Shown here in pieces: positions 1-62,824 of a stretch of DNA of 62,824 nt. The position numbers and the translations under genes are program-made. This stretch comes from Acidimicrobiales bacterium. GTDB taxonomy: Bacteria > Actinomycetota > Acidimicrobiia > Acidimicrobiales > Iamiaceae. Every line of letters starts with the position of its first letter. Within the stretch, counting starts at the first letter, position 1. Location of the stretch: the NCBI GenBank assembly GCA_025463365.1, contig JAOBWM010000113.1, positions 1-62,824 on the forward strand. Reading direction: 5' to 3'. The notes under the pieces were generated by a model. It did no database searches and was not told where the DNA came from. It saw only the letters and a program-made list of their open reading frames with translations.

Positions 1-1000
1 CCGACGGGCTGGGTCGTGAACACGACTCGGGCGGCGTCGCCGGTGATGAGGAACGAGGAACTGATCGCCGTGGTCAGCCCGCTGGACTGAGCGTTCAAGG
101 TGAACGTGCCGCCCGCGGCCTGGGTGACCGTGCAGCCGCTGAACGTGGCAACGCCTGAGGCCGTGGTCGCCGAGCAACCGGTGAGCGAACCCGACCCGGT
201 CTGGAGGTCGAGCGCGATCGACGCCGAGCTGCTGGTCGCGATGTTGCCGGCGTCATCGGTGACCTTGACGACCGGCTGCGTACCAAGGGCGGTGCCGGAG
301 GTGCCGGCACCCGGCTGGGTGGTGAACACGAGCCTGGTGCCCGCGCCCGCTCCGCTGACCTGGAACGACCCGCTCGTCCCCGAGATCGAGGGCGAGGTGG
401 CCGCCGCGCCGAGCGTGTAGTTGGTGCCGACGACGCCGGAGAGCGTGCAGCCGGAGAACGAGGCCACGCCTGCGGTGGTCGTCGCCGAACAGCCCGAGAG
501 GGTTCCGCCGGCCCCGCTGGCGATCGACAGCGTCACGGCCTGCGAGGACCCGGTGACGGTGTTGCCCGACGCGTCGGTGACCCGCACCACCGGTTGCGTG
601 GTGAGCGCGCTTCCGGACGCACCGGCCACGGGCTGGGTGCTGAAGGCCAGCTGCGACGCCGTCCCGGCCCCCGCGAGCTGGAACGTGCCGCTCGTGCCCG
701 AGAGCGTCGAGGAGGTGGCGCCGAGGGTGTAGCTGGAGCCGACGACGCCGGCGAGGGTGCAGCCCGAGAACGAGGCCACGCCCGCGGTGGTCGTGGCCGA
801 GCAGCCCGACAGCGTCCCACCCGATCCGCTGGCGATCGCCAGGGTCACCGCCTGCGTCGCACTGGTGACGGTGGCACCGCCGGCGTCGGCGATGCGCACC
901 ACCGGCTGGGTGGTGAGCGCGCTTCCCGACGCGCCGGCCACGGGTTGGGTGCTGAAGATCAGTTGCGTTGCAGCCGACGTGTTGAACGTCGGCGACGTGC
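1..1000 (-). repeat. Tandem Ig-like domain repeats, period about 312-315 bp
   Basis: Corresponding segments recur at about 141, 456 and 768, giving periods of 315 and 312 bp (105 and 104 codons). Each unit encodes a module with the stretch STQPVAGASGSALTTQPVV followed by a pair of Cys in SGCSATTTAGVASFSGCTL. Two neighbouring units are close to identical at the DNA level, which fits recent duplication inside the gene. More units may lie to the left of the window. Confidence 0.85.
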
Positions 1001-4000
1001 CGCTCAAGGCACCGCCGCTGCCCTCGCTGGCGGTGATCGAATAGCCCGAGCCCGTCGTGGTGATGGCCAGATCGGTGAAGTCCACGTAGCCGCTGGCGTT
1101 GGTCGTGCCCGTGGTGGTTCCCGACGCGAAGGACCCACCGGTCAGCGCAAGGCTGATCGAGAGGCCCGGCGTGCTGGTGGCCACGCCGGCTGCGTTCTGG
1201 GCCTGGACGCGGACCGCAGGCAGGACCGTCGTCGCCGGGAAGGTCTGGGTGCCGGGGTTGTAGAGCGCGGCGATCGCCGATCCGCTCAGTGCCGTCGGCA
1301 GCACGGAGACACCAGCCATCTGGCCGGCGAGCTTGTCACCGGCGCCGGACGTAGGTGCACCCATGATCACGTTGGCGCCGCTCGACGCGACGGCGCCGAA
1401 GGCAGCGCCGGTTGCCGTCGCCACCTGGACGCCGTTGAGGTACGCGGTCACCGTCGTGCCGTCGTAGGTGCCGGCGTAGAAGTACCAGGTGTTGGCGACG
1501 AGCTGGGAGGTCCACGTCGCCCTGCGCTCGGTCGTCCCGTTGCCGATGTCGAAGAAGCCCGTGGCGCCACCGCTGTTGAACATCAGCTGGAAGCCCTTGA
1601 AGTCCGCATCGGTGTGGGAGTTCGAGACGAGGCGCGAGTTTCCGTTCGTGAGGCTCGAGGACTTGAACCACCCCATCACCGTCAGGTTCGTGCCGGTGGT
1701 GGCGGCGTTGAGCCCGGCCGGCGCGGTGACGCTGGTGGTGGTGCCGTTGAACCCGAGCGCGCCGTGGGTCTGTTGGGTGTCGCACGGCAGCGGCGAGGGC
1801 TTGTTGTTGTACGAGCCGGCGGTGGTGATGGCGGCGGTGTTGGCGTTGCCCGACACATCGGCGGCCGTGGCACCGGAGGTCTCGTCGAGCTGGTAGGTGG
1901 CCGCCGCGTTGGCTGCGGCCAGCGACGAGAGGTACTGGCACGACGCCGGGCCGGTGACGGCCAGCTTCGTCGACGCCACCGACACCGTGCCCGAGATGGC
2001 GGAGCTGCCGATGTGGCCCGACTGCGTGCCGTACATCGACGACAGCCGGTACGTCCCGACCGTCGCCGAGGTGACCGTCACCGAGCACGTCGCCGTGGTC
2101 GACGTGGCGCCCGCCAGGGTGCAGGTGCCCGCCACGACGGGGGTGGCCGTGCCGGCGCCGGTCGCGGTAGCGGTGGCCGTCACGGACCCGGCCGGCTGCG
2201 AGGCGGTGTCGGTGACGGTGACCGTGCAGGTGACCGTGGCGGTCGTGAGCACCGGGGAGGGCGTGCACGAGACGGCGCTCGAGGTCGGGGTGTCCCTCGC
2301 GATGATCCCGTGGCCGAGCTCGCCGTTGGCGCCTTCGTAGCCCCAGCAGGTCTGCGAACCCGACGCCATCGACAGGCAGGTCGTGTTCGAACCGGCGGAG
2401 ATGGAGCCGAAGGGCTCGGTCGATGCCCCGCTGAGGGTGGTGGTGCCGGCCAGGCCGGCCCCTGTAGCGAGGACGGCGACCGGGGTGGGGCGCTGGGTCG
2501 AGGAGCCGTCGCCCAACTGCCCGACGTCGTTGATCCCCCAGCAGTTGACCGCGCCGCTCGAAAGGATCGCGCAGTTGAAGCGGGACCCGGCGGTGAGGCC
2601 GACGACGTTGCCGAGGGTCCCGGTGGCGCCGATCCCCATCACCTGGACAGGGGAGTTCCTCTGGGTGGTGGTGTTGTCGCCGAGCTCGCCGTTGCCGTTG
2701 CTCCCCCAGCACCAGACCGCACCAGCGGTGGTGCTGGCGCAGGCGTGCTCGCCGGCGGAGCCCGAGCCGCTGCCGGCGGCGATCGCGTTGACGCCCGAGG
2801 TGAGGGTGCCCACCTGAACGGGGATGGTGCTGGCGGTCGTGGTGCCGTTGCCCAGCTCGCCCTCGCCGTTCCAGCCCCAGCACTTGGCCGCGCCGCTCAC
2901 CACCGCACAGGCAAAGGCGCCGCCCACGCTGATGGCCGAGGCGACCTTCCCGGACGTGCCGTCGATGTTGGTCACCGGTACGGGAGAGGATGAGTTGGAG
3001 CCGGCGCTGTTGCCCAGTCGACCGTTCAAGCCGTAGCCCCAGCAGAAGGCAGCGCCGGCGCTGTTGATGGCGCACGTCTCGGAGTTGTTGGTGTTGTTCT
3101 CGCTGCCGGCCGCGATGGCCACGATCCCGGTCAAGGGCGCCGCGTTGCCCGAGCTGGTCCGCACGATCACCGGCGTGTTGCGCGGGGTCGTCGTCGACCC
3201 GTCGCCCAGTTCGCCGTTCCCGTTGAGGCCCCAGCACTGCACGCCGCCGGTGACGCCGGTGGCGTCGAAGATCACGCAGGAGTGCGACTGCGCGGAGGCG
3301 AGGGTCTGGCCGGCGGTGTTGTCGACCCGGGCGACAGGGGAAGCACCGGCCGCGGCGTTGAGCACCACGTCGACCGGTGCCAGGTTGCTCGCGTTGGTCG
3401 TGTTGTTGCCCATCTGGCCGCCGCCGCCCTGGCCCCAGCACTTCACGCCGCCGGTGGTGGTGACCGAGCAGGCGTGGTCGCTGCCCTGGGCGTTGCGACC
3501 CTCGCTCGCCGACACCGACGCGGTGGCCCAGGTGTCGGGTCCGGTGCCGTCCACGTAGACGGGCGTGCTCCGGTTGATGAGGAAGCCGTCACCGAGCTGG
3601 CCGGCGGTTCCCTGGCCCCAACAGACCGTGGGCCCCGACGTCAGGTTGGCGCACGAGGCGCGAGCGCCGGACGAGATCGAGCCGACCACCGCGGTGGAGA
3701 CGCCGGTGAGCTTCGGGCTGCCCGACGCCACACCGGGTGCCTGCACGGCCAGCGGGGCGAGGCGGGTGGTCGTGGTTCCGTCACCGACCTGGCCCTGGTC
3801 GTTGAGCCCCCAGCAGTACACCGCGCCCGACGCGACGGCGCAGGTGTACTGGTCCCCCTCGGACACGGAGGTGACGCCGCTGGTCAGCGGCGAGCTGAGG
3901 GCCTTCGGGAACTGGCGCGCCGTCTGGGTGCCGTCGCCGATCTGACCGAACGAGTTCCAGCCCCAGCAGTACAGGGCGCCGCTCACGATCGCGCATGAGG

Positions 4001-5042
4001 TCGAGGAGCCGGTGGTGATGGCGGTGGCGCCGCTGAGGTGCGTGCCGGCCACGCCGGTCGCGTCCCGCACGGTGATCGGGATCGTCTGGTTGGTGCCGCT
4101 GTTGCCGGTGGCGGTGCCCGCGCCGGTCTGGCCGGTGTTGTTGTCGCCCCAGCACTGCACGCCGCCGTCCTGAGGGGAGGTCTGCGAGAACAGCGCGCAC
4201 GTGTCGTGCTCGCCGGTGCTGACGTCGATCGCGCCGGAGCCGGTGGTGAGGCCCGACACCTGGGTGGCGAACGACTTGGCCACGGTCGTGCCGTCGCCGA
4301 CCTGGCCGTTGGAGTTGTAGCCCCAGCAGTAGACCGAGCCGTCGTTGGCGACGCCGGCGCTCACCACCGCGCAGGTCGTCCCGTTGGGGCCCGAGTCGCC
4401 GCCGGCGGCGATCGCCACCACGTTGACGAGGGGCACCCCTGCCGACTTGAGGGCGACCACCGGCGTACTGCGCGCCGTCGTGCTGCCGTCAGCCAACTGG
4501 CCGTTGTTGTTCTTGCCCCAGCAGAGGACGCCACCCGTCGTCGTGTCGGAGTCGACCACCACACAGGTCTGGGTGGCGGCCGCCGACAGGTTCCGGCGGA
4601 CCGCCGCGCGCGTCGACACGTGGGCGTTGGCCCCGCCGGCGGTGAGGCTCACGTTGACCGGATACGGCGAGGGGGTGGTGGTGTTGCCCACGCCCATCTG
4701 GCCGTCCGAGTTGTAGCCCCAGCACTTGAGGCCGCCCGCCGGGCTGGTGGTGACCGCACACCCGTGGCCGTACGAGATGTTGGTGTTGCCGGCCAGGCCG
4801 ACCGACACCGCGGTCGCCGTCCACGAGGCCTGACCGGCCTGCGGGACGGGGCTCCGCTGCGGGTTCGTCGCCGCCGCCGCCGGTTGCACCGGGACCAGCA
4901 CCGTCACGGCCACGGCCGAGCACAGCAGGGCGAGCCCGATGACAGCGCTGCCCACGCGCCGGCCTCGCGACGGGGTGGACCCCGTGCGCCCCGAACCCGA
5001 CACCCGCGACTTGGCCTGCAACGCCGACCGGAACCTACGCAT
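1..5042 (-). CDS. Giant secreted RCC1-repeat / LamG / Ig-like repeat protein (3' end outside window)
   Basis: The reading frame is open from an ATG at 5042 to the left edge, so at least 1680 residues are present and the C terminus is missing. A GGGGG run lies just upstream of the start. The N terminus has a long basic region, then a hydrophobic stretch ending in VQPAAAAT, a Sec signal peptide. Residues about 105-900 hold 14 RCC1-type motifs of the form CWGxNxxGQLGDG, each with a second conserved Cys upstream, suggesting a disulfide-stabilised beta-propeller. Then come an Ig-like domain (about 910-1020), a LamG/concanavalin-like domain (about 1050-1240) and at least four Ig-like repeats. RCC1 and LamG domains bind proteins or glycans, so a surface or matrix role is likely. 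The exact function is unknown. Confidence 0.9.
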   Translation of the reverse strand, partial: MRRFRSALQAKSRVSGSGRTGSTPSRGRRVGSAVIGLALLCSAVAVTVLVPVQPAAAATNPQRSPVPQAGQASWTATAVSVGLAGNTNISYGHGCAVTTSPAGGLKCWGYNSDGQMGVGNTTTPSPYPVNVSLTAGGANAHVSTRAAVRRNLSAAATQTCVVVDSDTTTGGVLCWGKNNNGQLADGSTTARSTPVVALKSAGVPLVNVVAIAAGGDSGPNGTTCAVVSAGVANDGSVYCWGYNSNGQVGDGTTVAKSFATQVSGLTTGSGAIDVSTGEHDTCALFSQTSPQDGGVQCWGDNNTGQTGAGTATGNSGTNQTIPITVRDATGVAGTHLSGATAITTGSSTSCAIVSGALYCWGWNSFGQIGDGTQTARQFPKALSSPLTSGVTSVSEGDQYTCAVASGAVYCWGLNDQGQVGDGTTTTRLAPLAVQAPGVASGSPKLTGVSTAVVGSISSGARASCANLTSGPTVCWGQGTAGQLGDGFLINRSTPVYVDGTGPDTWATASVSASEGRNAQGSDHACSVTTTGGVKCWGQGGGGQMGNNTTNASNLAPVDVVLNAAAGASPVARVDNTAGQTLASAQSHSCVIFDATGVTGGVQCWGLNGNGELGDGSTTTPRNTPVIVRTSSGNAAPLTGIVAIAAGSENNTNNSETCAINSAGAAFCWGYGLNGRLGNSAGSNSSSPVPVTNIDGTSGKVASAISVGGAFACAVVSGAAKCWGWNGEGELGNGTTTASTIPVQVGTLTSGVNAIAAGSGSGSAGEHACASTTAGAVWCWGSNGNGELGDNTTTQRNSPVQVMGIGATGTLGNVVGLTAGSRFNCAILSSGAVNCWGINDVGQLGDGSSTQRPTPVAVLATGAGLAGTTTLSGASTEPFGSISAGSNTTCLSMASGSQTCWGYEGANGELGHGIIARDTPTSSAVSCTPSPVLTTATVTCTVTVTDTASQPAGSVTATATATGAGTATPVVAGTCTLAGATSTTATCSVTVTSATVGTYRLSSMYGTQSGHIGSSAISGTVSVASTKLAVTGPASCQYLSSLAAANAAATYQLDETSGATAADVSGNANTAAITTAGSYNNKPSPLPCDTQQTHGALGFNGTTTSVTAPAGLNAATTGTNLTVMGWFKSSSLTNGNSRLVSNSHTDADFKGFQLMFNSGGATGFFDIGNGTTERRATWTSQLVANTWYFYAGTYDGTTVTAYLNGVQVATATGAAFGAVASSGANVIMGAPTSGAGDKLAGQMAGVSVLPTALSGSAIAALYNPGTQTFPATTVLPAVRVQAQNAAGVATSTPGLSISLALTGGSFASGTTTGTTNASGYVDFTDLAITTTGSGYSITASEGSGGALSGTSPTFNTSAATQLIFSTQPVAGASGSALTTQPVVRIADAGGATVTSATQAVTLAIASGSGGTLSGCSATTTAGVASFSGCTLAGVVGSSYTLGATSSTLSGTSGTFQLAGAGTASQLAFSTQPVAGASGSALTTQPVVRVTDASGNTVTGSSQAVTLSIASGAGGTLSGCSATTTAGVASFSGCTLSGVVGTNYTLGAAATSPSISGTSGSFQVSGAGAGTRLVFTTQPGAGTSGTALGTQPVVKVTDDAGNIATSSSASIALDLQTGSGSLTGCSATTASGVATFSGCTVTQAAGGTFTLNAQSSGLTTAISSSFLITGDAARVVFTTQPV

Positions 5043-5139
5043 GGCAATCCCCCCACGACTCTGCGTGGCGCCCGACATTCGGAACGCACGCGTCGGAAAC
5101 CGTACAACGTACGGACAGAGGATGTGGCCTCAGCGGGCG

Positions 5140-6335
5140 CTACCCCGGGCGGACCGCCTCGGCGGGGGCCAGGCGAGCGGCCCGGGCGGCCGGGTAGAGG
5201 CCCGCGATGGCGCCCACCAGGAGCGCGATCCCGACGCCTCCGGCGAGGGCCGGCACCGGTACCGCGAGGGTCCAGCTGCGGTGCGAGGCGTACGCCGCGG
5301 TGACCGCGGTGCCCAGCCCGATGCCGACGAAGCCGCCGAGCACGGAGAGGACCACGGCCTCGACCAGGAACTGGGCGCGGATGTGGCGCCGGGTCGCGCC
5401 CATGGCCCGGCGGAGGCCGATCTCGGTGCGGCGCTCGAGCACCGAGATGACCATGACGTTGGCGATGCCGATGCCGCCGACGAGCAGCGCCACGGCTCCC
5501 AGCCCGAGCAGGAGTGCGGTGAGCGCGTCGTCGGCCTCCGCTTGGGCGACGATGGCGTCGGAGGGGCGGGTGACCTTCACCTGGTCGGGTGCGAGCGGGT
5601 TCGCGGTGCGGGCCAGGACCGCACGGACGGCGGCGACCTGATCACGGTCGGCGCGGACCCAGATCGTCGAGGCCAGGCGGGAGGTGCCGAACCGTTGGTG
5701 GGCGACGTCGTAGCCGATCAGCGCGGCTCGATCGACGGTGGCGGCGAGCGGCACCGGGTCGAGGATGCCCACGACGGCAAACCACTGGTCGCCCAGCCAC
5801 ACCTTCGGCGACCCGGCGAGCGAACCGATGCCGAGCCGTTCTGCGGCGACGGACCCAAGGACCACGGCGGGGTACTTCGAGGTGGCTCGATCGAGGAACC
5901 GGCCCGATCGCATCGACGCCTGCAGCACGGATCGCAGCTCGGGTTCGGTGGCTTGGACGGTGATGCCGCCGGTCTCCTCGTCGGGGACCCGGTCGTTGCG
6001 GCGCACCGTGGCGTCGACGATGGTCGTGGAGGCGGCCTGGCGGACGGGACCGATGCGACGGATCATCGACGGCGCCCGCCGGGGCAGCTGCGCGTCGTCC
6101 CCGAACACCGATTGGCCCGGCGTCACCTGGAGGAGGTTGGTGCCGAGGCGGTCGAGCTTGGCGAGGAGGTCCGCGCGACTGGAGGCGGAGATGCCCACGA
6201 CCGAGACCATGGCCGCGATGCCGATGGCGATGCCGAGGGCCGTGAGCAGGGCCCGACCCCGCTTGCCGCGCAGCCCGATGGTGCCCGAGGCCAACACGTC
6301 GGCCGGGCGGAAGCGGCTGGGAGCCACGCCCGCGC

Positions 6336-6339
<4 letters not shown>
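5140..6339 (-). CDS. MacB/FtsX-family ABC transporter permease
   Basis: 399 residues from a GTG at 6339 that overlaps the stop of the ATPase gene in a GTGA junction, which decides the start. One transmembrane segment lies near the N terminus (TALGIAIGIAAMVSVVGI), then a MacB-type periplasmic domain of about 200 residues. Three C-terminal transmembrane helices follow, with the FtsX motif EIGLRRAMGATRRHI between them. It is the last gene of the efflux operon. Family members act as mechanotransmission ABC exporters or lipoprotein extractors rather than simple channels. The substrate cannot be read from the sequence. Confidence 0.93.
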
Positions 6340-7090
<751 letters not shown>

Positions 7091-7094
<4 letters not shown>

Positions 7095-8140
7095 GCCGGC
7101 ACCACCACGCGGTCGCCCTCGGCCAGGTCGCCCGTCACCTCGACCAGACCGTCGGCGGACGCGCCGAGCTTCACCGCCACCAGCGGGGAGCGGCTCCCGA
7201 CCTGCTTCTGCACGCCGTAACCGCCCTCGGCGAGGGCCAGCAGGGCCTGGATGGGAACCGCGAGCACGTCGGTCGCCTGCGATTGCACGACCGACACCTG
7301 GACGGGCGCCTCGTCGAGCCCGGCCGCAGCCTTGGGATCGTCGAGTGCAACGGTGACCGCGATGGACGCCGACGTACCGGCCTGATCGTCGCCCGGGGTG
7401 ACGGTGGTCCCCACGGTCGCCACCTTGCCGGGCAGCGTCGTGTCGTCGGGCAGGGTCACCTTTACGGCGTCACCGACCTTCACGAGGCCCTGGCTGGAGG
7501 CCTCCAACGCGACGCTGACCCGTTGGTCGGGGCTCGTCACCTTCAACGCGGGTCCGCCGGCGGGCGCGCCCACCTCGGCCACACGAGCTGCAATGCGCAC
7601 CGGTCCGGTCCGCACGACCACCCGATCGTTGATCAAGATCCCGGTGTCGTCGACGCCGAGCGCGTCCTGCCAGGCCTTCACCGCCCGCTCGGTCGCGGCC
7701 GTGAACTTCTCGTCGACCGTGAGCCCCGCGCCATGTCCGAGCGCCACCAGGTTCTCCTCCAGGATCCGCACGTCGGGTCCCTCCACGCCGCGGTACAGCG
7801 GCCGCCACAGGGGTTTGTCACCGAGCAGGAGCGGGACCGGTTCCCCGTCGACCTCGACGAGGGAGCCGCCTCGACCGATGATCGCCCCAGGCTGCGGCAG
7901 CGCCGTGATGGTTCCAGCCCGGGCCACCGCGAGGTCCGACGTGTCCCCGTAGCCGAGGGTCCCGTCGAGGTCCTCCCGCGTGACCAGGTCCGTCCGCGTG
8001 ACCTTCGCCGTCGACGTGGCCCGCTTCGGGGGCGCGGCGCCTCCGCCCCCGCCGTCGTCGCGGGCGGCCACCGCGGTGCCACCGGCCACCGCCGCGACCG
8101 CCACGGCGCCCAGGCCAGCGAGGAACCGCCGGCGCCTCAC
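7091..8140 (-). CDS. MacA/HlyD-like efflux adaptor with peptidoglycan-binding domain
   Basis: 349 residues from a GTG at 8140 that overlaps the preceding stop (GTGA). The N terminus RRRRFLAGLGAVAVAAVAGG is a twin-Arg-rich signal or anchor. A peptidoglycan-binding type 1 segment (about 140-180, GVEGPDVRILEENLVALGHG) is inserted where Gram-negative adaptors carry the coiled-coil hairpin. The C-terminal part has the HlyD/RND barrel and membrane-proximal domain, ending in VEVTGDLAEGDRVVV. In actinobacteria such proteins sit with MacB-like ATPase and permease genes and connect the exporter to the wall. Partner assignment is from context. Confidence 0.9.
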
Positions 8141-8880
8141 GAGTGCGCCTTCGACGAGCCGCTGCCGCTGATCATCGTGTCGCCGCCGCCGAGCAGCTTG
8201 CCGCACGCCTTGTTGGCCTTGTCGAACGTCTTGGTCGATGGGCGGGGTCCCTCGCCCTTGCCCTTGGCGTCGGCGTTGATCGTCACGCCCCCGGAACCGG
8301 CGTCGAAGGTCGGGTCGGGCATGTCCACGCCGTTCTTGCGCATGCAGCGGGCGAACTTCAGGGCCTCGTCGCGCATCTTGGCCTCCTCCTCCGGCGAGAT
8401 GTCCGGGGCATCCCCGATCACGTCCTTGAGGATCGGCTCGCAGACCTTGTTGGCCTTCTCGAACGCCTTGGCCTCCTTGGGGGAACCGCCGGGTCCGACC
8501 GGGCCGCCCTGCGGGCCCGGCGCGTCGCCGTCGCGAACGGCGATCTTGAAGCCACCCTTGTCGGAGCCGCTCCCGCCCGACGTCTTGGGATCGGGCACGT
8601 CGACCCCGTGCTTGCGCATGCACGTCGCGAACTCGACCATGGCGTCCTGGCGTTCCGCTTCGGTCACGTCCTTCTTCTTGGGGTCCTTCGAGTCACCCGA
8701 GGAGGACGCCTTGTTGCCGTCGAGCGATGCGACACCGTCGGCCCGATCGCCTGGCGAGCTCCCGCACGATGCGAGCGCGACGGCCAGCGCGACGACGAGC
8801 AGGACGGCGGCGGCCGCTCGACGAACGGATCGGACAGCGGTGGTGGGCACTTCGGTGGTGGGCACTTCGGTGGTGAGCAC
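8137..8880 (-). CDS. Lipoprotein with two CMRxxGVDxPDP repeats
   Basis: 247 residues from a GTG at 8880, chosen because GGAG lies six bases upstream. Two later in-frame GTG codons arise from 15-bp direct repeats in 8841-8880 that encode PTTEV units. A signal peptide ends in a lipobox (ALASC). The mature part contains two related modules, each starting with FAxCMRxxGVDxPDP and ending in KANKxC, so each has two conserved Cys. I recognise this as a recurring secreted actinobacterial module of unknown function. It is first in the operon and its stop overlaps the adaptor start, so it is probably the extracytoplasmic partner of the exporter. Confidence 0.8.
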   Translation of the reverse strand: MLTTEVPTTEVPTTAVRSVRRAAAAVLLVVALAVALASCGSSPGDRADGVASLDGNKASSSGDSKDPKKKDVTEAERQDAMVEFATCMRKHGVDVPDPKTSGGSGSDKGGFKIAVRDGDAPGPQGGPVGPGGSPKEAKAFEKANKVCEPILKDVIGDAPDISPEEEAKMRDEALKFARCMRKNGVDMPDPTFDAGSGGVTINADAKGKGEGPRPSTKTFDKANKACGKLLGGGDTMISGSGSSKAHS

Positions 8881-8944
8881 GGTGGGCTCCAGCGATCGGA
8901 GGTGGGGTACGACCCGGACGATGACCGAACCGACCTGGCAAATC

Positions 8945-8971
8945 GCTGAGAGCCCTGAGGAGGTTCTCAGC
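8945..8971. promoter_or_regulatory. CTGAG/CTCAG inverted and direct repeats between efflux operon and two-component genes
   Basis: GCTGAGA at 8945-8951 and TCTCAGC at 8965-8971 form a 7-bp inverted repeat with 13 bases between, and a further CTGAG copy lies inside. The element is in the 135-bp gap between the lipoprotein GTG and the response regulator ATG. OmpR-family regulators usually bind repeated hexamers, so this is a plausible target of the adjacent regulator. That role is inference. Confidence 0.45.
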
Positions 8972-9015
8972 GAACGGCCCGCGCCCGACCGACGGGACCG
9001 GCGAAGCTGCCCGCC

Positions 9016-9690
9016 ATGCGCGTGCTGCTCGTGGAGGACGAAACCGTCATGGCCGATGCGCTCACCCGCGGGCTCGCCGCCGAGGGCATCGACGCCGAAC
9101 CCGTCGCCAACGGGCTCGACGGCCTCCACCGCGCACGCGAGCACCGCTACGACGCCATCGTGCTCGACATCATGTTGCCGGGCATGAACGGCTTCCAGGT
9201 GTGCCGCACGTTGCGCGACGAGGGCGTGTGGACACCGATCCTCATGCTGACGGCCAAGACCGGCGAATGGGACGAGGCCGAGGCGCTCGACACCGGCGCC
9301 GACGACTTCTTGTCCAAGCCGTTCTCGTTCGTGGTGCTCGTCTCGCGGCTCCACGCCCTCGTGCGCCGCGGCGCGCCGCCCCGACCGGCCGTGCTCCGTG
9401 TCGGAGACCTGGAGCTCGATCCCGCCACGCGGTGCTGCCGGCGCGGCGAGCACGACGTGGCGCTCACCAGCCGTGAGGTGGCCCTGCTCGGCCACCTCAT
9501 GCGCCGACCCGGCGAGGTGGTCGACAAGCGGGATCTGCTCGAAGCGGTGTGGGGGCACGAGCGGGGCCACGACCCCAACGTCGTCGAGGTCTACGTCGGC
9601 TACCTCCGCCGCAAGGTCGACGCTCCGTACGGTCGCCGCTCGATCGTGACCGTGCGCGGCGCCGGCTACCAGGTGGTCGACGATGCGTGA
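9016..9690 (+). CDS. OmpR/PhoB-family response regulator
   Basis: 224 residues. The receiver domain has the acidic pocket E7/D8, phospho-acceptor D51 (VLDIMLPG), T79 and K101 (SKPF). The C-terminal winged helix (about 130-222) has the recognition region DPNVVEVYVGYLRRKVD and ends in the family-typical VRGAGYQV. It overlaps the kinase gene by 8 bases and is divergent from the efflux operon, which it probably controls. The cue is unknown. Confidence 0.95.
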   Translation: MRVLLVEDETVMADALTRGLAAEGIDAEPVANGLDGLHRAREHRYDAIVLDIMLPGMNGFQVCRTLRDEGVWTPILMLTAKTGEWDEAEALDTGADDFLSKPFSFVVLVSRLHALVRRGAPPRPAVLRVGDLELDPATRCCRRGEHDVALTSREVALLGHLMRRPGEVVDKRDLLEAVWGHERGHDPNVVEVYVGYLRRKVDAPYGRRSIVTVRGAGYQVVDDA

Positions 9691-11062
9691 GCACCTGAGC
9701 AGCGTCCGGGTGCGCATCACCGTCGCGGCCACGTTGGTCGCCGGGATCGCGGTCCTCGTGGCCGGGGCCTGGCTGGTCCACGGCGTGCAGGGATCGCTGA
9801 CCGCCGCGGTGCGCGACGCCGACCGGGCTGAGCTCGACCGGGTGGCCAACGCGGTCAAGGCCGGGAGCTCGATCACGGACGCGCTGACCCTGCCGCCGGG
9901 TGTCGACGGCAATACCGCCTACGTCCAAGCAGTGGTCGACGGGCAGGTGGTGGCGGCCAGCCCGGCCGCCCGGGGCCTGGGCCTGCTCGACCCCAACGCA
10001 AAGATCGCCGCCCGGACCTCCGCCGACGGCAGGCCCGGGATCGATCCCGCCGGCGGCTACACGTTCACGTCCGTCGACACCAGCGGACCCTCCGGAGAGA
10101 TCCGATTGGTGGCGGCCTCACCGCTCGGACCCGTCCAGCACAGCGTCGATGCCGTCCGCCACGGGCTGCTCGTGGTCTTGCCGCTGCTCGTCGCCGCGGT
10201 CGGCGGACTCACCTGGTTCCTCACCGGCCGAGCGCTCCGCCCGGTCGAGGGCATCCGGCGCGAGGTCGAGGCCGTCTCCGGGTCCACCCTCGAACGACGG
10301 GTGCCGGTGTCGGCCTCGGGCGACGAGGTCTCCCGGTTGGCCACCACCATGAACGCCATGCTCGACCGCCTGGAGGCCGCCGCCATGCGCCAGCAGCAGT
10401 TCGTGGCCGATGCCAGCCACGAGCTCCGCAGTCCGGTCGCCAGCATCCGCACCGAGCTCGAGGTGGCCCAGCTCCTCGGCGACGACGACGCCTGGCCGGC
10501 AGTGGTCGAGCGGTTGCTCGGTGAGGAGGCGCGCCTCGAAGCCGTCATCACCGACCTCCTCCTGCTCGCCACCCTCGACGAGCGCGCCCCTCGCCCCCCG
10601 GCCGAGGAGCTCGACCTGGCCGCCGAGGTCCGAGACGAGGTGGCCCGCCGCAACGCGACGGAGGCGACCGACGGCCCGACCATCACCTTGGACGCACCCG
10701 ATCCCGTCGTGGTGCGCGGCCGCGTCATCCAGCTGCGCCGGGTGATCGTGAACCTGCTCGACAACGCCGTCCGCCACGCCCACGGCGCGGTCGTGGTGAC
10801 CGTGCGCGCCGTGGACCACCGCGCCGAGCTGGTCGTCCACGACGACGGTGACGGCATCGCGTCCGAGGATCGGGAGCGGGTGTTCGACCGCTTCACCCGC
10901 CTCGACGGTCATCGGGTGCGCGGCCCCGAACGCACCGAAGGTGCCGGGCTCGGCCTCTCGCTCGTGCGGTCGATCGCGCAGGACCACGGTGGCCGTGCAT
11001 GGGTGGAAGATGCGCCCACCGGCGGAGCCCGCTTGGTGGTCGAGCTCCGCGCCGCGGAGTGA
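9683..11062 (+). CDS. Two-component sensor histidine kinase
   Basis: 459 residues. Two transmembrane helices (about 13-33 and 162-182) bracket an extracytoplasmic sensor of about 125 residues, followed by HAMP. The H-box has H246 in DASHELRSPVAS. The N-box is VIVNLLDNAVRHAHG, the G1 box VHDDGDGIA and the G2 box GAGLGLSLVRSI. All catalytic elements are present. The gene starts inside the end of the response regulator gene, so the two are co-translated. The sensor domain is not one I recognise. Confidence 0.95.
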   Translation: MREHLSSVRVRITVAATLVAGIAVLVAGAWLVHGVQGSLTAAVRDADRAELDRVANAVKAGSSITDALTLPPGVDGNTAYVQAVVDGQVVAASPAARGLGLLDPNAKIAARTSADGRPGIDPAGGYTFTSVDTSGPSGEIRLVAASPLGPVQHSVDAVRHGLLVVLPLLVAAVGGLTWFLTGRALRPVEGIRREVEAVSGSTLERRVPVSASGDEVSRLATTMNAMLDRLEAAAMRQQQFVADASHELRSPVASIRTELEVAQLLGDDDAWPAVVERLLGEEARLEAVITDLLLLATLDERAPRPPAEELDLAAEVRDEVARRNATEATDGPTITLDAPDPVVVRGRVIQLRRVIVNLLDNAVRHAHGAVVVTVRAVDHRAELVVHDDGDGIASEDRERVFDRFTRLDGHRVRGPERTEGAGLGLSLVRSIAQDHGGRAWVEDAPTGGARLVVELRAAE

Positions 11063-11075
11063 CCCGCGGCCGCAG

Positions 11076-11684
11076 CTAGCCGAGGCCCGGGGTGGGGGCG
11101 AAGAGGAGATCGGCGAGGCGCTCGGCCATGGCCTCGGCGTCCATGGGCTTGCCGCAGATCGCCGCGGTGTAGATGAGGATGGCGGGTCCGGCGCTGGCTC
11201 GGAGGTCGAGGTCGGGGTGGTCCTCGCCCAGCTCGCTGGCCAGCAGCGTCCGCAGGTGCAGGTGCAGGTGGTCGAGCATCGTCTCGCGGAACAGGTCGCG
11301 CACCTCGGGGTCCGTGCGCATGGTCGCGAGGAGGCCGAGCACGGTCTGTCCGCCGTCCCCGGCGAGGTTCTCGGCCAACTTCACGAGGGTGGACTTGACG
11401 TCGGCGCGCGCGTCGCCTGTGGTCACCCACTTCTGGGCCGCCTCCTCGCACTGCAGGGCCGCGCGCACCACGTCCTGCTTGGTGGGCCAGCGGCGGTAGA
11501 TGGTGGAGAGGCCGACGTTGGCCCGGTCCGCCACGTCCTGCACGCGGAGCTGGTCGTACCCGACCTCGTTGATGAGCTCGAGCACGGTGCTCAGGATCAC
11601 GTCGCTGCGATCCTCGGACAGGCGGCGACCTCGCTTGGGTGCCACCGACGCATCGGTGTTGGCTTCCTCGTCGAGCTTGGGCAT
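11076..11684 (-). CDS. TetR-family transcriptional regulator
   Basis: 202 residues from the ATG at 11684. A GTG two codons upstream is possible, but the GGG-rich motif is better spaced for the ATG. The HTH at about residues 45-65 reads RVQDVADRANVGLSTIYRRW, the TetR signature. The C-terminal ligand domain is typical in size. It is divergent from the DHA2 exporter and a perfect palindrome lies between them, so it is likely the repressor of the exporter and of itself. Confidence 0.93.
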   Translation of the reverse strand: MPKLDEEANTDASVAPKRGRRLSEDRSDVILSTVLELINEVGYDQLRVQDVADRANVGLSTIYRRWPTKQDVVRAALQCEEAAQKWVTTGDARADVKSTLVKLAENLAGDGGQTVLGLLATMRTDPEVRDLFRETMLDHLHLHLRTLLASELGEDHPDLDLRASAGPAILIYTAAICGKPMDAEAMAERLADLLFAPTPGLG

Positions 11685-11699
11685 GGTCACACCCTACCC

Positions 11700-11717
11700 C
11701 AGGAACAGTCGTTCCTG
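11700..11717. promoter_or_regulatory. Palindromic operator for the TetR/MFS divergon
   Basis: CAGGAACAGTCGTTCCTG is an inverted repeat with 7-bp arms and a 4-base centre, 16 bases upstream of the TetR start codon. TetR repressors bind such palindromes between divergently oriented regulator and exporter genes. The match of position and form supports this, but binding has not been shown. Confidence 0.7.
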
Positions 11718-11738
11718 AAATATTCCTTATCGGTAACG

Positions 11739-11767
11739 TTGACTTTCGTTTGGCGGGCTGGCATGGT
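11739..11767 (+). promoter_or_regulatory. Possible promoter of the DHA2 exporter
   Basis: TTGACT (11739-11744) is separated by 17 bases from CATGGT (11762-11767). The -35 box is good and the -10 box is poor. It points toward the exporter and begins 21 bases beyond the palindrome, so a repressor there could interfere with RNA polymerase. Confidence 0.35.
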
Positions 11768-11902
11768 GGTCCCCGAACACCACGATCGTCACGAACGAGC
11801 GCATCCGATGACCCGTCCTGCGGGACCCGGCCGACGCCGTGACGACGAACCCGGCGCGCCGCACCCCTGACGGCGCGCGCCCCACCGAGAGGAATGCCGC
11901 CG

Positions 11903-13594
11903 ATGGCGACCACGATCGAACGCGCCCGCCCCGAAGCACCACCAGACCCGGCCGACGACGCCGGCCCCGAGGCCCATGAGCGGCTGAGCCCCCGCCAGCG
12001 CATGCTCGTGCTGGTGTCGATGTGCCTCGCCCTCGTGCTGGTGATCGCCAGCGTCTCGATGCTGGCGATCGGCCTGCCCAGCGTCAGCGAGGCCCTCAGC
12101 CTCACCCAGTCCACCCAGACCTGGGTGGTCGACGCCTACGCCCTGACCCTCGCATCGCTCCTGCTCGTGGCGGGCGCCATGGGTGATCGCTTCGGCCGCA
12201 AGGGCGCGCTGCTCGTCGGCGTCGCGATCTTCGGCCTGGGCTCGGTGCTGTCGAGCCTGGCCGACTCGGGCGGGCAGCTCATCGCCTTCCGGGCCATCAC
12301 CGGCATCGGCGGCGCCCTGATCATGCCCGGCACGCTGTCCACCATCACCAGCGTGTTCCCGCCCGAGGAACGAGCCCGAGCGGTGGGCATCTGGGCCGGC
12401 TTCGCCGGTGCCGGCGGCACCCTCGGCATGCTCGGTGCCGGCTGGATGCTCGGCAACCACTCGTGGCACAGCCTCTTCTACGTGACGGCCGGCGGCGCGG
12501 CGCTGACCTTCGCCGCGATCACCTTCTTCGTGCCCACCACCCGTTCCTCCGAGCACGTCGGCCTCGACCCGCTGGGCACGGTCCTGTCCGCCGTCGGCAT
12601 CGGCGGCTTGGTGCTCGGCATCATCGAGGGGCCCATCCGGGGCTGGAGCAGCCCGCTCACCGTCTCCGGCCTGGTCGCCGGCGTGGTGCTGCTCACCGCG
12701 TTCGTGCTGTGGGAGCTGCGCACCGAGCATCCGTTGCTCGATCCCCGGCTGTTCCGCCACCGCGGCTTCGCCACCGGGTCGGCCTCGCTGCTCGTGCTGT
12801 TCGTCGCCCTGTTCGGCGTCTTCCTCGTCATCCTGCAGTACCTGCAGCTGATGCTCGGCTACAGCGCCCTCAAGTCAGCCGTCGCCCTGCTGCCCATGAC
12901 GTTCATCATGATCCCGGTCTCGACGGTCGCCGCACCGCTGTCGGAGCGGTACGGACAGAAGCTGATCGGCGGTGGCGGCGTCGCCCTCAGCGGCCTCGGC
13001 ATGTTGGGCTTCTCCACCCTGAGCGCGAGCAGCGGGTTCGCTCCGCTCCTCGTCGCCCAGGTGATCCTGGCCTTCGGCATCGGCCTGGCGATGACCCCGG
13101 CCACCAACGCCATCGTCAGCTCCCTCCCCACCGCCAAGCAGGGCGTGGCCTCCGCGGTCAACGACACCACCCGCGAGATCGGCACCGCATTGGGCATCGC
13201 GATCATGGGGTCCATGTTCAACAGCGGCTACCGGGGCGCCATCGCCGGCAAGCTCGGCGGCCTCCCCGCCGGCGTCTCCGACCAAGCGAAGGAGGCACCG
13301 GGCCTCGCGCTCGACGCCGCCCACAAGCTCGGCCCCCGGGGTGATGCCCTGGCCGTCGCGGCCCGCGACGCCTTCGGCAGCGGGATGCGAACCTCGATGT
13401 ACGTCGGGGCCGCGCTGCTGTTCGCCGGTGCCGTCTTCATCTGGCTGCGGGGCCCGTCGCTCCACGACGAGGCGGCCGAGGACGTCATCGACGCCACCGA
13501 CCCCACCGAGGTCGCCGACAGCACCGAGGTCGCCGATCGCACCGACCCGATCCCGACCGGTACCCCGGTCCTCGTGGCCACGGCGGTCGACTGA
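11903..13594 (+). CDS. DHA2-family MFS multidrug exporter (EmrB/QacA-like)
   Basis: 563 residues from the ATG at 11903. A nearer ATG at 11894 is only touching the GAGAGGA ribosome site, whereas 11903 is 9 bases from it. About 14 hydrophobic segments are present. Motif A-like DRFGRKGALLVG follows TM2 and the motif C region is GTLGMLGAGWMLG, both typical of 14-TM proton-coupled drug exporters. The acidic C-terminal tail contains short STEVAD-like repeats. Divergent from the TetR gene. The substrate is unknown. Confidence 0.93.
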   Translation: MATTIERARPEAPPDPADDAGPEAHERLSPRQRMLVLVSMCLALVLVIASVSMLAIGLPSVSEALSLTQSTQTWVVDAYALTLASLLLVAGAMGDRFGRKGALLVGVAIFGLGSVLSSLADSGGQLIAFRAITGIGGALIMPGTLSTITSVFPPEERARAVGIWAGFAGAGGTLGMLGAGWMLGNHSWHSLFYVTAGGAALTFAAITFFVPTTRSSEHVGLDPLGTVLSAVGIGGLVLGIIEGPIRGWSSPLTVSGLVAGVVLLTAFVLWELRTEHPLLDPRLFRHRGFATGSASLLVLFVALFGVFLVILQYLQLMLGYSALKSAVALLPMTFIMIPVSTVAAPLSERYGQKLIGGGGVALSGLGMLGFSTLSASSGFAPLLVAQVILAFGIGLAMTPATNAIVSSLPTAKQGVASAVNDTTREIGTALGIAIMGSMFNSGYRGAIAGKLGGLPAGVSDQAKEAPGLALDAAHKLGPRGDALAVAARDAFGSGMRTSMYVGAALLFAGAVFIWLRGPSLHDEAAEDVIDATDPTEVADSTEVADRTDPIPTGTPVLVATAVD

Positions 13595-13622
13595 CAGCTG
13601 GTCCGCTCTCCCCCACCACCAG

Positions 13623-13673
13623 CCGGGCCGGACCGGCGCCCGTCCCTCCCGGATGGGCGTCAGCCCGGCCCGG
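13623..13673. terminator. GC-rich hairpin between convergent exporter and copper ATPase genes
   Basis: CCGGGCCGG at 13623-13631 pairs with CCGGCCCGG at 13665-13673, with a smaller CGCCC/GGGCG pair inside. It lies in the 101-bp convergent gap, where a bidirectional terminator is expected. There is no clear T tract. Confidence 0.4.
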
Positions 13674-13695
13674 TCGCACGCACGCACGAAACGCT

Positions 13696-15780
13696 TCAGG
13701 CGGGAGGGCGGAGGTCGACGCGGCGGAGGAGCTGGGCGTTGAGGGCGACCACGATGGTGGACACGCTCATCAAGAGGGCACCGACGGCGGGCGGCATGGA
13801 GATCCCGGCCCACTGCAGGGCGCCGGCCGCGAGGGGGATGGCGACGATGTTGTACCCCGCCGCCCACGTGAGGTTCTGGAGCGACTTTCGGTAGGTGGCC
13901 TTCGAGAGCGTGATGATCGAGACGACCCCGCGGGGATCGGAGCTGGCCAGGATGAGGCCGGCGGACTCGATGGCCACGTCGGTGCCGGCGCCGATGGCGA
14001 TGCCGACGTCGGCTCGGGCGAGGGCCGGCGCGTCGTTGACGCCGTCACCCACCATGGCCACCCGAAGCCCCCTCGCCTGGAGCTCGGCGACCTTCTTCGC
14101 CTTGTCCTCGGGCAGGACCTCGGCGAAGACCTCGTCCACCCCGAGGTCGGCGGTGACGGCATCGGCGACCTGCTGGGCATCGCCGGTGATCATCACGACC
14201 CGCCGACTGGCACGGTGGAGCGAGTCGACGGCTTGGCGAGCCTCGGGTCGGATCTCGTCCTCGAGGGCGAGCGCCCCGATGACCTCGTCGTTCTCCACGA
14301 GGTAGAGGACCGCCGCACCTCGGCCCTTCCATGCCCCGATCTGGTCGGCGAGCGCAGACGGCTCGGCGACGCCGAGGTGCCGGAGCAGGGCCGGTCCGCC
14401 GACAGCGAGGTCGACGCCGTCGATCGAGGCCTGCACGCCGCGGCCGGTGAGGGATCGGAAGTCGGTGGCGGCCGGTACGGCTCCCCGCTCGCGGGCGGCG
14501 CGGACGACGGCCCGCGCCAGCGGGTGCTCGCTGTCGGCCTCCACAGCCCCGGCACCGCGCAGGATCTCCTCGTCGTCGTGGCCGGGTGCGGCAGCGACAC
14601 CGATGACCGCGTGCTCACCCTTGGTGAGGGTGCCGGTCTTGTCGAAGAGCACGGCGTCGAGCGTGCGGCTCGCCTCGAGCGCGAGGCGGTCCTTGATCAA
14701 GATGCCGTTGCTGGCGGCCATGGCGCTGGACAACGACGTGGTGAGCGGGATGGCGAGCCCGAGCGCGTGCGGGCACGAGATGACGAGCACGGTGACCACC
14801 CGGACGACCGCTTCGTTCCGGTCGCCGATGAGCGTCCACACGACGGCGGTGACGATCGCGGCGCCGACGGCGACGTAGAACAGCAGGGCCGCGGCACGGT
14901 CGGCGAGGGCCTGGGTCCGCGACCCGGAGGCCTGGGCTTCGGCGACGAGACGCCCGATCCCCGCGAGGGCGGTGTCGTCGCCGACCGCCGTGACCCGGAC
15001 TCGGATCGCGGAGTCCGTGGACACGGTGCCGGCCACGACCCGGTCACCGGCTGCACGCGCGACCGGCCTGGACTCCCCGGTGATCATCGACTCGTCGAGC
15101 TCGGCACTGCCCTCGGCGATCTCACCGTCGGCCGGCACCCGGGCGCCGGAGCGGACCAGCACGAGGTCGTCGACGCGGAGATCGCTTGCCGCCACCTTCT
15201 GGACCGTCCCGTCAGACCCGATCCGCTCCGCGTCGTCCGGAAGCAGCGCGGCCAGGGCCGCGAGCGCGTCTTGGGCCTGGCCCAGCGCCTTCATCTCCTG
15301 CCAGTGGCCGAGCAGCATGATCGAGACGAGGGCGCCCAGCTCCCACCAGAAGTCGAGGTCGAACCAGTCGAGCGAAGTGGCCATCGACGCCACGTACGCC
15401 ACCGTGATCGCCATGGCGATGAGCAGCATCATCCCGGGTTGGCGGCTGCGGGCCTCGTGGGCGCCGCCGGCGAGGAACGGCCAGCCGCCCCACAGGAAGA
15501 CGAACGTGCCGAGCACGGGCCCGATGAGGTCCATGCCGGCGAAGTCCAGGGAGTAGCCGAACCAGTCCATGACCATGTGGCTCGTCGCCACGAGCGGGAT
15601 CGTCAGCAGGAGGCTGAGCCAGAAGCGCCGGCGGAACATCTCGACGTGGTGACCGGCATGGGCGCCATGACCGGCGGACCGGTCACGGCCGGCGGGCCCG
15701 TCACGCTGGTCATGCCCGTCCGGCCCGCCGTGGGAGTGGTTCGCCGCGTGGTGGGTGGGGTCTTCGACCTGCGCATCCAT
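13696..15780 (-). CDS. copB: CopB-type (CPH) copper-translocating P-type ATPase
   Basis: 694 residues from the ATG at 15780, preceded by AAGGAG nine bases away. The N terminus is His-rich (HHAANHSHGG ... HGAHAGHH) in place of a CxxC domain. The membrane metal motif is CPH at 336-338 (ISCPHALGLAIP). The phosphorylation Asp is D380 in FDKTGTLTKG, the actuator loop has TGES, and the hinge is MVGDGVNDAPAL. CPH ATPases (P1B-3) export copper or silver. It follows a cupredoxin and a His-rich exported protein in one direction, with a CsoR-like site upstream. Copper export is well supported; the exact oxidation state is not. Confidence 0.93.
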   Translation of the reverse strand: MDAQVEDPTHHAANHSHGGPDGHDQRDGPAGRDRSAGHGAHAGHHVEMFRRRFWLSLLLTIPLVATSHMVMDWFGYSLDFAGMDLIGPVLGTFVFLWGGWPFLAGGAHEARSRQPGMMLLIAMAITVAYVASMATSLDWFDLDFWWELGALVSIMLLGHWQEMKALGQAQDALAALAALLPDDAERIGSDGTVQKVAASDLRVDDLVLVRSGARVPADGEIAEGSAELDESMITGESRPVARAAGDRVVAGTVSTDSAIRVRVTAVGDDTALAGIGRLVAEAQASGSRTQALADRAAALLFYVAVGAAIVTAVVWTLIGDRNEAVVRVVTVLVISCPHALGLAIPLTTSLSSAMAASNGILIKDRLALEASRTLDAVLFDKTGTLTKGEHAVIGVAAAPGHDDEEILRGAGAVEADSEHPLARAVVRAARERGAVPAATDFRSLTGRGVQASIDGVDLAVGGPALLRHLGVAEPSALADQIGAWKGRGAAVLYLVENDEVIGALALEDEIRPEARQAVDSLHRASRRVVMITGDAQQVADAVTADLGVDEVFAEVLPEDKAKKVAELQARGLRVAMVGDGVNDAPALARADVGIAIGAGTDVAIESAGLILASSDPRGVVSIITLSKATYRKSLQNLTWAAGYNIVAIPLAAGALQWAGISMPPAVGALLMSVSTIVVALNAQLLRRVDLRPPA

Positions 15781-15845
15781 GGCGCCCTTCTCCTTCTCGG
15801 CCCCAGCACCGCTGGCGCGCTGCCTCGTGGCCGCACTCGGATCAT

Positions 15846-15862
15846 ATACCCCAGGGGGGTAT
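15846..15862 (-). promoter_or_regulatory. CsoR-like copper operator
   Basis: ATACCCCAGGGGGGTAT is an inverted repeat of ATACCCC and GGGGTAT with 3 bases between, about 65 bases upstream of the CPH ATPase start. CsoR-family Cu(I) repressors bind G-tract inverted repeats of this form. No csoR gene is visible in the window, so the regulator would act in trans. Confidence 0.7.
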
Positions 15863-15930
15863 CTGTCGACCATGGCAGGGCGATCGCCGCCGGGGCCGCC
15901 GCTGGCGAACAGCGACGGCCCCGGAGGGAC

Positions 15931-16401
15931 TCAGCTGACCGTGATCGTCGCCGTCATGCCCTCCTTGTAGTGGCCGGGCTCGTGGCAACCCAGCAGCACC
16001 TTGCCGGGGGAAGCGAAGGTGTGCGTGAGCGTCGCGGATCCGCCGGGCTTCACCGTGATGGCATCGCCGGTCGAGTCCCCGTGGTCCATGCCATCCATCC
16101 CGTCCATGCCCGAGCCGTGGCCGGCTCTTTCACCGGCCATCTGGGCCTCGTGGTCGGCTTGTTCGGCCGCCGTACCCAAGATCGCCTCATGGTGGACCTT
16201 GCCGTCGTTGCGGAACCGAAACGTGATCGCCTGCCCGGCCTCGATGTCGAACACGTTCGGGGTGAACTCGTTGTCGGTCATCGAGACCTCGATGACCTTG
16301 GCGTTCGCTCCGGTGGGCTGGGCAGCGTCACCGCTCCCGCATGCGCTGGCGGTCACCGCCACCGCGACGAACAAGGCGCTCAGGGCGCGTTGGTGCTTCA
16401 T
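15931..16401 (-). CDS. Cupredoxin-domain lipoprotein with Met/His-rich insert
   Basis: 156 residues, with GGAG upstream of the ATG. The signal peptide ends in lipobox TASAC (C21). The type-1 copper ligands appear complete: H70/H71 (KVHHEAI) and the C-terminal cluster C139, H144 and M149 (CHEPGHYKEGM). Between the strands is an insert with GMDGMDGMDHGD, which could hold Cu(I) through Met and His side chains. It lies upstream of the CPH ATPase and downstream of the His-rich protein, so a role in extracytoplasmic copper binding or hand-over is likely. Confidence 0.9.
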   Translation of the reverse strand: MKHQRALSALFVAVAVTASACGSGDAAQPTGANAKVIEVSMTDNEFTPNVFDIEAGQAITFRFRNDGKVHHEAILGTAAEQADHEAQMAGERAGHGSGMDGMDGMDHGDSTGDAITVKPGGSATLTHTFASPGKVLLGCHEPGHYKEGMTATITVS

Positions 16402-16449
16402 GTCTTCTCCTTGCAGGCGTGAGGTGCCGTCGCCGGTCGGCGACGACGG

Positions 16450-16812
16450 TTAGGCGTGCACGAGCGCTCGGGGCACCGGAGGGTCGGGAGGCGCAGTGGT
16501 GCCGATCAACGGACGGACGCGGACCGGCCGGAGCGGGCCCTGGTCGGTCGGTGCGACGGGCATCGGCTCGGGCGCGGTCAGCACGACCGCCGTGCACGCC
16601 ACGGCCCCGCACGGAGCGGTGGTCGATCCGTCGGTCGGGTCCGGATGGCCGTGGTGGTCCTGGTGGTCCTCGTGGCCGGCACTGCGCTCGCCTGCGCCGC
16701 TACCGCTGTGGCACGCGTGCGCCTCGGCGCCGGAGCCGTGCATGGCGACGACCGCCGCGAGGGCGAAGGCCGAGAAGGCGAGGCGCAGGGTGCCCCGCCG
16801 GCGAGAGCGCAT
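16450..16812 (-). CDS. Small exported His/Cys-rich protein, probable metal handling
   Basis: 120 residues from the ATG at 16812. A basic N terminus and hydrophobic core ending near GAEAHA form a signal peptide. The mature part has HACHSGSG, a run HEDHQDHHGHPD and two further Cys in CGAVACTAVV, then a Pro-rich tail. It is 48 bases upstream of the cupredoxin gene on the same strand. No named family is certain. Composition and context point to copper or another soft metal. Confidence 0.7.
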   Translation of the reverse strand: MRSRRRGTLRLAFSAFALAAVVAMHGSGAEAHACHSGSGAGERSAGHEDHQDHHGHPDPTDGSTTAPCGAVACTAVVLTAPEPMPVAPTDQGPLRPVRVRPLIGTTAPPDPPVPRALVHA

Positions 16813-16881
16813 GGCGGCGAGGCTATCGGCGCCCCGACCGCGGTCATCGGCCCCAATCGGTCGATCGTTACAGTCGTCGGC

Positions 16882-17283
16882 GTGCTCCGGCTCCTCATCA
16901 TCGCGACCTCGCTCCTGGCGATTTCGTGGCTCGTGATGATCGTGCTCGCGGCCCGACTCCCCGACGGGGTCGCCAAGGACCTCGCCTCGTTCCTGCCGAG
17001 CTGCGTGAAGATGCTGCGCACCCTGCGCACCGACCCTCGGGTCCCGCGCCGGGCCAAGCTCGCCGTGGGCTTCGCCGCCCTGTGGGCGATCTCGCCGATC
17101 GACCTGATCCCCGAGTTCCTCCCCGTGATCGGCCCGCTGGACGACATCGTCGTCATCGCGCTGGCCCTGCGCTATGCCGGCCGCCAGGTCCCCCGCCCCG
17201 TGATCCTCGAGGCGTGGCCCGGCAACCCGGCGTTGATCGAACGACTGCTCGGCGCCCCCGCCCAGACACCGGAGACCTCCTGA
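16882..17283 (+). CDS. DUF1232 (YkvA-like) membrane protein
   Basis: About 133 residues if the GTG at 16882 is used; the start is uncertain because the frame is open upstream through the antisense of the His-rich gene. The N terminus is a transmembrane helix (LIIATSLLAISWLVMIVLAA). The DUF1232 core is SPIDLIPEFLPVIGPLDD followed by VIALALR. Function of the family is unknown. It ends 4 bases before the PAP2 gene, so the two form an operon. Confidence 0.8.
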   Translation: MLRLLIIATSLLAISWLVMIVLAARLPDGVAKDLASFLPSCVKMLRTLRTDPRVPRRAKLAVGFAALWAISPIDLIPEFLPVIGPLDDIVVIALALRYAGRQVPRPVILEAWPGNPALIERLLGAPAQTPETS

Positions 17284-17287
17284 ACCC

Positions 17288-17875
17288 ATGGACACCAACC
17301 TGTTCCGCCACGTCAACCGCTTCGCCGATCACACGTCGTGGCTCCACCCCTTCGCCGTGGCCTATGCCAAGGACGGCATCGTCGTGTTCGCAGCCCTGAT
17401 GGTCCTGGCGTTCTGGCGGGGCCGCCAGGCCCAGGACCTCGCCGGCGAGGCGGGCGCCGCATGGGCCGGCGCCGCCGCGCTCGTCGCGCTCGGCCTGGGT
17501 CAGGTCATCGGCGGCGCCATCGACCGCCACCGGCCCTACGAGAACCTGGCCCACGTCCACGTCCTCGTGTCCCGCACGACTGACTTCTCGATCCCGAGCG
17601 ACCATGCCACCGCCGTCGGTGCCGTGGCCATCGCCCTGCTGTTCGTCGACCGCAAGATCGGCATCGTCGCCGCCGTCCTGGCCGTGCTCATGGCCGCGAC
17701 CCGGGTCTACGTCGGCGCCCACTACCCCACTGACGTGCTGGCCGGCCTCGCCCTCGGCGGCCTGGTCGCGCTGGTCGGCGTCCGACCCGCCACCCGGCTC
17801 CTCACCACGATCCTCGGCCGCGCTGCCGCCCTCCCAGGCCTGTCGGTGGTGATCGGCCGACCCTCGGCGGCCTGA
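17288..17875 (+). CDS. PAP2-family membrane phosphatase
   Basis: 195 residues, about five to six transmembrane segments. The three catalytic motifs are visible: C1 in DRHRPYE, C2 in IPSDHATA and C3 in RVYVGAHYPTDV. The family includes undecaprenyl-diphosphate and phosphatidylglycerophosphate phosphatases. The size and layout fit a small lipid phosphatase, and the exact substrate is open. Confidence 0.9.
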   Translation: MDTNLFRHVNRFADHTSWLHPFAVAYAKDGIVVFAALMVLAFWRGRQAQDLAGEAGAAWAGAAALVALGLGQVIGGAIDRHRPYENLAHVHVLVSRTTDFSIPSDHATAVGAVAIALLFVDRKIGIVAAVLAVLMAATRVYVGAHYPTDVLAGLALGGLVALVGVRPATRLLTTILGRAAALPGLSVVIGRPSAA

Positions 17876-17950
17876 CCGCGCCAGTCTGGTGTCGTTCCCT
17901 GGCCCCGGTGCTCAAGACTGCTGGGACCGACCAACGAGAGGACTACGACC

Positions 17951-18334
17951 ATGACCGACGATCTCGTGAACGTCCGCTACATCGTTCGTGACGTCGACAC
18001 TTCGATCGCGTTCTACACCGATGCCTTCGGGTTCGAGGTGCGCAGCTCGGCCGCGCCCGCCTTCGCCGACATCGTCCGGGGCAACCTCCGCCTCCTGCTG
18101 AGCGGCCCGCTGAGCTCGGGCGGACGGGCGCTGCCCGACGGCTCGGTGCCCGCTCCGGGCGGGTGGAACCGGCTGCACTTCGTGGTCGACGACATCGGAA
18201 CCGAGATCGACCGGCTCCGTGCCCTGGGCGTGCAGTTCCGCAGCGACGTGGTCACCGGACCGGGTGGTTCGCAGGTCGTCCTCGACGATCCCTCGGGAAA
18301 CCCGATCGAGCTGTTCGAACCGGCTCGCCACTGA
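17951..18334 (+). CDS. VOC-family (glyoxalase/bleomycin-resistance fold) protein
   Basis: 127 residues, preceded by GAGAGGA. Two beta-alpha-beta-beta-beta modules are seen: NVRYIVRDVDTSIAFYTDAF and NRLHFVVDDIGTEIDRLRALG, ending in DPSGNPIELFEP. A metal-binding Glu is present in IELFEP and a His in LHFVVDD. VOC members include isomerases, dioxygenases and binding proteins, so no reaction is assigned. Confidence 0.9.
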   Translation: MTDDLVNVRYIVRDVDTSIAFYTDAFGFEVRSSAAPAFADIVRGNLRLLLSGPLSSGGRALPDGSVPAPGGWNRLHFVVDDIGTEIDRLRALGVQFRSDVVTGPGGSQVVLDDPSGNPIELFEPARH

Positions 18335-18375
18335 CCAGTGACCACTGACCGCTGATCGCTGACCGCTGACCACCG
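18331..18375. repeat. Short imperfect CTGACC tandem repeat
   Basis: About six degenerate copies of a CTGACC-based unit (CTGACCAGTG, ACCACTGACC, GCTGATCGCT, GACCGCTGAC) fill the gap between the VOC stop and the chromate transporter start. No gene or clear hairpin is associated. Confidence 0.7.
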
Positions 18376-18394
18376 CAACTCCCGGTCCGAGCCG

Positions 18395-19584
18395 TTGACC
18401 ACCCGAGTCGAACGACCGGTGCGACTTGCGGTCATCGCCCGCGAATGGGGCCGGCTCGGCGCCATCGGCTTCGGTGGCCCGCCGGCGCACATCGTCTTGT
18501 TGCGCAAGCTGTGCGTCATCGACAACGACTGGCTGTCACCGGTCGAGTTCGAGGACGGGATCGCGGCGACCAACCTGTTGCCGGGTCCCGCCTCGACGCA
18601 GCTGGCGATCCTGTGCGCGTGGAAGCTCCGCGGGGCCCGCGGCGCGCTGCTGGGCGGGATCTGCTTCATCGCACCGGGGTTGACGATCATCCTCGCCCTG
18701 TCCGCGCTGTTCCTCTCCTCGGATCCGCCTCTCGCGGTCCTCGGCGCAGCCGCGGGGGTCGGCGCCGCGGTCCCCGCCGTGGCGCTGCACGCCGCGGCGG
18801 GCCTCGTCCCGGCGAGCTGGAGGCGCGCCGGGTCCCGTACGGCGAGACGGGTCCGGTGGATCGCGTACTTCGCCATCGGGGTGCTCGGCGCCACCCTGGT
18901 CGGTCCCTTCCTGGTCATCGCCTTGGTCGGGTGTGGGCTCGTCGAGGTGACCGCTCGCCGCACCGCGACCGGCACCCGACGACCAGCGCGGCCGCTCGTC
19001 CCTGTACTCGTTCCTGCATTCCTTCCGGCCGCGACGATCCCGGCCGTGGGCGGTCTGGCCGCACTCGGGTGGGTGGCGTTGAAGGTGGGGGCGCTCTCGT
19101 ACGGGGGCGGGTTCGTGATCATCCCGTTGATGCAGCACGACGCCGTGTCGACGTACCACTGGATGACGCCCGCGCAGTTCCTCGACGCCGTCGCCCTCGG
19201 GCAGGTCACGCCTGGCCCTGTGGTGCAGACGGTCGCCGTCGTGGGCTACGCGGCGGCCGGCATCGCGGGGGGCCTCCTCGCCGCCGTGGTCGCCTTCGCC
19301 CCGTCGTTCGTGTTCGTCATCGGCGGCGCCCGTCACCTCGACCGGCTCAAGGCAAACGCGAGTGTCCAGGCGTTCCTCACCGGCGCCGGCGCCGCTGCCA
19401 TCGGCGCCATCGCCGGCGCCTCCATCACCCTCGGCCTGGACCTGGCGCACCTCTGGCAGATCCCGTGCTCGGCCTGGCCGCCGCCTGGCTCCTGATCGGG
19501 CACCGCAACGTCGTTCCCGCCCTGGTCATCGCGGCCATGATCGGCGTGACCGCCGCCCTCGCCGGCCTCCCCCTCGCGCACTGA
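18395..19584 (+). pseudogene. chrA: Chromate transporter ChrA, disrupted by a one-base deletion near 19466
   Basis: From a TTG at 18395 (a GTG at 18419 is also possible) the frame gives two CHR domains. N-terminal motifs are FGGPPAHIVLLRK and LLPGPASTQLAI; the second domain has KVGALSYGGGFVIIPLM and GQVTPGPVVQT. The frame reaches a premature stop at 19495 just after LAHLWQIP. The expected last helices (VLGLAAAWLLIGHRNVVPALV through LPLAH) continue in the next frame to 19584, so one base is missing near 19466. An intact protein would be about 396 residues, normal for ChrA. The truncated form lacks the last one to two helices. Either a real mutation or a sequence error. Confidence 0.85.
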
Positions 19585-19614
19585 CCACCGCGGCCACCCA
19601 CACGGGAAGGACAG

Positions 19615-21816
19615 TTAGAGCAGGTGCAGGTCTCGTGCGGCTTGGACGGCGGCCTTGCGGTCGCCGACGCCGAGCTTGCGGTAGATCGCCCGGCAGTGGG
19701 TCTTCACGGTGTTGAGCGAGACGTACAGCTCCGTCGAGATGTCCCGCTGCGACAGGTCCGCCGGCAGGTACCGCAGGACGGCCAGCTCGCGCTCGGTCAG
19801 CTGGTCGACGAGCGCCGGCGAGCGACCCTCGCCCCCGCCGACGAGGCCGTGGCGTGATGCGGCGCGAGCCAGGTACCGGCCGGCGATGCCGGGATCGGGG
19901 CAGCGACCGATCACCGACCGCGCCTCGGCGAGCAGCACCTCGCCCGCGGGGTCGCCGAGGTCGATCAGCGTGTCGCCGCACGCGGTGAGGACGTAGGCGA
20001 GGGCGAGATCCGTGGACGCCCGTCGGGCCAGCTCCAGCGCGTGCAGCGCGTCGGCGCGGGCGCGCACGGGGTCGGATCCCGTGCGTGCGCGGATCGCGTG
20101 CGCCGGCGCCACGCCGTGGTACTCGTCAAGGCCGAACGATCGTGCGGTGTCCATCGCCATCGACGCCGCCGCCAGCGCGCTCGATGGCGTGCCGGCCTCG
20201 AACTCCACCACGGCCTGGTACACGAGGGCCAACACGTGCGCGGTGCGGACGCGTTCATCCCCAGCCATCTCCACCGCCAGCCGGAGGGCCCGCCGGGCAT
20301 CGTCCGCCTGCCCCGCCCACGTGTGGGCGGCACCGACGGCCGTCGCCAGGTCGCACGAACGCGATGCCGGTTGGCCAGGGGCGCTCACCTGTCGCGCCGC
20401 GGCGAGTGCGGAGGCGACGTCTCCTCGGGCGAGCGCGAGGTTCATGCGCAGCGGCGTCGCCACGGTGAGGTCGAAGCCTTCAGGTGCCGCCTCGACCATG
20501 GCCTCGAGCCAGCCCTCCGCCCGCTCGTAGCGGCCACCGATGAAGTCGCACCAACCGGCGAGCAGCGCGCACCACGTGACGGTGCGTGCCAGGTCGCCGA
20601 GACGTTCGAGGATTCCCCGCAGGGTGTCGATCTGGCCCTCGGCGAGCAGCCGCGGCCCGTGGAACAACAGCAGCTGCGCGGCGTGGTCGAGGTCGCCGCC
20701 GGCCAGCCGATGGGCGATGGCTTCGCCGAGATTGCCCTGCGCCTCGAACCAGGTCGCGGCGCGGGCGTGGAGGTCGGGCAGCCGCTCCGGGAACGCCTGT
20801 TGGGCCTCGAGACGGAGCAGGTCGCGCAAGAGGTGGTGGTAGCGGAACCAGGTGCCGGTGCGGTCGAGGCCGATCAGGAGTTGGTTGGAGGCTGCCGTCT
20901 CGCGCAGCCAGGTCGCACCGCCCGCGCCGCCGGTGACCGCATCGACGAGGTCACCGTCGAGCTGTTCGAGGACCGACGTCTCCAGGAGGCGGCGGCGCTC
21001 ATCCGTGCCGACCGCGGCGAGCAGCTCGTCGCGGAGGTACTCGACGACGAGCCGGTCGTCGCCACGGAAGCCGTCGATGAACGCGCCGGGATCGGACGTC
21101 CGAGCCAGCGAGAGCCCGGCGAGCACGAGCGCGGCGGCCCAGCCTTCGGTGCGGTCGCAGAGCCGATCGAGCTGGGCCCGGTCGAGTGCATGTCCCGCCG
21201 CCGCGACGAGGCCGGCGGCTTCGTCCGCATCGAACCGGAGATCGGCGCCTCGGATCTCCGCGAGCTGCTCGCGCACGCGAAGCCGGCCGAGGCGGAACGG
21301 AGGATCGATCCGGGTGGACAGCACGACGGTGACCTGGCCGGGGCAGAGATCGACGAGACGTTCCATGCCGCGGTGCACGCCGGCATCGTCGATGAGGTGG
21401 TAGTCGTCGATGACGACGACCAGCGGCTCGGCCACGTCGGCCAGCGCGTTCACGAGGGCGGAGACGACCACCAGATCGTCACCCTTCGAGCCGACGACGA
21501 TCGGTTGCAGGACTCCTGCCTCGATCGGGTGGGCTCGCCCGATCGCATCGACCAGGTAGGTCCAGAACCGGGCCGGATCCGAATCGCTCTCCTCCACCTG
21601 GAGCCAGGCGACCGCCTCGGTCCGGCCGGCCAGCCACGAGGCGAGCAACGTCGACTTGCCGGAGCCGGCCGGCGCGCTCACCAGGACCAGTCGGGCGTGG
21701 CTCTCGATCCCGGCGTCGAGGACGTCGACGAGCCGCGATCGTCGGACGAGGCGAACGGGAGGGACCGGCGGGCGCAGCTTCGTGGCTGCCAGTCCCATCT
21801 CCCGCGCCGCCGTCAT
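19615..21816 (-). CDS. MalT-like LAL-family LuxR transcriptional activator
   Basis: 733 residues. Walker A is SAPAGSGKST (about 48-57), Walker B LVVVIDDYH. A long alpha-helical TPR-like middle follows, and then a C-terminal LuxR HTH (LTERELAVLRYLPADLSQRDI ... SLNTVKTHCRAIYRKLGV). This is the signal-transduction ATPase plan of MalT. An ATG at 21798 is an alternative start. It is divergent from the ABC operon at 21903-23978 with a perfect palindrome between, so it probably regulates that transporter. The ligand is unknown. Confidence 0.93.
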   Translation of the reverse strand: MTAAREMGLAATKLRPPVPPVRLVRRSRLVDVLDAGIESHARLVLVSAPAGSGKSTLLASWLAGRTEAVAWLQVEESDSDPARFWTYLVDAIGRAHPIEAGVLQPIVVGSKGDDLVVVSALVNALADVAEPLVVVIDDYHLIDDAGVHRGMERLVDLCPGQVTVVLSTRIDPPFRLGRLRVREQLAEIRGADLRFDADEAAGLVAAAGHALDRAQLDRLCDRTEGWAAALVLAGLSLARTSDPGAFIDGFRGDDRLVVEYLRDELLAAVGTDERRRLLETSVLEQLDGDLVDAVTGGAGGATWLRETAASNQLLIGLDRTGTWFRYHHLLRDLLRLEAQQAFPERLPDLHARAATWFEAQGNLGEAIAHRLAGGDLDHAAQLLLFHGPRLLAEGQIDTLRGILERLGDLARTVTWCALLAGWCDFIGGRYERAEGWLEAMVEAAPEGFDLTVATPLRMNLALARGDVASALAAARQVSAPGQPASRSCDLATAVGAAHTWAGQADDARRALRLAVEMAGDERVRTAHVLALVYQAVVEFEAGTPSSALAAASMAMDTARSFGLDEYHGVAPAHAIRARTGSDPVRARADALHALELARRASTDLALAYVLTACGDTLIDLGDPAGEVLLAEARSVIGRCPDPGIAGRYLARAASRHGLVGGGEGRSPALVDQLTERELAVLRYLPADLSQRDISTELYVSLNTVKTHCRAIYRKLGVGDRKAAVQAARDLHLL

Positions 21817-21835
21817 CGTCGAACCCTACGGCCCG

Positions 21836-21853
21836 ATCTCACCCGGGTGAGAT
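21836..21853. promoter_or_regulatory. Perfect 18-bp palindrome between LAL regulator and ABC operon
   Basis: ATCTCACCCGGGTGAGAT is fully self-complementary, with no spacer. It sits 20 bases upstream of the LAL start and 50 bases upstream of the first ABC-operon gene. LuxR-type HTH dimers bind palindromes of about this size, so it is a good candidate operator for both directions. Confidence 0.65.
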
Positions 21854-21902
21854 GGCGGGACGGGGGAGGCGGCGTCATGCCCCTCGTCGAGATGATGCAG
21901 CC

Positions 21903-22163
21903 ATGTCCGAGCCGACCACCTACGAGATCGTCCTGCGGGGCCGGGCCAGCACCCGGCTGCTCCGGCCCCTGCTCGACGACTTCACCGTCGACCACACGAC
22001 CGACGGCGTCACCCGCCTGGTCGGCACCATCCGCGATGCCTCGCATCTGCACGGCGTCGTGGCCCACCTGACGTCGGTCAACACCGAGGTGATCTCCATC
22101 GCTCCCCTCGGATCCCTCGATCGATCCCCCACCAACGAACCCAAACGGAGTGCACCGCAATGA
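21903..22163 (+). CDS. Small hypothetical protein coupled to ABC transporter genes
   Basis: 86 residues. The ATG at 21903 begins MSEPTTYEIVLRGRAS, and the stop overlaps the ATPase start (ATGA). Predicted as a small soluble alpha/beta protein with VTRLVGTIRDASHLHGVVAHL near the middle. I do not recognise a named family. The tight coupling implies a function with the transporter or its regulator. Confidence 0.75.
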   Translation: MSEPTTYEIVLRGRASTRLLRPLLDDFTVDHTTDGVTRLVGTIRDASHLHGVVAHLTSVNTEVISIAPLGSLDRSPTNEPKRSAPQ

Positions 22164-23056
22164 TCACCGTCTCAGGAATCACCAAGCAGTACGGCAAGCG
22201 GATCGCCGTCGACGACATGAGCTTCGACGTCGCCTCCGGCCGCGTGACCGGGTTCGTCGGCCCCAACGGTGCCGGGAAGTCGACCACGATGCGGATGATG
22301 GTCGGGCTCACCCGACCGGACCGGGGCGAGGTTCGCTACGACGGCATCCGCTACGGCGACCTGAGGCACCCGGCTCGGCTGGTCGGGTCCGTCCTCGACG
22401 CCCGCTGCATGCACCCCGGCCGCACGGCCCGCCAGCACCTGCGGGCAACCGCGGCGGTCAGCGGCATCCCGACCAGCCGCGTCGACGCCGTGCTGGCCGA
22501 GGTCGGGCTGGAGACGGCCGCCGGCCAGCGCGCCGGCGGGTTCTCGCTCGGCATGCGCCAGCGGTTGGCGCTGGCCGGTGCGCTCCTGGGCGATCCGAAG
22601 GTGCTGCTGCTCGACGAGCCGTCCAACGGCCTCGACCCCGACGGCATCCGGTGGCTGCGGAACTCGCTGCGCAGCTTCGCCGACCAGGGCGGCACCGTCT
22701 TCGTGTCGAGCCACCTCATCAGCGAGCTGGCCATGTTCGCCGACGACCTCGTCGTGGTCGGGGCGGGCCGGCTGATCGCCGCCGAGCCGCTCGACGCGAT
22801 CACCGCTCGCAACGAGGTGTCGGTGGTCGTCGAGACCTCGCAGCCAGCCGAACTGGCCTCGCTGCTCGCCGCCCGCGGCCTCGCGACCGAGGCCGACGGC
22901 ACCCGGCTGCTCGTCCACGGCACGACCAAGGCCGTCGTGTCGCAGATCGCGTTCGACAACGGCATCCGCTTGGCCGAGCTCTCCGAGACCTCCCGGTCGC
23001 TCGAGGACAGCCTGCTCGACATGACCCGGTCCTCGGCCGAGTTCACCTCCGCCTGA
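22160..23056 (+). CDS. ABC-2-type transporter ATP-binding protein (DrrA-like)
   Basis: 298 residues. Walker A GPNGAGKST, signature FSLGMRQRLALAGALLG, Walker B VLLLDEPSNGLDPDG, switch His in FVSSHLISE. The C-terminal extension of about 80 residues is typical of CcmA/DrrA-type subunits. GGAG lies upstream. It is translationally coupled to the 86-residue protein and is followed by its permease. The substrate is unknown. Confidence 0.95.
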   Translation: MITVSGITKQYGKRIAVDDMSFDVASGRVTGFVGPNGAGKSTTMRMMVGLTRPDRGEVRYDGIRYGDLRHPARLVGSVLDARCMHPGRTARQHLRATAAVSGIPTSRVDAVLAEVGLETAAGQRAGGFSLGMRQRLALAGALLGDPKVLLLDEPSNGLDPDGIRWLRNSLRSFADQGGTVFVSSHLISELAMFADDLVVVGAGRLIAAEPLDAITARNEVSVVVETSQPAELASLLAARGLATEADGTRLLVHGTTKAVVSQIAFDNGIRLAELSETSRSLEDSLLDMTRSSAEFTSA

Positions 23057-23081
23057 TCCCGCCGACCTCCGTCGCCACCTC

Positions 23082-23126
23082 GACCCAACACCCCGACCCA
23101 ACACCCCGACCCAACACCCCGACCCA
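23082..23126. repeat. 13-bp tandem repeat, about 3.4 copies
   Basis: GACCCAACACCCC is repeated from 23082, 23095 and 23108, with a partial fourth copy, in the 85-bp gap between ATPase and permease genes. Copies are identical, so copy number may vary between strains and could alter spacing between the two genes. Confidence 0.9.
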
Positions 23127-23141
23127 CCGAAGGAACCACTG

Positions 23142-23978
23142 ATGATCACCACCGCACCTCCCACGCCGAGCCTGTCGCCGACGGCGACGCTGACCGACGA
23201 CCGCCACGCCACCCGATCCCCCCGCGACGACCTCGCCGCCGTCCCGACCGTGCTGAGGAGCGAGTGGATCAAGCTCTCATCGCTCCGGGCCAACAAGGCG
23301 ATCCTCGGCCTGACCATCGGGGTCAATGCCTTGGCCTCGTGGGCCGTGGCCACGTTGGTCAAGGACGAGGTCCTGACCGCATCCCAGGTCTTCATCTACC
23401 CCGCGCTGCTCACCGCGGTGTTCGCGGCGGTCACCGCGATCTTGTTGTTCAGCTCCGAGGTGCAGCACGGCACGTTGGCCGGGACGCTCACCGCGCAACC
23501 GGCGCGCTGGGTCATCGCCGTGACCAAGACGATGACGGCCACCGCCGCAGGCTTCGTGCTCGGTGCCGTGGGCATGGCAGCCGGGTTCGTCGGCGCCGTG
23601 GCCGGCGGGCTCGACGTGGGCGACACGTCGGCGATGGCATCGCGGACGCTGTGGACCCTGCTGTACACCTCGCTCGCAGCGGTGATCGGCCTGGGGCTCG
23701 CCATGATCGTCCGCCACAGCGCGGGCGCCATCTCCGGCCTGCTGGTGTGGTGGTTCGTCGTGGAGAACCTGATCCACGCGTTCGCCCCGGCTCGGGTCGG
23801 CCGCTTCCTGCCGTTCGATGCCGGCTACCGCCTCCTCGACGTCGGCTCCGACCTCGACAGCGCCGAGACCATCGCCGTGGCCCTCACCCGGGTGCAGTGC
23901 GCGCTCGTCTTCGGTGGATTCGCGGCGCTCACCTTGATCGCCGGGACTGTCCTCCTGCACCGCCGGGACCCGAACTGA
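23142..23978 (+). CDS. ABC-2-type transporter permease
   Basis: 278 residues, with AAGGA before the ATG. After a Pro/Thr-rich cytoplasmic N terminus of about 40 residues there are about six transmembrane helices (for example VIAVTKTMTATAAGFVLGAV and LLVWWFVVENLIHAF). It is the membrane partner of the ATPase just upstream and probably works as a homodimer. Confidence 0.9.
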   Translation: MITTAPPTPSLSPTATLTDDRHATRSPRDDLAAVPTVLRSEWIKLSSLRANKAILGLTIGVNALASWAVATLVKDEVLTASQVFIYPALLTAVFAAVTAILLFSSEVQHGTLAGTLTAQPARWVIAVTKTMTATAAGFVLGAVGMAAGFVGAVAGGLDVGDTSAMASRTLWTLLYTSLAAVIGLGLAMIVRHSAGAISGLLVWWFVVENLIHAFAPARVGRFLPFDAGYRLLDVGSDLDSAETIAVALTRVQCALVFGGFAALTLIAGTVLLHRRDPN

Positions 23979-24008
23979 CCGTCGCCGGTGCTCGGCCGAC
24001 GGCCTCCG

Positions 24009-24440
24009 TCAGTGGCGGTCCATCGAGAACTCGAGCACCTGCGTCAGGCGGATGTTGTTGCCCGACGGGTCGCGGAACGACGTGTCGATGCCGTAGGCCT
24101 GCGGCGTCGGCGGGTCGTTGAACACGACGCCTCGTGCCGAGAGCTCGTCGTGGGACGCCTGGCAGTCGTCGGTCTCGAGGAACAAGGTGCCGCCGGCGCC
24201 CTTGGCGACGAGCTCGGCGAGCTGGCCGCTGCTGTCGGCGTCGAGCATCGGGGCCTGCGGGACCGGCATCAACACGAGTCCGACGTCCTCCTGGCCGACG
24301 GGTCCGACGACCAGCCAGCGGAACTTCCACTCCTCCATGGTCACGTCGGATCGGACCTCCCAGCCGAGGGTCCGCGTGTAGAAGGCGAGCGCCTCGTCCT
24401 GGTCGTGCACCCAGAACTGTGCGTTGGCGATGGTGATCAT
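24009..24440 (-). CDS. VOC-family protein (glyoxalase-like)
   Basis: 143 residues from the ATG at 24440, with AAGGAG eight bases upstream. Modules ANAQFWVHDQDEALAFYTRTLGWEVR and GTLFLETDDCQASHDELSARG, ending DPSGNNIRLTQV, show the paired VOC fold. It lies 31 bases downstream of an AraC-type regulator on the same strand, so the regulator probably controls it. The reaction is not assignable. Confidence 0.9.
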   Translation of the reverse strand: MITIANAQFWVHDQDEALAFYTRTLGWEVRSDVTMEEWKFRWLVVGPVGQEDVGLVLMPVPQAPMLDADSSGQLAELVAKGAGGTLFLETDDCQASHDELSARGVVFNDPPTPQAYGIDTSFRDPSGNNIRLTQVLEFSMDRH

Positions 24441-24471
24441 GTCGGGCTCCTTGGATCGGTCGCTTGCGACG

Positions 24472-24900
24472 CTACGGACGTGCCGGCGTCTCGGCTTCTC
24501 GAAACGTGCGGTTCTTCGGACGGCCGTAGGCGCGGGCGACGCAGTCGGGGACGCGGAGGTGCCGTTGCGGTGGCGGGAAGGCGGCTCGATAGGCGAGCGG
24601 CGCCGAGCCGTGCACCCGACGGAAGCTCGTCGTGAACGAACCGACGCTGGTGAGCCCGACGGCGAAGCAGATCTCCGTGACCGTGCGGTCGGTGTTGCGC
24701 AGGAGCGCAGCGGCACGTTCGAGGCGGCGGGTCAGGAGGTACTGGTGCGGGGACTCGCCGAACGTGCGCCGGAACTCCCGGCTGAAGTGGGCCGGCGACA
24801 GCCCCGCCGCCCGAGCCAGGTCCGCCACGCTGAGGTCCTCGAAGTAGCGCGAGTCCGCGAGGTCCTTGGCGCGCAGGAGGTGACGAGCCGGAGGCACCAT
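24472..24900 (-). CDS. Short AraC-family regulator (DNA-binding domain only)
   Basis: 142 residues from the ATG at 24900. It consists of the two AraC helix-turn-helix motifs (LSVADLARAAGLSPAHFSREFRR and RTVTEICFAVGLTSVGSFTTSFRRVHG) with a short tail and no N-terminal ligand domain. Such short forms usually rely on their own dosage or another factor. It heads an operon with the VOC gene and is divergent from a cupin gene across a 10-bp-arm palindrome. Confidence 0.9.
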   Translation of the reverse strand: MVPPARHLLRAKDLADSRYFEDLSVADLARAAGLSPAHFSREFRRTFGESPHQYLLTRRLERAAALLRNTDRTVTEICFAVGLTSVGSFTTSFRRVHGSAPLAYRAAFPPPQRHLRVPDCVARAYGRPKNRTFREAETPARP

Positions 24901-24911
24901 CCACCGAGTCT

Positions 24912-24933
24912 CGCAGCCCCAAATGGGGCTGCG
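24912..24933. promoter_or_regulatory. 22-bp inverted repeat in the AraC/cupin divergent promoter region
   Basis: CGCAGCCCCA (24912-24921) and TGGGGCTGCG (24924-24933) are exact inverse complements separated by AA. The element is 12 bases upstream of the AraC start. It may be an operator shared by both directions, or a leader hairpin. Confidence 0.55.
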
Positions 24934-24972
24934 GCTCAGCGCTAGCTTGGGCCGCCGAGCGAAGGAGCGACG

Positions 24973-25404
24973 ATGACCGATAGCAGCAGCATCATCGCCG
25001 GTCGGCGTCCGGTGGTCCTGGGACCGGGCGAGGGTCGGGCGTATCCGATGGGTCCGCTCTCGGCGGTCTTCAAGGCCGACGGAGCGGAGACCGGGAATGG
25101 GTACTCGATCTCGGAGTGGTGGCTCGACCCGCACACGAAGGGACCCGGCGGGCACTCGCATCCGGAAGACGACGTGTTCTACGTCCTCGCGGGCACCATG
25201 AGCGTGATGGTGGGCACCGAATGGATCGAGGCGAGCACCGGGTCGTTCGTCCTGGTGCCGGGCAACGTGACCCATGACTTCGAGAACCGCGGCTCGGAGC
25301 GGGCCGGGATGCTCAACGTCTCGGCCCCCGGCGACTTCGAGCAACGCATGCCGGGCATCGCCCAGTGGTTCCGCGAGCGCCCTGCCGACGAGTCGCGCGT
25401 CTGA
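24973..25404 (+). CDS. Cupin-domain protein
   Basis: 143 residues, with AAGGAG before the ATG. The cupin motif 1 is GGHSHPEDDVFYVLAG, which supplies two His and an acidic ligand, and motif 2 includes VPGNVTHDFENRG with a His. These residues fit one metal site. Cupins include dioxygenases, isomerases and binding proteins, so the activity is unassigned. Divergent from the AraC/VOC operon, which may share its regulation. Confidence 0.9.
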   Translation: MTDSSSIIAGRRPVVLGPGEGRAYPMGPLSAVFKADGAETGNGYSISEWWLDPHTKGPGGHSHPEDDVFYVLAGTMSVMVGTEWIEASTGSFVLVPGNVTHDFENRGSERAGMLNVSAPGDFEQRMPGIAQWFRERPADESRV

Positions 25405-25574
25405 CGCCGTGAGGTCGTCATCGCATGCATCTCACAACGGATGAGGTAGCGCGCATGGCATGGAGGTCCGCTACCACCCGCTCCTAGCCGCCGTGGGCTG
25501 CGGCTGAAGCGATCGACCGACGCCTTCGCCGCCATTCCTGAGCAGCCATCGTTGGCGCCGCTCACTGCGCAAGG

Positions 25575-25970
25575 ATGTGGCCCGTGAGTGCGTATCGGCG
25601 ACTGGTCGAGTGGGACAGGCGAGTGTCGTCGAGGCTCGGCATGCGCTTCGACGACCCCGAGAAATCGCCAGAGGCGAACATCCGAATGGCCCAACGGCGT
25701 CGCCGCTTCTGGCGGCGCCGTCCCATCGTCGCCGACGAGGCGGACTTCATGACGTTCACGGATGCTTCGAAGGCCCTCCGAGATGCTCGAGGCACAGGCT
25801 CCAACGTGGGCCTGCTCATCGCCCGTGGTCTCCTCCAGAACTGTTTCCTTGACGACGGCAAGGAAGGCGTCACGGCATCGTCGGTGGCAACGGAGATTGA
25901 GTGGAGGGAAACAGCGTCTCCATGGCGTCGCTTCACCCGGACCCTCGGTGGGATCCTCAACTGGCTCTGA
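25575..25970 (+). CDS. Hypothetical protein
   Basis: 131 residues from ATG 25575, with an internal GTG start (VSAYRRLVEW) also possible. It has a basic cluster (RMAQRRRRFWRRRP), a plausible helical middle (FTDASKALRDARGTGSNVGLLIARGLL) and no transmembrane segment. No family is recognised. Amino-acid composition is more protein-like than on the opposite strand, but the surrounding DNA is decayed and the gene may be a remnant. Confidence 0.45.
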   Translation: MWPVSAYRRLVEWDRRVSSRLGMRFDDPEKSPEANIRMAQRRRRFWRRRPIVADEADFMTFTDASKALRDARGTGSNVGLLIARGLLQNCFLDDGKEGVTASSVATEIEWRETASPWRRFTRTLGGILNWL

Positions 25971-26039
25971 GCTGCTCGCCCTCGGCGCCGCGCTGCTACA
26001 GGCAGCTCGAGGAAGTCGCCGACCTCGACGTCTCGGCCG

Positions 26040-26150
26040 TCGGGCATCGTCGCCCTGATGCGGGAGAGGGAAGCTGAGACGGACCGTCGCACCATCCCCG
26101 GCGACGTGCGCCGGGTGGGTTGCGTAGGCGAAGACCTCATCGACCAAAAC
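26040..26150 (-). pseudogene. Possible SRPBCC N-terminal remnant
   Basis: The minus frame near 26145 reads VDEVFAYATHPAHVAG, which resembles the start of SRPBCC/polyketide-cyclase proteins (VFAYATDPAHF). Similarity is lost after about 20 residues and no start or complete domain is visible. It is directly downstream of another broken SRPBCC gene. Weak call. Confidence 0.3.
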
Positions 26151-26185
26151 GGCCGACCTCGGTGTTCACGACGATCGGCAGACCG

Positions 26186-26664
26186 CTACCCGGCGTCGCT
26201 GAACAGGGCGGCGTACCGGCTGAGGTAGAGCGGCCAGCCAGCGTCGCCGTCGACGCCGTCGCGGACACGGTCCCAGCCCGGTCCGTGCCGATCGAGGTTC
26301 CGGTGCACCAGTTCGACCCGCGTGCGCTGCGCCGTTCGGCGGTGAAGCGGACCTCGACCTCGCTGGTGTGCTCGAGGTCGTCCTCGATCCGCCAGGAGGG
26401 GCTGATGTCCCAACTGAAGACGACGCGGTCCGGTGGGTCGGCGAGGATGCGAGCCCATCGACACTCTGTTCCGTCGACGGCTCGATCGACGATGTGGCCG
26501 CCGACGCGAGGTTCGAACACCGTCTCGGAGATCGGGGCGGTGAGCAGGTTGTGCTCGGGTGGCTTGAAGTCCCCGAACTGCTCGGTGAAGGTCGTGAAGG
26601 CCCGTTCGATCGGCGAGTCCACGATCAAGTGGTGCCGGATGACGGTCTGGTCTGTGTCTGTCAT
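26186..26664 (-). pseudogene. SRPBCC (AHSA1-like) protein, frameshifted near 26328
   Basis: From ATG 26664 the frame reads IRHHLIVDSPIERAFTTFTE through FKPPEHNLL and VVFSWDISPSW, then TSEVEVRFTAE, after which family similarity stops. It resumes in another frame as AQRTRVELVHRNLDRHGPGW and ends SRYAALFSDAG at 26186. One base is missing near 26328. The intact protein would be about 159 residues. The start overlaps the ArsR fragment stop (ATGA), the usual ArsR-SRPBCC operon arrangement. Confidence 0.8.
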
Positions 26665-26849
26665 GGTCTCTGATCTTCCGGTTGTTCGACGAGTTCTTCG
26701 TAGCCGCCGATGGCCCGGCTCCAGAAGGTGTCGAGCTGGTCTCGCCGCGCGAGGAGGCCGGCTTCGTTGAGCTGGTAGATCCGGCGCGTGCCGACTGGGC
26801 GCTCGGCGACGAGGCCCGCTTCCTTCAGGACCTTCAGGTGTTGGGACAC
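26661..26849 (-). pseudogene. ArsR-family regulator, C-terminal fragment
   Basis: The frame from 26849 reads SQHLKVLKEAGLVAERPVGT and continues with RRIYQLNEAGL and RRDQLDTFWSRAI, the recognition helix and wing of ArsR regulators that partner SRPBCC genes. RTGPAV is in frame just before it but follows a TGA. Upstream, short family-like pieces occur in different frames, so the first half is eroded by several indels. Not expected to make a working repressor. Confidence 0.75.
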
Positions 26850-26985
26850 TGCGGGGCCAGTGCGTCAGGGCAGGCCCTGACCGATGAGATCTGGCGCGCT
26901 GGGGAAGAATCGACCGGCTCGCCCAAGCAGGCGTCAGAGCGCAAGACCCACATGACCATGACATCGCACGCCATCGGAGTACCCA

Positions 26986-27432
26986 GTGATCGATCTCGAA
27001 CCCTTCGATGAGCTCGTACAGCTCGACCACGGACTGGCTGTGGTGGCGACCTGTCGGTCCGACGGGACCCCGCAGGCCACGGTCGTCAGCGCTGGCGTGC
27101 TGCCCCACCCACTCAGCGGCGATCCCGCCGTCGGGTTCGTCGCCGCCGGCACCAGCCGCAAGCTCGTTCACCTCCGAGCCAACACCGTGGCTGCTCTCAC
27201 CGTGCGCGCCGGCTGGCGGTGGGCCACCGTCGAAGGCAACGCCACCCTCATCGGACCGGACGACCCCCAGCCCGATGTCGGAGCGGAGCGGCTCCGTGTC
27301 CTGCTCCGGGAGATCTTCCAGGCCGCAGGTGGCACCCACGACGACTGGGACACGTTCGACCGCACCATGCGAGACGAGCGACGAGCCGCGGTGATCGTCA
27401 CGCCCACCCGCCTCTACACGAACCCGACCTAG
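26986..27432 (+). CDS. PPOX-class (pyridoxamine 5'-phosphate oxidase-like, probably F420-dependent) protein
   Basis: 148 residues from a GTG at 26986 with GGAG seven bases upstream. Features of the split-barrel flavin/F420 fold are visible: LAVVATCRSDGTPQATVVSA, FVAAGTSRKLVHLRANT, then TVRAGWRWATVEGNATLIGP. Family members reduce substrates with F420H2 or bind FMN. It looks intact although it is in the decayed zone. Its TAG lies inside a long hairpin. Confidence 0.88.
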   Translation: MIDLEPFDELVQLDHGLAVVATCRSDGTPQATVVSAGVLPHPLSGDPAVGFVAAGTSRKLVHLRANTVAALTVRAGWRWATVEGNATLIGPDDPQPDVGAERLRVLLREIFQAAGGTHDDWDTFDRTMRDERRAAVIVTPTRLYTNPT

Positions 27433-27467
27433 TTTCCATGGCCCCTGGCGGGGCCATGGAAACTAGG
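27428..27467 (+). terminator. Long perfect hairpin at the end of the PPOX gene
   Basis: CCTAGTTTCCATGGCCCC (27428-27445) pairs exactly with GGGGCCATGGAAACTAGG (27450-27467) around TGGC. The 18-bp stem includes the gene's stop codon. There is no T tract. It could terminate transcription, protect the mRNA end, or be the relic of a small inverted-repeat element. Confidence 0.6.
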
Positions 27468-27496
27468 AGGGATCGGCGAAACGATCGGCGAAACCC

Positions 27497-27521
27497 GTGT
27501 GAGCCAAAAGGCGGCTCACAC
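27497..27521 (-). terminator. Second hairpin at the 3' end of the RraB-like gene
   Basis: GTGTGAGCC (27497-27505) pairs with GGCTCACAC (27513-27521) around AAAAGGC. The stop of the minus-strand RraB-like gene falls within it. Just before it GATCGGCGAAAC occurs twice in tandem (27471-27494). Two hairpins back to back fit a bidirectional terminator between convergent genes. Confidence 0.55.
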
Positions 27522-27903
27522 TGATGCTTCCCACCCGTCGTATTCGCCGCCATGCCGGTGAGCAATCGACTCGAACAAGTCGCGATGGGCGATGACAGTC
27601 GCCGGGTCCAGCACGACGCCGTGAATCTCGCACAGCACCAAACAGTCGTTCGGATACTCAGCCACGGGCTCGCTGACCTGGGCCTGAAATCCGCCTTCCA
27701 CCGCTCGAGCCGCAGCCTGTTCCGCCGCATGACGCGTCGGAAAGTACGAGAAGTAGCGAGCATGACGAGGCTGACCCAGGTCTGCCCCGTGCTCAAGAAG
27801 CTGGTTTGAGCAGGATCAGATCCTTGTTGTTCAGGCCCAGTTTTGGCGACCTGGCGTTGAAGTCAACATGCTCATCGTCAGGCTTGCGGCGAAAGATCGG
27901 CAC
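27516..27903 (-). pseudogene. RraB-family protein (RNase E inhibitor-like fold), one-base frameshift near 27803
   Basis: From a GTG at 27903 the frame reads PIFRRKPDDEHVDFNARSPK then LGLNNKDLILLK. One extra base follows, and the next frame continues QLLEHGADLGQPRHARYF, then SYFPTRHAAEQAAARAVEGG and ends RHGGEYDGWEASV at 27516. Joined, this is a complete protein of about 128 residues matching the actinobacterial RraB-like family from end to end. Length 388 bp is 129 codons plus one base, as expected for a +1 insertion. No good ribosome site is seen. In enterobacteria RraB inhibits RNase E; the role here is unknown. Confidence 0.75.
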
Positions 27904-27912
27904 GAGGAGGTT

Positions 27913-28235
27913 TTAGCCGCCCACACGGCACGCGGGTCGGGCCGCGAGCGACACGGCCCGGCGGCTCGCCAGGGCCGAAGCCAACTGCGTCAGGATCGTC
28001 AGGTCGGTGTGGAGCCGCACCCGCTCCAACCCCCGAACCCGCAAGGCAGGAGCGACCACTCGTGCTTCAACCGGCCGAACTCCCGCTCGACGGCTCCGCG
28101 CTGGTGGTACAGCGACTTGAACCGGTCTGTGGTGCGGGGCACCAGCGGGTGCAGCCGGTCGGCCTTGACCCCGCTGCGGGTTCGTAGGTGTTCGCCCGAC
28201 GATGTCGAACCACGTCTGATTCGTGACCGGAACAT
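27913..28235 (-). pseudogene. DDE transposase C-terminal remnant
   Basis: The minus frame reads VKADRLHPLVPRTTDRFKSL then YHQRGAVEREFGRLKHEWSL, shifts frame near 28045, and continues LRVRGLERVRLHTDLTILTQ to the stop at 27913. The YxxRxxVE(R)EFGRLK stretch is the C-terminal catalytic-Glu region of an IS4/IS5-like DDE transposase. The N-terminal two thirds are absent. 28236-28449 shows no further readable transposase and no inverted repeats. Confidence 0.75.
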
Positions 28236-28449
28236 CCATCAGTTGCAGAAGCGGTAGTCGCGTTGATCCTCGGCGCCGGCTAACCCTCCACGCCGCCTGC
28301 CCATACGTCGATCAGACACCTGTCGAGAGGTTCGAGCGCCTCCGCCCGCAGTCGGAATGCTCGCATTGTGACCTGGCCGCGATCTCTGCGAGCGACCATG
28401 TGGGGGTGGTGAGCTGAAGGCGCCGAAGCTTTGGCCGGTGGGCGCTCGG

Positions 28450-28788
28450 TCAGGCGACTTGGACCGAGTCCTTCATGCGGGCTGGGACCTTCACCGGGAA
28501 CGACACGATCAGATGGCGCTCGAGCGCGGTGGCAACGCGGGCGAGGGTGTCGAGGCGGTTGCGGGCACCGCCGCCCTCCTCGAGACGGGAGATGACGGAC
28601 TGGGTCGTCCCCATCCGCTCGGCGAGGGCGCGCTGGCTGAGACCGGCTGCGGTACGCAGGTCGTAGATGAGCTGGCCCATCGCCAGGTCGTGCTCGACAT
28701 CAGCGCGGAGTTCTTCAGTGGGCGCGGGCCGACGGTTCTTGACGTCGTTCCAGCGGGAGTAGTTGGCCATGGTCCTGGTCTCCTTCAT
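28450..28788 (-). CDS. XRE-family antitoxin of a HigBA-type pair
   Basis: 112 residues from ATG 28788, which overlaps the toxin stop (ATGA); a second Met at 28770 (MANYSRWNDVK) is an alternative. The HTH is YDLRTAAGLSQRALAERMGT with TQSVISRLEEGGGARNRLDT, the HTH_3 fold. A Cro/C1-type antitoxin encoded after its toxin is the HigBA order. It should neutralise the upstream toxin and repress the operon through the palindrome at 29112-29133. Confidence 0.88.
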   Translation of the reverse strand: MKETRTMANYSRWNDVKNRRPAPTEELRADVEHDLAMGQLIYDLRTAAGLSQRALAERMGTTQSVISRLEEGGGARNRLDTLARVATALERHLIVSFPVKVPARMKDSVQVA

Positions 28789-29105
28789 GGATACCGGCGA
28801 GCGCAGTCCTGGGCGGCCTGCCGTGCTCGGGCGATCTCGGATCGTTCGTTGTTGCGTTGCTTGCGAAAGGTCGTGAGTAGAACGATCCGCGCGTCCCTCG
28901 TGAATCGGTAGGTAATCCGCCGTGCGGTCGGGCCGAGAGCGAACCTCAGCTCGAACAACCGATCGCCGAGACTCCTCGACAGAGGCATCCTGGCGGCCGG
29001 GCCGAGAACAGCCAGCCGGTCGATCACCACCGTGGTGCGGTTCCAGTCGTCGTCCAGGCCCTCCATCCAGTCGACCACTTCGTCGTGGAGCTCGATCTCC
29101 AACAT
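28785..29105 (-). CDS. HigB/RelE-like (phage Gp49-type) toxin
   Basis: 106 residues from ATG 29105. Core elements are VVDWMEGLDDDW, a central AARMPLSRSLGDRLFELRF, RRITYRFTRDARIVLLTTFRK and a C-terminal helix rich in Arg. The pattern ELRF...RxxYRF...ILLxxFxKK is that of RelE-superfamily mRNA interferases that cleave mRNA on the ribosome. It appears complete, in contrast to the broken genes around it, which fits selection by addiction. Confidence 0.85.
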   Translation of the reverse strand: MLEIELHDEVVDWMEGLDDDWNRTTVVIDRLAVLGPAARMPLSRSLGDRLFELRFALGPTARRITYRFTRDARIVLLTTFRKQRNNERSEIARARQAAQDCARRYP

Positions 29106-29111
29106 CGGGTC

Positions 29112-29133
29112 ATGATCGCACTCTAGCGATCAT
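29112..29133. promoter_or_regulatory. Probable toxin-antitoxin operator
   Basis: ATGATCGC (29112-29119) and GCGATCAT (29126-29133) form an 8-bp-arm palindrome with a 6-base centre, 6 bases upstream of the toxin start codon. A further GCGATC half-site follows at 29142-29147. XRE antitoxins repress by binding such palindromes over the promoter or leader. Confidence 0.7.
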
Positions 29134-29162
29134 CGCACCAGAGCGATCTTCGCGAACCAGTC

Positions 29163-29606
29163 TTGCGACTGCCTCCGAGGCCAACTCGCCGGGCATGGCT
29201 CGCAATTCAGAACCTCATCGACGAGTTCCGTGAGCGCTGCGGAAGCACCCACCAGCGGTGGGACGCCTCTACAACCGGGGATGCCGGCACCCCGATCACC
29301 CACCTCGTCGCCCAACTGCTGGTGACCTCACCCCCGATGACCCGGCGAGAGATCGCCGAGCGCCTGCTACCAGATGCGACCGAAGCGGAACTCCGGCGGG
29401 CAACAGCGGACGTGGCCGATCTATTGCTTCACTGCTCCGCCATTGCCAGGGCGCCGCAACCACGATTCGGCAACCGGCTGCATCGGACATCCCAGCCCGG
29501 GCGCGAAACGACTTCCAAACGGGATCCGTTAGAAGTCGCCTCCGAGTTCCGAGAACAGGATGCAGGGAATTTCGCTTCGCAACGGTCTGACCTGCGTATC
29601 TGTGAA
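29163..29606 (+). CDS. Hypothetical or degenerate open frame before tRNA-Arg
   Basis: An open frame from a TTG at 29163 stays open into the tRNA antisense (stop at 29642). The stretch VAQLLVTSPPMTRREIAERL continuing with PDATEAELRRATADVADLLL looks like real protein, possibly a winged-helix piece, but there is no credible start or family match. The 29134-29607 interval contains nothing else I can name. Probably a remnant. Confidence 0.3.
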
Positions 29607-29607
29607 G

Positions 29608-29681
29608 CGCGCTTGGAGGGACTCGAACCCCCAACCTTCTGATCCGTAGTCAGATGCTCTATCCAATTGAGCTACAAGCGC
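29608..29681 (-). tRNA. tRNA-Arg (anticodon ACG)
   Basis: The minus strand folds as a cloverleaf: acceptor GCGCTTG/CAAGCGC, D arm GCTC...GAGC, anticodon stem TCTGA/TCAGA with loop CTACGGA (anticodon ACG), T arm GGGGG TTCGAGT CCCTC. CCA is not encoded. It marks the right edge of the decayed accessory zone and is a typical integration target. Confidence 0.95.
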
Positions 29682-29788
29682 AGAAACGAGCGCTGGACGA
29701 CCCTAGTCGGGGGGCTCGCGGCGCTTCCAACGACAAGCAGCGCCCCCGAGCTGGTGGAGGCCGGAGGCGGCGCAGGTAGACAACACCG

Positions 29789-30349
29789 GTGCACGTCGTC
29801 GGGATGTCGGGGAGCCTGCAGACCCGGTCCACCACGGGGGCCGTCCTCGCGTCGATCGCCGAACTGCTCGTGCCGCCTGATGGGCCCACCGGCGCTGCCC
29901 ACGCCGGCCCTGTCACCTACGAGCGGTTCACCGGGATCGAGGGGCTGCCGCACTTCAACCCGGACCGAGACGTCGACCCCGCCCCACCCGAGGTGGCGGC
30001 GTGGCGGTCGACCCTGGCAGGCGCCGATGCGGTCGTGATCGTCACGCCCGAATACGCCCACAGCTACCCGGGCGCACTCAAGGACGCGCTCGACTGGACC
30101 GTCGGATCAGGGGAGTTCGTCGACATGCCGGTACTGCTGGTCAGCGCGTCAGGCGGCGGTGGGGTGCGCGCCGGTGATGCGCTGGCGCCCGTTCTGCGGG
30201 CGATGTCGGCGAGGCTGGTCGGCCCGGTCAGCGTGCGGGGCGTGTCACCCAAGGTCGTCGACGGCCGCCTCACCGATACCGCCGATCTCGACGCCCTCGG
30301 CACCGCCCTCGTCGCACTCGTCGCACTCGCCTCGCAGGCAACGGAGTAG
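29789..30349 (+). CDS. NADPH-dependent FMN reductase-family protein
   Basis: 186 residues from a GTG at 29789. The flavodoxin-like fold is indicated by GMSGSLQTRSTTGAVLASI (phosphate-binding loop) and VIVTPEYAHSYPGALKDALD, the family hallmark. Members reduce quinones, azo dyes, chromate or FMN. It is the first gene after tRNA-Arg and looks intact. Confidence 0.9.
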   Translation: MHVVGMSGSLQTRSTTGAVLASIAELLVPPDGPTGAAHAGPVTYERFTGIEGLPHFNPDRDVDPAPPEVAAWRSTLAGADAVVIVTPEYAHSYPGALKDALDWTVGSGEFVDMPVLLVSASGGGGVRAGDALAPVLRAMSARLVGPVSVRGVSPKVVDGRLTDTADLDALGTALVALVALASQATE

Positions 30350-30388
30350 CCGGCGCTCGAAGGGTCCACGTCGGGTAGGACCTCGGCC

Positions 30389-30790
30389 ATGGAGACGAGC
30401 GAGCTCACCGTCCGCACCGGCGACCGGGTGGTCACGGACCTCACCGACGAAGTGGCTGCCTTCTGCCGAGGCAAAGGCGATGGCCTTGTCAACGTCTTCG
30501 CGCCGCACGCCACCGCGGGCATCGCCATCATCGAGACCGGGGCCGGGAGCGACGACGACCTCATCGACACCCTCGCTCGCCTCCTCCCCCGCGACGATCG
30601 ATACCGGCACCATCACGGGTCCCCCGGCCACGGAGCGGACCACGTCCTCCCCGCCATCATCAGCCCAAGCCTGTCCGTCCCCATCCTCGGTGGTCGGCCT
30701 GCACTCGGAACCTGGCAGAGCATCGTGCTGGTCGACACCAACGTCGACAACCCGGTCCGCACGATCCGCCTCAGCTTCCTCGCTGGCTGA
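30389..30790 (+). CDS. YjbQ (UPF0047) family protein
   Basis: 133 residues. Conserved pieces are VNVFAPHATAGIAIIETG, HHHGSPGHGADHVLPAII and LGTWQSIVLVDTNVDNPVR. The His cluster is characteristic of this family, which has weak thiamine-phosphate synthase activity in E. coli and an otherwise unclear role. Length matches the family. Confidence 0.92.
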   Translation: METSELTVRTGDRVVTDLTDEVAAFCRGKGDGLVNVFAPHATAGIAIIETGAGSDDDLIDTLARLLPRDDRYRHHHGSPGHGADHVLPAIISPSLSVPILGGRPALGTWQSIVLVDTNVDNPVRTIRLSFLAG

Positions 30791-30816
30791 CACACCGCCG
30801 CCACGTCGACCACCAC

Positions 30817-30860
30817 CGACGACCCCGACGACCCCGACGACCCCGACGACCCCGACGACG
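30817..30860. repeat. 9-bp tandem repeat GACCCCGAC
   Basis: Four perfect copies (30821-30856) with partial flanking copies lie in the 157-bp gap after the YjbQ gene. No gene spans them. The repeat is close in sequence to the 13-bp repeat at 23082, and both could be slippage-prone. Confidence 0.85.
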
Positions 30861-30947
30861 CGCCCCGCTGTCGGCCCCGAGGCAGCCGGCGGGCATCGAT
30901 GTCAGACTTGCTGGCATAGCTGTGCGGGCTCCGGCGAGGAGAGATCC

Positions 30948-33161
30948 ATGGCGACAGCGACCGATCCGACGACGTCCACTCCCGACCGGGATTGCGACGT
31001 CGTCATGAAGGGCGGCATCACGTCGGGCGTCATCTATCCCGGCGCGCTCCACGAGATCGCCAAGACGTATCGGATCCGCGGGATCGGGGGAGCCTCCGCC
31101 GGTGCCATCGGCGCCGCTGTCGGCGCGGCCGCCGAGTTCGGCCGAGCCAGCGGAGGCTTCGGTCGGCTCGCCGAGGTCCCGGGACAGTTGGGCGACGGCG
31201 CGCTCGGACGGCTCTTCCAACCCCAGGCGTCGACGGCGCCACTGCTACCGGTGATGTTGGCCGTCACCGGCAACGACAAGCCGGGTCCGCCCAGCACGGG
31301 CCTGAAGAAGACCTGGGCCGTCGTTCGCGCCTTGGTCACCTCGTTCCCGCTCGCGACCTTCCTCGGCGGCGTCCCCGGGCTCGCCCTCATGGTCCTGGCC
31401 GCCCACGTGTGGGGATGGCGCGGGCTCGCCGGCGTCGTCGGGGGCATCGCCGCCGCGCTCCTCGCCGGTGCGCTGTTCGCCTGGGGCGCGCGCCGCGTCA
31501 CCCACAACGCCAAGGTGTGGATGGTCGCGGCGTGCGTCCCGGCCGTCGCTCTCGTGGTGATAGCCGGGGATCGCCACGGGTGGACCCGGGTGGCGCTCGT
31601 CTGCGTCGGGCTCGTGGTCGCCCTGCTCGGCGGCGCGGCCGGGATCGCCGTTCGGCTCTACGGCATGGTGACCACCGACCTGCCCGAGAACGTCTTCGGG
31701 ATCTGCCGCGGCCTCGGTCGCGACGGCTCGCATCCGGGGTTCACGGACTGGCTGGGCGACCAGATCGACGTCATCGCCGGGCTGCCGCTCGACGGCCCGC
31801 CGCTCAGCTTCGGTCAGCTCTGGGCCGGACCGGTCGCGCCCGCCCCGTCAGCGGGGCAGGCCGCCGCCGAGTTCGGCACCGGCGGGGACCTGGACCCCCA
31901 GGAGGCGGCGGACGCGGATGCCGACGCGGCTCGACGGGCCGCCACCGAGCGCCACATCGACCTCCGGATGGTGACCACGAGCCTCAACGAAGGTCGGCCC
32001 TACGAGATGCCGTGGGACGTGCGCCGGTTCTTCTTCGATGCCACCGAGTGGCGCACCCTGTTCCCGGAGCGGGTCGTGCAGGCGATGGTCGACCACCCTC
32101 CCGCGGCCCCGACCGCCCCCAGTGCAGCGCAGCGATGGGCCCAGGACGACGCTGCGGCCGCCGCCAACAACCCGCCGCTCACCCGCCTGCCCGATCCCGA
32201 GCACCTCCCGGTCATCGTGGCCACGCGCCTGTCGCTCAGCTTTCCGCTGCTGATCTCCGCCGTGCCGCTGTGGTCCATCCGCTACCAGGCCGCAGAGGCA
32301 GGCCCGGTGGTCGCTGGACCAGCGGTGACACCCGCGGAGGCACCCCCGGCACCCGCGGCACCCGCGGCACCCGCGGCACCTGCGCCGCGGGTCGTCTCCT
32401 TCCGGCGACTCCTCTTCACCGACGGGGGATTCTGCAGCAACTTCCCCGTCTACCTGTTCGATGCTGCGCTCCCCGCCCATCCGACCTTCGCCATCAACCT
32501 CGGCAGCTTCGCCGCCGGACGAGCGGCTGACCCCGACCAGACGAACAACCTGCAGTGGTCCCTCGACAACGCCGCGATCCCGCAGCCCTACAGCGAGATC
32601 CCGTCCACGGGCGTCGGCGCCGTCGGCGGGTTCGCCAGCGCCGCGTTCAACACCGCCCGGAACTGGCAGGACAGCTCGTACCTCGGCTTTCCTGGGTACC
32701 GCGATCGCATCGTGCGGGTGCTGCAGACGAAGACGGAGGGAGGGCTGAACCTCCACATGGAGCGCGAGACGATCGACGGGCTCGCCGACCGCGGCCGCGC
32801 CGCGGCCGCCGCGCTCGTCGGGCAGTTCGACGCCCTCACCTATCCCTCGGCCGGGGTTCCCGACTCCCAGAGCGGCTGGGACAACCACCGATGGGTGCGG
32901 TACCGGGCGCTGCTGTCGAGCCTGCCGGCGTGGCTCGACTCCTACCGTCGGGGAAAGGCCGCCTTGGACATCGACCCGGCCGGACCGCCGAGCTACCCGC
33001 TCGGCGCCCAGGAGGCCGAGCTCGCCGCCGCGCTCACCGGATGCCTGGACGATCTCGCCGACGAGGTCGTCACGGGCCAGGACGAGAAGCCGGCCGCGCT
33101 GGCCGCGCTGACCTCGAAGCCCAACCCGCGGGGCGCGCTCCGCCGCGTGCCCAAGATCTGA
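30948..33161 (+). CDS. Membrane-associated patatin-like phospholipase
   Basis: 737 residues from ATG 30948 with AGGAG upstream. The patatin core has the oxyanion loop KGGITSGVIYPGAL, the nucleophile S50 in GGASAGAIG and the catalytic Asp D492 in FTDGGFCSNFP. About four transmembrane helices at roughly residues 135-250 interrupt the catalytic domain, unusual compared with soluble patatins. A low-complexity APAAPAAPAAPAP segment precedes the Asp strand. The expected activity is acyl-ester hydrolysis of membrane lipids. Confidence 0.9.
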   Translation: MATATDPTTSTPDRDCDVVMKGGITSGVIYPGALHEIAKTYRIRGIGGASAGAIGAAVGAAAEFGRASGGFGRLAEVPGQLGDGALGRLFQPQASTAPLLPVMLAVTGNDKPGPPSTGLKKTWAVVRALVTSFPLATFLGGVPGLALMVLAAHVWGWRGLAGVVGGIAAALLAGALFAWGARRVTHNAKVWMVAACVPAVALVVIAGDRHGWTRVALVCVGLVVALLGGAAGIAVRLYGMVTTDLPENVFGICRGLGRDGSHPGFTDWLGDQIDVIAGLPLDGPPLSFGQLWAGPVAPAPSAGQAAAEFGTGGDLDPQEAADADADAARRAATERHIDLRMVTTSLNEGRPYEMPWDVRRFFFDATEWRTLFPERVVQAMVDHPPAAPTAPSAAQRWAQDDAAAAANNPPLTRLPDPEHLPVIVATRLSLSFPLLISAVPLWSIRYQAAEAGPVVAGPAVTPAEAPPAPAAPAAPAAPAPRVVSFRRLLFTDGGFCSNFPVYLFDAALPAHPTFAINLGSFAAGRAADPDQTNNLQWSLDNAAIPQPYSEIPSTGVGAVGGFASAAFNTARNWQDSSYLGFPGYRDRIVRVLQTKTEGGLNLHMERETIDGLADRGRAAAAALVGQFDALTYPSAGVPDSQSGWDNHRWVRYRALLSSLPAWLDSYRRGKAALDIDPAGPPSYPLGAQEAELAAALTGCLDDLADEVVTGQDEKPAALAALTSKPNPRGALRRVPKI

Positions 33162-33188
33162 TCGCGTCGGCCAGCGCGCATCCGCCGG

Positions 33189-34028
33189 CTACCAGCCGGG
33201 CGGGAGGTTGGTGAAGTCGGGTGTGCGCCCTTCGGCGAACGCAGCGAGGGCCTCGTTGTTGGCCGGGCCGCCGAGCAGTTCCACGAAGGCGTCGTTCTCG
33301 CGCTGGCGAGCGGCAGCGATCTGCTCGCGCAGCGGTGCGGTGATGGTCCGCTTGCAGGCGATCAAGCTCGAGATCGGTTTGGCCGCCAGCACCGCGGCGT
33401 GGCGGCGGGCCTCGGACAGCAGCCGGTCAGGCTCGGCCACCTTCCAGACGAGGCCCATCTCCTGAGCTTCGTCTGCCGAGATCCACTCCGAGCTGAGGAG
33501 CGCCCACGTGGCGTTCTGGCGTCCGATCAGCTGGGGGAAGAGGAAGCTGGACGCCGCCTCGGGGGCGACGGCCAGGCTGGTGAACGGGCACTTGAGCTTG
33601 GCAGTGGTGCTCATGAAGGCCAGGTCGGCGAAGCCGAGGATCGTGGTGCCGATGCCGAGCCCGAGGCCGTTGACCGCGATCACCAGCGGCTTCGGGAACG
33701 CCACGAGGGCATCGATCAGGCCGAGGAACCCGTGCTTGCCCTCGACATAGCCATCGGGGTCCATCACCCGCGACGCCATCTCCACCAGGTCGGTGCCGGC
33801 ACAGAACGCCCGGCCCGCACCCGTGAGGAGCACCACGGCGACGCTCGGGTCCTCGGCCGCGGCCAGCAGCGCGTCGGTCAGTGCGTCGTAGAGGGCCTCG
33901 TTGCAGGCGTTCAACGCCTCGGGCCGGTTGAGGGTGAGCGTCCGGATCCGCGACTCGTCGTCCACGAGCAGTGGTGCGTTCGGTGTCACCGCTGCGGCAC
34001 CGACGTCGGTCGTGGACTGCTGGGTCAT
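33189..34028 (-). CDS. Enoyl-CoA hydratase/isomerase-family protein
   Basis: 279 residues from ATG 34028 with AGGAG upstream. Crotonase features: LNRPEALNACNEALYDAL, the oxyanion-hole region GAGRAFCAGTDLVEM, and NGLGLGIGTTILGFADLAFM. The position usually holding the second catalytic Glu reads PFTSLAVAPEAASSFLFPQL, similar to enoyl-CoA isomerases (PECI type) that keep one Glu. CoA-ester isomerisation or hydration is likely. Confidence 0.92.
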   Translation of the reverse strand: MTQQSTTDVGAAAVTPNAPLLVDDESRIRTLTLNRPEALNACNEALYDALTDALLAAAEDPSVAVVLLTGAGRAFCAGTDLVEMASRVMDPDGYVEGKHGFLGLIDALVAFPKPLVIAVNGLGLGIGTTILGFADLAFMSTTAKLKCPFTSLAVAPEAASSFLFPQLIGRQNATWALLSSEWISADEAQEMGLVWKVAEPDRLLSEARRHAAVLAAKPISSLIACKRTITAPLREQIAAARQRENDAFVELLGGPANNEALAAFAEGRTPDFTNLPPGW

Positions 34029-34118
34029 GCGCACTCCTGGAGGCTCGGTCGCCCGGCAGATCTGACGGGCCGTCAGGTCGGAGGCGACCATGTTGCCCCC
34101 GGGCCGGGATCCGCGCCC

Positions 34119-34154
34119 AAAACGACCGCACCCTCCCGGTTCGGGCGGGTGCGG
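34119..34154 (-). terminator. Rho-independent terminator of the SLT lipoprotein gene
   Basis: 13-base arms 34126-34138 and 34142-34154 (one mismatch) form a GC-rich stem. On the minus strand it is followed by TCGTTTT. It is 33 bases past the transglycosylase stop, in the right direction. Confidence 0.75.
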
Positions 34155-34187
34155 ATCAGATCAGGGTCGGCCCGAGGGCCGGGGTGG

Positions 34188-34655
34188 TCAGGCGGGGCAG
34201 CCGCCGTTGCGGACCGCTCTGCCGCTGAGGCGCCACGGCTGCCAGCCGTCGCCCCAGTACCGGTAGGCCTCGTTCGACAGGGCCCGAGCGACCCGCGCGT
34301 TCTTGCTCGGGTCCTTCATCTCGGAGAAGTCGTAGCCGAAGGTGGCCTTGATCCACTTGGCGTGGCTCGGCATCAACTGGAAGAGGCCAGTGGCGCCGCT
34401 GCTCGAGTTCACAGCGTCGGCCTTGTAGCCGGACTCCCGCTGGACGACCTTCTCGGCGCACGGCGCAAGGCGGGTGCCCCAGTGCTTCTGGATCGCCTGC
34501 TTGGCCACGATCTGCGGCGTGCAGGCGGACGTGGCGAAGGCGATGCCCACGATGACCGTGAGGCCAACGAGGAGGGACCAACGCTTTCGGCTCCGAAGGG
34601 CCACCCTCGGCGACGCGGGAGCGTCGGAGGTGGTGGTCGGTACGGGGCTCGTCAC
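34188..34655 (-). CDS. SLT-domain (lytic transglycosylase-like) lipoprotein
   Basis: 155 residues from a GTG at 34655, with AAGGAG ten bases upstream. After a Thr/Pro-rich start there is a hydrophobic helix ending in lipobox ATSAC. The SLT core is VVQRESGYKADAVNSSSG then ATGLFQLMPSHA, with the catalytic Glu in QRESGY. Only the lysozyme-like domain is present. It likely cleaves peptidoglycan glycan strands. Confidence 0.88.
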   Translation of the reverse strand: MTSPVPTTTSDAPASPRVALRSRKRWSLLVGLTVIVGIAFATSACTPQIVAKQAIQKHWGTRLAPCAEKVVQRESGYKADAVNSSSGATGLFQLMPSHAKWIKATFGYDFSEMKDPSKNARVARALSNEAYRYWGDGWQPWRLSGRAVRNGGCPA

Positions 34656-35099
34656 GTCGGGGGCACTCCTTGGTCGGGGGATCCGATCCCGTCTCCGTGA
34701 CGGGTGCCCAGCCGGCGAACCGGGGGCGGTGTCGGCGATCGTGCGGCCAGGGCTGCGCGATCGGGGTCCGACCTCGGATGTCGTTGCGGCCACATCATGG
34801 TCGTATCCGTAACGGAAATGCAACAACCCCCGGCCTGATCGTCGCATTCGACAAGGCCGGTGCTCGCTTCCTGAGGTCGCTTACCAGCGGGATCGGGCGC
34901 ACGAGTGACTCCTGACACATCGTGGCGCGAACATCGTCAATTGCCGGACGGTGACGAGGCCGACATCTGGCGGGCCGCACGCGACGGGACCCCGGCACGA
35001 AGGCCGGGGTCCAGCGGATCGGGTGGGACAACGTTCGAACCATGCGGCCTGGGCAGCGCTCGGTGAGCTCCTCGGTCGCTGACGTCGAGACCCGTCCCC
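34656..35099. other. 444-bp gene-free region upstream of the SLT gene
   Basis: No credible gene. The left half is a long leader of the SLT gene; TCCGTTACGGA (inverted repeat) lies in it near 34807-34817 in a locally AT-richer stretch that may hold the promoter. I compared the leader with the c-di-AMP (ydaO) riboswitch that often precedes actinobacterial wall hydrolases and did not find its conserved core. The right half contains the hairpin at 34987-35012. Confidence 0.5.
34987..35012 (-). terminator. Hairpin downstream of the 551-residue secreted protein gene
   Basis: GGACCCCGGC (34987-34996) pairs exactly with GCCGGGGTCC (35003-35012) around ACGAAG. It lies 88 bases after the stop of the minus-strand gene at 35100. 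No T tract follows. Confidence 0.55.
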
Positions 35100-36755
35100 C
35101 TACGGGCTGGCCTCCCAGTTCCACGTGCGCCAGGTGGCGTTGAAGGGGTCGACGGCGCCGCCGGCCCACATCCCACTGAGCCAGACCCGGCCCTTGCCGG
35201 ACGTCGTGGGTGACACCGGATCGGCGGACGCACCGCTGTAATCACCCCACCGGCACCGGTCCGGGATCAAAGGGTTTCCGAAGCAGTCGAAGCCGGCGTC
35301 GGCACCCGGCGACTGCTTGACCATCACCAGCGGCGACTGGGGCCGGGCCCCCACCTTGGAGACCATCTGGACGGCGGGGTCGGCGTTCACGCCCGATGTG
35401 GTGACGCCCATGACCATGTTGCTGCCGTACAGGTCGCTGCCGCTCCCGTTTGCCCGCCGGTCGCTCGAGATGCCGCCGTTGAACACGTACAGGTCCGGGC
35501 TCGTCACCGCGCCGTGCTGCAGCAGCGAGGCGTGACCGACGCCGATCTCGTACCAGCGCTCCTCGGAACCGGCGCCGCCGAACACCGCGTGGGAGGTCCA
35601 CAAGGCGAGCTGGCCCTTGGGATGGGCGGCGTCCGGGAACCGCGGGTCGGGGGCGATCGTGGCGTGCTTGATCCGGCCGTCGAGGGTGTCGAGGAACGTG
35701 GTGAAGCTCTTCTGCGGGGCCGAGGCCGGCGGCGCGTACGAGTCCACCGGCACGCAGACTGCCGGCGCGACCCGTGGTGTCCCATCACTGTTCTTCGTGA
35801 CCTTGATGATGTCGAGGTAGTTGCCCACTGCCCCCGAGTTGGTGGCGTCGGGTACCGCGACCACCCAACCCTCCGAGAACGCCCCGGCGGCCACGGCCGG
35901 GTTCGGGTCGGACGCGAAGGGTGAGCCGTCGCAGTTGAGGATCGCCGAGGTCTGGTGCAGCTTGAACTGCGAAGCGCTCGGACACGACGACAGCGGGGAC
36001 GTCGTCTGCGGCTTGGAGATCGTGTCGATGTCCGAGCCGAGGTACGTGACCGGGCTGGCGTAGATGTTCGCGCCGATGATGAGGAAGTCCTTCGACTGGC
36101 CGAGCTTCGGGTAGTCGGGGAGGTTCGAGCCGTAGCCGAAGTCAGCGGTGTACCCACACCAGCTGGACGTGGTCACCGTCTTGGGGTTCGACGTCTTGCT
36201 GAACCCCCAATAGAAGGTGTCATCCGCCGTGTTCATGATCAGGTAGTAGTAGCGCTGCGTGTGAGGGTCCCAGATGATCTGGGGATCCGACATGTCGGTG
36301 TGGTTCGCGGCACCGGTGATCTTCTCGAACGGGTTCTTCGCGATCAGGCCCCCCGTTCGCGAGTAGATCGCCATCTGGATGTTGATGAACTCGATGTAGC
36401 TCGACGGACCGATGGCGCCGGTGGAGTCCGGCGGCGACAAGTCGTTTTCGTCGACGCCGCGCCAGCTCGTTCCGGCCTTCGGCCCCGGGCCCGACGTGGT
36501 GGAGGGGAGCGGGGCGGTCGGTCGCGCCGCGCCGGCCGCGGCCGCGGCGTCAGCGGCGTCCTTGTACTGGCGGTAGCGGGTGGGGTCGCCGATCAGGTAG
36601 CCGGCCGCCTGTTTGGCCGCGACGAGCGCCTCGTGGCCCGCGTCGCCGTCGATCTCGGTGGCCTGGGCGCGTGGCAGCGCCACCACCAGTGAGGCGAGGA
36701 AGCCGGCGGTCGTCACCACCGCAACCAGCCGCCGCGATGCCCGACCTTCTCCCAT
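35100..36755 (-). CDS. Secreted protein of unknown function
   Basis: 551 residues from ATG 36755 with GGAGG six bases upstream. A signal peptide (VVTTAGFLASLVVALPRAQA) is clear. The mature protein shows repeated short blade-like pieces such as DPQIIWDPHTQRYYYLIMNT, DYPKLGQSKDFLIIGANIY and the C-terminal RCRWGDYSGASADPVSP ... VWLSGMWAGG. The WGDYSG motif recurs in secreted beta-propeller-like proteins of soil bacteria. Several Cys suggest disulfides. No enzymatic motif is recognised. Confidence 0.85.
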   Translation of the reverse strand: MGEGRASRRLVAVVTTAGFLASLVVALPRAQATEIDGDAGHEALVAAKQAAGYLIGDPTRYRQYKDAADAAAAAGAARPTAPLPSTTSGPGPKAGTSWRGVDENDLSPPDSTGAIGPSSYIEFINIQMAIYSRTGGLIAKNPFEKITGAANHTDMSDPQIIWDPHTQRYYYLIMNTADDTFYWGFSKTSNPKTVTTSSWCGYTADFGYGSNLPDYPKLGQSKDFLIIGANIYASPVTYLGSDIDTISKPQTTSPLSSCPSASQFKLHQTSAILNCDGSPFASDPNPAVAAGAFSEGWVVAVPDATNSGAVGNYLDIIKVTKNSDGTPRVAPAVCVPVDSYAPPASAPQKSFTTFLDTLDGRIKHATIAPDPRFPDAAHPKGQLALWTSHAVFGGAGSEERWYEIGVGHASLLQHGAVTSPDLYVFNGGISSDRRANGSGSDLYGSNMVMGVTTSGVNADPAVQMVSKVGARPQSPLVMVKQSPGADAGFDCFGNPLIPDRCRWGDYSGASADPVSPTTSGKGRVWLSGMWAGGAVDPFNATWRTWNWEASP

Positions 36756-36989
36756 GCTTACCTCCGGGTGTCCTCTTGGAGGGCTGGTTCTGCGCCGGAG
36801 CCCTCGAGTCCTGCCCGAACGCGGACGATGGCGATGGCGATGCCGGTGGCGATCGCGGCCCGAACGACACGATCCGTGCGTGACGGTTCAGCCGGTGTGG
36901 CTCGCTCCCCGGCCGCAGCCGGTTCGGCCCAGAGCGTGTGACTCCCCGGGCCGCCGGCGGGCGAACGTGACGCATCTGCCTGGTCTGAG

Positions 36990-37078
36990 CGGAGAGGGTG
37001 GGATTTGAACCCACGGACGGGTTACCCCGTCACTTCCTTAGCAGGGAAGCCCGTTCAACCAGACTCCGGCACCTCTCC
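36990..37078 (-). tRNA. tRNA-Ser (anticodon GCT)
   Basis: The minus strand has acceptor GGAGAGG/CCTCTCC, anticodon stem CTTCC/GGAAG with loop CTGCTAA (anticodon GCT), a long variable arm (GTGACGGGGTAACCCGTC) and T loop TTCAAAT. The long variable arm is typical of tRNA-Ser. CCA is not encoded. Confidence 0.95.
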
Positions 37079-37157
37079 GTGTTGCGACGACGATGGTACA
37101 CAGCGACGCCCCAACGGCCGCCCGCCGTTGACCGTCCCGACGCCTACGCTGCCGGGC

Positions 37158-37245
37158 GGAGCGGTGGCAGAGCGGACGAATGCACCGGTCTTGAAAACCG
37201 GCGGCCCGCAAGGGCCCGAGGGTTCGAATCCCTCCCGCTCCGCCA
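37158..37245 (+). tRNA. tRNA-Ser (anticodon TGA), CCA encoded
   Basis: The plus strand has acceptor GGAGCGG/CCGCTCC, anticodon stem CCGGT/ACCGG with loop CTTGAAA (anticodon TGA), a variable arm (CGGCCCGCAAGGGCCCG) and T loop TTCGAAT. GCCA follows, so the 3' CCA is encoded, unlike the other two tRNAs here. A mobile-element-type pseudogene begins directly downstream. Confidence 0.95.
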
Positions 37246-37289
37246 ATGGGCTTTCTCGGGTCCGCCAACCGCCGAGAAACTCAAGGACA

Positions 37290-37661
37290 GAAGAGCTCAG
37301 CGCCATAGGAGCTGAGCCGGACGAGCCGGGCGCCTGGTCGATCCCCGCCGAGGCCCTGTTGGCGCTGGCCTCCGGCCGGACTACGCGGCCCCGCCCGCTG
37401 CGAGAAACGACCGCGGGACGGTCACCTCGGCTGAACTGCGAGGAGAGGCGAACGACCGCGCCACCAGCGAGGTTGATCCGCGCTGAGCTCAACGAGTAGC
37501 GCCGCCGAGCCGAGGTAGCCGAGGCAATCGCCACCGAGCGGGCGGTTGCCCTGACCGACCTACGAACCGCGCTGGCGATCGCTCACCGCATCGCCGGCGC
37601 CGACGCCGCCGACACCCGTCCGCCGCCACTTGACCAGCCGCGCCGCGGCGTTCACGCGTGA
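37290..37661 (+). pseudogene. Mobile-element-associated hypothetical gene remnant with in-frame TAG at 37497
   Basis: The frame reads PDEPGAWSIPAEALLALASG, later ARLIRAELNE, TAG, then RRRAEVAEAIATERAVALTD and ends RRGVHA at 37661. I recognise the pattern WxIPxxALLAAG ... RAELxEWRRRAEVAEAIAxER of small proteins on actinobacterial integrative elements. The stop replaces a Trp codon by one base (TGG to TAG). The N terminus is missing. Its position right after the tRNA-Ser 3' end suggests an old integration. Confidence 0.55.
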
Positions 37662-37689
37662 GGGCACGAACGCGGCCCGCCGGCGTCGG

Positions 37690-39126
37690 TCAGCCGATGG
37701 TGAGGTCCGGGCAGCCCGTGACCCGGTTCAGTCTCCGCGCCACCTCGAGCGTCTGAGCGGTCGCGTCAAGGGGGGCCTGCACCTCGTAGCGGAGACCGAG
37801 GCAGTCGAACCGGACGGCGGTCTGATCGCGGACGGTGCCGGTGGCGACCTTGCTGCCGTCGGGGAAGGTCACGACGGAGGCGTCCTTCATGCCCTCCCGG
37901 GGGTCACGTGGCGCGGTGGGCTCGAGCGGCGAGCTGCCTGCCGACATGGGCACCTCGCCATCGGCGAAGGTGATCCGCGGCCCGTCCTTGCCGCAGCACC
38001 GCTGCAGCTTCGCCTTCGCGATGATCTCCTCGAGCGAGTACTTGCTGAAGTCGGACCGAGCTCCCCACCGGTCGCGATGCAGCTCGATCCCATCAGCGTC
38101 GTAGGCAACGAGCGACCAGACGACCGGTCCGTCGTGCACGAACTGCCCCACGACCGCCGAGGTCTTGCTGTCGACCCGATGGATGGTGAGGTCCTGCGGC
38201 GCACCGCCGACCGGCTCGTAGACCACCCGTGCTGACGCGGCGGGGACGATCGCGAACAGGTACGGACGGCCGCGCACCGACCCGCGCATGTCGTTGATGC
38301 GGCCCGGGTCGTCGCCGAGCCCACCTCCCCCGCCCCACAGGATCGTGTTGCTGTCGGCGACCTCCATGTCGAGCGAGCCCTTGTTCCAGACCAGCCGATA
38401 CTGGGCACCGCCGTAGTGGCCCTGGTCGACGACCTGGCCCGTCGTCGGGGCGAAGGGCCCCGAGGCAACGACGTAGGTCAGCGATGCGTCGACGCCGGGA
38501 ACGCGCACGTGCAGCCGGTCGCCGTCGATGGCGAACGTCAGCCGGTCTGCCCGATACACCGTTCCGAGCAACTCGACCAGCGGGCCTCCGCATTTCATGA
38601 GCGTCGAGCCACCGACGGCCTTGCCCAACACGACCTCATCGCGTTCGATCCGGTACGTGCGACGGACGCCGTTGCACCCATCGCTTGCGGTCATGAACGA
38701 GGCCCTGGACGGGCAATTCGGGCCCGTGCAGGTCCGAAGGAACCGGAGGCCGATCGGCCGGTCTTGCCGGAGGACGATGGCAGAACCTGCCTTGCGCACC
38801 TCGAGGAGCGCCCACCGCGTTCCCTCGAGCGGTTGGTCGGGCTTCGGCCTGGTGGTGGCCTGCTTGTTCGCCGTGACCATGCCACTGCGGCGGTGACCGT
38901 GGCCCTGGGCCCGCACGAGGAAGCTCGCACCCGCGGCAAGCAGGATCACCGCCGCGACCGCGGCCCACCGTCGGCCCGAGTGGGACACGGCCAGTGGCGC
39001 GGCCGACGGAAGCACCGGTGGATCGCCCGTCTCGCGCACGAGCGCCGCGAGGCCGTCGCGCAGCCGATCGTCGAGCAGCGGGTCTTCGTCGGGGGTGGCG
39101 TCACCCATCGAGCGGTCGTCGGTCAT
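37690..39126 (-). CDS. Membrane protein with META (HslJ-like) domain, probable anti-sigma partner
   Basis: 478 residues from ATG 39126, overlapping the sigma-factor stop (ATGA). A cytoplasmic segment of about 55 residues (DPLLDDRLRDGLAALVRETG) precedes one transmembrane helix (WAAVAAVILLAAGASFLV). The outer part holds a META domain (LEGTRWALLEVRKAG ... SDGCNGVRRTYRI) and a C-terminal domain with paired Cys. Coupling to an ECF sigma gene and the single-pass topology suggest an anti-sigma factor, although no zinc-finger or known anti-sigma motif is present. Function is inference. Confidence 0.85.
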   Translation of the reverse strand: MTDDRSMGDATPDEDPLLDDRLRDGLAALVRETGDPPVLPSAAPLAVSHSGRRWAAVAAVILLAAGASFLVRAQGHGHRRSGMVTANKQATTRPKPDQPLEGTRWALLEVRKAGSAIVLRQDRPIGLRFLRTCTGPNCPSRASFMTASDGCNGVRRTYRIERDEVVLGKAVGGSTLMKCGGPLVELLGTVYRADRLTFAIDGDRLHVRVPGVDASLTYVVASGPFAPTTGQVVDQGHYGGAQYRLVWNKGSLDMEVADSNTILWGGGGGLGDDPGRINDMRGSVRGRPYLFAIVPAASARVVYEPVGGAPQDLTIHRVDSKTSAVVGQFVHDGPVVWSLVAYDADGIELHRDRWGARSDFSKYSLEEIIAKAKLQRCCGKDGPRITFADGEVPMSAGSSPLEPTAPRDPREGMKDASVVTFPDGSKVATGTVRDQTAVRFDCLGLRYEVQAPLDATAQTLEVARRLNRVTGCPDLTIG

Positions 39127-39623
39127 CGGAGCTCCTTGCGCAGGGTTGCTCGGGCACGGGCGAGGTGCTTGCGCACCGACCCTTCGCCGATCCCGAGGTG
39201 GGCGGCAACCTCGCGTGGAGCGAGATCGGCCCAGTAGGTGAGGAAGACGGCCGCGCGTTGCTGCAGGGGCAGAGCGGCGAGAGCGGTGAGGATCTCCGGC
39301 ACCGGATCGGGCGCCGCCGTCGACGCGATGGGCACCGCGGCGCGCCGTTCGCGCGCCTCGCGCCGCAGGTCTGTGCGGTGGGCCTTCCGAACCTCGTTGA
39401 CCACCGCCCTCGTCAGGTAGGCGCCCGGGTCGCGCACCTCGCTCCACCCGGGCGCGGCCATCGCCCGCATGACCGCGTTGGCTACGACGTCGTCCGCTTG
39501 CGACGGTCCGGCCAAGGCAGCCGCCAGGCCGACGAGACGCTGGGCGTGGGCGGCGTAGACCGCCGTGTCGTCTCGAGGATCGATCCCTCCGACATCGCTC
39601 ACAACCCGCTCCACCTGTGCCAT
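39123..39623 (-). CDS. ECF (SigE/SigM-like) RNA polymerase sigma factor
   Basis: 166 residues from ATG 39623. Sigma region 2 is about residues 25-85 (LVGLAAALAGPSQADDVVAN ... PGAYLTRAVVNEVRKAHR) and region 4 about 108-160 (LTALAALPLQQRAAVFLTYW ... HLGIGEGSVRKHLARARATL). The pattern matches SigE-type ECFs. It is co-translated with the META membrane protein, which probably controls it. Confidence 0.9.
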   Translation of the reverse strand: MAQVERVVSDVGGIDPRDDTAVYAAHAQRLVGLAAALAGPSQADDVVANAVMRAMAAPGWSEVRDPGAYLTRAVVNEVRKAHRTDLRREARERRAAVPIASTAAPDPVPEILTALAALPLQQRAAVFLTYWADLAPREVAAHLGIGEGSVRKHLARARATLRKELR

Positions 39624-39909
39624 GCACCCATCAGATCCCGCCGGCCCCGCTTCCGGGTGACACGTTCCCTGGATCGGCCGATGTGTTGCTCCCAGGTTTG
39701 CTCCGCCCGACCCCAGCATCGCGGTTCGAACGTTTGTCCTCACCCGCCCCGCCAAGTTGGCCAGGTCCAGGTCCAGGGTCGGATGTCGGCCCGCCCCCTG
39801 TCGGGCGGCACGCCCCGGTGCCACCGGCGCTGGGACTGGTTCATGAGCGATCATGAGGCGATGCGCAGCGCCAACCTGCCCCGGCCCGGCCGTACCGACT
39901 GACGGTCTC

Positions 39910-40911
39910 ATGGTGGACGACTTCGTGATCGCCCGAAACCAGGAGGACGACTCCTCCTTGCCCTTCTTGGTGAGGCTGCCCATCGGGCCGCAAGGCGTCG
40001 TCCTCAAGGTGCGCGATACCTGGCCGCGAACCGCGAAGGTCTATTGCCATCCCGCCCTCGGCTGGCCGGCAGACGCCGAGGTGATCGAGCGGGTGCCCGT
40101 GACGTCGTGCGTCCGACGAGGCGCAGCCATCGACCTCGTCTTGGACCGTGGCCGCGAGAACCGCTCGCAGTTCGTGTTCACCCGGGCCCGCGGACGGGAG
40201 ATGATCTTCTGGCAATCAGCGAGGACCACCCGCCAGGCCAGACCGAACGTGTCGCTGCCGAAGCAACGGGCTTCGGGAAACGCCCTGGAGATCCTGGTCG
40301 ACAGCCACGAGCGTTACCCGTGGGGGTTCAACGCGCAGCAGGCGACCACCGTTCGCCGAGCGCTCCTCGCAGGCGATTACGCGGTCGAGGAGGACGGCAA
40401 GATCGTCGCCGCGGTGGAACGCAAGAGCCTGGCCGACCTGGTCGGCACGCTCACCTCGGGCAAGCTGCGCTACTTGATGGCGGCTCTCGCCGAAGCCCCG
40501 AGGTCGGCGCTGGTGGTGGAGGACCGGTACTCCGCGGTCTTCAAGCTGCAACGCGTCCGCCCGGCGGTGGTGGCCGACGGTTTGGCCGAAGCGCAGGTCA
40601 GGTTTCCCGAAGTGCCGATCGTGTTCTGCGAAACGCGGCCCCTGGCCCAGGAGTGGGCGTACCGGTTCCTGGGCGCCGCGCTGGAACACCATCGGTCCCA
40701 CGAAGCGGCGGCGCCCGTCGCCGATGCGCTGCCGCTTGCCGGCACGCTCGCTCCGCCGCCACCGACCACCTCAGAGATCCGGTCCTGGGCGCGGCGCGAG
40801 GGCTTGGCCGTCGCGGCCAAGGGCCGCCTGCGCCCCGAGGTCGTCGCCGCGTTCGATCAGGCGCACGCCGCCTCTGACCGATCAGGGTCGGCCGAGGGAC
40901 CCGCCGATTGA
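39910..40911 (+). CDS. ERCC4-type nuclease fused to an Lsr2-like DNA-binding domain
   Basis: 333 residues from ATG 39910. The middle (about 148-265) is an ERCC4 domain: ILVDSHERYPW, GDYAVEEDGKIVAAVERKSL, then ADLVGTLTSGKLRYLM. The GDY...ERKxxxD nuclease site is intact. The C-terminal 40 residues (SEIRSWARREGLAVAAKGRL ... EVVAAFDQAH) match the Lsr2 C-terminal domain that binds AT-rich DNA. The N-terminal 140 residues are unassigned. A structure-specific nuclease with its own DNA-binding module is likely. Confidence 0.88.
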   Translation: MVDDFVIARNQEDDSSLPFLVRLPIGPQGVVLKVRDTWPRTAKVYCHPALGWPADAEVIERVPVTSCVRRGAAIDLVLDRGRENRSQFVFTRARGREMIFWQSARTTRQARPNVSLPKQRASGNALEILVDSHERYPWGFNAQQATTVRRALLAGDYAVEEDGKIVAAVERKSLADLVGTLTSGKLRYLMAALAEAPRSALVVEDRYSAVFKLQRVRPAVVADGLAEAQVRFPEVPIVFCETRPLAQEWAYRFLGAALEHHRSHEAAAPVADALPLAGTLAPPPPTTSEIRSWARREGLAVAAKGRLRPEVVAAFDQAHAASDRSGSAEGPAD

Positions 40912-40956
40912 CGGAGTGACGGACCTGGGGTGACCGGGCCCTCCTGGTCCGTGAGG

Positions 40957-41373
40957 TCAGGCCCGAGCGAGGTCAGCATCGCCGGCGCGGAGGGTCCAGA
41001 TGTCGAGGGCGACGAACGGGAGGGGCACTGTGGCGGCGATGGTGGCGCCGTCCTTGCCGACGAGCGGGACAGCGAGGGAGCCCGTGACCACGTCGAGCGC
41101 GTCGCTCAGGAGGCCGAAGCGGGTCCAGCGCCGGATGCCTTCGACGCCCGACGGACCGGCCGGGCGACCCGAGCGGGTGGCGGCCAGGGTGCCCAGGCCG
41201 AGGGCAAGGTCGCGCACACCGATCGTCCGGAGGAGGAAGAGCTCGGTGCCCGAGACGGTGCCGTCGGGTGCCGGCCTGGCGACCGCTCGCGGTGCGGCGA
41301 TCATCGCCACCCCCACGAGCGCCCGCAGCGTGCCGATGATCCGCGCCCGGTGTTCGATCGAGTCGGTCCTCAT
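40957..41373 (-). CDS. Small predicted membrane protein
   Basis: 138 residues from ATG 41373. Hydrophobic segments include IGTLRALVGVAMIAAPRAV, IGVRDLALGLGTLAA, DALDVVTGSLAVPLV and ATVPLPFVALDIWTL, giving three to four helices. It resembles DUF4267-like membrane proteins, but the family is not certain. No operon partner. Confidence 0.75.
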   Translation of the reverse strand: MRTDSIEHRARIIGTLRALVGVAMIAAPRAVARPAPDGTVSGTELFLLRTIGVRDLALGLGTLAATRSGRPAGPSGVEGIRRWTRFGLLSDALDVVTGSLAVPLVGKDGATIAATVPLPFVALDIWTLRAGDADLARA

Positions 41374-41630
41374 GGTGACGTCCGATGCGAGCGCGAGCGG
41401 GGCGACCGGACGCTACCGGGATCGATCGTCGCCTCGCCGAGACCGGCCGCAGAGAACCGTGGACGACGGCCGACGAACCCGCCGGGTGATGCCGTGGGGG
41501 ACCTGGGGTGACCGCGCAGGTGATATCCCGACGAAACGGACATTTCCCTGGCGTTTTCGCGGATGGTGACCGGGCAACGCCGTTCGATGCCTGCCACTGG
41601 CGCGTCGTCACCCCGAACAGGAGCGCCCAC

Positions 41631-42203
41631 GTGGCGATCGTCATGGAACAGCCCACCCCCCTCGCCGCTTCTGCGAGCCCGCCCGACCGCGATCTGCTCG
41701 CCCGCATGCGCACCGGTGAGCCGGAGGCGTTCGGAACGCTCTACCGGCGCCACGAGCCCGACGCCCGCCGGTACGCCCGACGCCTGGCCCCGCGCCACGC
41801 CGACGACGTCGTCGCCGATGCGTTCGCGTCGACCCTCTCGGCCATCCACGGAGGCCGCGGACCATCCGGCGACTTCCGGCCCTACCTCTTCACGGCGATC
41901 CGCCGCCACGCCATGCGGACCTGGAACCGAACCGAGGCCGATGGCTGCGAGCGGGAGGTCGCCGATCACGTCGACGTCGACCGCGGCCTCGAACTGGCCG
42001 AGAGCCCCGTACTGGACGCGTTCGCCACGCTGCCCGAACGGTGGCGCCGCGTGCTGTTCCTGGTCGACGTCGAGGGCATCCCCGTCCAGGAGGCGGCCGC
42101 GACCCTCGGCCTGTCACCCAACGCCACGAGCGCCCTCGCCTACCGCGCCCGCGCCGGGCTCCGTGCGGCCTTCCTGCGAACAGCCGGCGCCCACGCCTCC
42201 TGA
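41631..42203 (+). CDS. ECF RNA polymerase sigma factor
   Basis: 190 residues from a GTG at 41631, chosen because AGGAG (41619-41623) is seven bases upstream. Region 2: FGTLYRRHEPDARRYARRLA then DDVVADAFASTLSAI. Region 4: FATLPERWRRVLFLVDVEGI then PVQEAAATLGLSPNATSALA YRARAGLR. No adjacent anti-sigma gene. It is related in region 4 to the factors at 42840 and at the right edge. Confidence 0.9.
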   Translation: MAIVMEQPTPLAASASPPDRDLLARMRTGEPEAFGTLYRRHEPDARRYARRLAPRHADDVVADAFASTLSAIHGGRGPSGDFRPYLFTAIRRHAMRTWNRTEADGCEREVADHVDVDRGLELAESPVLDAFATLPERWRRVLFLVDVEGIPVQEAAATLGLSPNATSALAYRARAGLRAAFLRTAGAHAS

Positions 42204-42252
42204 TCGAGAAACGCCCGACGTCGGGGCGCGATGCCTTCGTAGGGTCGGTCCC

Positions 42253-42771
42253 GTGATCACACCGGATGACAAGGACTGGACCTGGGTGTTGCGCGAACCC
42301 TGCCCGGAGTGCGGGTTCGATGCCGCGAGCTGCCGCCCCGTCGACGTTGCCGGCCTGATCCGGGCCAACGCCGAGGACTGGCGGCGTCTGCACGTCGGCC
42401 GCGCCATCGGGCCCGGCCGGCCCGACCCTGGGACCTGGTCGACCCTCGAGTACGCCTGCCACGTGCGCGACGTCTACCGCCGCTACGACGCGCGCATGGC
42501 CCAGATGTTGACCGAGGACGACCCCCTCTACCCGAACTGGGACCAGGATGCGTCCGCCGTCGAGGACCGCTACGACGAGCAGGATCCGGGTGAGGTGATC
42601 GCCGCCCTCGTCGCCGGTGCGCACCAGGTCGCCGATCGGCTCGACGGGCTCGATGGCGATCAGTGGCAGCGCCCCGGGCGCCGATCCGACGGGGCGGCAT
42701 TCACGCTCGACACGATCAGCCGCTACCTGGTCCACGATCCGATCCACCACATCTGGGACGTCACCCGCTGA
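42253..42771 (+). CDS. DinB-family protein
   Basis: 172 residues from a GTG at 42253. An N-terminal REPCPECGFDA is followed by the DinB four-helix core with His residues in TLEYACHVRDVYRRY and RYLVHDPIHHIWDV, which form the family's metal site. DinB proteins include thiol-dependent transferases such as mycothiol-dependent enzymes. It lies between two ECF sigma genes on the same strand. Confidence 0.9.
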   Translation: MITPDDKDWTWVLREPCPECGFDAASCRPVDVAGLIRANAEDWRRLHVGRAIGPGRPDPGTWSTLEYACHVRDVYRRYDARMAQMLTEDDPLYPNWDQDASAVEDRYDEQDPGEVIAALVAGAHQVADRLDGLDGDQWQRPGRRSDGAAFTLDTISRYLVHDPIHHIWDVTR

Positions 42772-42839
42772 CCGTCCATCCGCGAGGAGTTCGGGACACA
42801 TCGGCGTCATGAGCGGGCCGTGACCGTGTCTCTGCTCCC

Positions 42840-43481
42840 GTGCACGGGAGCGGGCATCCGATCGAGGGCGAGCTGACGGGCCCGAAGGGGCCCGGTGAGG
42901 GCGCGGCGCCGGGTCCGGCCGCCGGTCCCGGTCAGACCACCCGGACCGACGACCAACTGCTCGTCGCGACCCGAGGCGGCGATCCGCACGCCTTCGCCGA
43001 GCTCTGGCTCCGCTACGAGGCCGACGCTCGCTCCTTCGCCCGCTCACTGGTCCCCACCGGCGATGTCGACGACGTCGTCAACGAAGCCTTCGCCAAGGTG
43101 CTCAACGCCATCCGGCGCGGGGGCGGGCCCAGCAGCCACCCGGTCCGCTACATCATGGTCACCGTGCGAAGCGTGGCCTACGCAGCGGGCAGCGCCCGGG
43201 TCCGCAACAGGCGGCTGCAGCGTCGCCTCCGCAACGAGCGCCAGGTCTTGCCGGGCACCCCCGCGCTACCTGACGACCACCTCACCCTGGCCTTCGGGGC
43301 GCTCCCGAAGCGGTGGCGGGAGGTCCTGTGGTGGACCGAGGTCGAAGGGCTGTCGTGCAACGAGGTGGGCGAGCGCATCGGCGTGTCGCCGGCGGGAGCC
43401 GCATCACTGGCCTATCGGGCACGCAAGGCCCTGCGGGCCGAGTACGCCCGCCAGGCCTCGGATCCAGCCGAGGCCGGGTGA
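42840..43481 (+). CDS. ECF RNA polymerase sigma factor
   Basis: 213 residues from a GTG at 42840; this start is uncertain because the first 35 residues are low-complexity Gly/Pro. Region 2: FAELWLRYEADARSFARSLV with DVDDVVNEAFAKVLNAIRRG. Region 4: LPKRWREVLWWTEVEGLSCN then EVGERIGVSPAGAASLAYRA. Its 3' end overlaps the convergent GGDEF-like gene by 70 bases. Confidence 0.88.
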   Translation: MHGSGHPIEGELTGPKGPGEGAAPGPAAGPGQTTRTDDQLLVATRGGDPHAFAELWLRYEADARSFARSLVPTGDVDDVVNEAFAKVLNAIRRGGGPSSHPVRYIMVTVRSVAYAAGSARVRNRRLQRRLRNERQVLPGTPALPDDHLTLAFGALPKRWREVLWWTEVEGLSCNEVGERIGVSPAGAASLAYRARKALRAEYARQASDPAEAG

Positions 43482-44002
43482 TCACGCCGCTGCGGACCCA
43501 GGTCGGGCGGGGCCTGGGCCCAGACATCGACGCCCACCCCGAGGCGACGCGCCCGGCCGAGCGCGACGCCGGCCCGGGCGATGAGCTCCTCGGCGCCGAC
43601 GGCGCCCTCTGCGGTGCAGGTCATGCCGGCGACACAGCGGCTGCCGGGCAGCGCGACCTGGCAGATCTCGCGCACCCGCAAGACAGCGGCCTCGGCCCCG
43701 GTGATCGAGCCAGCCTCGAACAACACCGCGACCGTCCCGTCGACCAGCGCACCGAGGACATCGGTGGAGCGGACGTGGTCGGCGATCACGCCCGCGACCC
43801 GGCCCGCCTCGTGCCCCGCCAGGCCGTCGAACCCGAACAGCGCCAGGCATGCCCCCAGGTCGGCCAGGGCGGAGACCTGAATCATCCCCTCCAGGATCTC
43901 GACGAACCCCCGATGGTCCAAGAGCCCGGTCACCGGATCGAGGCCGACCGGAGCGTGGGGGTCGGCATCGGAGCTCTTCACGAGTCGCACGATCGGCGTC
44001 AA
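43412..44002 (-). CDS. Degenerate GGDEF-domain protein
   Basis: 196 residues. The opening GLDPVTGLLDHRGFVEILEG is the usual GGDEF-domain entry motif (DxLTGLxNRRxF). The active-site strand reads LVDGTVAVLFEAG where GGDEFAVLL is expected, so the signature is lost and diguanylate cyclase activity is unlikely. The C-terminal tail overlaps the sigma gene antisense. It may bind nucleotides or act as a protein-protein module. Confidence 0.72.
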   Translation of the reverse strand: MTPIVRLVKSSDADPHAPVGLDPVTGLLDHRGFVEILEGMIQVSALADLGACLALFGFDGLAGHEAGRVAGVIADHVRSTDVLGALVDGTVAVLFEAGSITGAEAAVLRVREICQVALPGSRCVAGMTCTAEGAVGAEELIARAGVALGRARRLGVGVDVWAQAPPDLGPQRRDHPASAGSEAWRAYSARRALRAR

Positions 44003-44095
44003 CCTCGTACGGACGCTCCGATGACGCGCCGACGCAACCTCGGTCGATCAGCTGGGCAGGAACCGGCCGTGGAACGGATGCGGCAACGTGCGGCT

Positions 44096-44287
44096 CTACT
44101 CGGGATCTTCGCCGGCCGCGAGGGCCGCCAAGCGCCGGTAGCGGGCCGATTCGATCATCAGCCGCTCGTACAGCGAGACCGGGATGAGCATGACGCCGGT
44201 GCCTTCCAGTTCGGCCTCGATCGCCTGGGCGCGGTCCTCGCCGAGCCGCTCAACGATCGGATCTGCGTCGGATCCGTCCCCACCCAT
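44096..44287 (-). CDS. Small hypothetical protein
   Basis: 63 residues from ATG 44287, preferred over 44308 because GGAGG lies ten bases upstream. Contains MLIPVSLYERLMIESARYRR, reminiscent of the dimerising end of Phd/YefM antitoxins, but no toxin gene is adjacent. Otherwise acidic and helical. Function unknown. Confidence 0.5.
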   Translation of the reverse strand: MGGDGSDADPIVERLGEDRAQAIEAELEGTGVMLIPVSLYERLMIESARYRRLAALAAGEDPE

Positions 44288-44400
44288 CGCTCTGCTCCCT
44301 CCGGTCATCGGAGGTTACGTCATGTCCTTCGGGGGCTCGGGTTGTCCCCCGGGCGATCGGACTCCTACCCCCGGACGATCGCGAGAGGAACCTCACCGGC

Positions 44401-45087
44401 ATGGCCGATCCTGCACTGAACCTGGATGTGCACCTCGAGCCCATCGTGCGGCTGAAGGACCACGTGGTCGTCGGCCAGGAGCTGCTCCTGCGTCCATTGC
44501 ATGGCGGGGACATCGTCGAAGAGGCACGGCGCGCCGGCATCAGCCTGGCGTCGATCACCCGGCGGGCGCTGCGCGAAGGCGGGACCCGCCTCGGAACGGC
44601 GCCCGGCAAGCTGCACCTCAACGTGCTGCCCGAGGATCTCGCCACCCCGCTGTTCGCGTCGACCGTCGCCGCCGCGGCCGGTCACGGTGGCTGCCGGTCC
44701 CTCGTCCTCGAGGTCACCGAACACTCGGCCGTCACCGACAGCCCCATCCTCCGCCACAACGTCAGCACGCTGCGAGCCATGGGTGTCCGCTTCGCGATCG
44801 ACGACTTCGGGGACGGCAACGCCAACGTCGAGAGCGTCCGGATCCTGCAGCCCGAAGTCGTGAAGGTGCGCCTCGAACGGATCGTCGGCCCGGGGGCGCG
44901 ACCGGGGCTCGCCCGGTGGCTGAAGGAGCTCGGCGCGCAGTCTGGCGCCGCGATCATCGTCGAACAGATCGAGACCGAGGCGGACCTGGCCACGGTGACC
45001 GGCCTGCACTTCGACTACGGCCAGGGATGGCTGTGGACCCATGCGCGCGGCGCGAGCTGGGAGGGTCGGACCTCGGGAGGCGGCTGA
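44401..45087 (+). CDS. Compact EAL-domain protein
   Basis: 228 residues, essentially only the EAL domain. Motifs are LEPIVRLKDHVVVGQELLLR (EAL replaced by ELL, Glu kept), LHLNVLPED, LVLEVTEHSAV, AIDDFGDGNAN (intact DDFG), VVKVRLERI, IIVEQIE and YGQGWLW. Most metal and general-base residues are present, so c-di-GMP hydrolysis is possible. It and the degenerate GGDEF upstream are oriented in opposite directions. Confidence 0.88.
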   Translation: MADPALNLDVHLEPIVRLKDHVVVGQELLLRPLHGGDIVEEARRAGISLASITRRALREGGTRLGTAPGKLHLNVLPEDLATPLFASTVAAAAGHGGCRSLVLEVTEHSAVTDSPILRHNVSTLRAMGVRFAIDDFGDGNANVESVRILQPEVVKVRLERIVGPGARPGLARWLKELGAQSGAAIIVEQIETEADLATVTGLHFDYGQGWLWTHARGASWEGRTSGGG

Positions 45088-45191
45088 GCCACCGGTCGCG
45101 ACCGCTTTGCGCCGTGGCGTCATGGATCGCTCGTCGCGGTGTTGTGCAGCCCTGAACCGGGTCGCCTCGCTCCGCGTGGCATGCCCGGCTC

Positions 45192-45234
45192 GGGCACGGC
45201 CGTCACTCACTCCCCCCGAGCGACGGCCGTGCCC
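45192..45234 (+). terminator. Strong hairpin after the EAL gene
   Basis: GGGCACGGCCGTC (45192-45204) pairs exactly with GACGGCCGTGCCC (45222-45234) across 17 bases. A short pyrimidine-rich stretch (ACTTCTGCATCT) follows. It lies in a 242-bp gene-free gap in which I see nothing else. Confidence 0.6.
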
Positions 45235-45329
45235 ACTTCTGCATCTGCCTCGCTGCCCCTCGGCCGATGCAACCCGGCTGGGGGCCGACCGTGCGGCGAT
45301 GCGGGGAACGGCCACTAGCTTCGGCCGCC

Positions 45330-45887
45330 ATGAGCGACTGGGGACCCCTGACCGGACTGATCGGCGAGTGGCAGGGTCAGGGCGGCCTCGACCGTGCCTT
45401 CTCCCACGCTCGCGGCGAGGTGATCTCCACCCCGTACCTCGAGAAGCTGACGATGAAGCCGTTCGGACCGGTGGACAACGGCAGCCAATCGCTGTACGGG
45501 CTCGACTACAAGACGGCGATGTGGCGGGACGACGAGGAGAACCCGTTCCACACCGAGGTCGGCTACTGGCTCTGGGACGCCGCCGCCGGCGAGATCCTGC
45601 GGGGCTTCGTGGTGCCCCGCGGCATCACGGTGCTGGCCGGCGCCATCGGGGTGGCCGCCGATGCGACCTCCTTCACCCTCACCGCCACGCTGGGGGACGC
45701 CCGCTACGGCATCAGTGAGAACGCCTACCTCGGCGAGCGGGCCAGCTCACGGAGCTACGAGGCCACGATCACGACCGATGCCAACGGCACCTGGTCCTAC
45801 GACGAGACCACGACGCTGCACATGGCGGAGTTCCCCGGCGAGCCGTTCCTCCACACCGACGCCAACACCCTCACCCCCGCCACCTGA
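45330..45887 (+). CDS. Nitrobindin/FABP-like heme-binding beta-barrel protein
   Basis: 185 residues from ATG 45330. GLIGEWQGQG near the N terminus, then WRDDEENPFHTEVGYWLWD and LRGFVVPRG, fit the antiparallel barrel family annotated as FABP-like or heme-binding beta-barrel. The His in PFHTEVGYW is a candidate ligand. Direct heme binding has to be inferred. Confidence 0.82.
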   Translation: MSDWGPLTGLIGEWQGQGGLDRAFSHARGEVISTPYLEKLTMKPFGPVDNGSQSLYGLDYKTAMWRDDEENPFHTEVGYWLWDAAAGEILRGFVVPRGITVLAGAIGVAADATSFTLTATLGDARYGISENAYLGERASSRSYEATITTDANGTWSYDETTTLHMAEFPGEPFLHTDANTLTPAT

Positions 45888-45911
45888 GCGGTACGTACTG
45901 CTCCGTCCGGG

Positions 45912-46886
45912 TCAGCCGGCGGGGGTGATGCGCTCGCGGATCTCGGCCAGCCAGGCGTCGGCCTCGCGGGCGGCGACATCGGCGTCGATGCGAGCGGCCG
46001 GACCCTCGGCCGCAGCCGAGGGATAGGAGCCCAGGAACTTCACCACGCCGTGCTTGGCCTGCAGGGCCCGCAGGCAGTCGGCGACGACGTCGTCGGCCAC
46101 GTGGCCTTCGAGGTCCAGCAGGAAGCAGTAGTCGCCCAAGGCCTTCTTGGTCGGGCGGCTCTCGAGCTTGGTGAGGTTGATCGAACGGGCGGCGAACTCC
46201 TGGAGGATGGCCAGCAGGCTGCCCGGGCGATCGGTGCGCTGCGCCACCACGATCGACGTCTTGTCGTGGCCGGTCGGGGCCGGCACGACGTGGGGCGTCA
46301 CCGCGACGAAGCGGGTCTGGTTCTCGGGGTGATCCTCGATGTCGCGGGCGAGGATCTCGAGCCCGTAGATGCCGGCCGCGAGCTCGTTGCCGATCGCGGC
46401 GACCGACGAGCTGCCCACCTCGGCGACGCGCTGGGCTGCCTCGGACGTGGAGTTGGCGGCCTGGGTCGTCACGTTCGGCAGGTGGTCGAACAAGTAGCGG
46501 CGGCATTGCGCGGTGGCATGGGGGATCGAGACGACGTGCTCGATGTCGGCGAGCGTCGTGCCCGGCACGGCCATGAGGTGCTGCTGGATGCCGATCACGA
46601 CCTCGCGCTGGATCAGCACGTCGACATCGAAGGCCAAGGTGTCCGAGGTGACGTTGACCGTGCCCTCGATCGAGTTCTCGATGGCGACGAAACCGAGATC
46701 GACCTCGCCGCTCTCGGTTGCGCGCAGCACGTCGGCCATCGTCGGGAGCGGCACCAGCTCGGCGACGGCGAGGTCGGGCTGGGTGAGCAGCGCCTGTTCG
46801 GTGAACGTCCCCAAGGGTCCGAGGAAGCCGACCCGGACCGCCGTGGCAGCGGTGGGCGAGGAGCTGTTCTGCACCGGGTCGTTCAC
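45912..46886 (-). CDS. pheA: Prephenate dehydratase
   Basis: 324 residues from a GTG at 46886. Catalytic domain: VGFLGPLGTFTEQAL, VAIENSIEGTVNVT, IPHATAQCRRYL, then NQTRFVAV containing the essential TRF. The ACT regulatory domain follows (GSLLAILQEFAARSINLTKL and ESRPTKKALGDYCFLLDLEG) with the ESRP Phe-binding motif. It converts prephenate to phenylpyruvate with feedback by Phe. Divergent from larB with a 19-bp gap. Confidence 0.95.
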   Translation of the reverse strand: MNDPVQNSSSPTAATAVRVGFLGPLGTFTEQALLTQPDLAVAELVPLPTMADVLRATESGEVDLGFVAIENSIEGTVNVTSDTLAFDVDVLIQREVVIGIQQHLMAVPGTTLADIEHVVSIPHATAQCRRYLFDHLPNVTTQAANSTSEAAQRVAEVGSSSVAAIGNELAAGIYGLEILARDIEDHPENQTRFVAVTPHVVPAPTGHDKTSIVVAQRTDRPGSLLAILQEFAARSINLTKLESRPTKKALGDYCFLLDLEGHVADDVVADCLRALQAKHGVVKFLGSYPSAAAEGPAARIDADVAAREADAWLAEIRERITPAG

Positions 46887-46905
46887 GACGGGCCAGGATA
46901 GGGGC

Positions 46906-47708
46906 GTGGACGAAGCCGCCATCCGGCGTTTGCTGCACGACGTGCAGGACGGCCGGACCAGCCCGGACGACGCGGTCGCATCGCTGCGGCAGCTGCCGTT
47001 CGCCGATCTCGGGTTCGCCAGGGTCGACCACCACCGCCACCTCCGCCAGGGCATGGCCGAGGCGATCTACGGGCCGGGCAAGACACCGGACCAGGCGGCC
47101 CGCATCGTGGCCGAGCTGCTCTCCCGGTCCGACCGGGCGCCGGTCGTGCTCACGCGGGCCGACGCCGAGCAGGTGGCCGCCGCCGCCGAGGCCAACCCGG
47201 GCGCCGACGTCCGGGCCACCACCGTCGTGTGGCGGGCCGCCGAGCCCCGTGGCGAGCGGGTCCTGTTGATCACCGCCGGGACCGCCGACCTCCCTGTGGC
47301 CGACGAGTGTGCGGCCACCCTCACCGCCCACGGCCTGCCCCCGGTGCGGATCACCGACGTCGGGGTCGCCGGCATCCACCGGCTGCTCGGGCACGCCGAC
47401 GAGCTGGCCGCGGCCGATGCCGTCGTGGTGGTCGCGGGCATGGAGGGGGCGCTGGCCAGCGTGATCGGCGGGCTCACCGGTGCGCCGGTCGTGGCCGTCC
47501 CGACCAGTGTCGGCTACGGCGCCGGCCTCGAGGGCGTCACCGCGTTGCTCGGCATGCTCGCTTCGTGCGCGGCGGGGATCACCGTCGTCGGGATCGACAA
47601 CGGGTTCGGCGCCGCCTCTGCCGTGGCCCGCATGTTCCTGAACCCGGCGCGCCGCTCCGAACCGGCCGCGGCCGACGCGGACCGCGGTGCCAGGCAGGGG
47701 GCCGGCCG

Positions 47709-47712
<4 letters not shown>
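46906..47712 (+). CDS. larB: LarB, nickel-pincer cofactor biosynthesis carboxylase
   Basis: 268 residues from a GTG at 46906. Features: FARVDHHRHLRQGMAEAIYG and GKTPDQAARIVAEL, then the AIR-carboxylase-like core ITAGTADLPVADECAATL, ITDVGVAGIHRLLG and VVAGMEGALASVIGGL. LarB carboxylates and hydrolyses nicotinic acid adenine dinucleotide, the first step toward the nickel-pincer nucleotide. The stop overlaps larC (ATGA). Confidence 0.95.
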
Positions 47713-49088
<1,376 letters not shown>

Positions 49089-49095
49089 CCCGCGG

Positions 49096-49569
49096 ATGGA
49101 GCGCACCGACCTGATCGCCCGTGAGTCGATCCGAGACCTCCTCGCTCGCTACACGTGGGCGGCGGACCGGGGCGAGACCGAGGCGGTGGCCGACTGCTTC
49201 GCCGCCGAGGGGGTGCTCGACGTCGGCGAGCACGGCGGGCGGTGGGAAGGTCGCGACCAGATCACGACCGAGCTCGAGGCGGTCGCGGCCAGGGTGGCGG
49301 AAGCCGGCGGGTCACCCGGTCCGGTGCGCCACCACGTGTCGAGCGTCGTCATCGACCTGGATCACCACGACTCGGCGACGGTGCGGTCGTACTTCCTGGT
49401 CCTCACCTCGATCGGGCCCGACCACTGGGGCCGCTACCGCGACCGGGTCGTGGAGACGGCTCCCGGAGGCCGGTGGCAGTTCGCCGAGCGGGTCGTGCGC
49501 GTCGACGGGCACGCGACCGGCTCGCTGATGGTCCCCGACGCGCCGAGCCCCGAGCCCCGTTCGTCGTGA
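49096..49569 (+). CDS. SnoaL-like (NTF2-fold) protein
   Basis: 157 residues. ESIRDLLARYTWAADRGETE then AVADCFAAEGVLDVG is the usual start of SnoaL_4-type domains; HHVSSVVIDLDHHDSATVRS YF follows. Such proteins are cone-shaped hydratases, isomerases or binding proteins. It is 7 bases after larC and overlaps the DUF4031 gene, so it belongs to the same transcript. Confidence 0.87.
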   Translation: MERTDLIARESIRDLLARYTWAADRGETEAVADCFAAEGVLDVGEHGGRWEGRDQITTELEAVAARVAEAGGSPGPVRHHVSSVVIDLDHHDSATVRSYFLVLTSIGPDHWGRYRDRVVETAPGGRWQFAERVVRVDGHATGSLMVPDAPSPEPRSS

Positions 49570-49859
49570 TCCTGGTCGACCGGCCGATCTGGCCGGCGCA
49601 CGGGCGTCACTTCGCCCACCTGGTGAGCGACGAGTCGTTCGAGGAGCTCCATGGCTTCGCGGCCCGGCTCGGCCTGCCCGAGCGCGCGTTCCACCGGGAC
49701 CACTACGACCTGCCCGACGCCTGGTGGGATCGAGCGGTGGCCGCCGGCGCCCAGCCGGTCGATTCGCGAGAGATCATCCGGCGCCTGCGAGCGTCCGGCC
49801 TGCGACGGCGCAAGCCCCGCCCGGAGCCGGAAGCCGTCGAGCGGTCAGCCGCCGAGTGA
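49566..49859 (+). CDS. DUF4031-domain protein
   Basis: 97 residues from a GTG at 49566 overlapping the SnoaL stop (GTGA). Contains ILVDRPIWPAHGRHFAHLVS, then ERAFHRDHYDLPDAWWDRAV and IRRLRASGLRRRKP, the DUF4031 pattern with several conserved His. Function unknown. It ends 15 bases inside the convergent HD-hydrolase gene. Confidence 0.9.
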   Translation: MILVDRPIWPAHGRHFAHLVSDESFEELHGFAARLGLPERAFHRDHYDLPDAWWDRAVAAGAQPVDSREIIRRLRASGLRRRKPRPEPEAVERSAAE

Positions 49860-50531
49860 GGCCAGCTCGCGCCGGAGGTTGAGGGCCGCTCGGGCCCGGC
49901 GCTCGGCTTGGTCCTCGGCCTCCCCCGCCCCGTACAGGCCGGCGATGCCGACGAGGAACCGTTGCAGGACGGCACCGCGACCCACCCGCCAGAGGTCGTC
50001 AGCGACGTGGGCGTACTCGGCGCGGACGTCTCGGACGTAGCGGTCGTAGCGCTCCTCGGCGGCCGACAGGACCCACAGGTCGGCGTCGACGAGCACGGCA
50101 CCTGCCCGGTCGTCGGGCGCTACCTCGTGTCCGACCGTGAGCCGGATCAACCGGTCGACCTCGCTGACGAGGTCCTCGTCGGCCCCGTGGTCGAGCCCAC
50201 GCAACGTCCGCACGGCCAGCTCGGCGCTGGCGGCCTCCGATTCGCCGTTCGACGCCGCCGGGTCGTAGATCGCGTCGTGGAACGCGGCGGCCAGGCGGAT
50301 AGCCAGCTGCTCGCGGGTGTCCAGGGTTCGGCCGAGGCGATCGACCTCGCGGAGCACCTCGGCCACGTGCTCCTCGGTGTGGTAGCGGCGGTGCGGCTCG
50401 CGGTGGCGGGCTCGCAGGTCGTCCACCGCGCCAACGGCCCCGTCGTGACCGGCTCCGACGTGACCGGCTCCGACCACGTCCTCGAGGTCACGGGCGAGCC
50501 GCACGGGATCGATGCCGCGACGAGGAGCCAT
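49845..50531 (-). CDS. HD-superfamily phosphohydrolase-like protein
   Basis: 228 residues. Metal-site elements are RRYHTEEHVAEVL and AAAFHDAIYD, with D in VLVDADLWVLS completing the site. This matches predicted metal-dependent HD phosphohydrolases of about 200-220 residues. The substrate is unknown. Confidence 0.9.
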   Translation of the reverse strand: MAPRRGIDPVRLARDLEDVVGAGHVGAGHDGAVGAVDDLRARHREPHRRYHTEEHVAEVLREVDRLGRTLDTREQLAIRLAAAFHDAIYDPAASNGESEAASAELAVRTLRGLDHGADEDLVSEVDRLIRLTVGHEVAPDDRAGAVLVDADLWVLSAAEERYDRYVRDVRAEYAHVADDLWRVGRGAVLQRFLVGIAGLYGAGEAEDQAERRARAALNLRRELASLGG

Positions 50532-50549
50532 GGCCGCCAGTCTGGCGAC

Positions 50550-51530
50550 TCAGGCCGAGGCGCAGGCCCGCCAGAACGCCCGGTAGCTCGGGTACTCGAT
50601 CTCAGGGGTCACCCACCCGGACGCGTCCAGCTCGTGCTGGAACGTCGGCAGGTTCCGCCAGGGCACGCCCATGTCGACGTGGTGGGCGAGGTGCCAGCCC
50701 GTCTTGTAGGGGACGATCCAGAACCGCGCCGACCAGCTCTGGTGGATGTGGTGGGTGGTGCGGCGCCGATCGTCCGACCGTTCCATGCCACCGTGCTCGG
50801 CGATGGCCCGGAGCCGGTTGAGCACCCGCCACACCGTGAGCCACGGCCCCAACCAGCACACGGGGTACAGCCACCAGCGGCCGGTCAGCGCCCAGATCCC
50901 GGCCCACAGCACGACCTGCGTGCCGAGGATGCGCACGCCGATGGGACGGCCCTGCTTGGTGGTCACCGATCGCAGCAGCGGCTTGAGGTTCTTCCACCCC
51001 GAGATGCCGACCGCGTCCCGAACGAGCTTGCGGCGCCACGACGCCTTGGGCAGCGGATAGCCGGCGTACAGCGGGATGTCGGGCTCGTTGGGGCCGAACT
51101 CGTCCTTGTGGTGCGCGAAGTGCACGCGTCGGTAGATGTCGAACGGCACGAAGGCGGGATGATCGAGCAGCCACCGACCGACGAGGTCGTTGGCCTTGCG
51201 ATTGCGGAACAGCAGGCGGTGCGCCGCCTCGTGTCCGAGGATGGCGAGGCGGGCGAACACCGGGCCCATGAGCACGAAGAGGGCGACGTAGCCGAGCGGG
51301 TGGTCGACCCACACCGCGGCCGTCCAGAGCGCGACGATGCCCAGCCACAGCGATGCGACCGTCCAGGCGTTGCGCCAGCTGGCGATCCTGCGCAGGTGGT
51401 CGCGCACCGCCGGCACCGCCTTGCCCGAGACGGTGAGCCGCTCCGTGGGCAAGACCTCCGGCAACGCCGACACCGGGGGCACCATGCCACCCGTGCGGGG
51501 CGAAGGCCGGGCCTCGACGGTCGTGCTCAT
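50550..51530 (-). CDS. Membrane fatty acid desaturase
   Basis: 326 residues with four hydrophobic helices. The three His boxes of diiron desaturases are present: HEAAH (100-104), HFAHH (137-141) and HLAHH (280-284), with an extra TTHHIHQSW region before the last. Acyl-lipid or acyl-CoA desaturation is expected. Divergent from a PaaX-like regulator with only 26 bp between the starts. Confidence 0.92.
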   Translation of the reverse strand: MSTTVEARPSPRTGGMVPPVSALPEVLPTERLTVSGKAVPAVRDHLRRIASWRNAWTVASLWLGIVALWTAAVWVDHPLGYVALFVLMGPVFARLAILGHEAAHRLLFRNRKANDLVGRWLLDHPAFVPFDIYRRVHFAHHKDEFGPNEPDIPLYAGYPLPKASWRRKLVRDAVGISGWKNLKPLLRSVTTKQGRPIGVRILGTQVVLWAGIWALTGRWWLYPVCWLGPWLTVWRVLNRLRAIAEHGGMERSDDRRRTTHHIHQSWSARFWIVPYKTGWHLAHHVDMGVPWRNLPTFQHELDASGWVTPEIEYPSYRAFWRACASA

Positions 51531-51556
51531 GCCCCCATGTTACCTATGATCGACAG

Positions 51557-52363
51557 ATGTCGTCCAGACGTAACAGCAGATCGGGTGCGAACCCCGAGGT
51601 GGCGGACGTCGACGTCGAGCTCCCCCGCCTCACCGCCCGATCCGTGGTCGCGTCGACCCTCCTCGGTGTCTCGCCTCCCGAGTTGCCCACCCCGGTGCTG
51701 GTCGGGACGGCCGAGCTGCTCGGCATCAACCCCGGAGCGGCACGCGTGGCGATGTCGCGCATGGTCGCCAACGGGGAGCTCGCGGCCACGGAGCGGGGCT
51801 ACCGCCTCGTCGGCCGGCTCGTCACCCGCCAGGCCCGCCAGGACCTCAGCCGCACCGGACCGTCGACCGCGTGGAAAGGACAGTGGCGGACCCTGATCGT
51901 GGAGGGCGAAGGCCGACCGGCCGCCGAACGCGCCGAACTGCGCGCCGCCCTGGGCTCATTGCGGTTCGCCGAGCTCCGCGAGGGCGTCTGGCTGCGGCCC
52001 GACAACCTGCCGGAGGGCGTGCTGGTCGACGCCGAGACGGCGGTGGCCGGCCGGACCCTGCGGCTCACGAGCCGCGTGGACGACCCGAGCTCGCTGGCCG
52101 CCCGCCTGTGGGACCTCGACAGCTGGGCGCGACGTGGCGCCGACCTCGTCGACCGCCTCGACGGCCTCGACCGCCTCGACCTCGACCTCGCCGGCACGTT
52201 CGTGACCCTCGCCGCCGTGCTGCGCCACCTCCAGGCGGACCCGCTGCTCCCCCCGGCTCTCCTCGCCGCCGACTGGCCCGGCGACCGGCTGCGCGCCCGC
52301 CACGCCGAGGTCGACGCCGCCTTCAAGCACGCACTCGCCACCTGGCAGCGCGCCCGCCGCTGA
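51557..52363 (+). CDS. PaaX-family transcriptional regulator
   Basis: 268 residues from ATG 51557. The N-terminal winged helix includes AELLGINPGAARVAMSRMVA followed by NGELAATERGYRLVGRL. The middle and C-terminal parts match PaaX (WRTLIVEGEGRPAAERAEL and WLRPDNLP). PaaX regulators respond to acyl-CoA thioesters. Since it is divergent from the desaturase and shares its tiny promoter region, it probably controls that gene and itself. Confidence 0.88.
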   Translation: MSSRRNSRSGANPEVADVDVELPRLTARSVVASTLLGVSPPELPTPVLVGTAELLGINPGAARVAMSRMVANGELAATERGYRLVGRLVTRQARQDLSRTGPSTAWKGQWRTLIVEGEGRPAAERAELRAALGSLRFAELREGVWLRPDNLPEGVLVDAETAVAGRTLRLTSRVDDPSSLAARLWDLDSWARRGADLVDRLDGLDRLDLDLAGTFVTLAAVLRHLQADPLLPPALLAADWPGDRLRARHAEVDAAFKHALATWQRARR

Positions 52364-52411
52364 CCAGCAGCGCCGACCCCGAGCCGAGCCGCGTGCTCCT
52401 ACGCTGCTCGC

Positions 52412-53137
52412 ATGGCCGACAGCTCACGCCTCTACTTCCGCCAGCTCCTCTCGGGCCTCGATGTGGCCGAGGACGACCCGGTCGCCCAGCAGATGGTCAA
52501 CTTCGTCTACCTGATCGGTGACCGCGAGACCGGTGAGGCGGTGGCGGTGGACCCGGCCTACGACCAGCAGGGACTCCTCGACCTGCTCGAGGCGGACGGC
52601 ATGCGCCTGACCGGCGCCCTCGCGACCCACTACCACGCCGATCACGTGGGCGGAAGCCTCGGCGGCATGGCCGAGATCACCGGCATCGCCGAGTTGCTCG
52701 ACCTCGTGTCGGTCCCGATCCACGTGCAGGACGACGAGGTCGAGTGGATCCACCGTTCCACCGGGGTCTCGACCGACGAGCTGGTGCGCCACCGCAGCGG
52801 TGACACGGTGATGGTCGGCGAGATCCCGATCACGCTCATCCACACGCCCGGCCACACCCCGGGCAGCCAGTGCTTCCTCGTCGACGGCACGAAGCTCGTG
52901 GCCGGCGACACCTTGTTCCTCGACGGCTGCGGCCGCACCGACCTCCCCGGCAGCGATCCCGAGCAGATGTACGCCAGCCTGACCCAGCGCTTGGCCCAGG
53001 TCCCCGACGATGTCGTGTTGTATCCCGGCCACCTGTACTCGGAGAAGCCGTCGGCCACCATGGCCGAGACCCGCAGCCGCAACGTCGTCTTCCGCCCGAG
53101 CTCGCTCGAGCAGTGGATGATGATGTTCGCCCGCTGA
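52412..53137 (+). CDS. MBL-fold metallohydrolase (glyoxalase II / persulfide dioxygenase-like)
   Basis: 241 residues. Metal motifs: THYHADHVGG, HTPGHTPGSQCF, GDTLFLDGCGRTDLPGSDP and the final His in YPGHLYSEKP. The GCGRTDLPGSD stretch is shared with persulfide dioxygenases and hydroxyacylglutathione hydrolases. No rhodanese domain is fused, so the substrate remains open. Confidence 0.92.
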   Translation: MADSSRLYFRQLLSGLDVAEDDPVAQQMVNFVYLIGDRETGEAVAVDPAYDQQGLLDLLEADGMRLTGALATHYHADHVGGSLGGMAEITGIAELLDLVSVPIHVQDDEVEWIHRSTGVSTDELVRHRSGDTVMVGEIPITLIHTPGHTPGSQCFLVDGTKLVAGDTLFLDGCGRTDLPGSDPEQMYASLTQRLAQVPDDVVLYPGHLYSEKPSATMAETRSRNVVFRPSSLEQWMMMFAR

Positions 53138-53165
53138 CGCAGCGACCACCGCGCCGATGGGGCGC

Positions 53166-55070
53166 TCAGGCGTCCTTGGTCCCCGCCACCACGTCGTCGC
53201 GCTCGTCGATGTGGAACGGCACCGAGGTGACCACCGTGTTGGGGCGGCTGCGCAGTCGGGTGCGGAGCACGAGCGCGCTCTGGTTGTGCAACAGCTGTTG
53301 CCACCAGTGGTCGAGGGCGAACTCCGGCACGATCACCGTGACGAAGTCGTCGTCGTGGTGCTCGTCCAGATCGTCGACGTACCGAAGGATCGGGCGGGAG
53401 AGCTCGCGGTAGGGCGAGTACAGCGTCTGGAGCTCCACCGGGATCTCGTGCTCCTCCCACTGCTGGGTGATGCGCTCCTGCTCCTCCGGGCTCGACACGA
53501 CCGAGACGGCCACGAGGCGATCCGGGTTGAGCGAACGGGCATAGGCGATGGCGGTGAGCGAACCCTTGGTGACCTTGCCCACGAGCACGATGACGGTGTT
53601 GGTCCGACGGCGGACCTTCTCGCCGGGGGCCGCGGCCATGCGCCGGTCCACCTTTTCGTAGTGGCGATGGATGCGGCGGAAGAGCAACACGATGAGCGGG
53701 ATGACCGCGACCGGGATCCATGCGCCCTCGCCGAACTTCGAGATGATCACGACGGTCAGCACGATGCCGGTCATGGTGCAGCCGACCCCGTTGATGACGA
53801 GGCCTCGCTGCCAGTTCGGTTCTCGCAGGTGCAGGTGGTGCCGGCACATGCCGAACTGGCTGAGGGTGAAGCCGGTGAACACGCCCACCGCGTAGAGCGG
53901 GATCAAGGCGCTGACGTCGGCCTTGAACGCCACGATCAACAAGGCGGCCATGCCCGAGAGGATGAGCACGCCATTGGAGAACACGAGCCGATCGCCACGG
54001 TTGCCGAGCTGCCGGGGCAGGTAGCCGTCGCGGGCGATGATCGAGCTGAGCCGCGGGAAGTCGGCGAAGGCGGTGTTGGCCGCCAGGATCAAGATGGCGA
54101 ACGTGGCGAACTGCAGGGCGTAGTAGATGAAGCCCTTGCCGAAGATGGCCGCACCCATCTGCGAGAGGACGGTCTCCTTGTCGCTGAACACCGGGTGGAG
54201 GTGGCTGGCGAGGTAGCCGACGCCGAGGGTCGACACGCCGAGGATGGTGGCCATCATCATCAGGGTCTGCGAGGCGTTCTTGGACTCGGGCTTCTTGAAC
54301 GCCGGCACGCCGTTGGAGATCGCCTCCACGCCCGACAGCACGACGGCGCCCGACGAGAACGCCCGAAGCAACAGGAACCAACCGATGTTGTTCCCGAGGC
54401 TCTTGGCCGCGATGTGTTGCTGTTGCAGGAACTCCTTCGCCTTCTCCGGGCTCCCGGGGATCTGCCCAAGGTGCTGGGCGTTGATCCGGTAGATCCCGTA
54501 GGAGATCAGGGCGAACAGCAGCACGACGTAGGCGTAGGTGGGCACCGCGAAGATGCGTCCCGATTCCTTCAACCCACGCAGGTTGGCCAGCATCATCAGG
54601 CCGACGAAGAACAAGGCGAGAACCACCCGCAGCGCGTTGTCGTCGGCGAAGTGGAAGGCAGACCCGATGGCGAGCACGCCGGACGACACCGACACCGCCA
54701 CCGTGAGCGTGTAGTCGACGAGCAGCGAGGCTCCGGCCACCAGCGCCGCGATCTGGCTGATGTTCTCCCGGCTGACCACGTAGGCGCCGCCGCCGTCGGG
54801 GTAGGCGTGGATGGTCTGGCTGTAGGAGGTGGCCACCACGGCGAGGAGGAAGACCGCCACGATCGCCAGTGGGATCAGGTACTTGTGGCTGGCGGGGAAT
54901 GCGACCGCCGCCATCAGGACGAAGAGGATCTCCTCGGTGGCATACGCCGTCGACGAGATGGCATCGGAGGCGAAGACTGCGAGGGCGGTGGGCTTGCCGA
55001 GGCGCTGGTGGTGTTCCTCGGAGCTGGCGATCGGCTTGCCGACCAGCACTCGCTTGAAGGTGGATGTCAT
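53166..55070 (-). CDS. KimA-like potassium importer (KUP/APC fold with USP-like C terminus), copy 1
   Basis: 634 residues. Conserved features shared with B. subtilis KimA: FKRVLVGKPIAS at the start, YPDGGGAYVVSRENI, GASLLVDYTLTVAVSVSSGV, a 12-helix APC fold, and a C-terminal cytoplasmic USP-like domain with LYSPYRELSRPILRYVDDLD and LLHNQSALVLRTRLR. KimA imports K+ and is inhibited by c-di-AMP through that domain. The start overlaps the stop of the paralogue upstream (ATGA). K+ as substrate is inferred from homology and the adjacent TrkA genes; an amino acid transporter is the alternative. Confidence 0.85.
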   Translation of the reverse strand: MTSTFKRVLVGKPIASSEEHHQRLGKPTALAVFASDAISSTAYATEEILFVLMAAVAFPASHKYLIPLAIVAVFLLAVVATSYSQTIHAYPDGGGAYVVSRENISQIAALVAGASLLVDYTLTVAVSVSSGVLAIGSAFHFADDNALRVVLALFFVGLMMLANLRGLKESGRIFAVPTYAYVVLLFALISYGIYRINAQHLGQIPGSPEKAKEFLQQQHIAAKSLGNNIGWFLLLRAFSSGAVVLSGVEAISNGVPAFKKPESKNASQTLMMMATILGVSTLGVGYLASHLHPVFSDKETVLSQMGAAIFGKGFIYYALQFATFAILILAANTAFADFPRLSSIIARDGYLPRQLGNRGDRLVFSNGVLILSGMAALLIVAFKADVSALIPLYAVGVFTGFTLSQFGMCRHHLHLREPNWQRGLVINGVGCTMTGIVLTVVIISKFGEGAWIPVAVIPLIVLLFRRIHRHYEKVDRRMAAAPGEKVRRRTNTVIVLVGKVTKGSLTAIAYARSLNPDRLVAVSVVSSPEEQERITQQWEEHEIPVELQTLYSPYRELSRPILRYVDDLDEHHDDDFVTVIVPEFALDHWWQQLLHNQSALVLRTRLRSRPNTVVTSVPFHIDERDDVVAGTKDA

Positions 55071-57025
55071 GGATCTCCCTGCCGGGCAGGCTCAGCGCCC
55101 TCGGCGACCAGCGGGTCCGGATGGGCGAGGGCGACGGTAATCCCGCCGCCCTTGGAGACGTGAAACGGGACGGACGTGACGACGGTGTTGGGACGACCTC
55201 GCAAGCGCGTCCGCAACAGGAGCGCACTCTGGTTGTGCAGCAACTGCTGCCACCAGTGGTCCAGCGCGAACTCGGGGACCACCACCGTGACGAAGTCGTC
55301 GTCGTAGCGGTCGTCGAGGTCGTCGACGTAGCGCAGGATCGGTCGTGAGAGCTCCCGATACGGCGAGTACAGCGTCTGGAGCTCCACCGGGATCTGGTGG
55401 GCCTCCCATTGGCGCGTGATCCGATCCTGCTCCTCGGCGTTGGACACCACCGTGACGGCCACGAGCCGGTCCGGGTTGAGCGAACGGGCATAGGCGATCG
55501 CGGTGAGCGAGCCGCGCGTCACGCGCCCGACGAGGACGATCACCGTGTTGGTGCGACGCCGGACCTTCTCGGTCTCGGGCACCTCGAGCAGCTCGTCCAT
55601 CGAGGTGTAGTGGCGGTTGATCCCCTTGAGCAAGAGCACGATCGACGGGATCACCACCACCGGGATCCATGCCCCCTGGGCGAACTTCGAGATGACGACC
55701 ACGACCAGCACCACGCCGGTCATGAAGCAACCGAGGCCGTTGATGACCAGGCTCTGGCGCCACTTCGGCTCCCGAAGTCGGAGGTGGTGCTTGACCATCC
55801 CGTACTGGCTGAGGGTGAAGCCCACGAACACGCCCACCGCGTACAGCGGGATCAAGGCGCTCACCTCGGCCTTGAACGCCACGATGAGCAGTGCCGCCAT
55901 GCCCGACAGGATCAGCACGCCGTTCGAGAACACGAGCCGGTCGCCTCGGTTCGCCAGCTGCCTCGGCAAGAAGCCGTCGCTCGCGATGTTCGACGACAGC
56001 TGTGGGAACCCGGCGTACGCAGTGTTCGCGGCGAGGATCAAGATCCCGAAGGTGGCGAACTGGAGGCAGTAGTAGATGGCGCTGCCCTGGCCGAAGATGG
56101 CCGCACCCATCTGCGACAGCACCGTGTCGCCGCCCTCCTCGAACACCGGGTGCAGGTGGCTTGCGAGGTAGCTGATGCCGAGCGTCATCGCACCGAGGAT
56201 GAAAGCCATCATCGTGAGCGTCTGCGCGGCGTTCTTGGACTTGGGCTTGCGGAACGCAGGCACTCCGTTCGACATGGCCTCGACCCCGGCGAGCACGACC
56301 GCCCCCGACGAGAACGCCCGCAGGAGCAGCAACAGGCCCACCGAGCCGGTGAGCTTGGCGACGTCGGCCCCCTGCTCCTCGGCGAATCGATGGGCCTTCG
56401 CGTCGTTGCCGGGAATCGAGCCGAGGTGCTGGAAGCCGATCCGGTAGATGCCGTACCCGATGAGCAGCGACAAGAACAGGGCGTACACGTAGGTGGGCAC
56501 GGCGAAGACGCGGCCGGCCTCCTTCAGCCCTCGGAGGTTGCCGAGCGCCATGAGGACGACGAACCCGAGGGCGAGCACGACCCGCAGCGTGGCGTTGTGG
56601 TTGAAGTGGAAGGCCGAGCCGATGGCCAGGACCCCCGACGACACCGACACCGCGACGGTCAGCGTGTAGTCGACCAGGAGTGAGGCGCCTGCGACCAGCG
56701 CTGAGGTCCGGCCGATGTTCTCGCGGCTCACCACGTAGGCGCCGCCACCGTCGGGATAGGCGTAGAGCGTCTGGCGGTAGGACGTGCACACCACGGCGAG
56801 CAGGAAGACGGCCACGATCGCCATCGGCACGAGGTACTTGTGCGTCTGCGGGAACGTCGCGCCGGCGAGGAGGACGAACAGGATCTCCTCGGTCGCGTAC
56901 GCCGTCGACGAGATCGCGTCCGACGCGAACACCGCCAACGCGACGGGTTTGCCGAGCGCCTGGTGCTCCTGCTCGTTGCTCGCGAGCGGCTTGCCCACCA
57001 GGAACCGCTTGAACGTGGAGGCCAT
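55067..57025 (-). CDS. KimA-like potassium importer, copy 2
   Basis: 652 residues from ATG 57025, preceded by AAAGGG. Closely similar to copy 1 along its whole length (FKRFLVGKPLAS; YPDGGGAYVVSRENIG; LLHNQSALLLRTRLR), with differences in the loop around residues 210-235 and in the tail (VSKGGGITVALAHPDPLV). It is first in the two-gene unit and divergent from the TrkA pair. Two translationally coupled paralogues suggest different affinity or regulation, or a heteromer. Confidence 0.85.
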   Translation of the reverse strand: MASTFKRFLVGKPLASNEQEHQALGKPVALAVFASDAISSTAYATEEILFVLLAGATFPQTHKYLVPMAIVAVFLLAVVCTSYRQTLYAYPDGGGAYVVSRENIGRTSALVAGASLLVDYTLTVAVSVSSGVLAIGSAFHFNHNATLRVVLALGFVVLMALGNLRGLKEAGRVFAVPTYVYALFLSLLIGYGIYRIGFQHLGSIPGNDAKAHRFAEEQGADVAKLTGSVGLLLLLRAFSSGAVVLAGVEAMSNGVPAFRKPKSKNAAQTLTMMAFILGAMTLGISYLASHLHPVFEEGGDTVLSQMGAAIFGQGSAIYYCLQFATFGILILAANTAYAGFPQLSSNIASDGFLPRQLANRGDRLVFSNGVLILSGMAALLIVAFKAEVSALIPLYAVGVFVGFTLSQYGMVKHHLRLREPKWRQSLVINGLGCFMTGVVLVVVVISKFAQGAWIPVVVIPSIVLLLKGINRHYTSMDELLEVPETEKVRRRTNTVIVLVGRVTRGSLTAIAYARSLNPDRLVAVTVVSNAEEQDRITRQWEAHQIPVELQTLYSPYRELSRPILRYVDDLDDRYDDDFVTVVVPEFALDHWWQQLLHNQSALLLRTRLRGRPNTVVTSVPFHVSKGGGITVALAHPDPLVAEGAEPARQGDP

Positions 57026-57151
57026 CGTGCCCTTTCGGCCGAAGGAGGGCTGCGGACCGGGCGATCGTACGGGCCGCAGCGACCCGATGGAGCCGACGGG
57101 CACGGCGTCCGAGATGACGGAGATGTGGCGGGATCACCCCCGCGAACCGGG

Positions 57152-57171
57152 CCTGTCAGGCTTCTGACAGG
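57152..57171. promoter_or_regulatory. Palindrome in the KimA/TrkA divergent promoter region
   Basis: CCTGTCAGGCTTCTGACAGG has 8-bp perfect arms around GCTT. It is 68 bases upstream of the first TrkA start, in a 213-bp gap shared with the permease operon. It could be an operator coordinating both directions. I found no c-di-AMP riboswitch in this gap. Confidence 0.5.
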
Positions 57172-57238
57172 ATGCGTCACCCGCCGCCTCGGACCTAGGC
57201 TGCGCCGCCGTTGCCCGGGAGCCCGGGCGTGAGGTGAG

Positions 57239-57916
57239 GTGAAGACCGTGCACGTCGTTGTCGTGGGTTGCGGACGGGTAGGAGCCGGGTTGGCTCGCAC
57301 CCTCGAAGAGGCCGGCCACAGCGTGGCCGTGGTCGACCGCAAGCCGAAGGCGTTCGAGCGCCTCCCCGATGGGTTCAAGGGCAAGACGGTCGTCGGGGTC
57401 GGGTTCGACCGCGACCGCCTGAAGGCCGCCGGCATCGAAGAAGCCCAGGCGTTGGCCGCGGTGACCAATGGCGACAACTCGAACATCCTCGTGGCCCGCG
57501 TGGCCCGCGAGACCTTCGGCATCGATCGCGTCGTCGCCCGCATCTACGACCCCCGCCGGGCGAAGATCTACGAACGACTCGGCATCCCCACCATCGCCAC
57601 CGTCGAGTGGGCGACCGAGCGGGTCCTCCAGCGGATCCTGCCCGAGCGCACCACCGCCGACTGGATCGACGGCAGCGCCAAGATCCTCCTCGTCGAGCGG
57701 CCGGTGCCGCCGGCCTGGGCCGGCAAGAAGGTGGCCGACCTCGACGTGCAGGGCCATGCCCGCGTGGCCGGCATCACCCGCCTCGGCGAGGGCACGGTGG
57801 CCGGTCCCGACACGGTGCTGCAGGACGGCGACCTCGTGCACGTGATGGTGAACGGTGATTCGCTCGACCAGTTCGACCGGCACCTGGTCGGCCCCGTCGC
57901 GGGGCGTGGTCACTGA
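57239..57916 (+). CDS. trkA: TrkA-family K+ uptake regulatory protein (CeoB-like)
   Basis: 225 residues from a GTG at 57239 (a GTG at 57248 is possible). RCK-N Rossmann motif VVVGCGRVGAGLARTLEEAG, acidic end of strand 2 in VVDRKPKAF, and a TrkA-C domain near residues 140-215 (GKKVADLDVQGHARVAGITR). It binds NAD(H) or ATP and gates Trk/Ktr-type K+ channels. It pairs with the second TrkA gene downstream. Confidence 0.92.
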   Translation: MKTVHVVVVGCGRVGAGLARTLEEAGHSVAVVDRKPKAFERLPDGFKGKTVVGVGFDRDRLKAAGIEEAQALAAVTNGDNSNILVARVARETFGIDRVVARIYDPRRAKIYERLGIPTIATVEWATERVLQRILPERTTADWIDGSAKILLVERPVPPAWAGKKVADLDVQGHARVAGITRLGEGTVAGPDTVLQDGDLVHVMVNGDSLDQFDRHLVGPVAGRGH

Positions 57917-57962
57917 TGCAGCACCTGCCCACCTCCGCCCCCACCACCCGAGGAGCCCACTG

Positions 57963-58631
57963 ATGCGCGTCGTGATCGCCGGAGCCGGCAGCGTCGGCAC
58001 GTTCATCGCCGAGGACCTCGCCAAGGCCGGGCACGAGGTCGTCATCGTCGAGGTCGACGCGGCCCGCGTCGAGTCGGCGGCCCGCAACGGCGAAGCCACC
58101 GCGGCCGAATGGGTCGCGGCCGATGCGTGCGAGGTGAGCGAGTTCGCCCGAGCCGGCGTCGACCGGGCCGACGTGGTCGCAGCTGTCACCGGCGACGATG
58201 AGGACAACCTCGTGATCTCGCTGCTCGCCAAGCAGGAGTTCGGCGTCCCACGCGTGGTCGCCCGGGTGAACAACCCCCGCAACGAGTGGATGTTCAACGA
58301 GATGTGGGGCATCGACGTGTCGGTCTCCACGCCGCACCTGCTGAGCGCCCTCGTCGAGGAGGCCGTGTCGGTCGGGAGCCTGGTCCGACTCCTCTCGTTC
58401 GAAGGCGGCCGCGCCCGCCTGTCGGAGGCCACCCTCACCGACGAGTCACCGTCCGCCGGCCGTGACATCGCCGAGCTCGGCCTCCCCCGCGATTCCACCG
58501 TCGTCGCCATCATCCGCGACAGCCACGTGATCGTCCCGCGGGGCGACACCGTGCTGCGCGCCGGTGACGAGGTCCTCGTGCTCTCCACACCGGAGGCCGA
58601 GGACGACGTGGTGTCCACCCTGCTGGGCTGA
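57963..58631 (+). CDS. trkA: TrkA-family K+ uptake regulatory protein (CeoC-like)
   Basis: 222 residues with GAGGAG before the ATG. RCK-N motif VVIAGAGSVGTFIAEDLAKA and strand-2 VVIVEVDAARVES; TrkA-C domain from about residue 145 (SPSAGRDIAELGLPRDSTVV ... LRAGDEVLVLS). Paired single-domain TrkA proteins are typical of actinobacteria (CeoB/CeoC in mycobacteria). No TrkH or KtrB-type pore gene is in the window, so the partner is either encoded elsewhere or is the KimA-like protein. Confidence 0.92.
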   Translation: MRVVIAGAGSVGTFIAEDLAKAGHEVVIVEVDAARVESAARNGEATAAEWVAADACEVSEFARAGVDRADVVAAVTGDDEDNLVISLLAKQEFGVPRVVARVNNPRNEWMFNEMWGIDVSVSTPHLLSALVEEAVSVGSLVRLLSFEGGRARLSEATLTDESPSAGRDIAELGLPRDSTVVAIIRDSHVIVPRGDTVLRAGDEVLVLSTPEAEDDVVSTLLG

Positions 58632-58661
58632 ACCGCACCCCGCCTGGGTACCGTGGGCGCC

Positions 58662-59528
58662 ATGTCCGCAGCCCGGCGGCCCGCCCGAACGTTCGCGTCC
58701 CTCTGCTTCGTCGCGCTCGCCGCCACGACGGTCGTGGCATGCGGATCCTCCGGTTCGGGTGCCGAGCAGGTCACCGCGCAGGTGCGCTCGTCGCGGGCGG
58801 CACCCAGCAAGCTGTCGGGCACGTGGCCGGTCCCGACCATGACCACCACGATCCCGCCGCTGCCGAACCTCGACCCCTCCACCGGTCTCGGTGTGTCCGG
58901 TCCGATGGGACCCCCGTGGCCCACGATGTTCACCGTCGCCGATGCGATCGTCCCCGCCGTCGCGCTCTACCAGTCGCCGGGCGTCCCGGTCCCCACCGCC
59001 CGCACCCTCCCGAACCCGACCGTCGAGGACGTGCCCCTCGTGATGCTCGTGCGCCGCCGCTCCGGCACCGAGTGGCTCCAGGTGCAGATCAACTCCCGGC
59101 CCAACGGCGCCACGGCGTGGATCAAGGCATCCGACGTCCGCCTGCGCTCGGTCCCGAACCACATCCTCATCGAGCTGGGCGCCAGGCGGCTCACCGTGTA
59201 CCACGGTGATGCCGTGGTCTGGTCGACGAGCGTGGCGCCGGGCAAGGCATCGTCGCCGACGCCGACCGGCTCCTTCTACGTCGACATCCTTGCCAAGCCG
59301 TCCAACCCCAACGGCCCCTACGGTCCGTACCAGATCAGCTTCAGCGGGTTCTCCAACGTGTACGACCACTTCGGCTCGGGCAACGGCCAGGTCGCCATCC
59401 ACGGCACCAACCAGCCGGCCCTGATCGGGACTCCGGCGAGCCACGGCTGCGTGCGCATGTCGAACGCCGACATCACGCACCTCCTGCCCATGGCGACGCA
59501 GGGCACCCCGGTCGTCGTGGTCGACTAG
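58662..59528 (+). CDS. L,D-transpeptidase (YkuD) lipoprotein
   Basis: 288 residues from ATG 58662. Signal peptide ending in lipobox VVAC, a Pro/Thr-rich linker, an SH3-like region (WLQVQINSRPNGATAWIKAS) and the YkuD domain from about residue 168 (IELGARRLTVYHG). The catalytic motif HGTNQPALIG then SHGCVRMSN gives the His and Cys. It forms 3-3 cross-links or attaches proteins to peptidoglycan. Confidence 0.92.
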   Translation: MSAARRPARTFASLCFVALAATTVVACGSSGSGAEQVTAQVRSSRAAPSKLSGTWPVPTMTTTIPPLPNLDPSTGLGVSGPMGPPWPTMFTVADAIVPAVALYQSPGVPVPTARTLPNPTVEDVPLVMLVRRRSGTEWLQVQINSRPNGATAWIKASDVRLRSVPNHILIELGARRLTVYHGDAVVWSTSVAPGKASSPTPTGSFYVDILAKPSNPNGPYGPYQISFSGFSNVYDHFGSGNGQVAIHGTNQPALIGTPASHGCVRMSNADITHLLPMATQGTPVVVVD

Positions 59529-59672
59529 CGCCGGCTCGGCGCCCGGCGCCCCCGACCCGAGGTGCCGGTGGCCGCACCACCGCCACCCTGGCAGCACTGG
59601 GAGGGACCTCGTTGTCGTCCTTGTCGTCGAGCCTGATTGCCCTTGTCGGCGGGGCGTGGGACAGTGGGCGCC

Positions 59673-60023
59673 GTGCTGAAGAAGCTGCGCACCCGTCTCT
59701 CGCAGTCCCTGGAAGATCTCGACGACGAGCGCGTCACCCAGCGCTTCTCGGACTTCGGGGCCCAGGCCATCGCCGATGCGCCGACGCGCACGCCGATCCT
59801 GCTGGCCGGTGAGATCCAGGGCCTCCAGGTCGTACCCCGCGCTGGCTCGCCTTCGCTCGAGGTCACCATCGGTGACGGCAGCGGCCGGGCCATCGCGGTG
59901 TTCACGGGGCGTCGCCGCCTCGGTGGCGTCGACTGCGGTCGCCGAGTCGTGGTGCAAGGCGTCGCTCGGCGCGAGCGCGGCCGCCTCATGATCCTCAACC
60001 CGGCGTACACGATCGTCGAGTAG
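59673..60023 (+). CDS. OB-fold nucleic acid-binding domain protein
   Basis: 116 residues from a GTG at 59673. ILLAGEIQGLQVVPRAGSPS then LEVTIGDGSGRAIAVFTGRR and VVVQGVARRERGRLMILNPA outline a five-stranded OB barrel. From memory, mycobacteria keep a similar small OB-fold gene close to ceoBC (Rv2694c), so the link to the TrkA block is conserved. Function unknown. Confidence 0.82.
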   Translation: MLKKLRTRLSQSLEDLDDERVTQRFSDFGAQAIADAPTRTPILLAGEIQGLQVVPRAGSPSLEVTIGDGSGRAIAVFTGRRRLGGVDCGRRVVVQGVARRERGRLMILNPAYTIVE

Positions 60024-60028
60024 GAGCT

Positions 60029-60406
60029 TCAGGCCGAAGGCGGTCGCAGGCCGACGCGGACCTGCGCGGCGAGGGTGGCCAGCACGACCGGGTCCGCGCC
60101 GAACGACTCGAGCAGACGCACCGCCACGCCGGGAAGTTCGGCCCCGGCCGCTCGCACGATCGCCGGGATGTCTTCGGCCACGTGGCGACCCGGGTAGAGG
60201 AAGAAGGGCAGGACGACGATGTCGGTGGCCCCCGCCTCGGCCGCCTGGTGGATCGCCGACGCGATGTCGGGCTCCGCGAGCTCGAGGAACGCAGCCGTGA
60301 CCGGAGCCGGCACCAAGGCGGCCAGCGCCTCCACCGTGGCCCGGTGCGCATCGTTGGCGGCGTCGGCGCGGCTCCCGTGGGCGACGATCACCACGGCCGT
60401 GCTCAT
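60029..60406 (-). CDS. Short CbiX/SirB-type chelatase
   Basis: 125 residues from ATG 60406. VVIVAHGSRADAANDAHRAT holds the metal-binding His in AHGSR; VLPFFLYPGRHVAEDIPAIV supplies the second His. The single-domain length is that of CbiX-short or SirB enzymes that insert cobalt or iron into sirohydrochlorin. No other tetrapyrrole gene is nearby. Its start overlaps the stop of the sigma/membrane fusion gene (ATGA). Confidence 0.9.
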   Translation of the reverse strand: MSTAVVIVAHGSRADAANDAHRATVEALAALVPAPVTAAFLELAEPDIASAIHQAAEAGATDIVVLPFFLYPGRHVAEDIPAIVRAAGAELPGVAVRLLESFGADPVVLATLAAQVRVGLRPPSA

Positions 60407-62667
60407 CGGTCGACCGTGAGGGCGACGGCGCCGGGCAGGTACACGTCGGCCCCGGTGGTGAACCCGATCGTGGCGCGCGTCGAGCCGGGCGCCAGCAGGG
60501 GGCCGACCGCGAAGCGGTCGACGTCGAAGCCGAACAGGTTGGCGAACCCTGGGTCCCGCCCGCCGCCGGGCGATCCCGCGTCGGACGCCGATGCGTTGAA
60601 CGTGTTGCCGGCCGGGTTGGCCGGGTCGACGACGGCCTGGCCGGCCACCGTCAGCTGGTCGCCGGCCAGCCCGGCGTCGCCTTCGTAGGTCACGACCGAG
60701 ATGGTGGCACTCGGCGGGCCACGGCGCGCCACTCCGAGCCCACCGACCTCGAACGATGTCGAGGCGCCGGCGGTGAGGGAGGTCAGACCGTCGAGCACGA
60801 CGAGGCTGCGCAGCGGAGCGGCCGACGATCGATAGGCGACGACGAGCGACCAACCGCCGTAGGCGCCGCGACCGGTGCCGGCCTGGACACCGCCAACCGT
60901 CCACCGGCCGGAGCCGCCGGCGCGGACGAGCGCGGTCACGTCGGCCACCGCCTGGTACCGCGTGCCGATCCGGTCGATCCGCTGGGCGACGACCGTCGAG
61001 CGCGAGCCCGTGGGGCTCTCCACGACACTCGTGCCGACCGCGGCATCCGACGTTGCCGACGCGGGCTGGCCTCCCTCGCCACCCGCCAGGTCGGCGCCGT
61101 AGTAGAGCTGGGCCGAGAGGACCTCGCGTCGAGCGGGAAGGCTCAACCCGGCGGCCGAGGACGCCCCGGTGGACGGGTCTGCGTCGACGTCGACCGCGAC
61201 CATCGTGAAGTCGTCGTCGTCGAGCCGGGCGCCGGTGCGGGTCTGGGCCGCCGCGCACGAGGGGTCCGAGGCCGGGCACGTCAGCAGGGCGTTGCCGGTC
61301 GTGGTGATGTCGCCGTGGTCGATCGTGGCGAATCGGGCCGCCATGCCCGCCGGGGCCACGGAGAGCTCCACGACCCGGGCCGGGCCAGCAGCAGCAGCAG
61401 GCTCCGTCGGGGCCACGCGCCGGCCAGGAGGCGGATCGGACGCGGTGGCCGCGACGGCGATCGAGGAGGTGGCCGGGTCCACCGTGATCGGCAGGTACAG
61501 CTCGACGTGGCCCCGGGGAGGCAGGGCGCGGCCACGGCATTCGATGGTGGACGGCGTCGGGATGCAGGCCCATCCGGCTTGGTCAGGGAGGCCTCGTGGG
61601 TGTGCGTCGGTCAGAGTGACCTCGAGCACGATTCCCGAGCTGGCTCGACGGCCGTCGTTGTCGATCGCGACGGTCAGCACGCCGGGACGACCTTGGACCA
61701 GAGGTCCGACGCTTGACGGCGCAACCCGGAGCGGTGCTGGGTCGGGAACCGGGGTGGGGCTCGGGGCCGGCGGCAGTTGCAGCGGTGGAGTCGCCGGCGT
61801 GGTGCCATTGGGGCCTCGGAGCGGCTCGATGCCGGCTCGCAACGAGCCCGAGGGGCGGTTCCCGCCTCCCGGTCGGGTCCCGGCGGGCGGCGGTACGGCG
61901 ATGGCGGGCCCGCTCGACGGCGGCAGACCGACGGACGGCGCGGCGACCGGCAGCGACGGCGTGAGGGACGTGCCCAGCACCGCGGGCGACCCCGGATGGC
62001 TGCTTCTGGGCTGGTGGGGACGGCTCGGCCGCGCCGTCGTCGTGGCCGCGGACTCGTGCGACGCGGTCTGGAGGGAACCACGGCCCCGTTCGCCCGACGG
62101 CCAGGCGACCGCCGCCACGACGAGCGCCACGACGAGCGCCACGGCGGCCACCACTGCGGCGCCGGTGCCCGACGCCGTCAGGATGCCGCCGCGGGCGCTC
62201 GCGGGGCCACGTCGCCACGCCTGGCCGGCCCGGTGCCGTAGGCGTGGGCGGCGAGGACGGCGGCTGCGCCCGAGACCGTGGACCGGAGCCGACCCGCCCC
62301 GATCGGCCAGGTAGCCACCGGCGAGGGTCCCGAGGACCGCCATGGCCACGATGCCGCGCAGCGCCGTGTTCTCCTGGGCCAGTTCGAGGTAGCCGGCCTG
62401 ACAGCGCTTGCATCCGTCCACGTGGGTGCGGACCCGCGTGGCGTTGGCCGCCGTGAGGCCGCCCCGCACGTAGGCCGCCAGCCGTTCGCTGGCGAACCGG
62501 CACTCTGCATCCGACGACGAGACCGACCGGGCGTGGCCCGCGAGGTAGGCCTGGCGGAGGCCCTCCCGGGCCCGGTAGGCGAGGGCGGCCACGGCGTTCG
62601 GCGTCATCCCGAGGAGGCGAGCGACCTCGGCCGGACGTTGGCCCTCGACCTCGGTGTGCCAGAGCAC
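60403..62667 (-). CDS. Sigma region 4 / zinc-finger / membrane / extracellular-domain fusion protein
   Basis: 754 residues if begun at the GTG at 62667; the true start is further upstream, beyond an in-frame TAG at 62719-62721. Residues 1-45 are sigma region 4 (LWHTEVEGQRPAEVARLLGM ... ALAYRAREGLRQAYL). A zf-HC2 anti-sigma finger follows (C56, H82, C86, C89). There is a hydrophobic segment near 107-121 and a strong transmembrane helix near 168-190, then a Pro/Thr-rich stalk and extracellular beta-rich DUF11/DUF3344-like domains. Sigma, anti-sigma and secreted parts in one chain would tether a sigma factor to the membrane. Confidence 0.8.
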   Translation of the reverse strand: MLWHTEVEGQRPAEVARLLGMTPNAVAALAYRAREGLRQAYLAGHARSVSSSDAECRFASERLAAYVRGGLTAANATRVRTHVDGCKRCQAGYLELAQENTALRGIVAMAVLGTLAGGYLADRGGSAPVHGLGRSRRPRRPRLRHRAGQAWRRGPASARGGILTASGTGAAVVAAVALVVALVVAAVAWPSGERGRGSLQTASHESAATTTARPSRPHQPRSSHPGSPAVLGTSLTPSLPVAAPSVGLPPSSGPAIAVPPPAGTRPGGGNRPSGSLRAGIEPLRGPNGTTPATPPLQLPPAPSPTPVPDPAPLRVAPSSVGPLVQGRPGVLTVAIDNDGRRASSGIVLEVTLTDAHPRGLPDQAGWACIPTPSTIECRGRALPPRGHVELYLPITVDPATSSIAVAATASDPPPGRRVAPTEPAAAAGPARVVELSVAPAGMAARFATIDHGDITTTGNALLTCPASDPSCAAAQTRTGARLDDDDFTMVAVDVDADPSTGASSAAGLSLPARREVLSAQLYYGADLAGGEGGQPASATSDAAVGTSVVESPTGSRSTVVAQRIDRIGTRYQAVADVTALVRAGGSGRWTVGGVQAGTGRGAYGGWSLVVAYRSSAAPLRSLVVLDGLTSLTAGASTSFEVGGLGVARRGPPSATISVVTYEGDAGLAGDQLTVAGQAVVDPANPAGNTFNASASDAGSPGGGRDPGFANLFGFDVDRFAVGPLLAPGSTRATIGFTTGADVYLPGAVALTVDR

Positions 62668-62718
62668 GAGTCGCCAGCGTTCCGGCAGGCTGGCGAAGGC
62701 CTCGCTGGCCCGGTCCGT

Positions 62719-62824
62719 CTAGAAGCTCTCCACCACCGGGACGGGATCGGCCGTCGAGATCGACTCCAGGTCGAAGGACGCCGGCGCTTCGCGCCGCTCG
62801 CGCTCGGTGCAGACGTAGGCCAGC
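62719..62824 (-). pseudogene. Upstream part of the same sigma factor frame, ending in TAG (partial)
   Basis: The minus frame from the right edge reads LAYVCTERERREAPASFDLE then SISTADPVPVVESF and stops at TAG (62719-62721), within TCTAGA. After the stop the same frame continues TDRASEAFASLPERWRLVLW into region 4 without any shift. This is the linker between sigma regions 2 and 4. Region 2 and the start are outside the window. Confidence 0.7.

Follow-up and report, generated by a model that had tools for sequence, protein, structure and literature searches.

Two predicted KimA-type K+/H+ symporters are encoded in tandem at the locus described here, divergently from two genes for TrkA-like RCK proteins, and this arrangement raises the question of which membrane protein the RCK pair controls. 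An earlier note, made from the sequence alone, had suggested that the pair might gate the symporters. The window, the whole 62,824-nucleotide stretch of DNA that was analyzed, contains the following features at this locus.

53166..55070, minus strand: KimA-a, predicted KimA-type K+/H+ symporter, 634 aa, downstream gene of the tandem
55067..57025, minus strand: KimA-b, predicted KimA-type K+/H+ symporter, 652 aa, upstream gene of the tandem
57026..57238: divergent intergenic region between KimA-b and RCK1, 213 bases, from sequence
57239..57916, plus strand: RCK1, 225 aa, GTG start, TrkA_N and TrkA_C domains (Pfam), in the CeoB position
57963..58631, plus strand: RCK2, 222 aa, TrkA_N and TrkA_C domains (Pfam), in the CeoC position
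59637..60023, plus strand: gene for a small OB-fold-like protein (Pfam OB E 8e-4, below cut-off), a conserved neighbor in the cluster

KimA-a, KimA-b, RCK1, and RCK2 are all intact at these coordinates, and homology and domain content agree with the description in the earlier note of two KimA-type permeases divergent from a TrkA-like pair. The RCK2 start was taken as the ATG at 57963 because the alternative, a 258-aa frame beginning at 57855, would run into RCK1. The stop codon of KimA-b and the start codon of KimA-a have the bases ATGA (55067–55070) in common, an overlap that fits translational coupling of the two genes as far as sequence can indicate. An Rfam scan of the whole window returned three tRNAs only and no riboswitch upstream, and an alignment of the intergenic region with those of four relatives gave no clear block in common that could represent a promoter footprint. 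Among the 102 actinobacterial loci examined, 70 have a relative of the OB-fold-like gene no more than 4 kb from KimA, and such a gene also accompanies KimA at loci that have no RCK pair (L088, L099, and L163).

On the basis of full-length homology, both permeases are members of the KimA (KUP) family. Matches by phmmer to Bacillus subtilis KimA, the sole PDB sequence match for each permease at E 0.001, gave E values of 2e-133 for KimA-a (6s3k, residues 4–621) and 1.2e-131 for KimA-b (residues 4–625). An AlphaFold2 model, of copy b only, had a pLDDT of 89.3 and a LeuT-fold membrane domain followed by a PPAT-like cytosolic domain; its three best PDB folds (8b70, 8b71, and 6s3k) are all KimA, with TM-scores by target of 0.84–0.90. 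In B. subtilis KimA numbering, with roles as given in the available text of PMC6994465 and PMC10284832, residues Asp-36, Tyr-43, Asp-117, Thr-121, Glu-233, and Tyr-377 are retained in both copies; Asp-36, Tyr-43, Thr-121, Glu-233, and Tyr-377 are K+ site residues, and the K+/H+ coupling residues (Asp-36, Tyr-43, Tyr-377, and Glu-233) are retained in 94 of 94 RCK-linked KimA proteins. Thr-230 is replaced by alanine in KimA-b and by serine in KimA-a; a T230A variant of the B. subtilis protein is described in the available text of PMC6994465 as still supporting growth.

The c-di-AMP contacts Arg-337, His-579, Asn-580, Gln-581, and Ser-582 are also retained in both copies, and Pro-479 is changed to leucine. 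Over a wider set of KimA proteins, in a count that took in the window's own genome, conservation in RCK-linked versus unlinked members was 84/94 versus 45/58 for Arg-337, 63/94 versus 54/58 for His-579, 59/94 versus 46/58 for Asn-580, and 56/94 versus 46/58 for Gln-581. The weaker conservation of the pocket in RCK-linked proteins may in part reflect misalignment caused by a doubled cytosolic domain; if real, it would fit a replacement of c-di-AMP control by RCK control in some lineages. A duplicated C-terminal cytosolic domain was seen in 34 of 151 KimA proteins (for example, L046–L049, L056, L058, and L059), all 34 from Actinomycetota and 32 of them in loci that bear RCK1.

The duplication of the permease reported in the earlier note is real, with KimA-a and KimA-b 77% identical over the aligned part, but it is not peculiar to the window, as tandem KimA is a recurring variant elsewhere. 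Tandem copies with 53–76% identity occur in several lineages, both with RCK genes (L046, L047, L070, L093, L095, L111, and L187) and without them (L104 and L188). KimA-b has its best match in L111A (78%), and the orthology of KimA-a to the L111 copies is ambiguous, with identities of 76% to KimA-b and of 74% and 73% to the L111 copies. Heterodimers of the tandem copies are conceivable.

The domain content of RCK1 and RCK2 is that of Trk-type RCK subunits. The closest PDB sequence to RCK1 is Thermotoga maritima TM1088A, and those closest to RCK2 are TrkA of Vibrio parahaemolyticus (species from PMC4380455) and TM1088B. RCK1 keeps the GxGxxG motif, which is present among 79 KimA-linked pairs in 79 RCK1 and 78 RCK2 proteins. 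The RCK_C motif for c-di-AMP, (I/L)(I/L)x2DxRx5N(I/L)(I/L), was found in 0 of 103 RCK1 and 0 of 103 RCK2 sequences, even when relaxed to admit valine, and a role of RCK_C as a c-di-AMP sensor was rejected on this ground. The missing motif suggests that the input to the pair is probably a nucleotide other than c-di-AMP.

We examined the potassium-transport inventory of the genome assembly, which comprises 4.3 Mb in 219 contigs and is 98.4% complete. A search for the TrkH/KtrB pore gave 0 matches across the assembly and was positive in 11 of 14 control genomes. The lack of TrkH near the locus, noted earlier, thus extends to the whole genome, and the search gave no TrkH elsewhere that could account for the TrkA-like pair; had one been found, it would have counted against the proposal of the earlier note. 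KdpA and Kup were likewise without a match in the assembly, as were the RCK-linked pump types described below (1e-150 with query L087 and 1e-180 with query L079). The TrkA_N domain occurs in RCK1, in RCK2, and in one larger protein on contig C45, and there is one DAC protein (c-di-AMP cyclase). The position of the RCK proteins beside KimA, in a genome that lacks the TrkH that such regulators normally control, suggests that they control KimA instead. A third KimA (C105:11497-13329, locus L099), 46% identical to KimA-b, is adjoined by its own OB-fold-like gene, and the 8 kb examined there contain no RCK gene.

To place the arrangement in a wider context, we used a sample of 198 Actinomycetota genomes, spread evenly over the phylum and not independent of one another. 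KimA was found in 81 genomes (E ≤ 1e-40) and TrkH in 110 (E ≤ 1e-5), and 155 genomes contained an RCK1 relative (E ≤ 1e-15). An RCK1 relative lies within 6 kb of KimA in at least 59 of the 81 KimA-positive genomes, a lower bound since the count used 101 RCK matches among those listed. Judged by the nearest copy, these at least 59 comprise 47 divergent and 12 co-oriented arrangements, and by hand count they span 21 family codes. TrkH is present in 7 of these 59 linked genomes (59 being again a minimum), 9 of the 22 other KimA-positive genomes, and 94 of the 117 genomes without KimA; the opposition of KimA and TrkH has a Fisher p of 8e-18 when shared ancestry is ignored. The 22 KimA-positive genomes in which the RCK matches used revealed no adjacency have an RCK1 relative (≥43% identity) elsewhere in 6 cases, a pump-linked pair in 7, and none among the matches used in 9.

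Family f2 provides a clean contrast within one family: its three KimA-positive genomes have an adjacent RCK pair and no TrkH, and in its five KimA-negative genomes TrkH occurs without any RCK1 relative at 1e-15. Families f33 and f47 do not follow this pattern; the one linked genome in each also carries TrkH, like most of the KimA-negative relatives listed. The 101 RCK matches used place an RCK1 relative with 43% identity or more in 79 genomes, 65 of them with KimA and the remaining 14 all with TrkH. The matches left out of the 101 include short ones in G089 and G132 (47% over 125–131 of 225 residues), and G132, with neither KimA nor TrkH, would be an exception to a rule of one or the other.

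Individual loci give a similar view of the neighborhood. The named relatives come from a KimA alignment of the best 80 of 591 matches and are biased to close relatives; loci L002–L030 entered neither the locus counts nor the trees, and L001, from the window's genome, was included in the trees. An Ilumatobacteraceae metagenome-assembled genome (MAG; L111) carries the full gene set of the window, namely OB, RCK2, RCK1, KimA, KimA, and a metallo-beta-lactamase-like gene, and on this basis the window probably belongs to the Ilumatobacteraceae. A single KimA divergent from the RCK pair occurs in Rhodococcus, Nocardia, Micromonospora, Actinomadura, Frankia, and a Mycobacterium MAG. RCK genes are present in 82 of 102 actinobacterial loci, a figure inflated by the choice of L031–L110 partly for KimA/RCK adjacency, and 17 of the 102 have neither RCK nor OB genes nearby. 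In a hand count over the best 80 of 591, RCK genes accompany KimA in 35 of the 41 loci from actinobacteria and in 3 of the 39 others, two of the 39 being unclassified. These three are co-directional: KimA-KimA-RCK1-RCK2 in Chloroflexota (L187), KimA-RCK1-RCK2 in an unclassified genome (L131), and RCK1-RCK2-KimA in Armatimonadota (L134); TrkH had no match in these three genomes, whose completeness is not stated. KimA occurs without an RCK pair in the remaining 36 of the 39 loci from outside Actinomycetota or unclassified, among them loci of Bacillota (5), Nitrospirota (9), and Cyanobacteriota (6). In two Nitrospirota loci (L129 and L133), KimA lies directly downstream of a P2-type ATPase, with no RCK genes.

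The linkage of KimA and RCK genes recurs in so many lineages that it is more than chance, and the pairing is not specific to the window's genome. The partnership suggested from a single sequence by the earlier note is conserved across the phylum and is also seen in other phyla.

Is the RCK pair dedicated to KimA? Relatives of the pair adjoin P2-type ATPases and TrkH in other genomes, so the idea of a pair dedicated to KimA alone was rejected. Of the 14 KimA-less genomes with an RCK1 relative (≥43% identity), 12 have a P-type ATPase immediately next to the pair; of the remaining two pairs, one is at a contig end and the other (L082) is beside a diverged KimA-like protein. The latter (L082:2-2146, minus strand, in G172) is strongly diverged, has no Pfam match at 0.001, and is divergent from its RCK pair. 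A pump of the L079 type lies within 1 kb of an RCK1 relative, upstream and on the same strand, in at least 33 of 42 pump genomes, a count that used 44 of 72 pump matches and 36 picked RCK matches and was not blind. Genome G048 has a second L079-type pump downstream of its RCK1 relative, and G023 has both a KimA-linked and a pump-linked RCK pair. In G102, which belongs to the same taxonomic order as the window, the pair (RCK1 62% identical) adjoins a Ca-type P-ATPase, and KimA is elsewhere. The order pump-RCK1-RCK2 was seen in L071–L075, L077–L081, L083–L086, L090, and L194–L201.

The P2-type ATPases upstream of RCK pairs are possibly RCK-regulated pumps. The best PDB sequences for the L079 pump are Na,K-ATPase α chains. 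Of five pumps compared with NCBIfam, L079 and L075 matched best to TIGR01106 (Na,H/K type) and L201, L129, and L087 to TIGR01522 (Ca, PMR1 type), all below cut-off. The TM4 sequence is VANVPEGLLPT, a motif that we take to be linked to K+ pumps, in 8 of 18 matches; in seven others, many of them truncated at the locus end, the motif could not be read.

TrkH has its own, more distant RCK pairs. In a tree of 62 RCK1+RCK2 pairs, the actinobacterial KimA-linked pairs form one group (100/100) that also holds L082, L087, and L089, and 11 of 13 pump-linked pairs form another (99/91) together with L076. A third group (100/100) is made up of four TrkH-linked pairs and four second pairs of the same loci, and a fourth (100/100) contains the three non-actinobacterial pairs linked to KimA. 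The KimA, pump, and TrkH labels need four changes on this tree, and for both KimA and pump 0 of 500 shuffles were as low. Forcing all KimA-linked RCK pairs together was borderline (p-AU 0.045), and because of this and because the position of the root is not known, we claim partner changes and not two independent RCK-KimA pairings.

Taken together, these data favor, with a probability of roughly 0.6, a reading in which the four genes make up one K+ uptake system and the RCK pair is a nucleotide-sensing switch on KimA. Counted for it were the linkage in at least 59 of 81 genomes, the small number with TrkH, the contrast within f2, the clusters with other gene orders, the lack of TrkH, KdpA, Kup, and pump matches in the window's genome, the retained K+ residues, the presence of DAC, and, from the literature described below, the rifampicin phenotype common to ceoB and Rv2690c, the slight sensitivity to low K+ on loss of ceoBC, and the S. 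venezuelae report; counted against it were the activity of B. subtilis KimA by itself, the KimA loci without RCK genes, the 22 of 81 genomes without adjacency, the pump- and TrkH-linked pairs, G102, the TrkH of f33 and f47, the incomplete conservation of the c-di-AMP pocket in linked KimA, the normal growth of the ceoBC deletion in low K+, the growth of the trk knockout, and the two screens that report Rv2690c without ceoB. The partnership of KimA and RCK is well supported by linkage and phylogenetic profile, two lines that speak to partnership and not to contact; direct gating of KimA, as suggested in the earlier note, survives as an inference. In such a system the KimA-type symporters, of LeuT fold and coupling K+ to H+, would carry K+ into the cell. 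RCK1 and RCK2 would assemble into a two-protein ring of the TM1088A/B kind, a mixed octamer, that may bind an adenine nucleotide, NAD(H) or ADP/ATP, dock on the cytoplasmic side of KimA, and switch its activity, most likely as a positive regulator. A second, inhibitory input could come from c-di-AMP, made by the genome's DAC protein and acting at KimA's own cytosolic domain. KimA alone suffices in other bacteria, and the RCK pair would therefore be an added control rather than a required subunit.

Other readings of the locus differ in the target assigned to the RCK pair. The genes might form one K+ homeostasis regulon with a divergent promoter region in common, and the pair might act in trans on another membrane protein, such as a channel or an unrecognized transporter. 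The genome does encode one Ion_trans_2 (channel-domain) protein, on contig C193, that has no TrkA_N match of its own, and RCK pairs associate with other transporters elsewhere; however, the 3.8 kb examined around the C193 gene show no match to RCK, KimA, or pump proteins, and the linkage to KimA persists through divergent and co-directional gene orders in several phyla, so that we regard an action in trans as unlikely but not negligible. We consider it less probable still that c-di-AMP is the sole control of KimA transport and that the RCK pair serves as a soluble sensor of K+ or of a nucleotide, without a transport partner and kept beside KimA by history. The retained pocket residues, the DAC protein, and the many KimA loci without RCK genes would all suit such an arrangement, yet RCK pairs track a cation transporter in three settings with labels that cluster on the tree, KimA and the RCK pair co-occur across f2, each missing where the other is missing, and ceoB and Rv2690c have a transposon phenotype in common (available text of PMC12216072).

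An ordinary Trk system whose TrkH is missing through incomplete assembly is very improbable. The assembly is indeed fragmented into 219 contigs and short of complete, but TrkH had no match in 52 of the 59 genomes with the arrangement (at least 59 in all), including the single-contig genomes G016, G023, G074, G080, and G150, and this explanation was rejected because of that count. A chosen set of 20 genomes that contain further linked loci, with completeness not stated, includes 15 in which TrkH likewise had no match, the three non-actinobacterial ones among them.

Beside the preferred reading of one K+ uptake system under RCK control stands a broader proposal. RCK pairs adjoin TrkH, KimA, and P2-type ATPases and thus look like a regulator coupled to three unrelated transporter folds. 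We tentatively propose, at somewhat under even odds, that they are a portable regulator of cation uptake, in largely separate clades for TrkH, the LeuT-fold KimA, and P2-type ATPases (some closest to Na,K-ATPase), and that, in TrkH-less actinobacteria, KimA supplies the membrane partner that the so-called Trk (CeoBC) proteins otherwise lack. If RCK proteins do act on a P-type pump and on a symporter of LeuT fold, their control would extend beyond channel-like pores, and one regulator would have been reused on three transport mechanisms. Mycobacterial K+ papers call CeoB and CeoC a transport system, and both are RCK proteins without a named TrkH; KimA as their likely membrane partner is a directly testable proposal.

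The likeness to the mycobacterial Rv2690c-ceoB-ceoC locus that the earlier note had pointed out is borne out by the Mycobacterium MAG (L189), in which a permease is divergent from two RCK genes. We take Rv2690c to be the L189-type KimA permease, leaning also on the words "adjacent gene" in PMC12216072. The locus Rv2690c-ceoB (trkA)-ceoC (trkB) then resembles the window in having a KimA-type permease divergent from two RCK genes with an OB-fold-like gene nearby, and differs in having a single permease where the window has a tandem pair. The grouping is in part already in print: ceoB and its neighbor Rv2690c are both assigned to the Trk system in a 2025 transposon study in which Mycobacterium tuberculosis insertions in both raised rifampicin survival, among 13 such mutants; its available text proposes no mechanism for the two genes (PMC12216072). 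In the available parts of the other reports, loss of ceoBC made M. tuberculosis slightly more sensitive to low K+ and a ceoBC deletion gave no growth defect in low K+ (PMC6375644), and a trk knockout outgrew the wild type at pH 6–7 (PMC4553272). Two other screens report Rv2690c, and term searches of their main text did not return ceoB (PMC8805019 and PMC10534295); TrkH was absent from the main text of the mycobacterial papers searched by term.

The window KimA copies share with B. subtilis KimA (6S3K, 8B70, and 8B71) the family, the fold, the K+ residues, and the c-di-AMP contacts except Pro-479, and differ from it at residue 230. To our knowledge, B. subtilis KimA has no RCK partner. It supports growth of Escherichia coli LB2003 without RCK partners, according to the available text of PMC6994465. 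T. maritima TM1088A/TM1088B and the window pair are both two-protein RCK sets; the partner of the former is the TrkH TM1089 (PMC4380455, available text), whereas the latter adjoins KimA, and TM1088A consists of the N domain only, whereas RCK1 also has TrkA_C.

A literature search, outside which most subscription journals lie, returned no report of RCK proteins as regulators of KimA or of a P-type pump, a silence that is weak evidence of novelty. The available text of PMC10117811 reports that Streptomyces venezuelae lacks TrkH and that its RCK_C protein Vnz_27460 does not bind c-di-AMP, and lists this protein and the KimA-like Vnz_27465 in separate places. In Streptomyces CpeA/CpeB and B. subtilis KhtT/KhtU, as covered there, an RCK_C protein likewise regulates a cation transporter other than Trk; these systems are K+/H+ antiporters that bind c-di-AMP at RCK_C, whereas in the window the motif is absent and the candidate partner is an importer.
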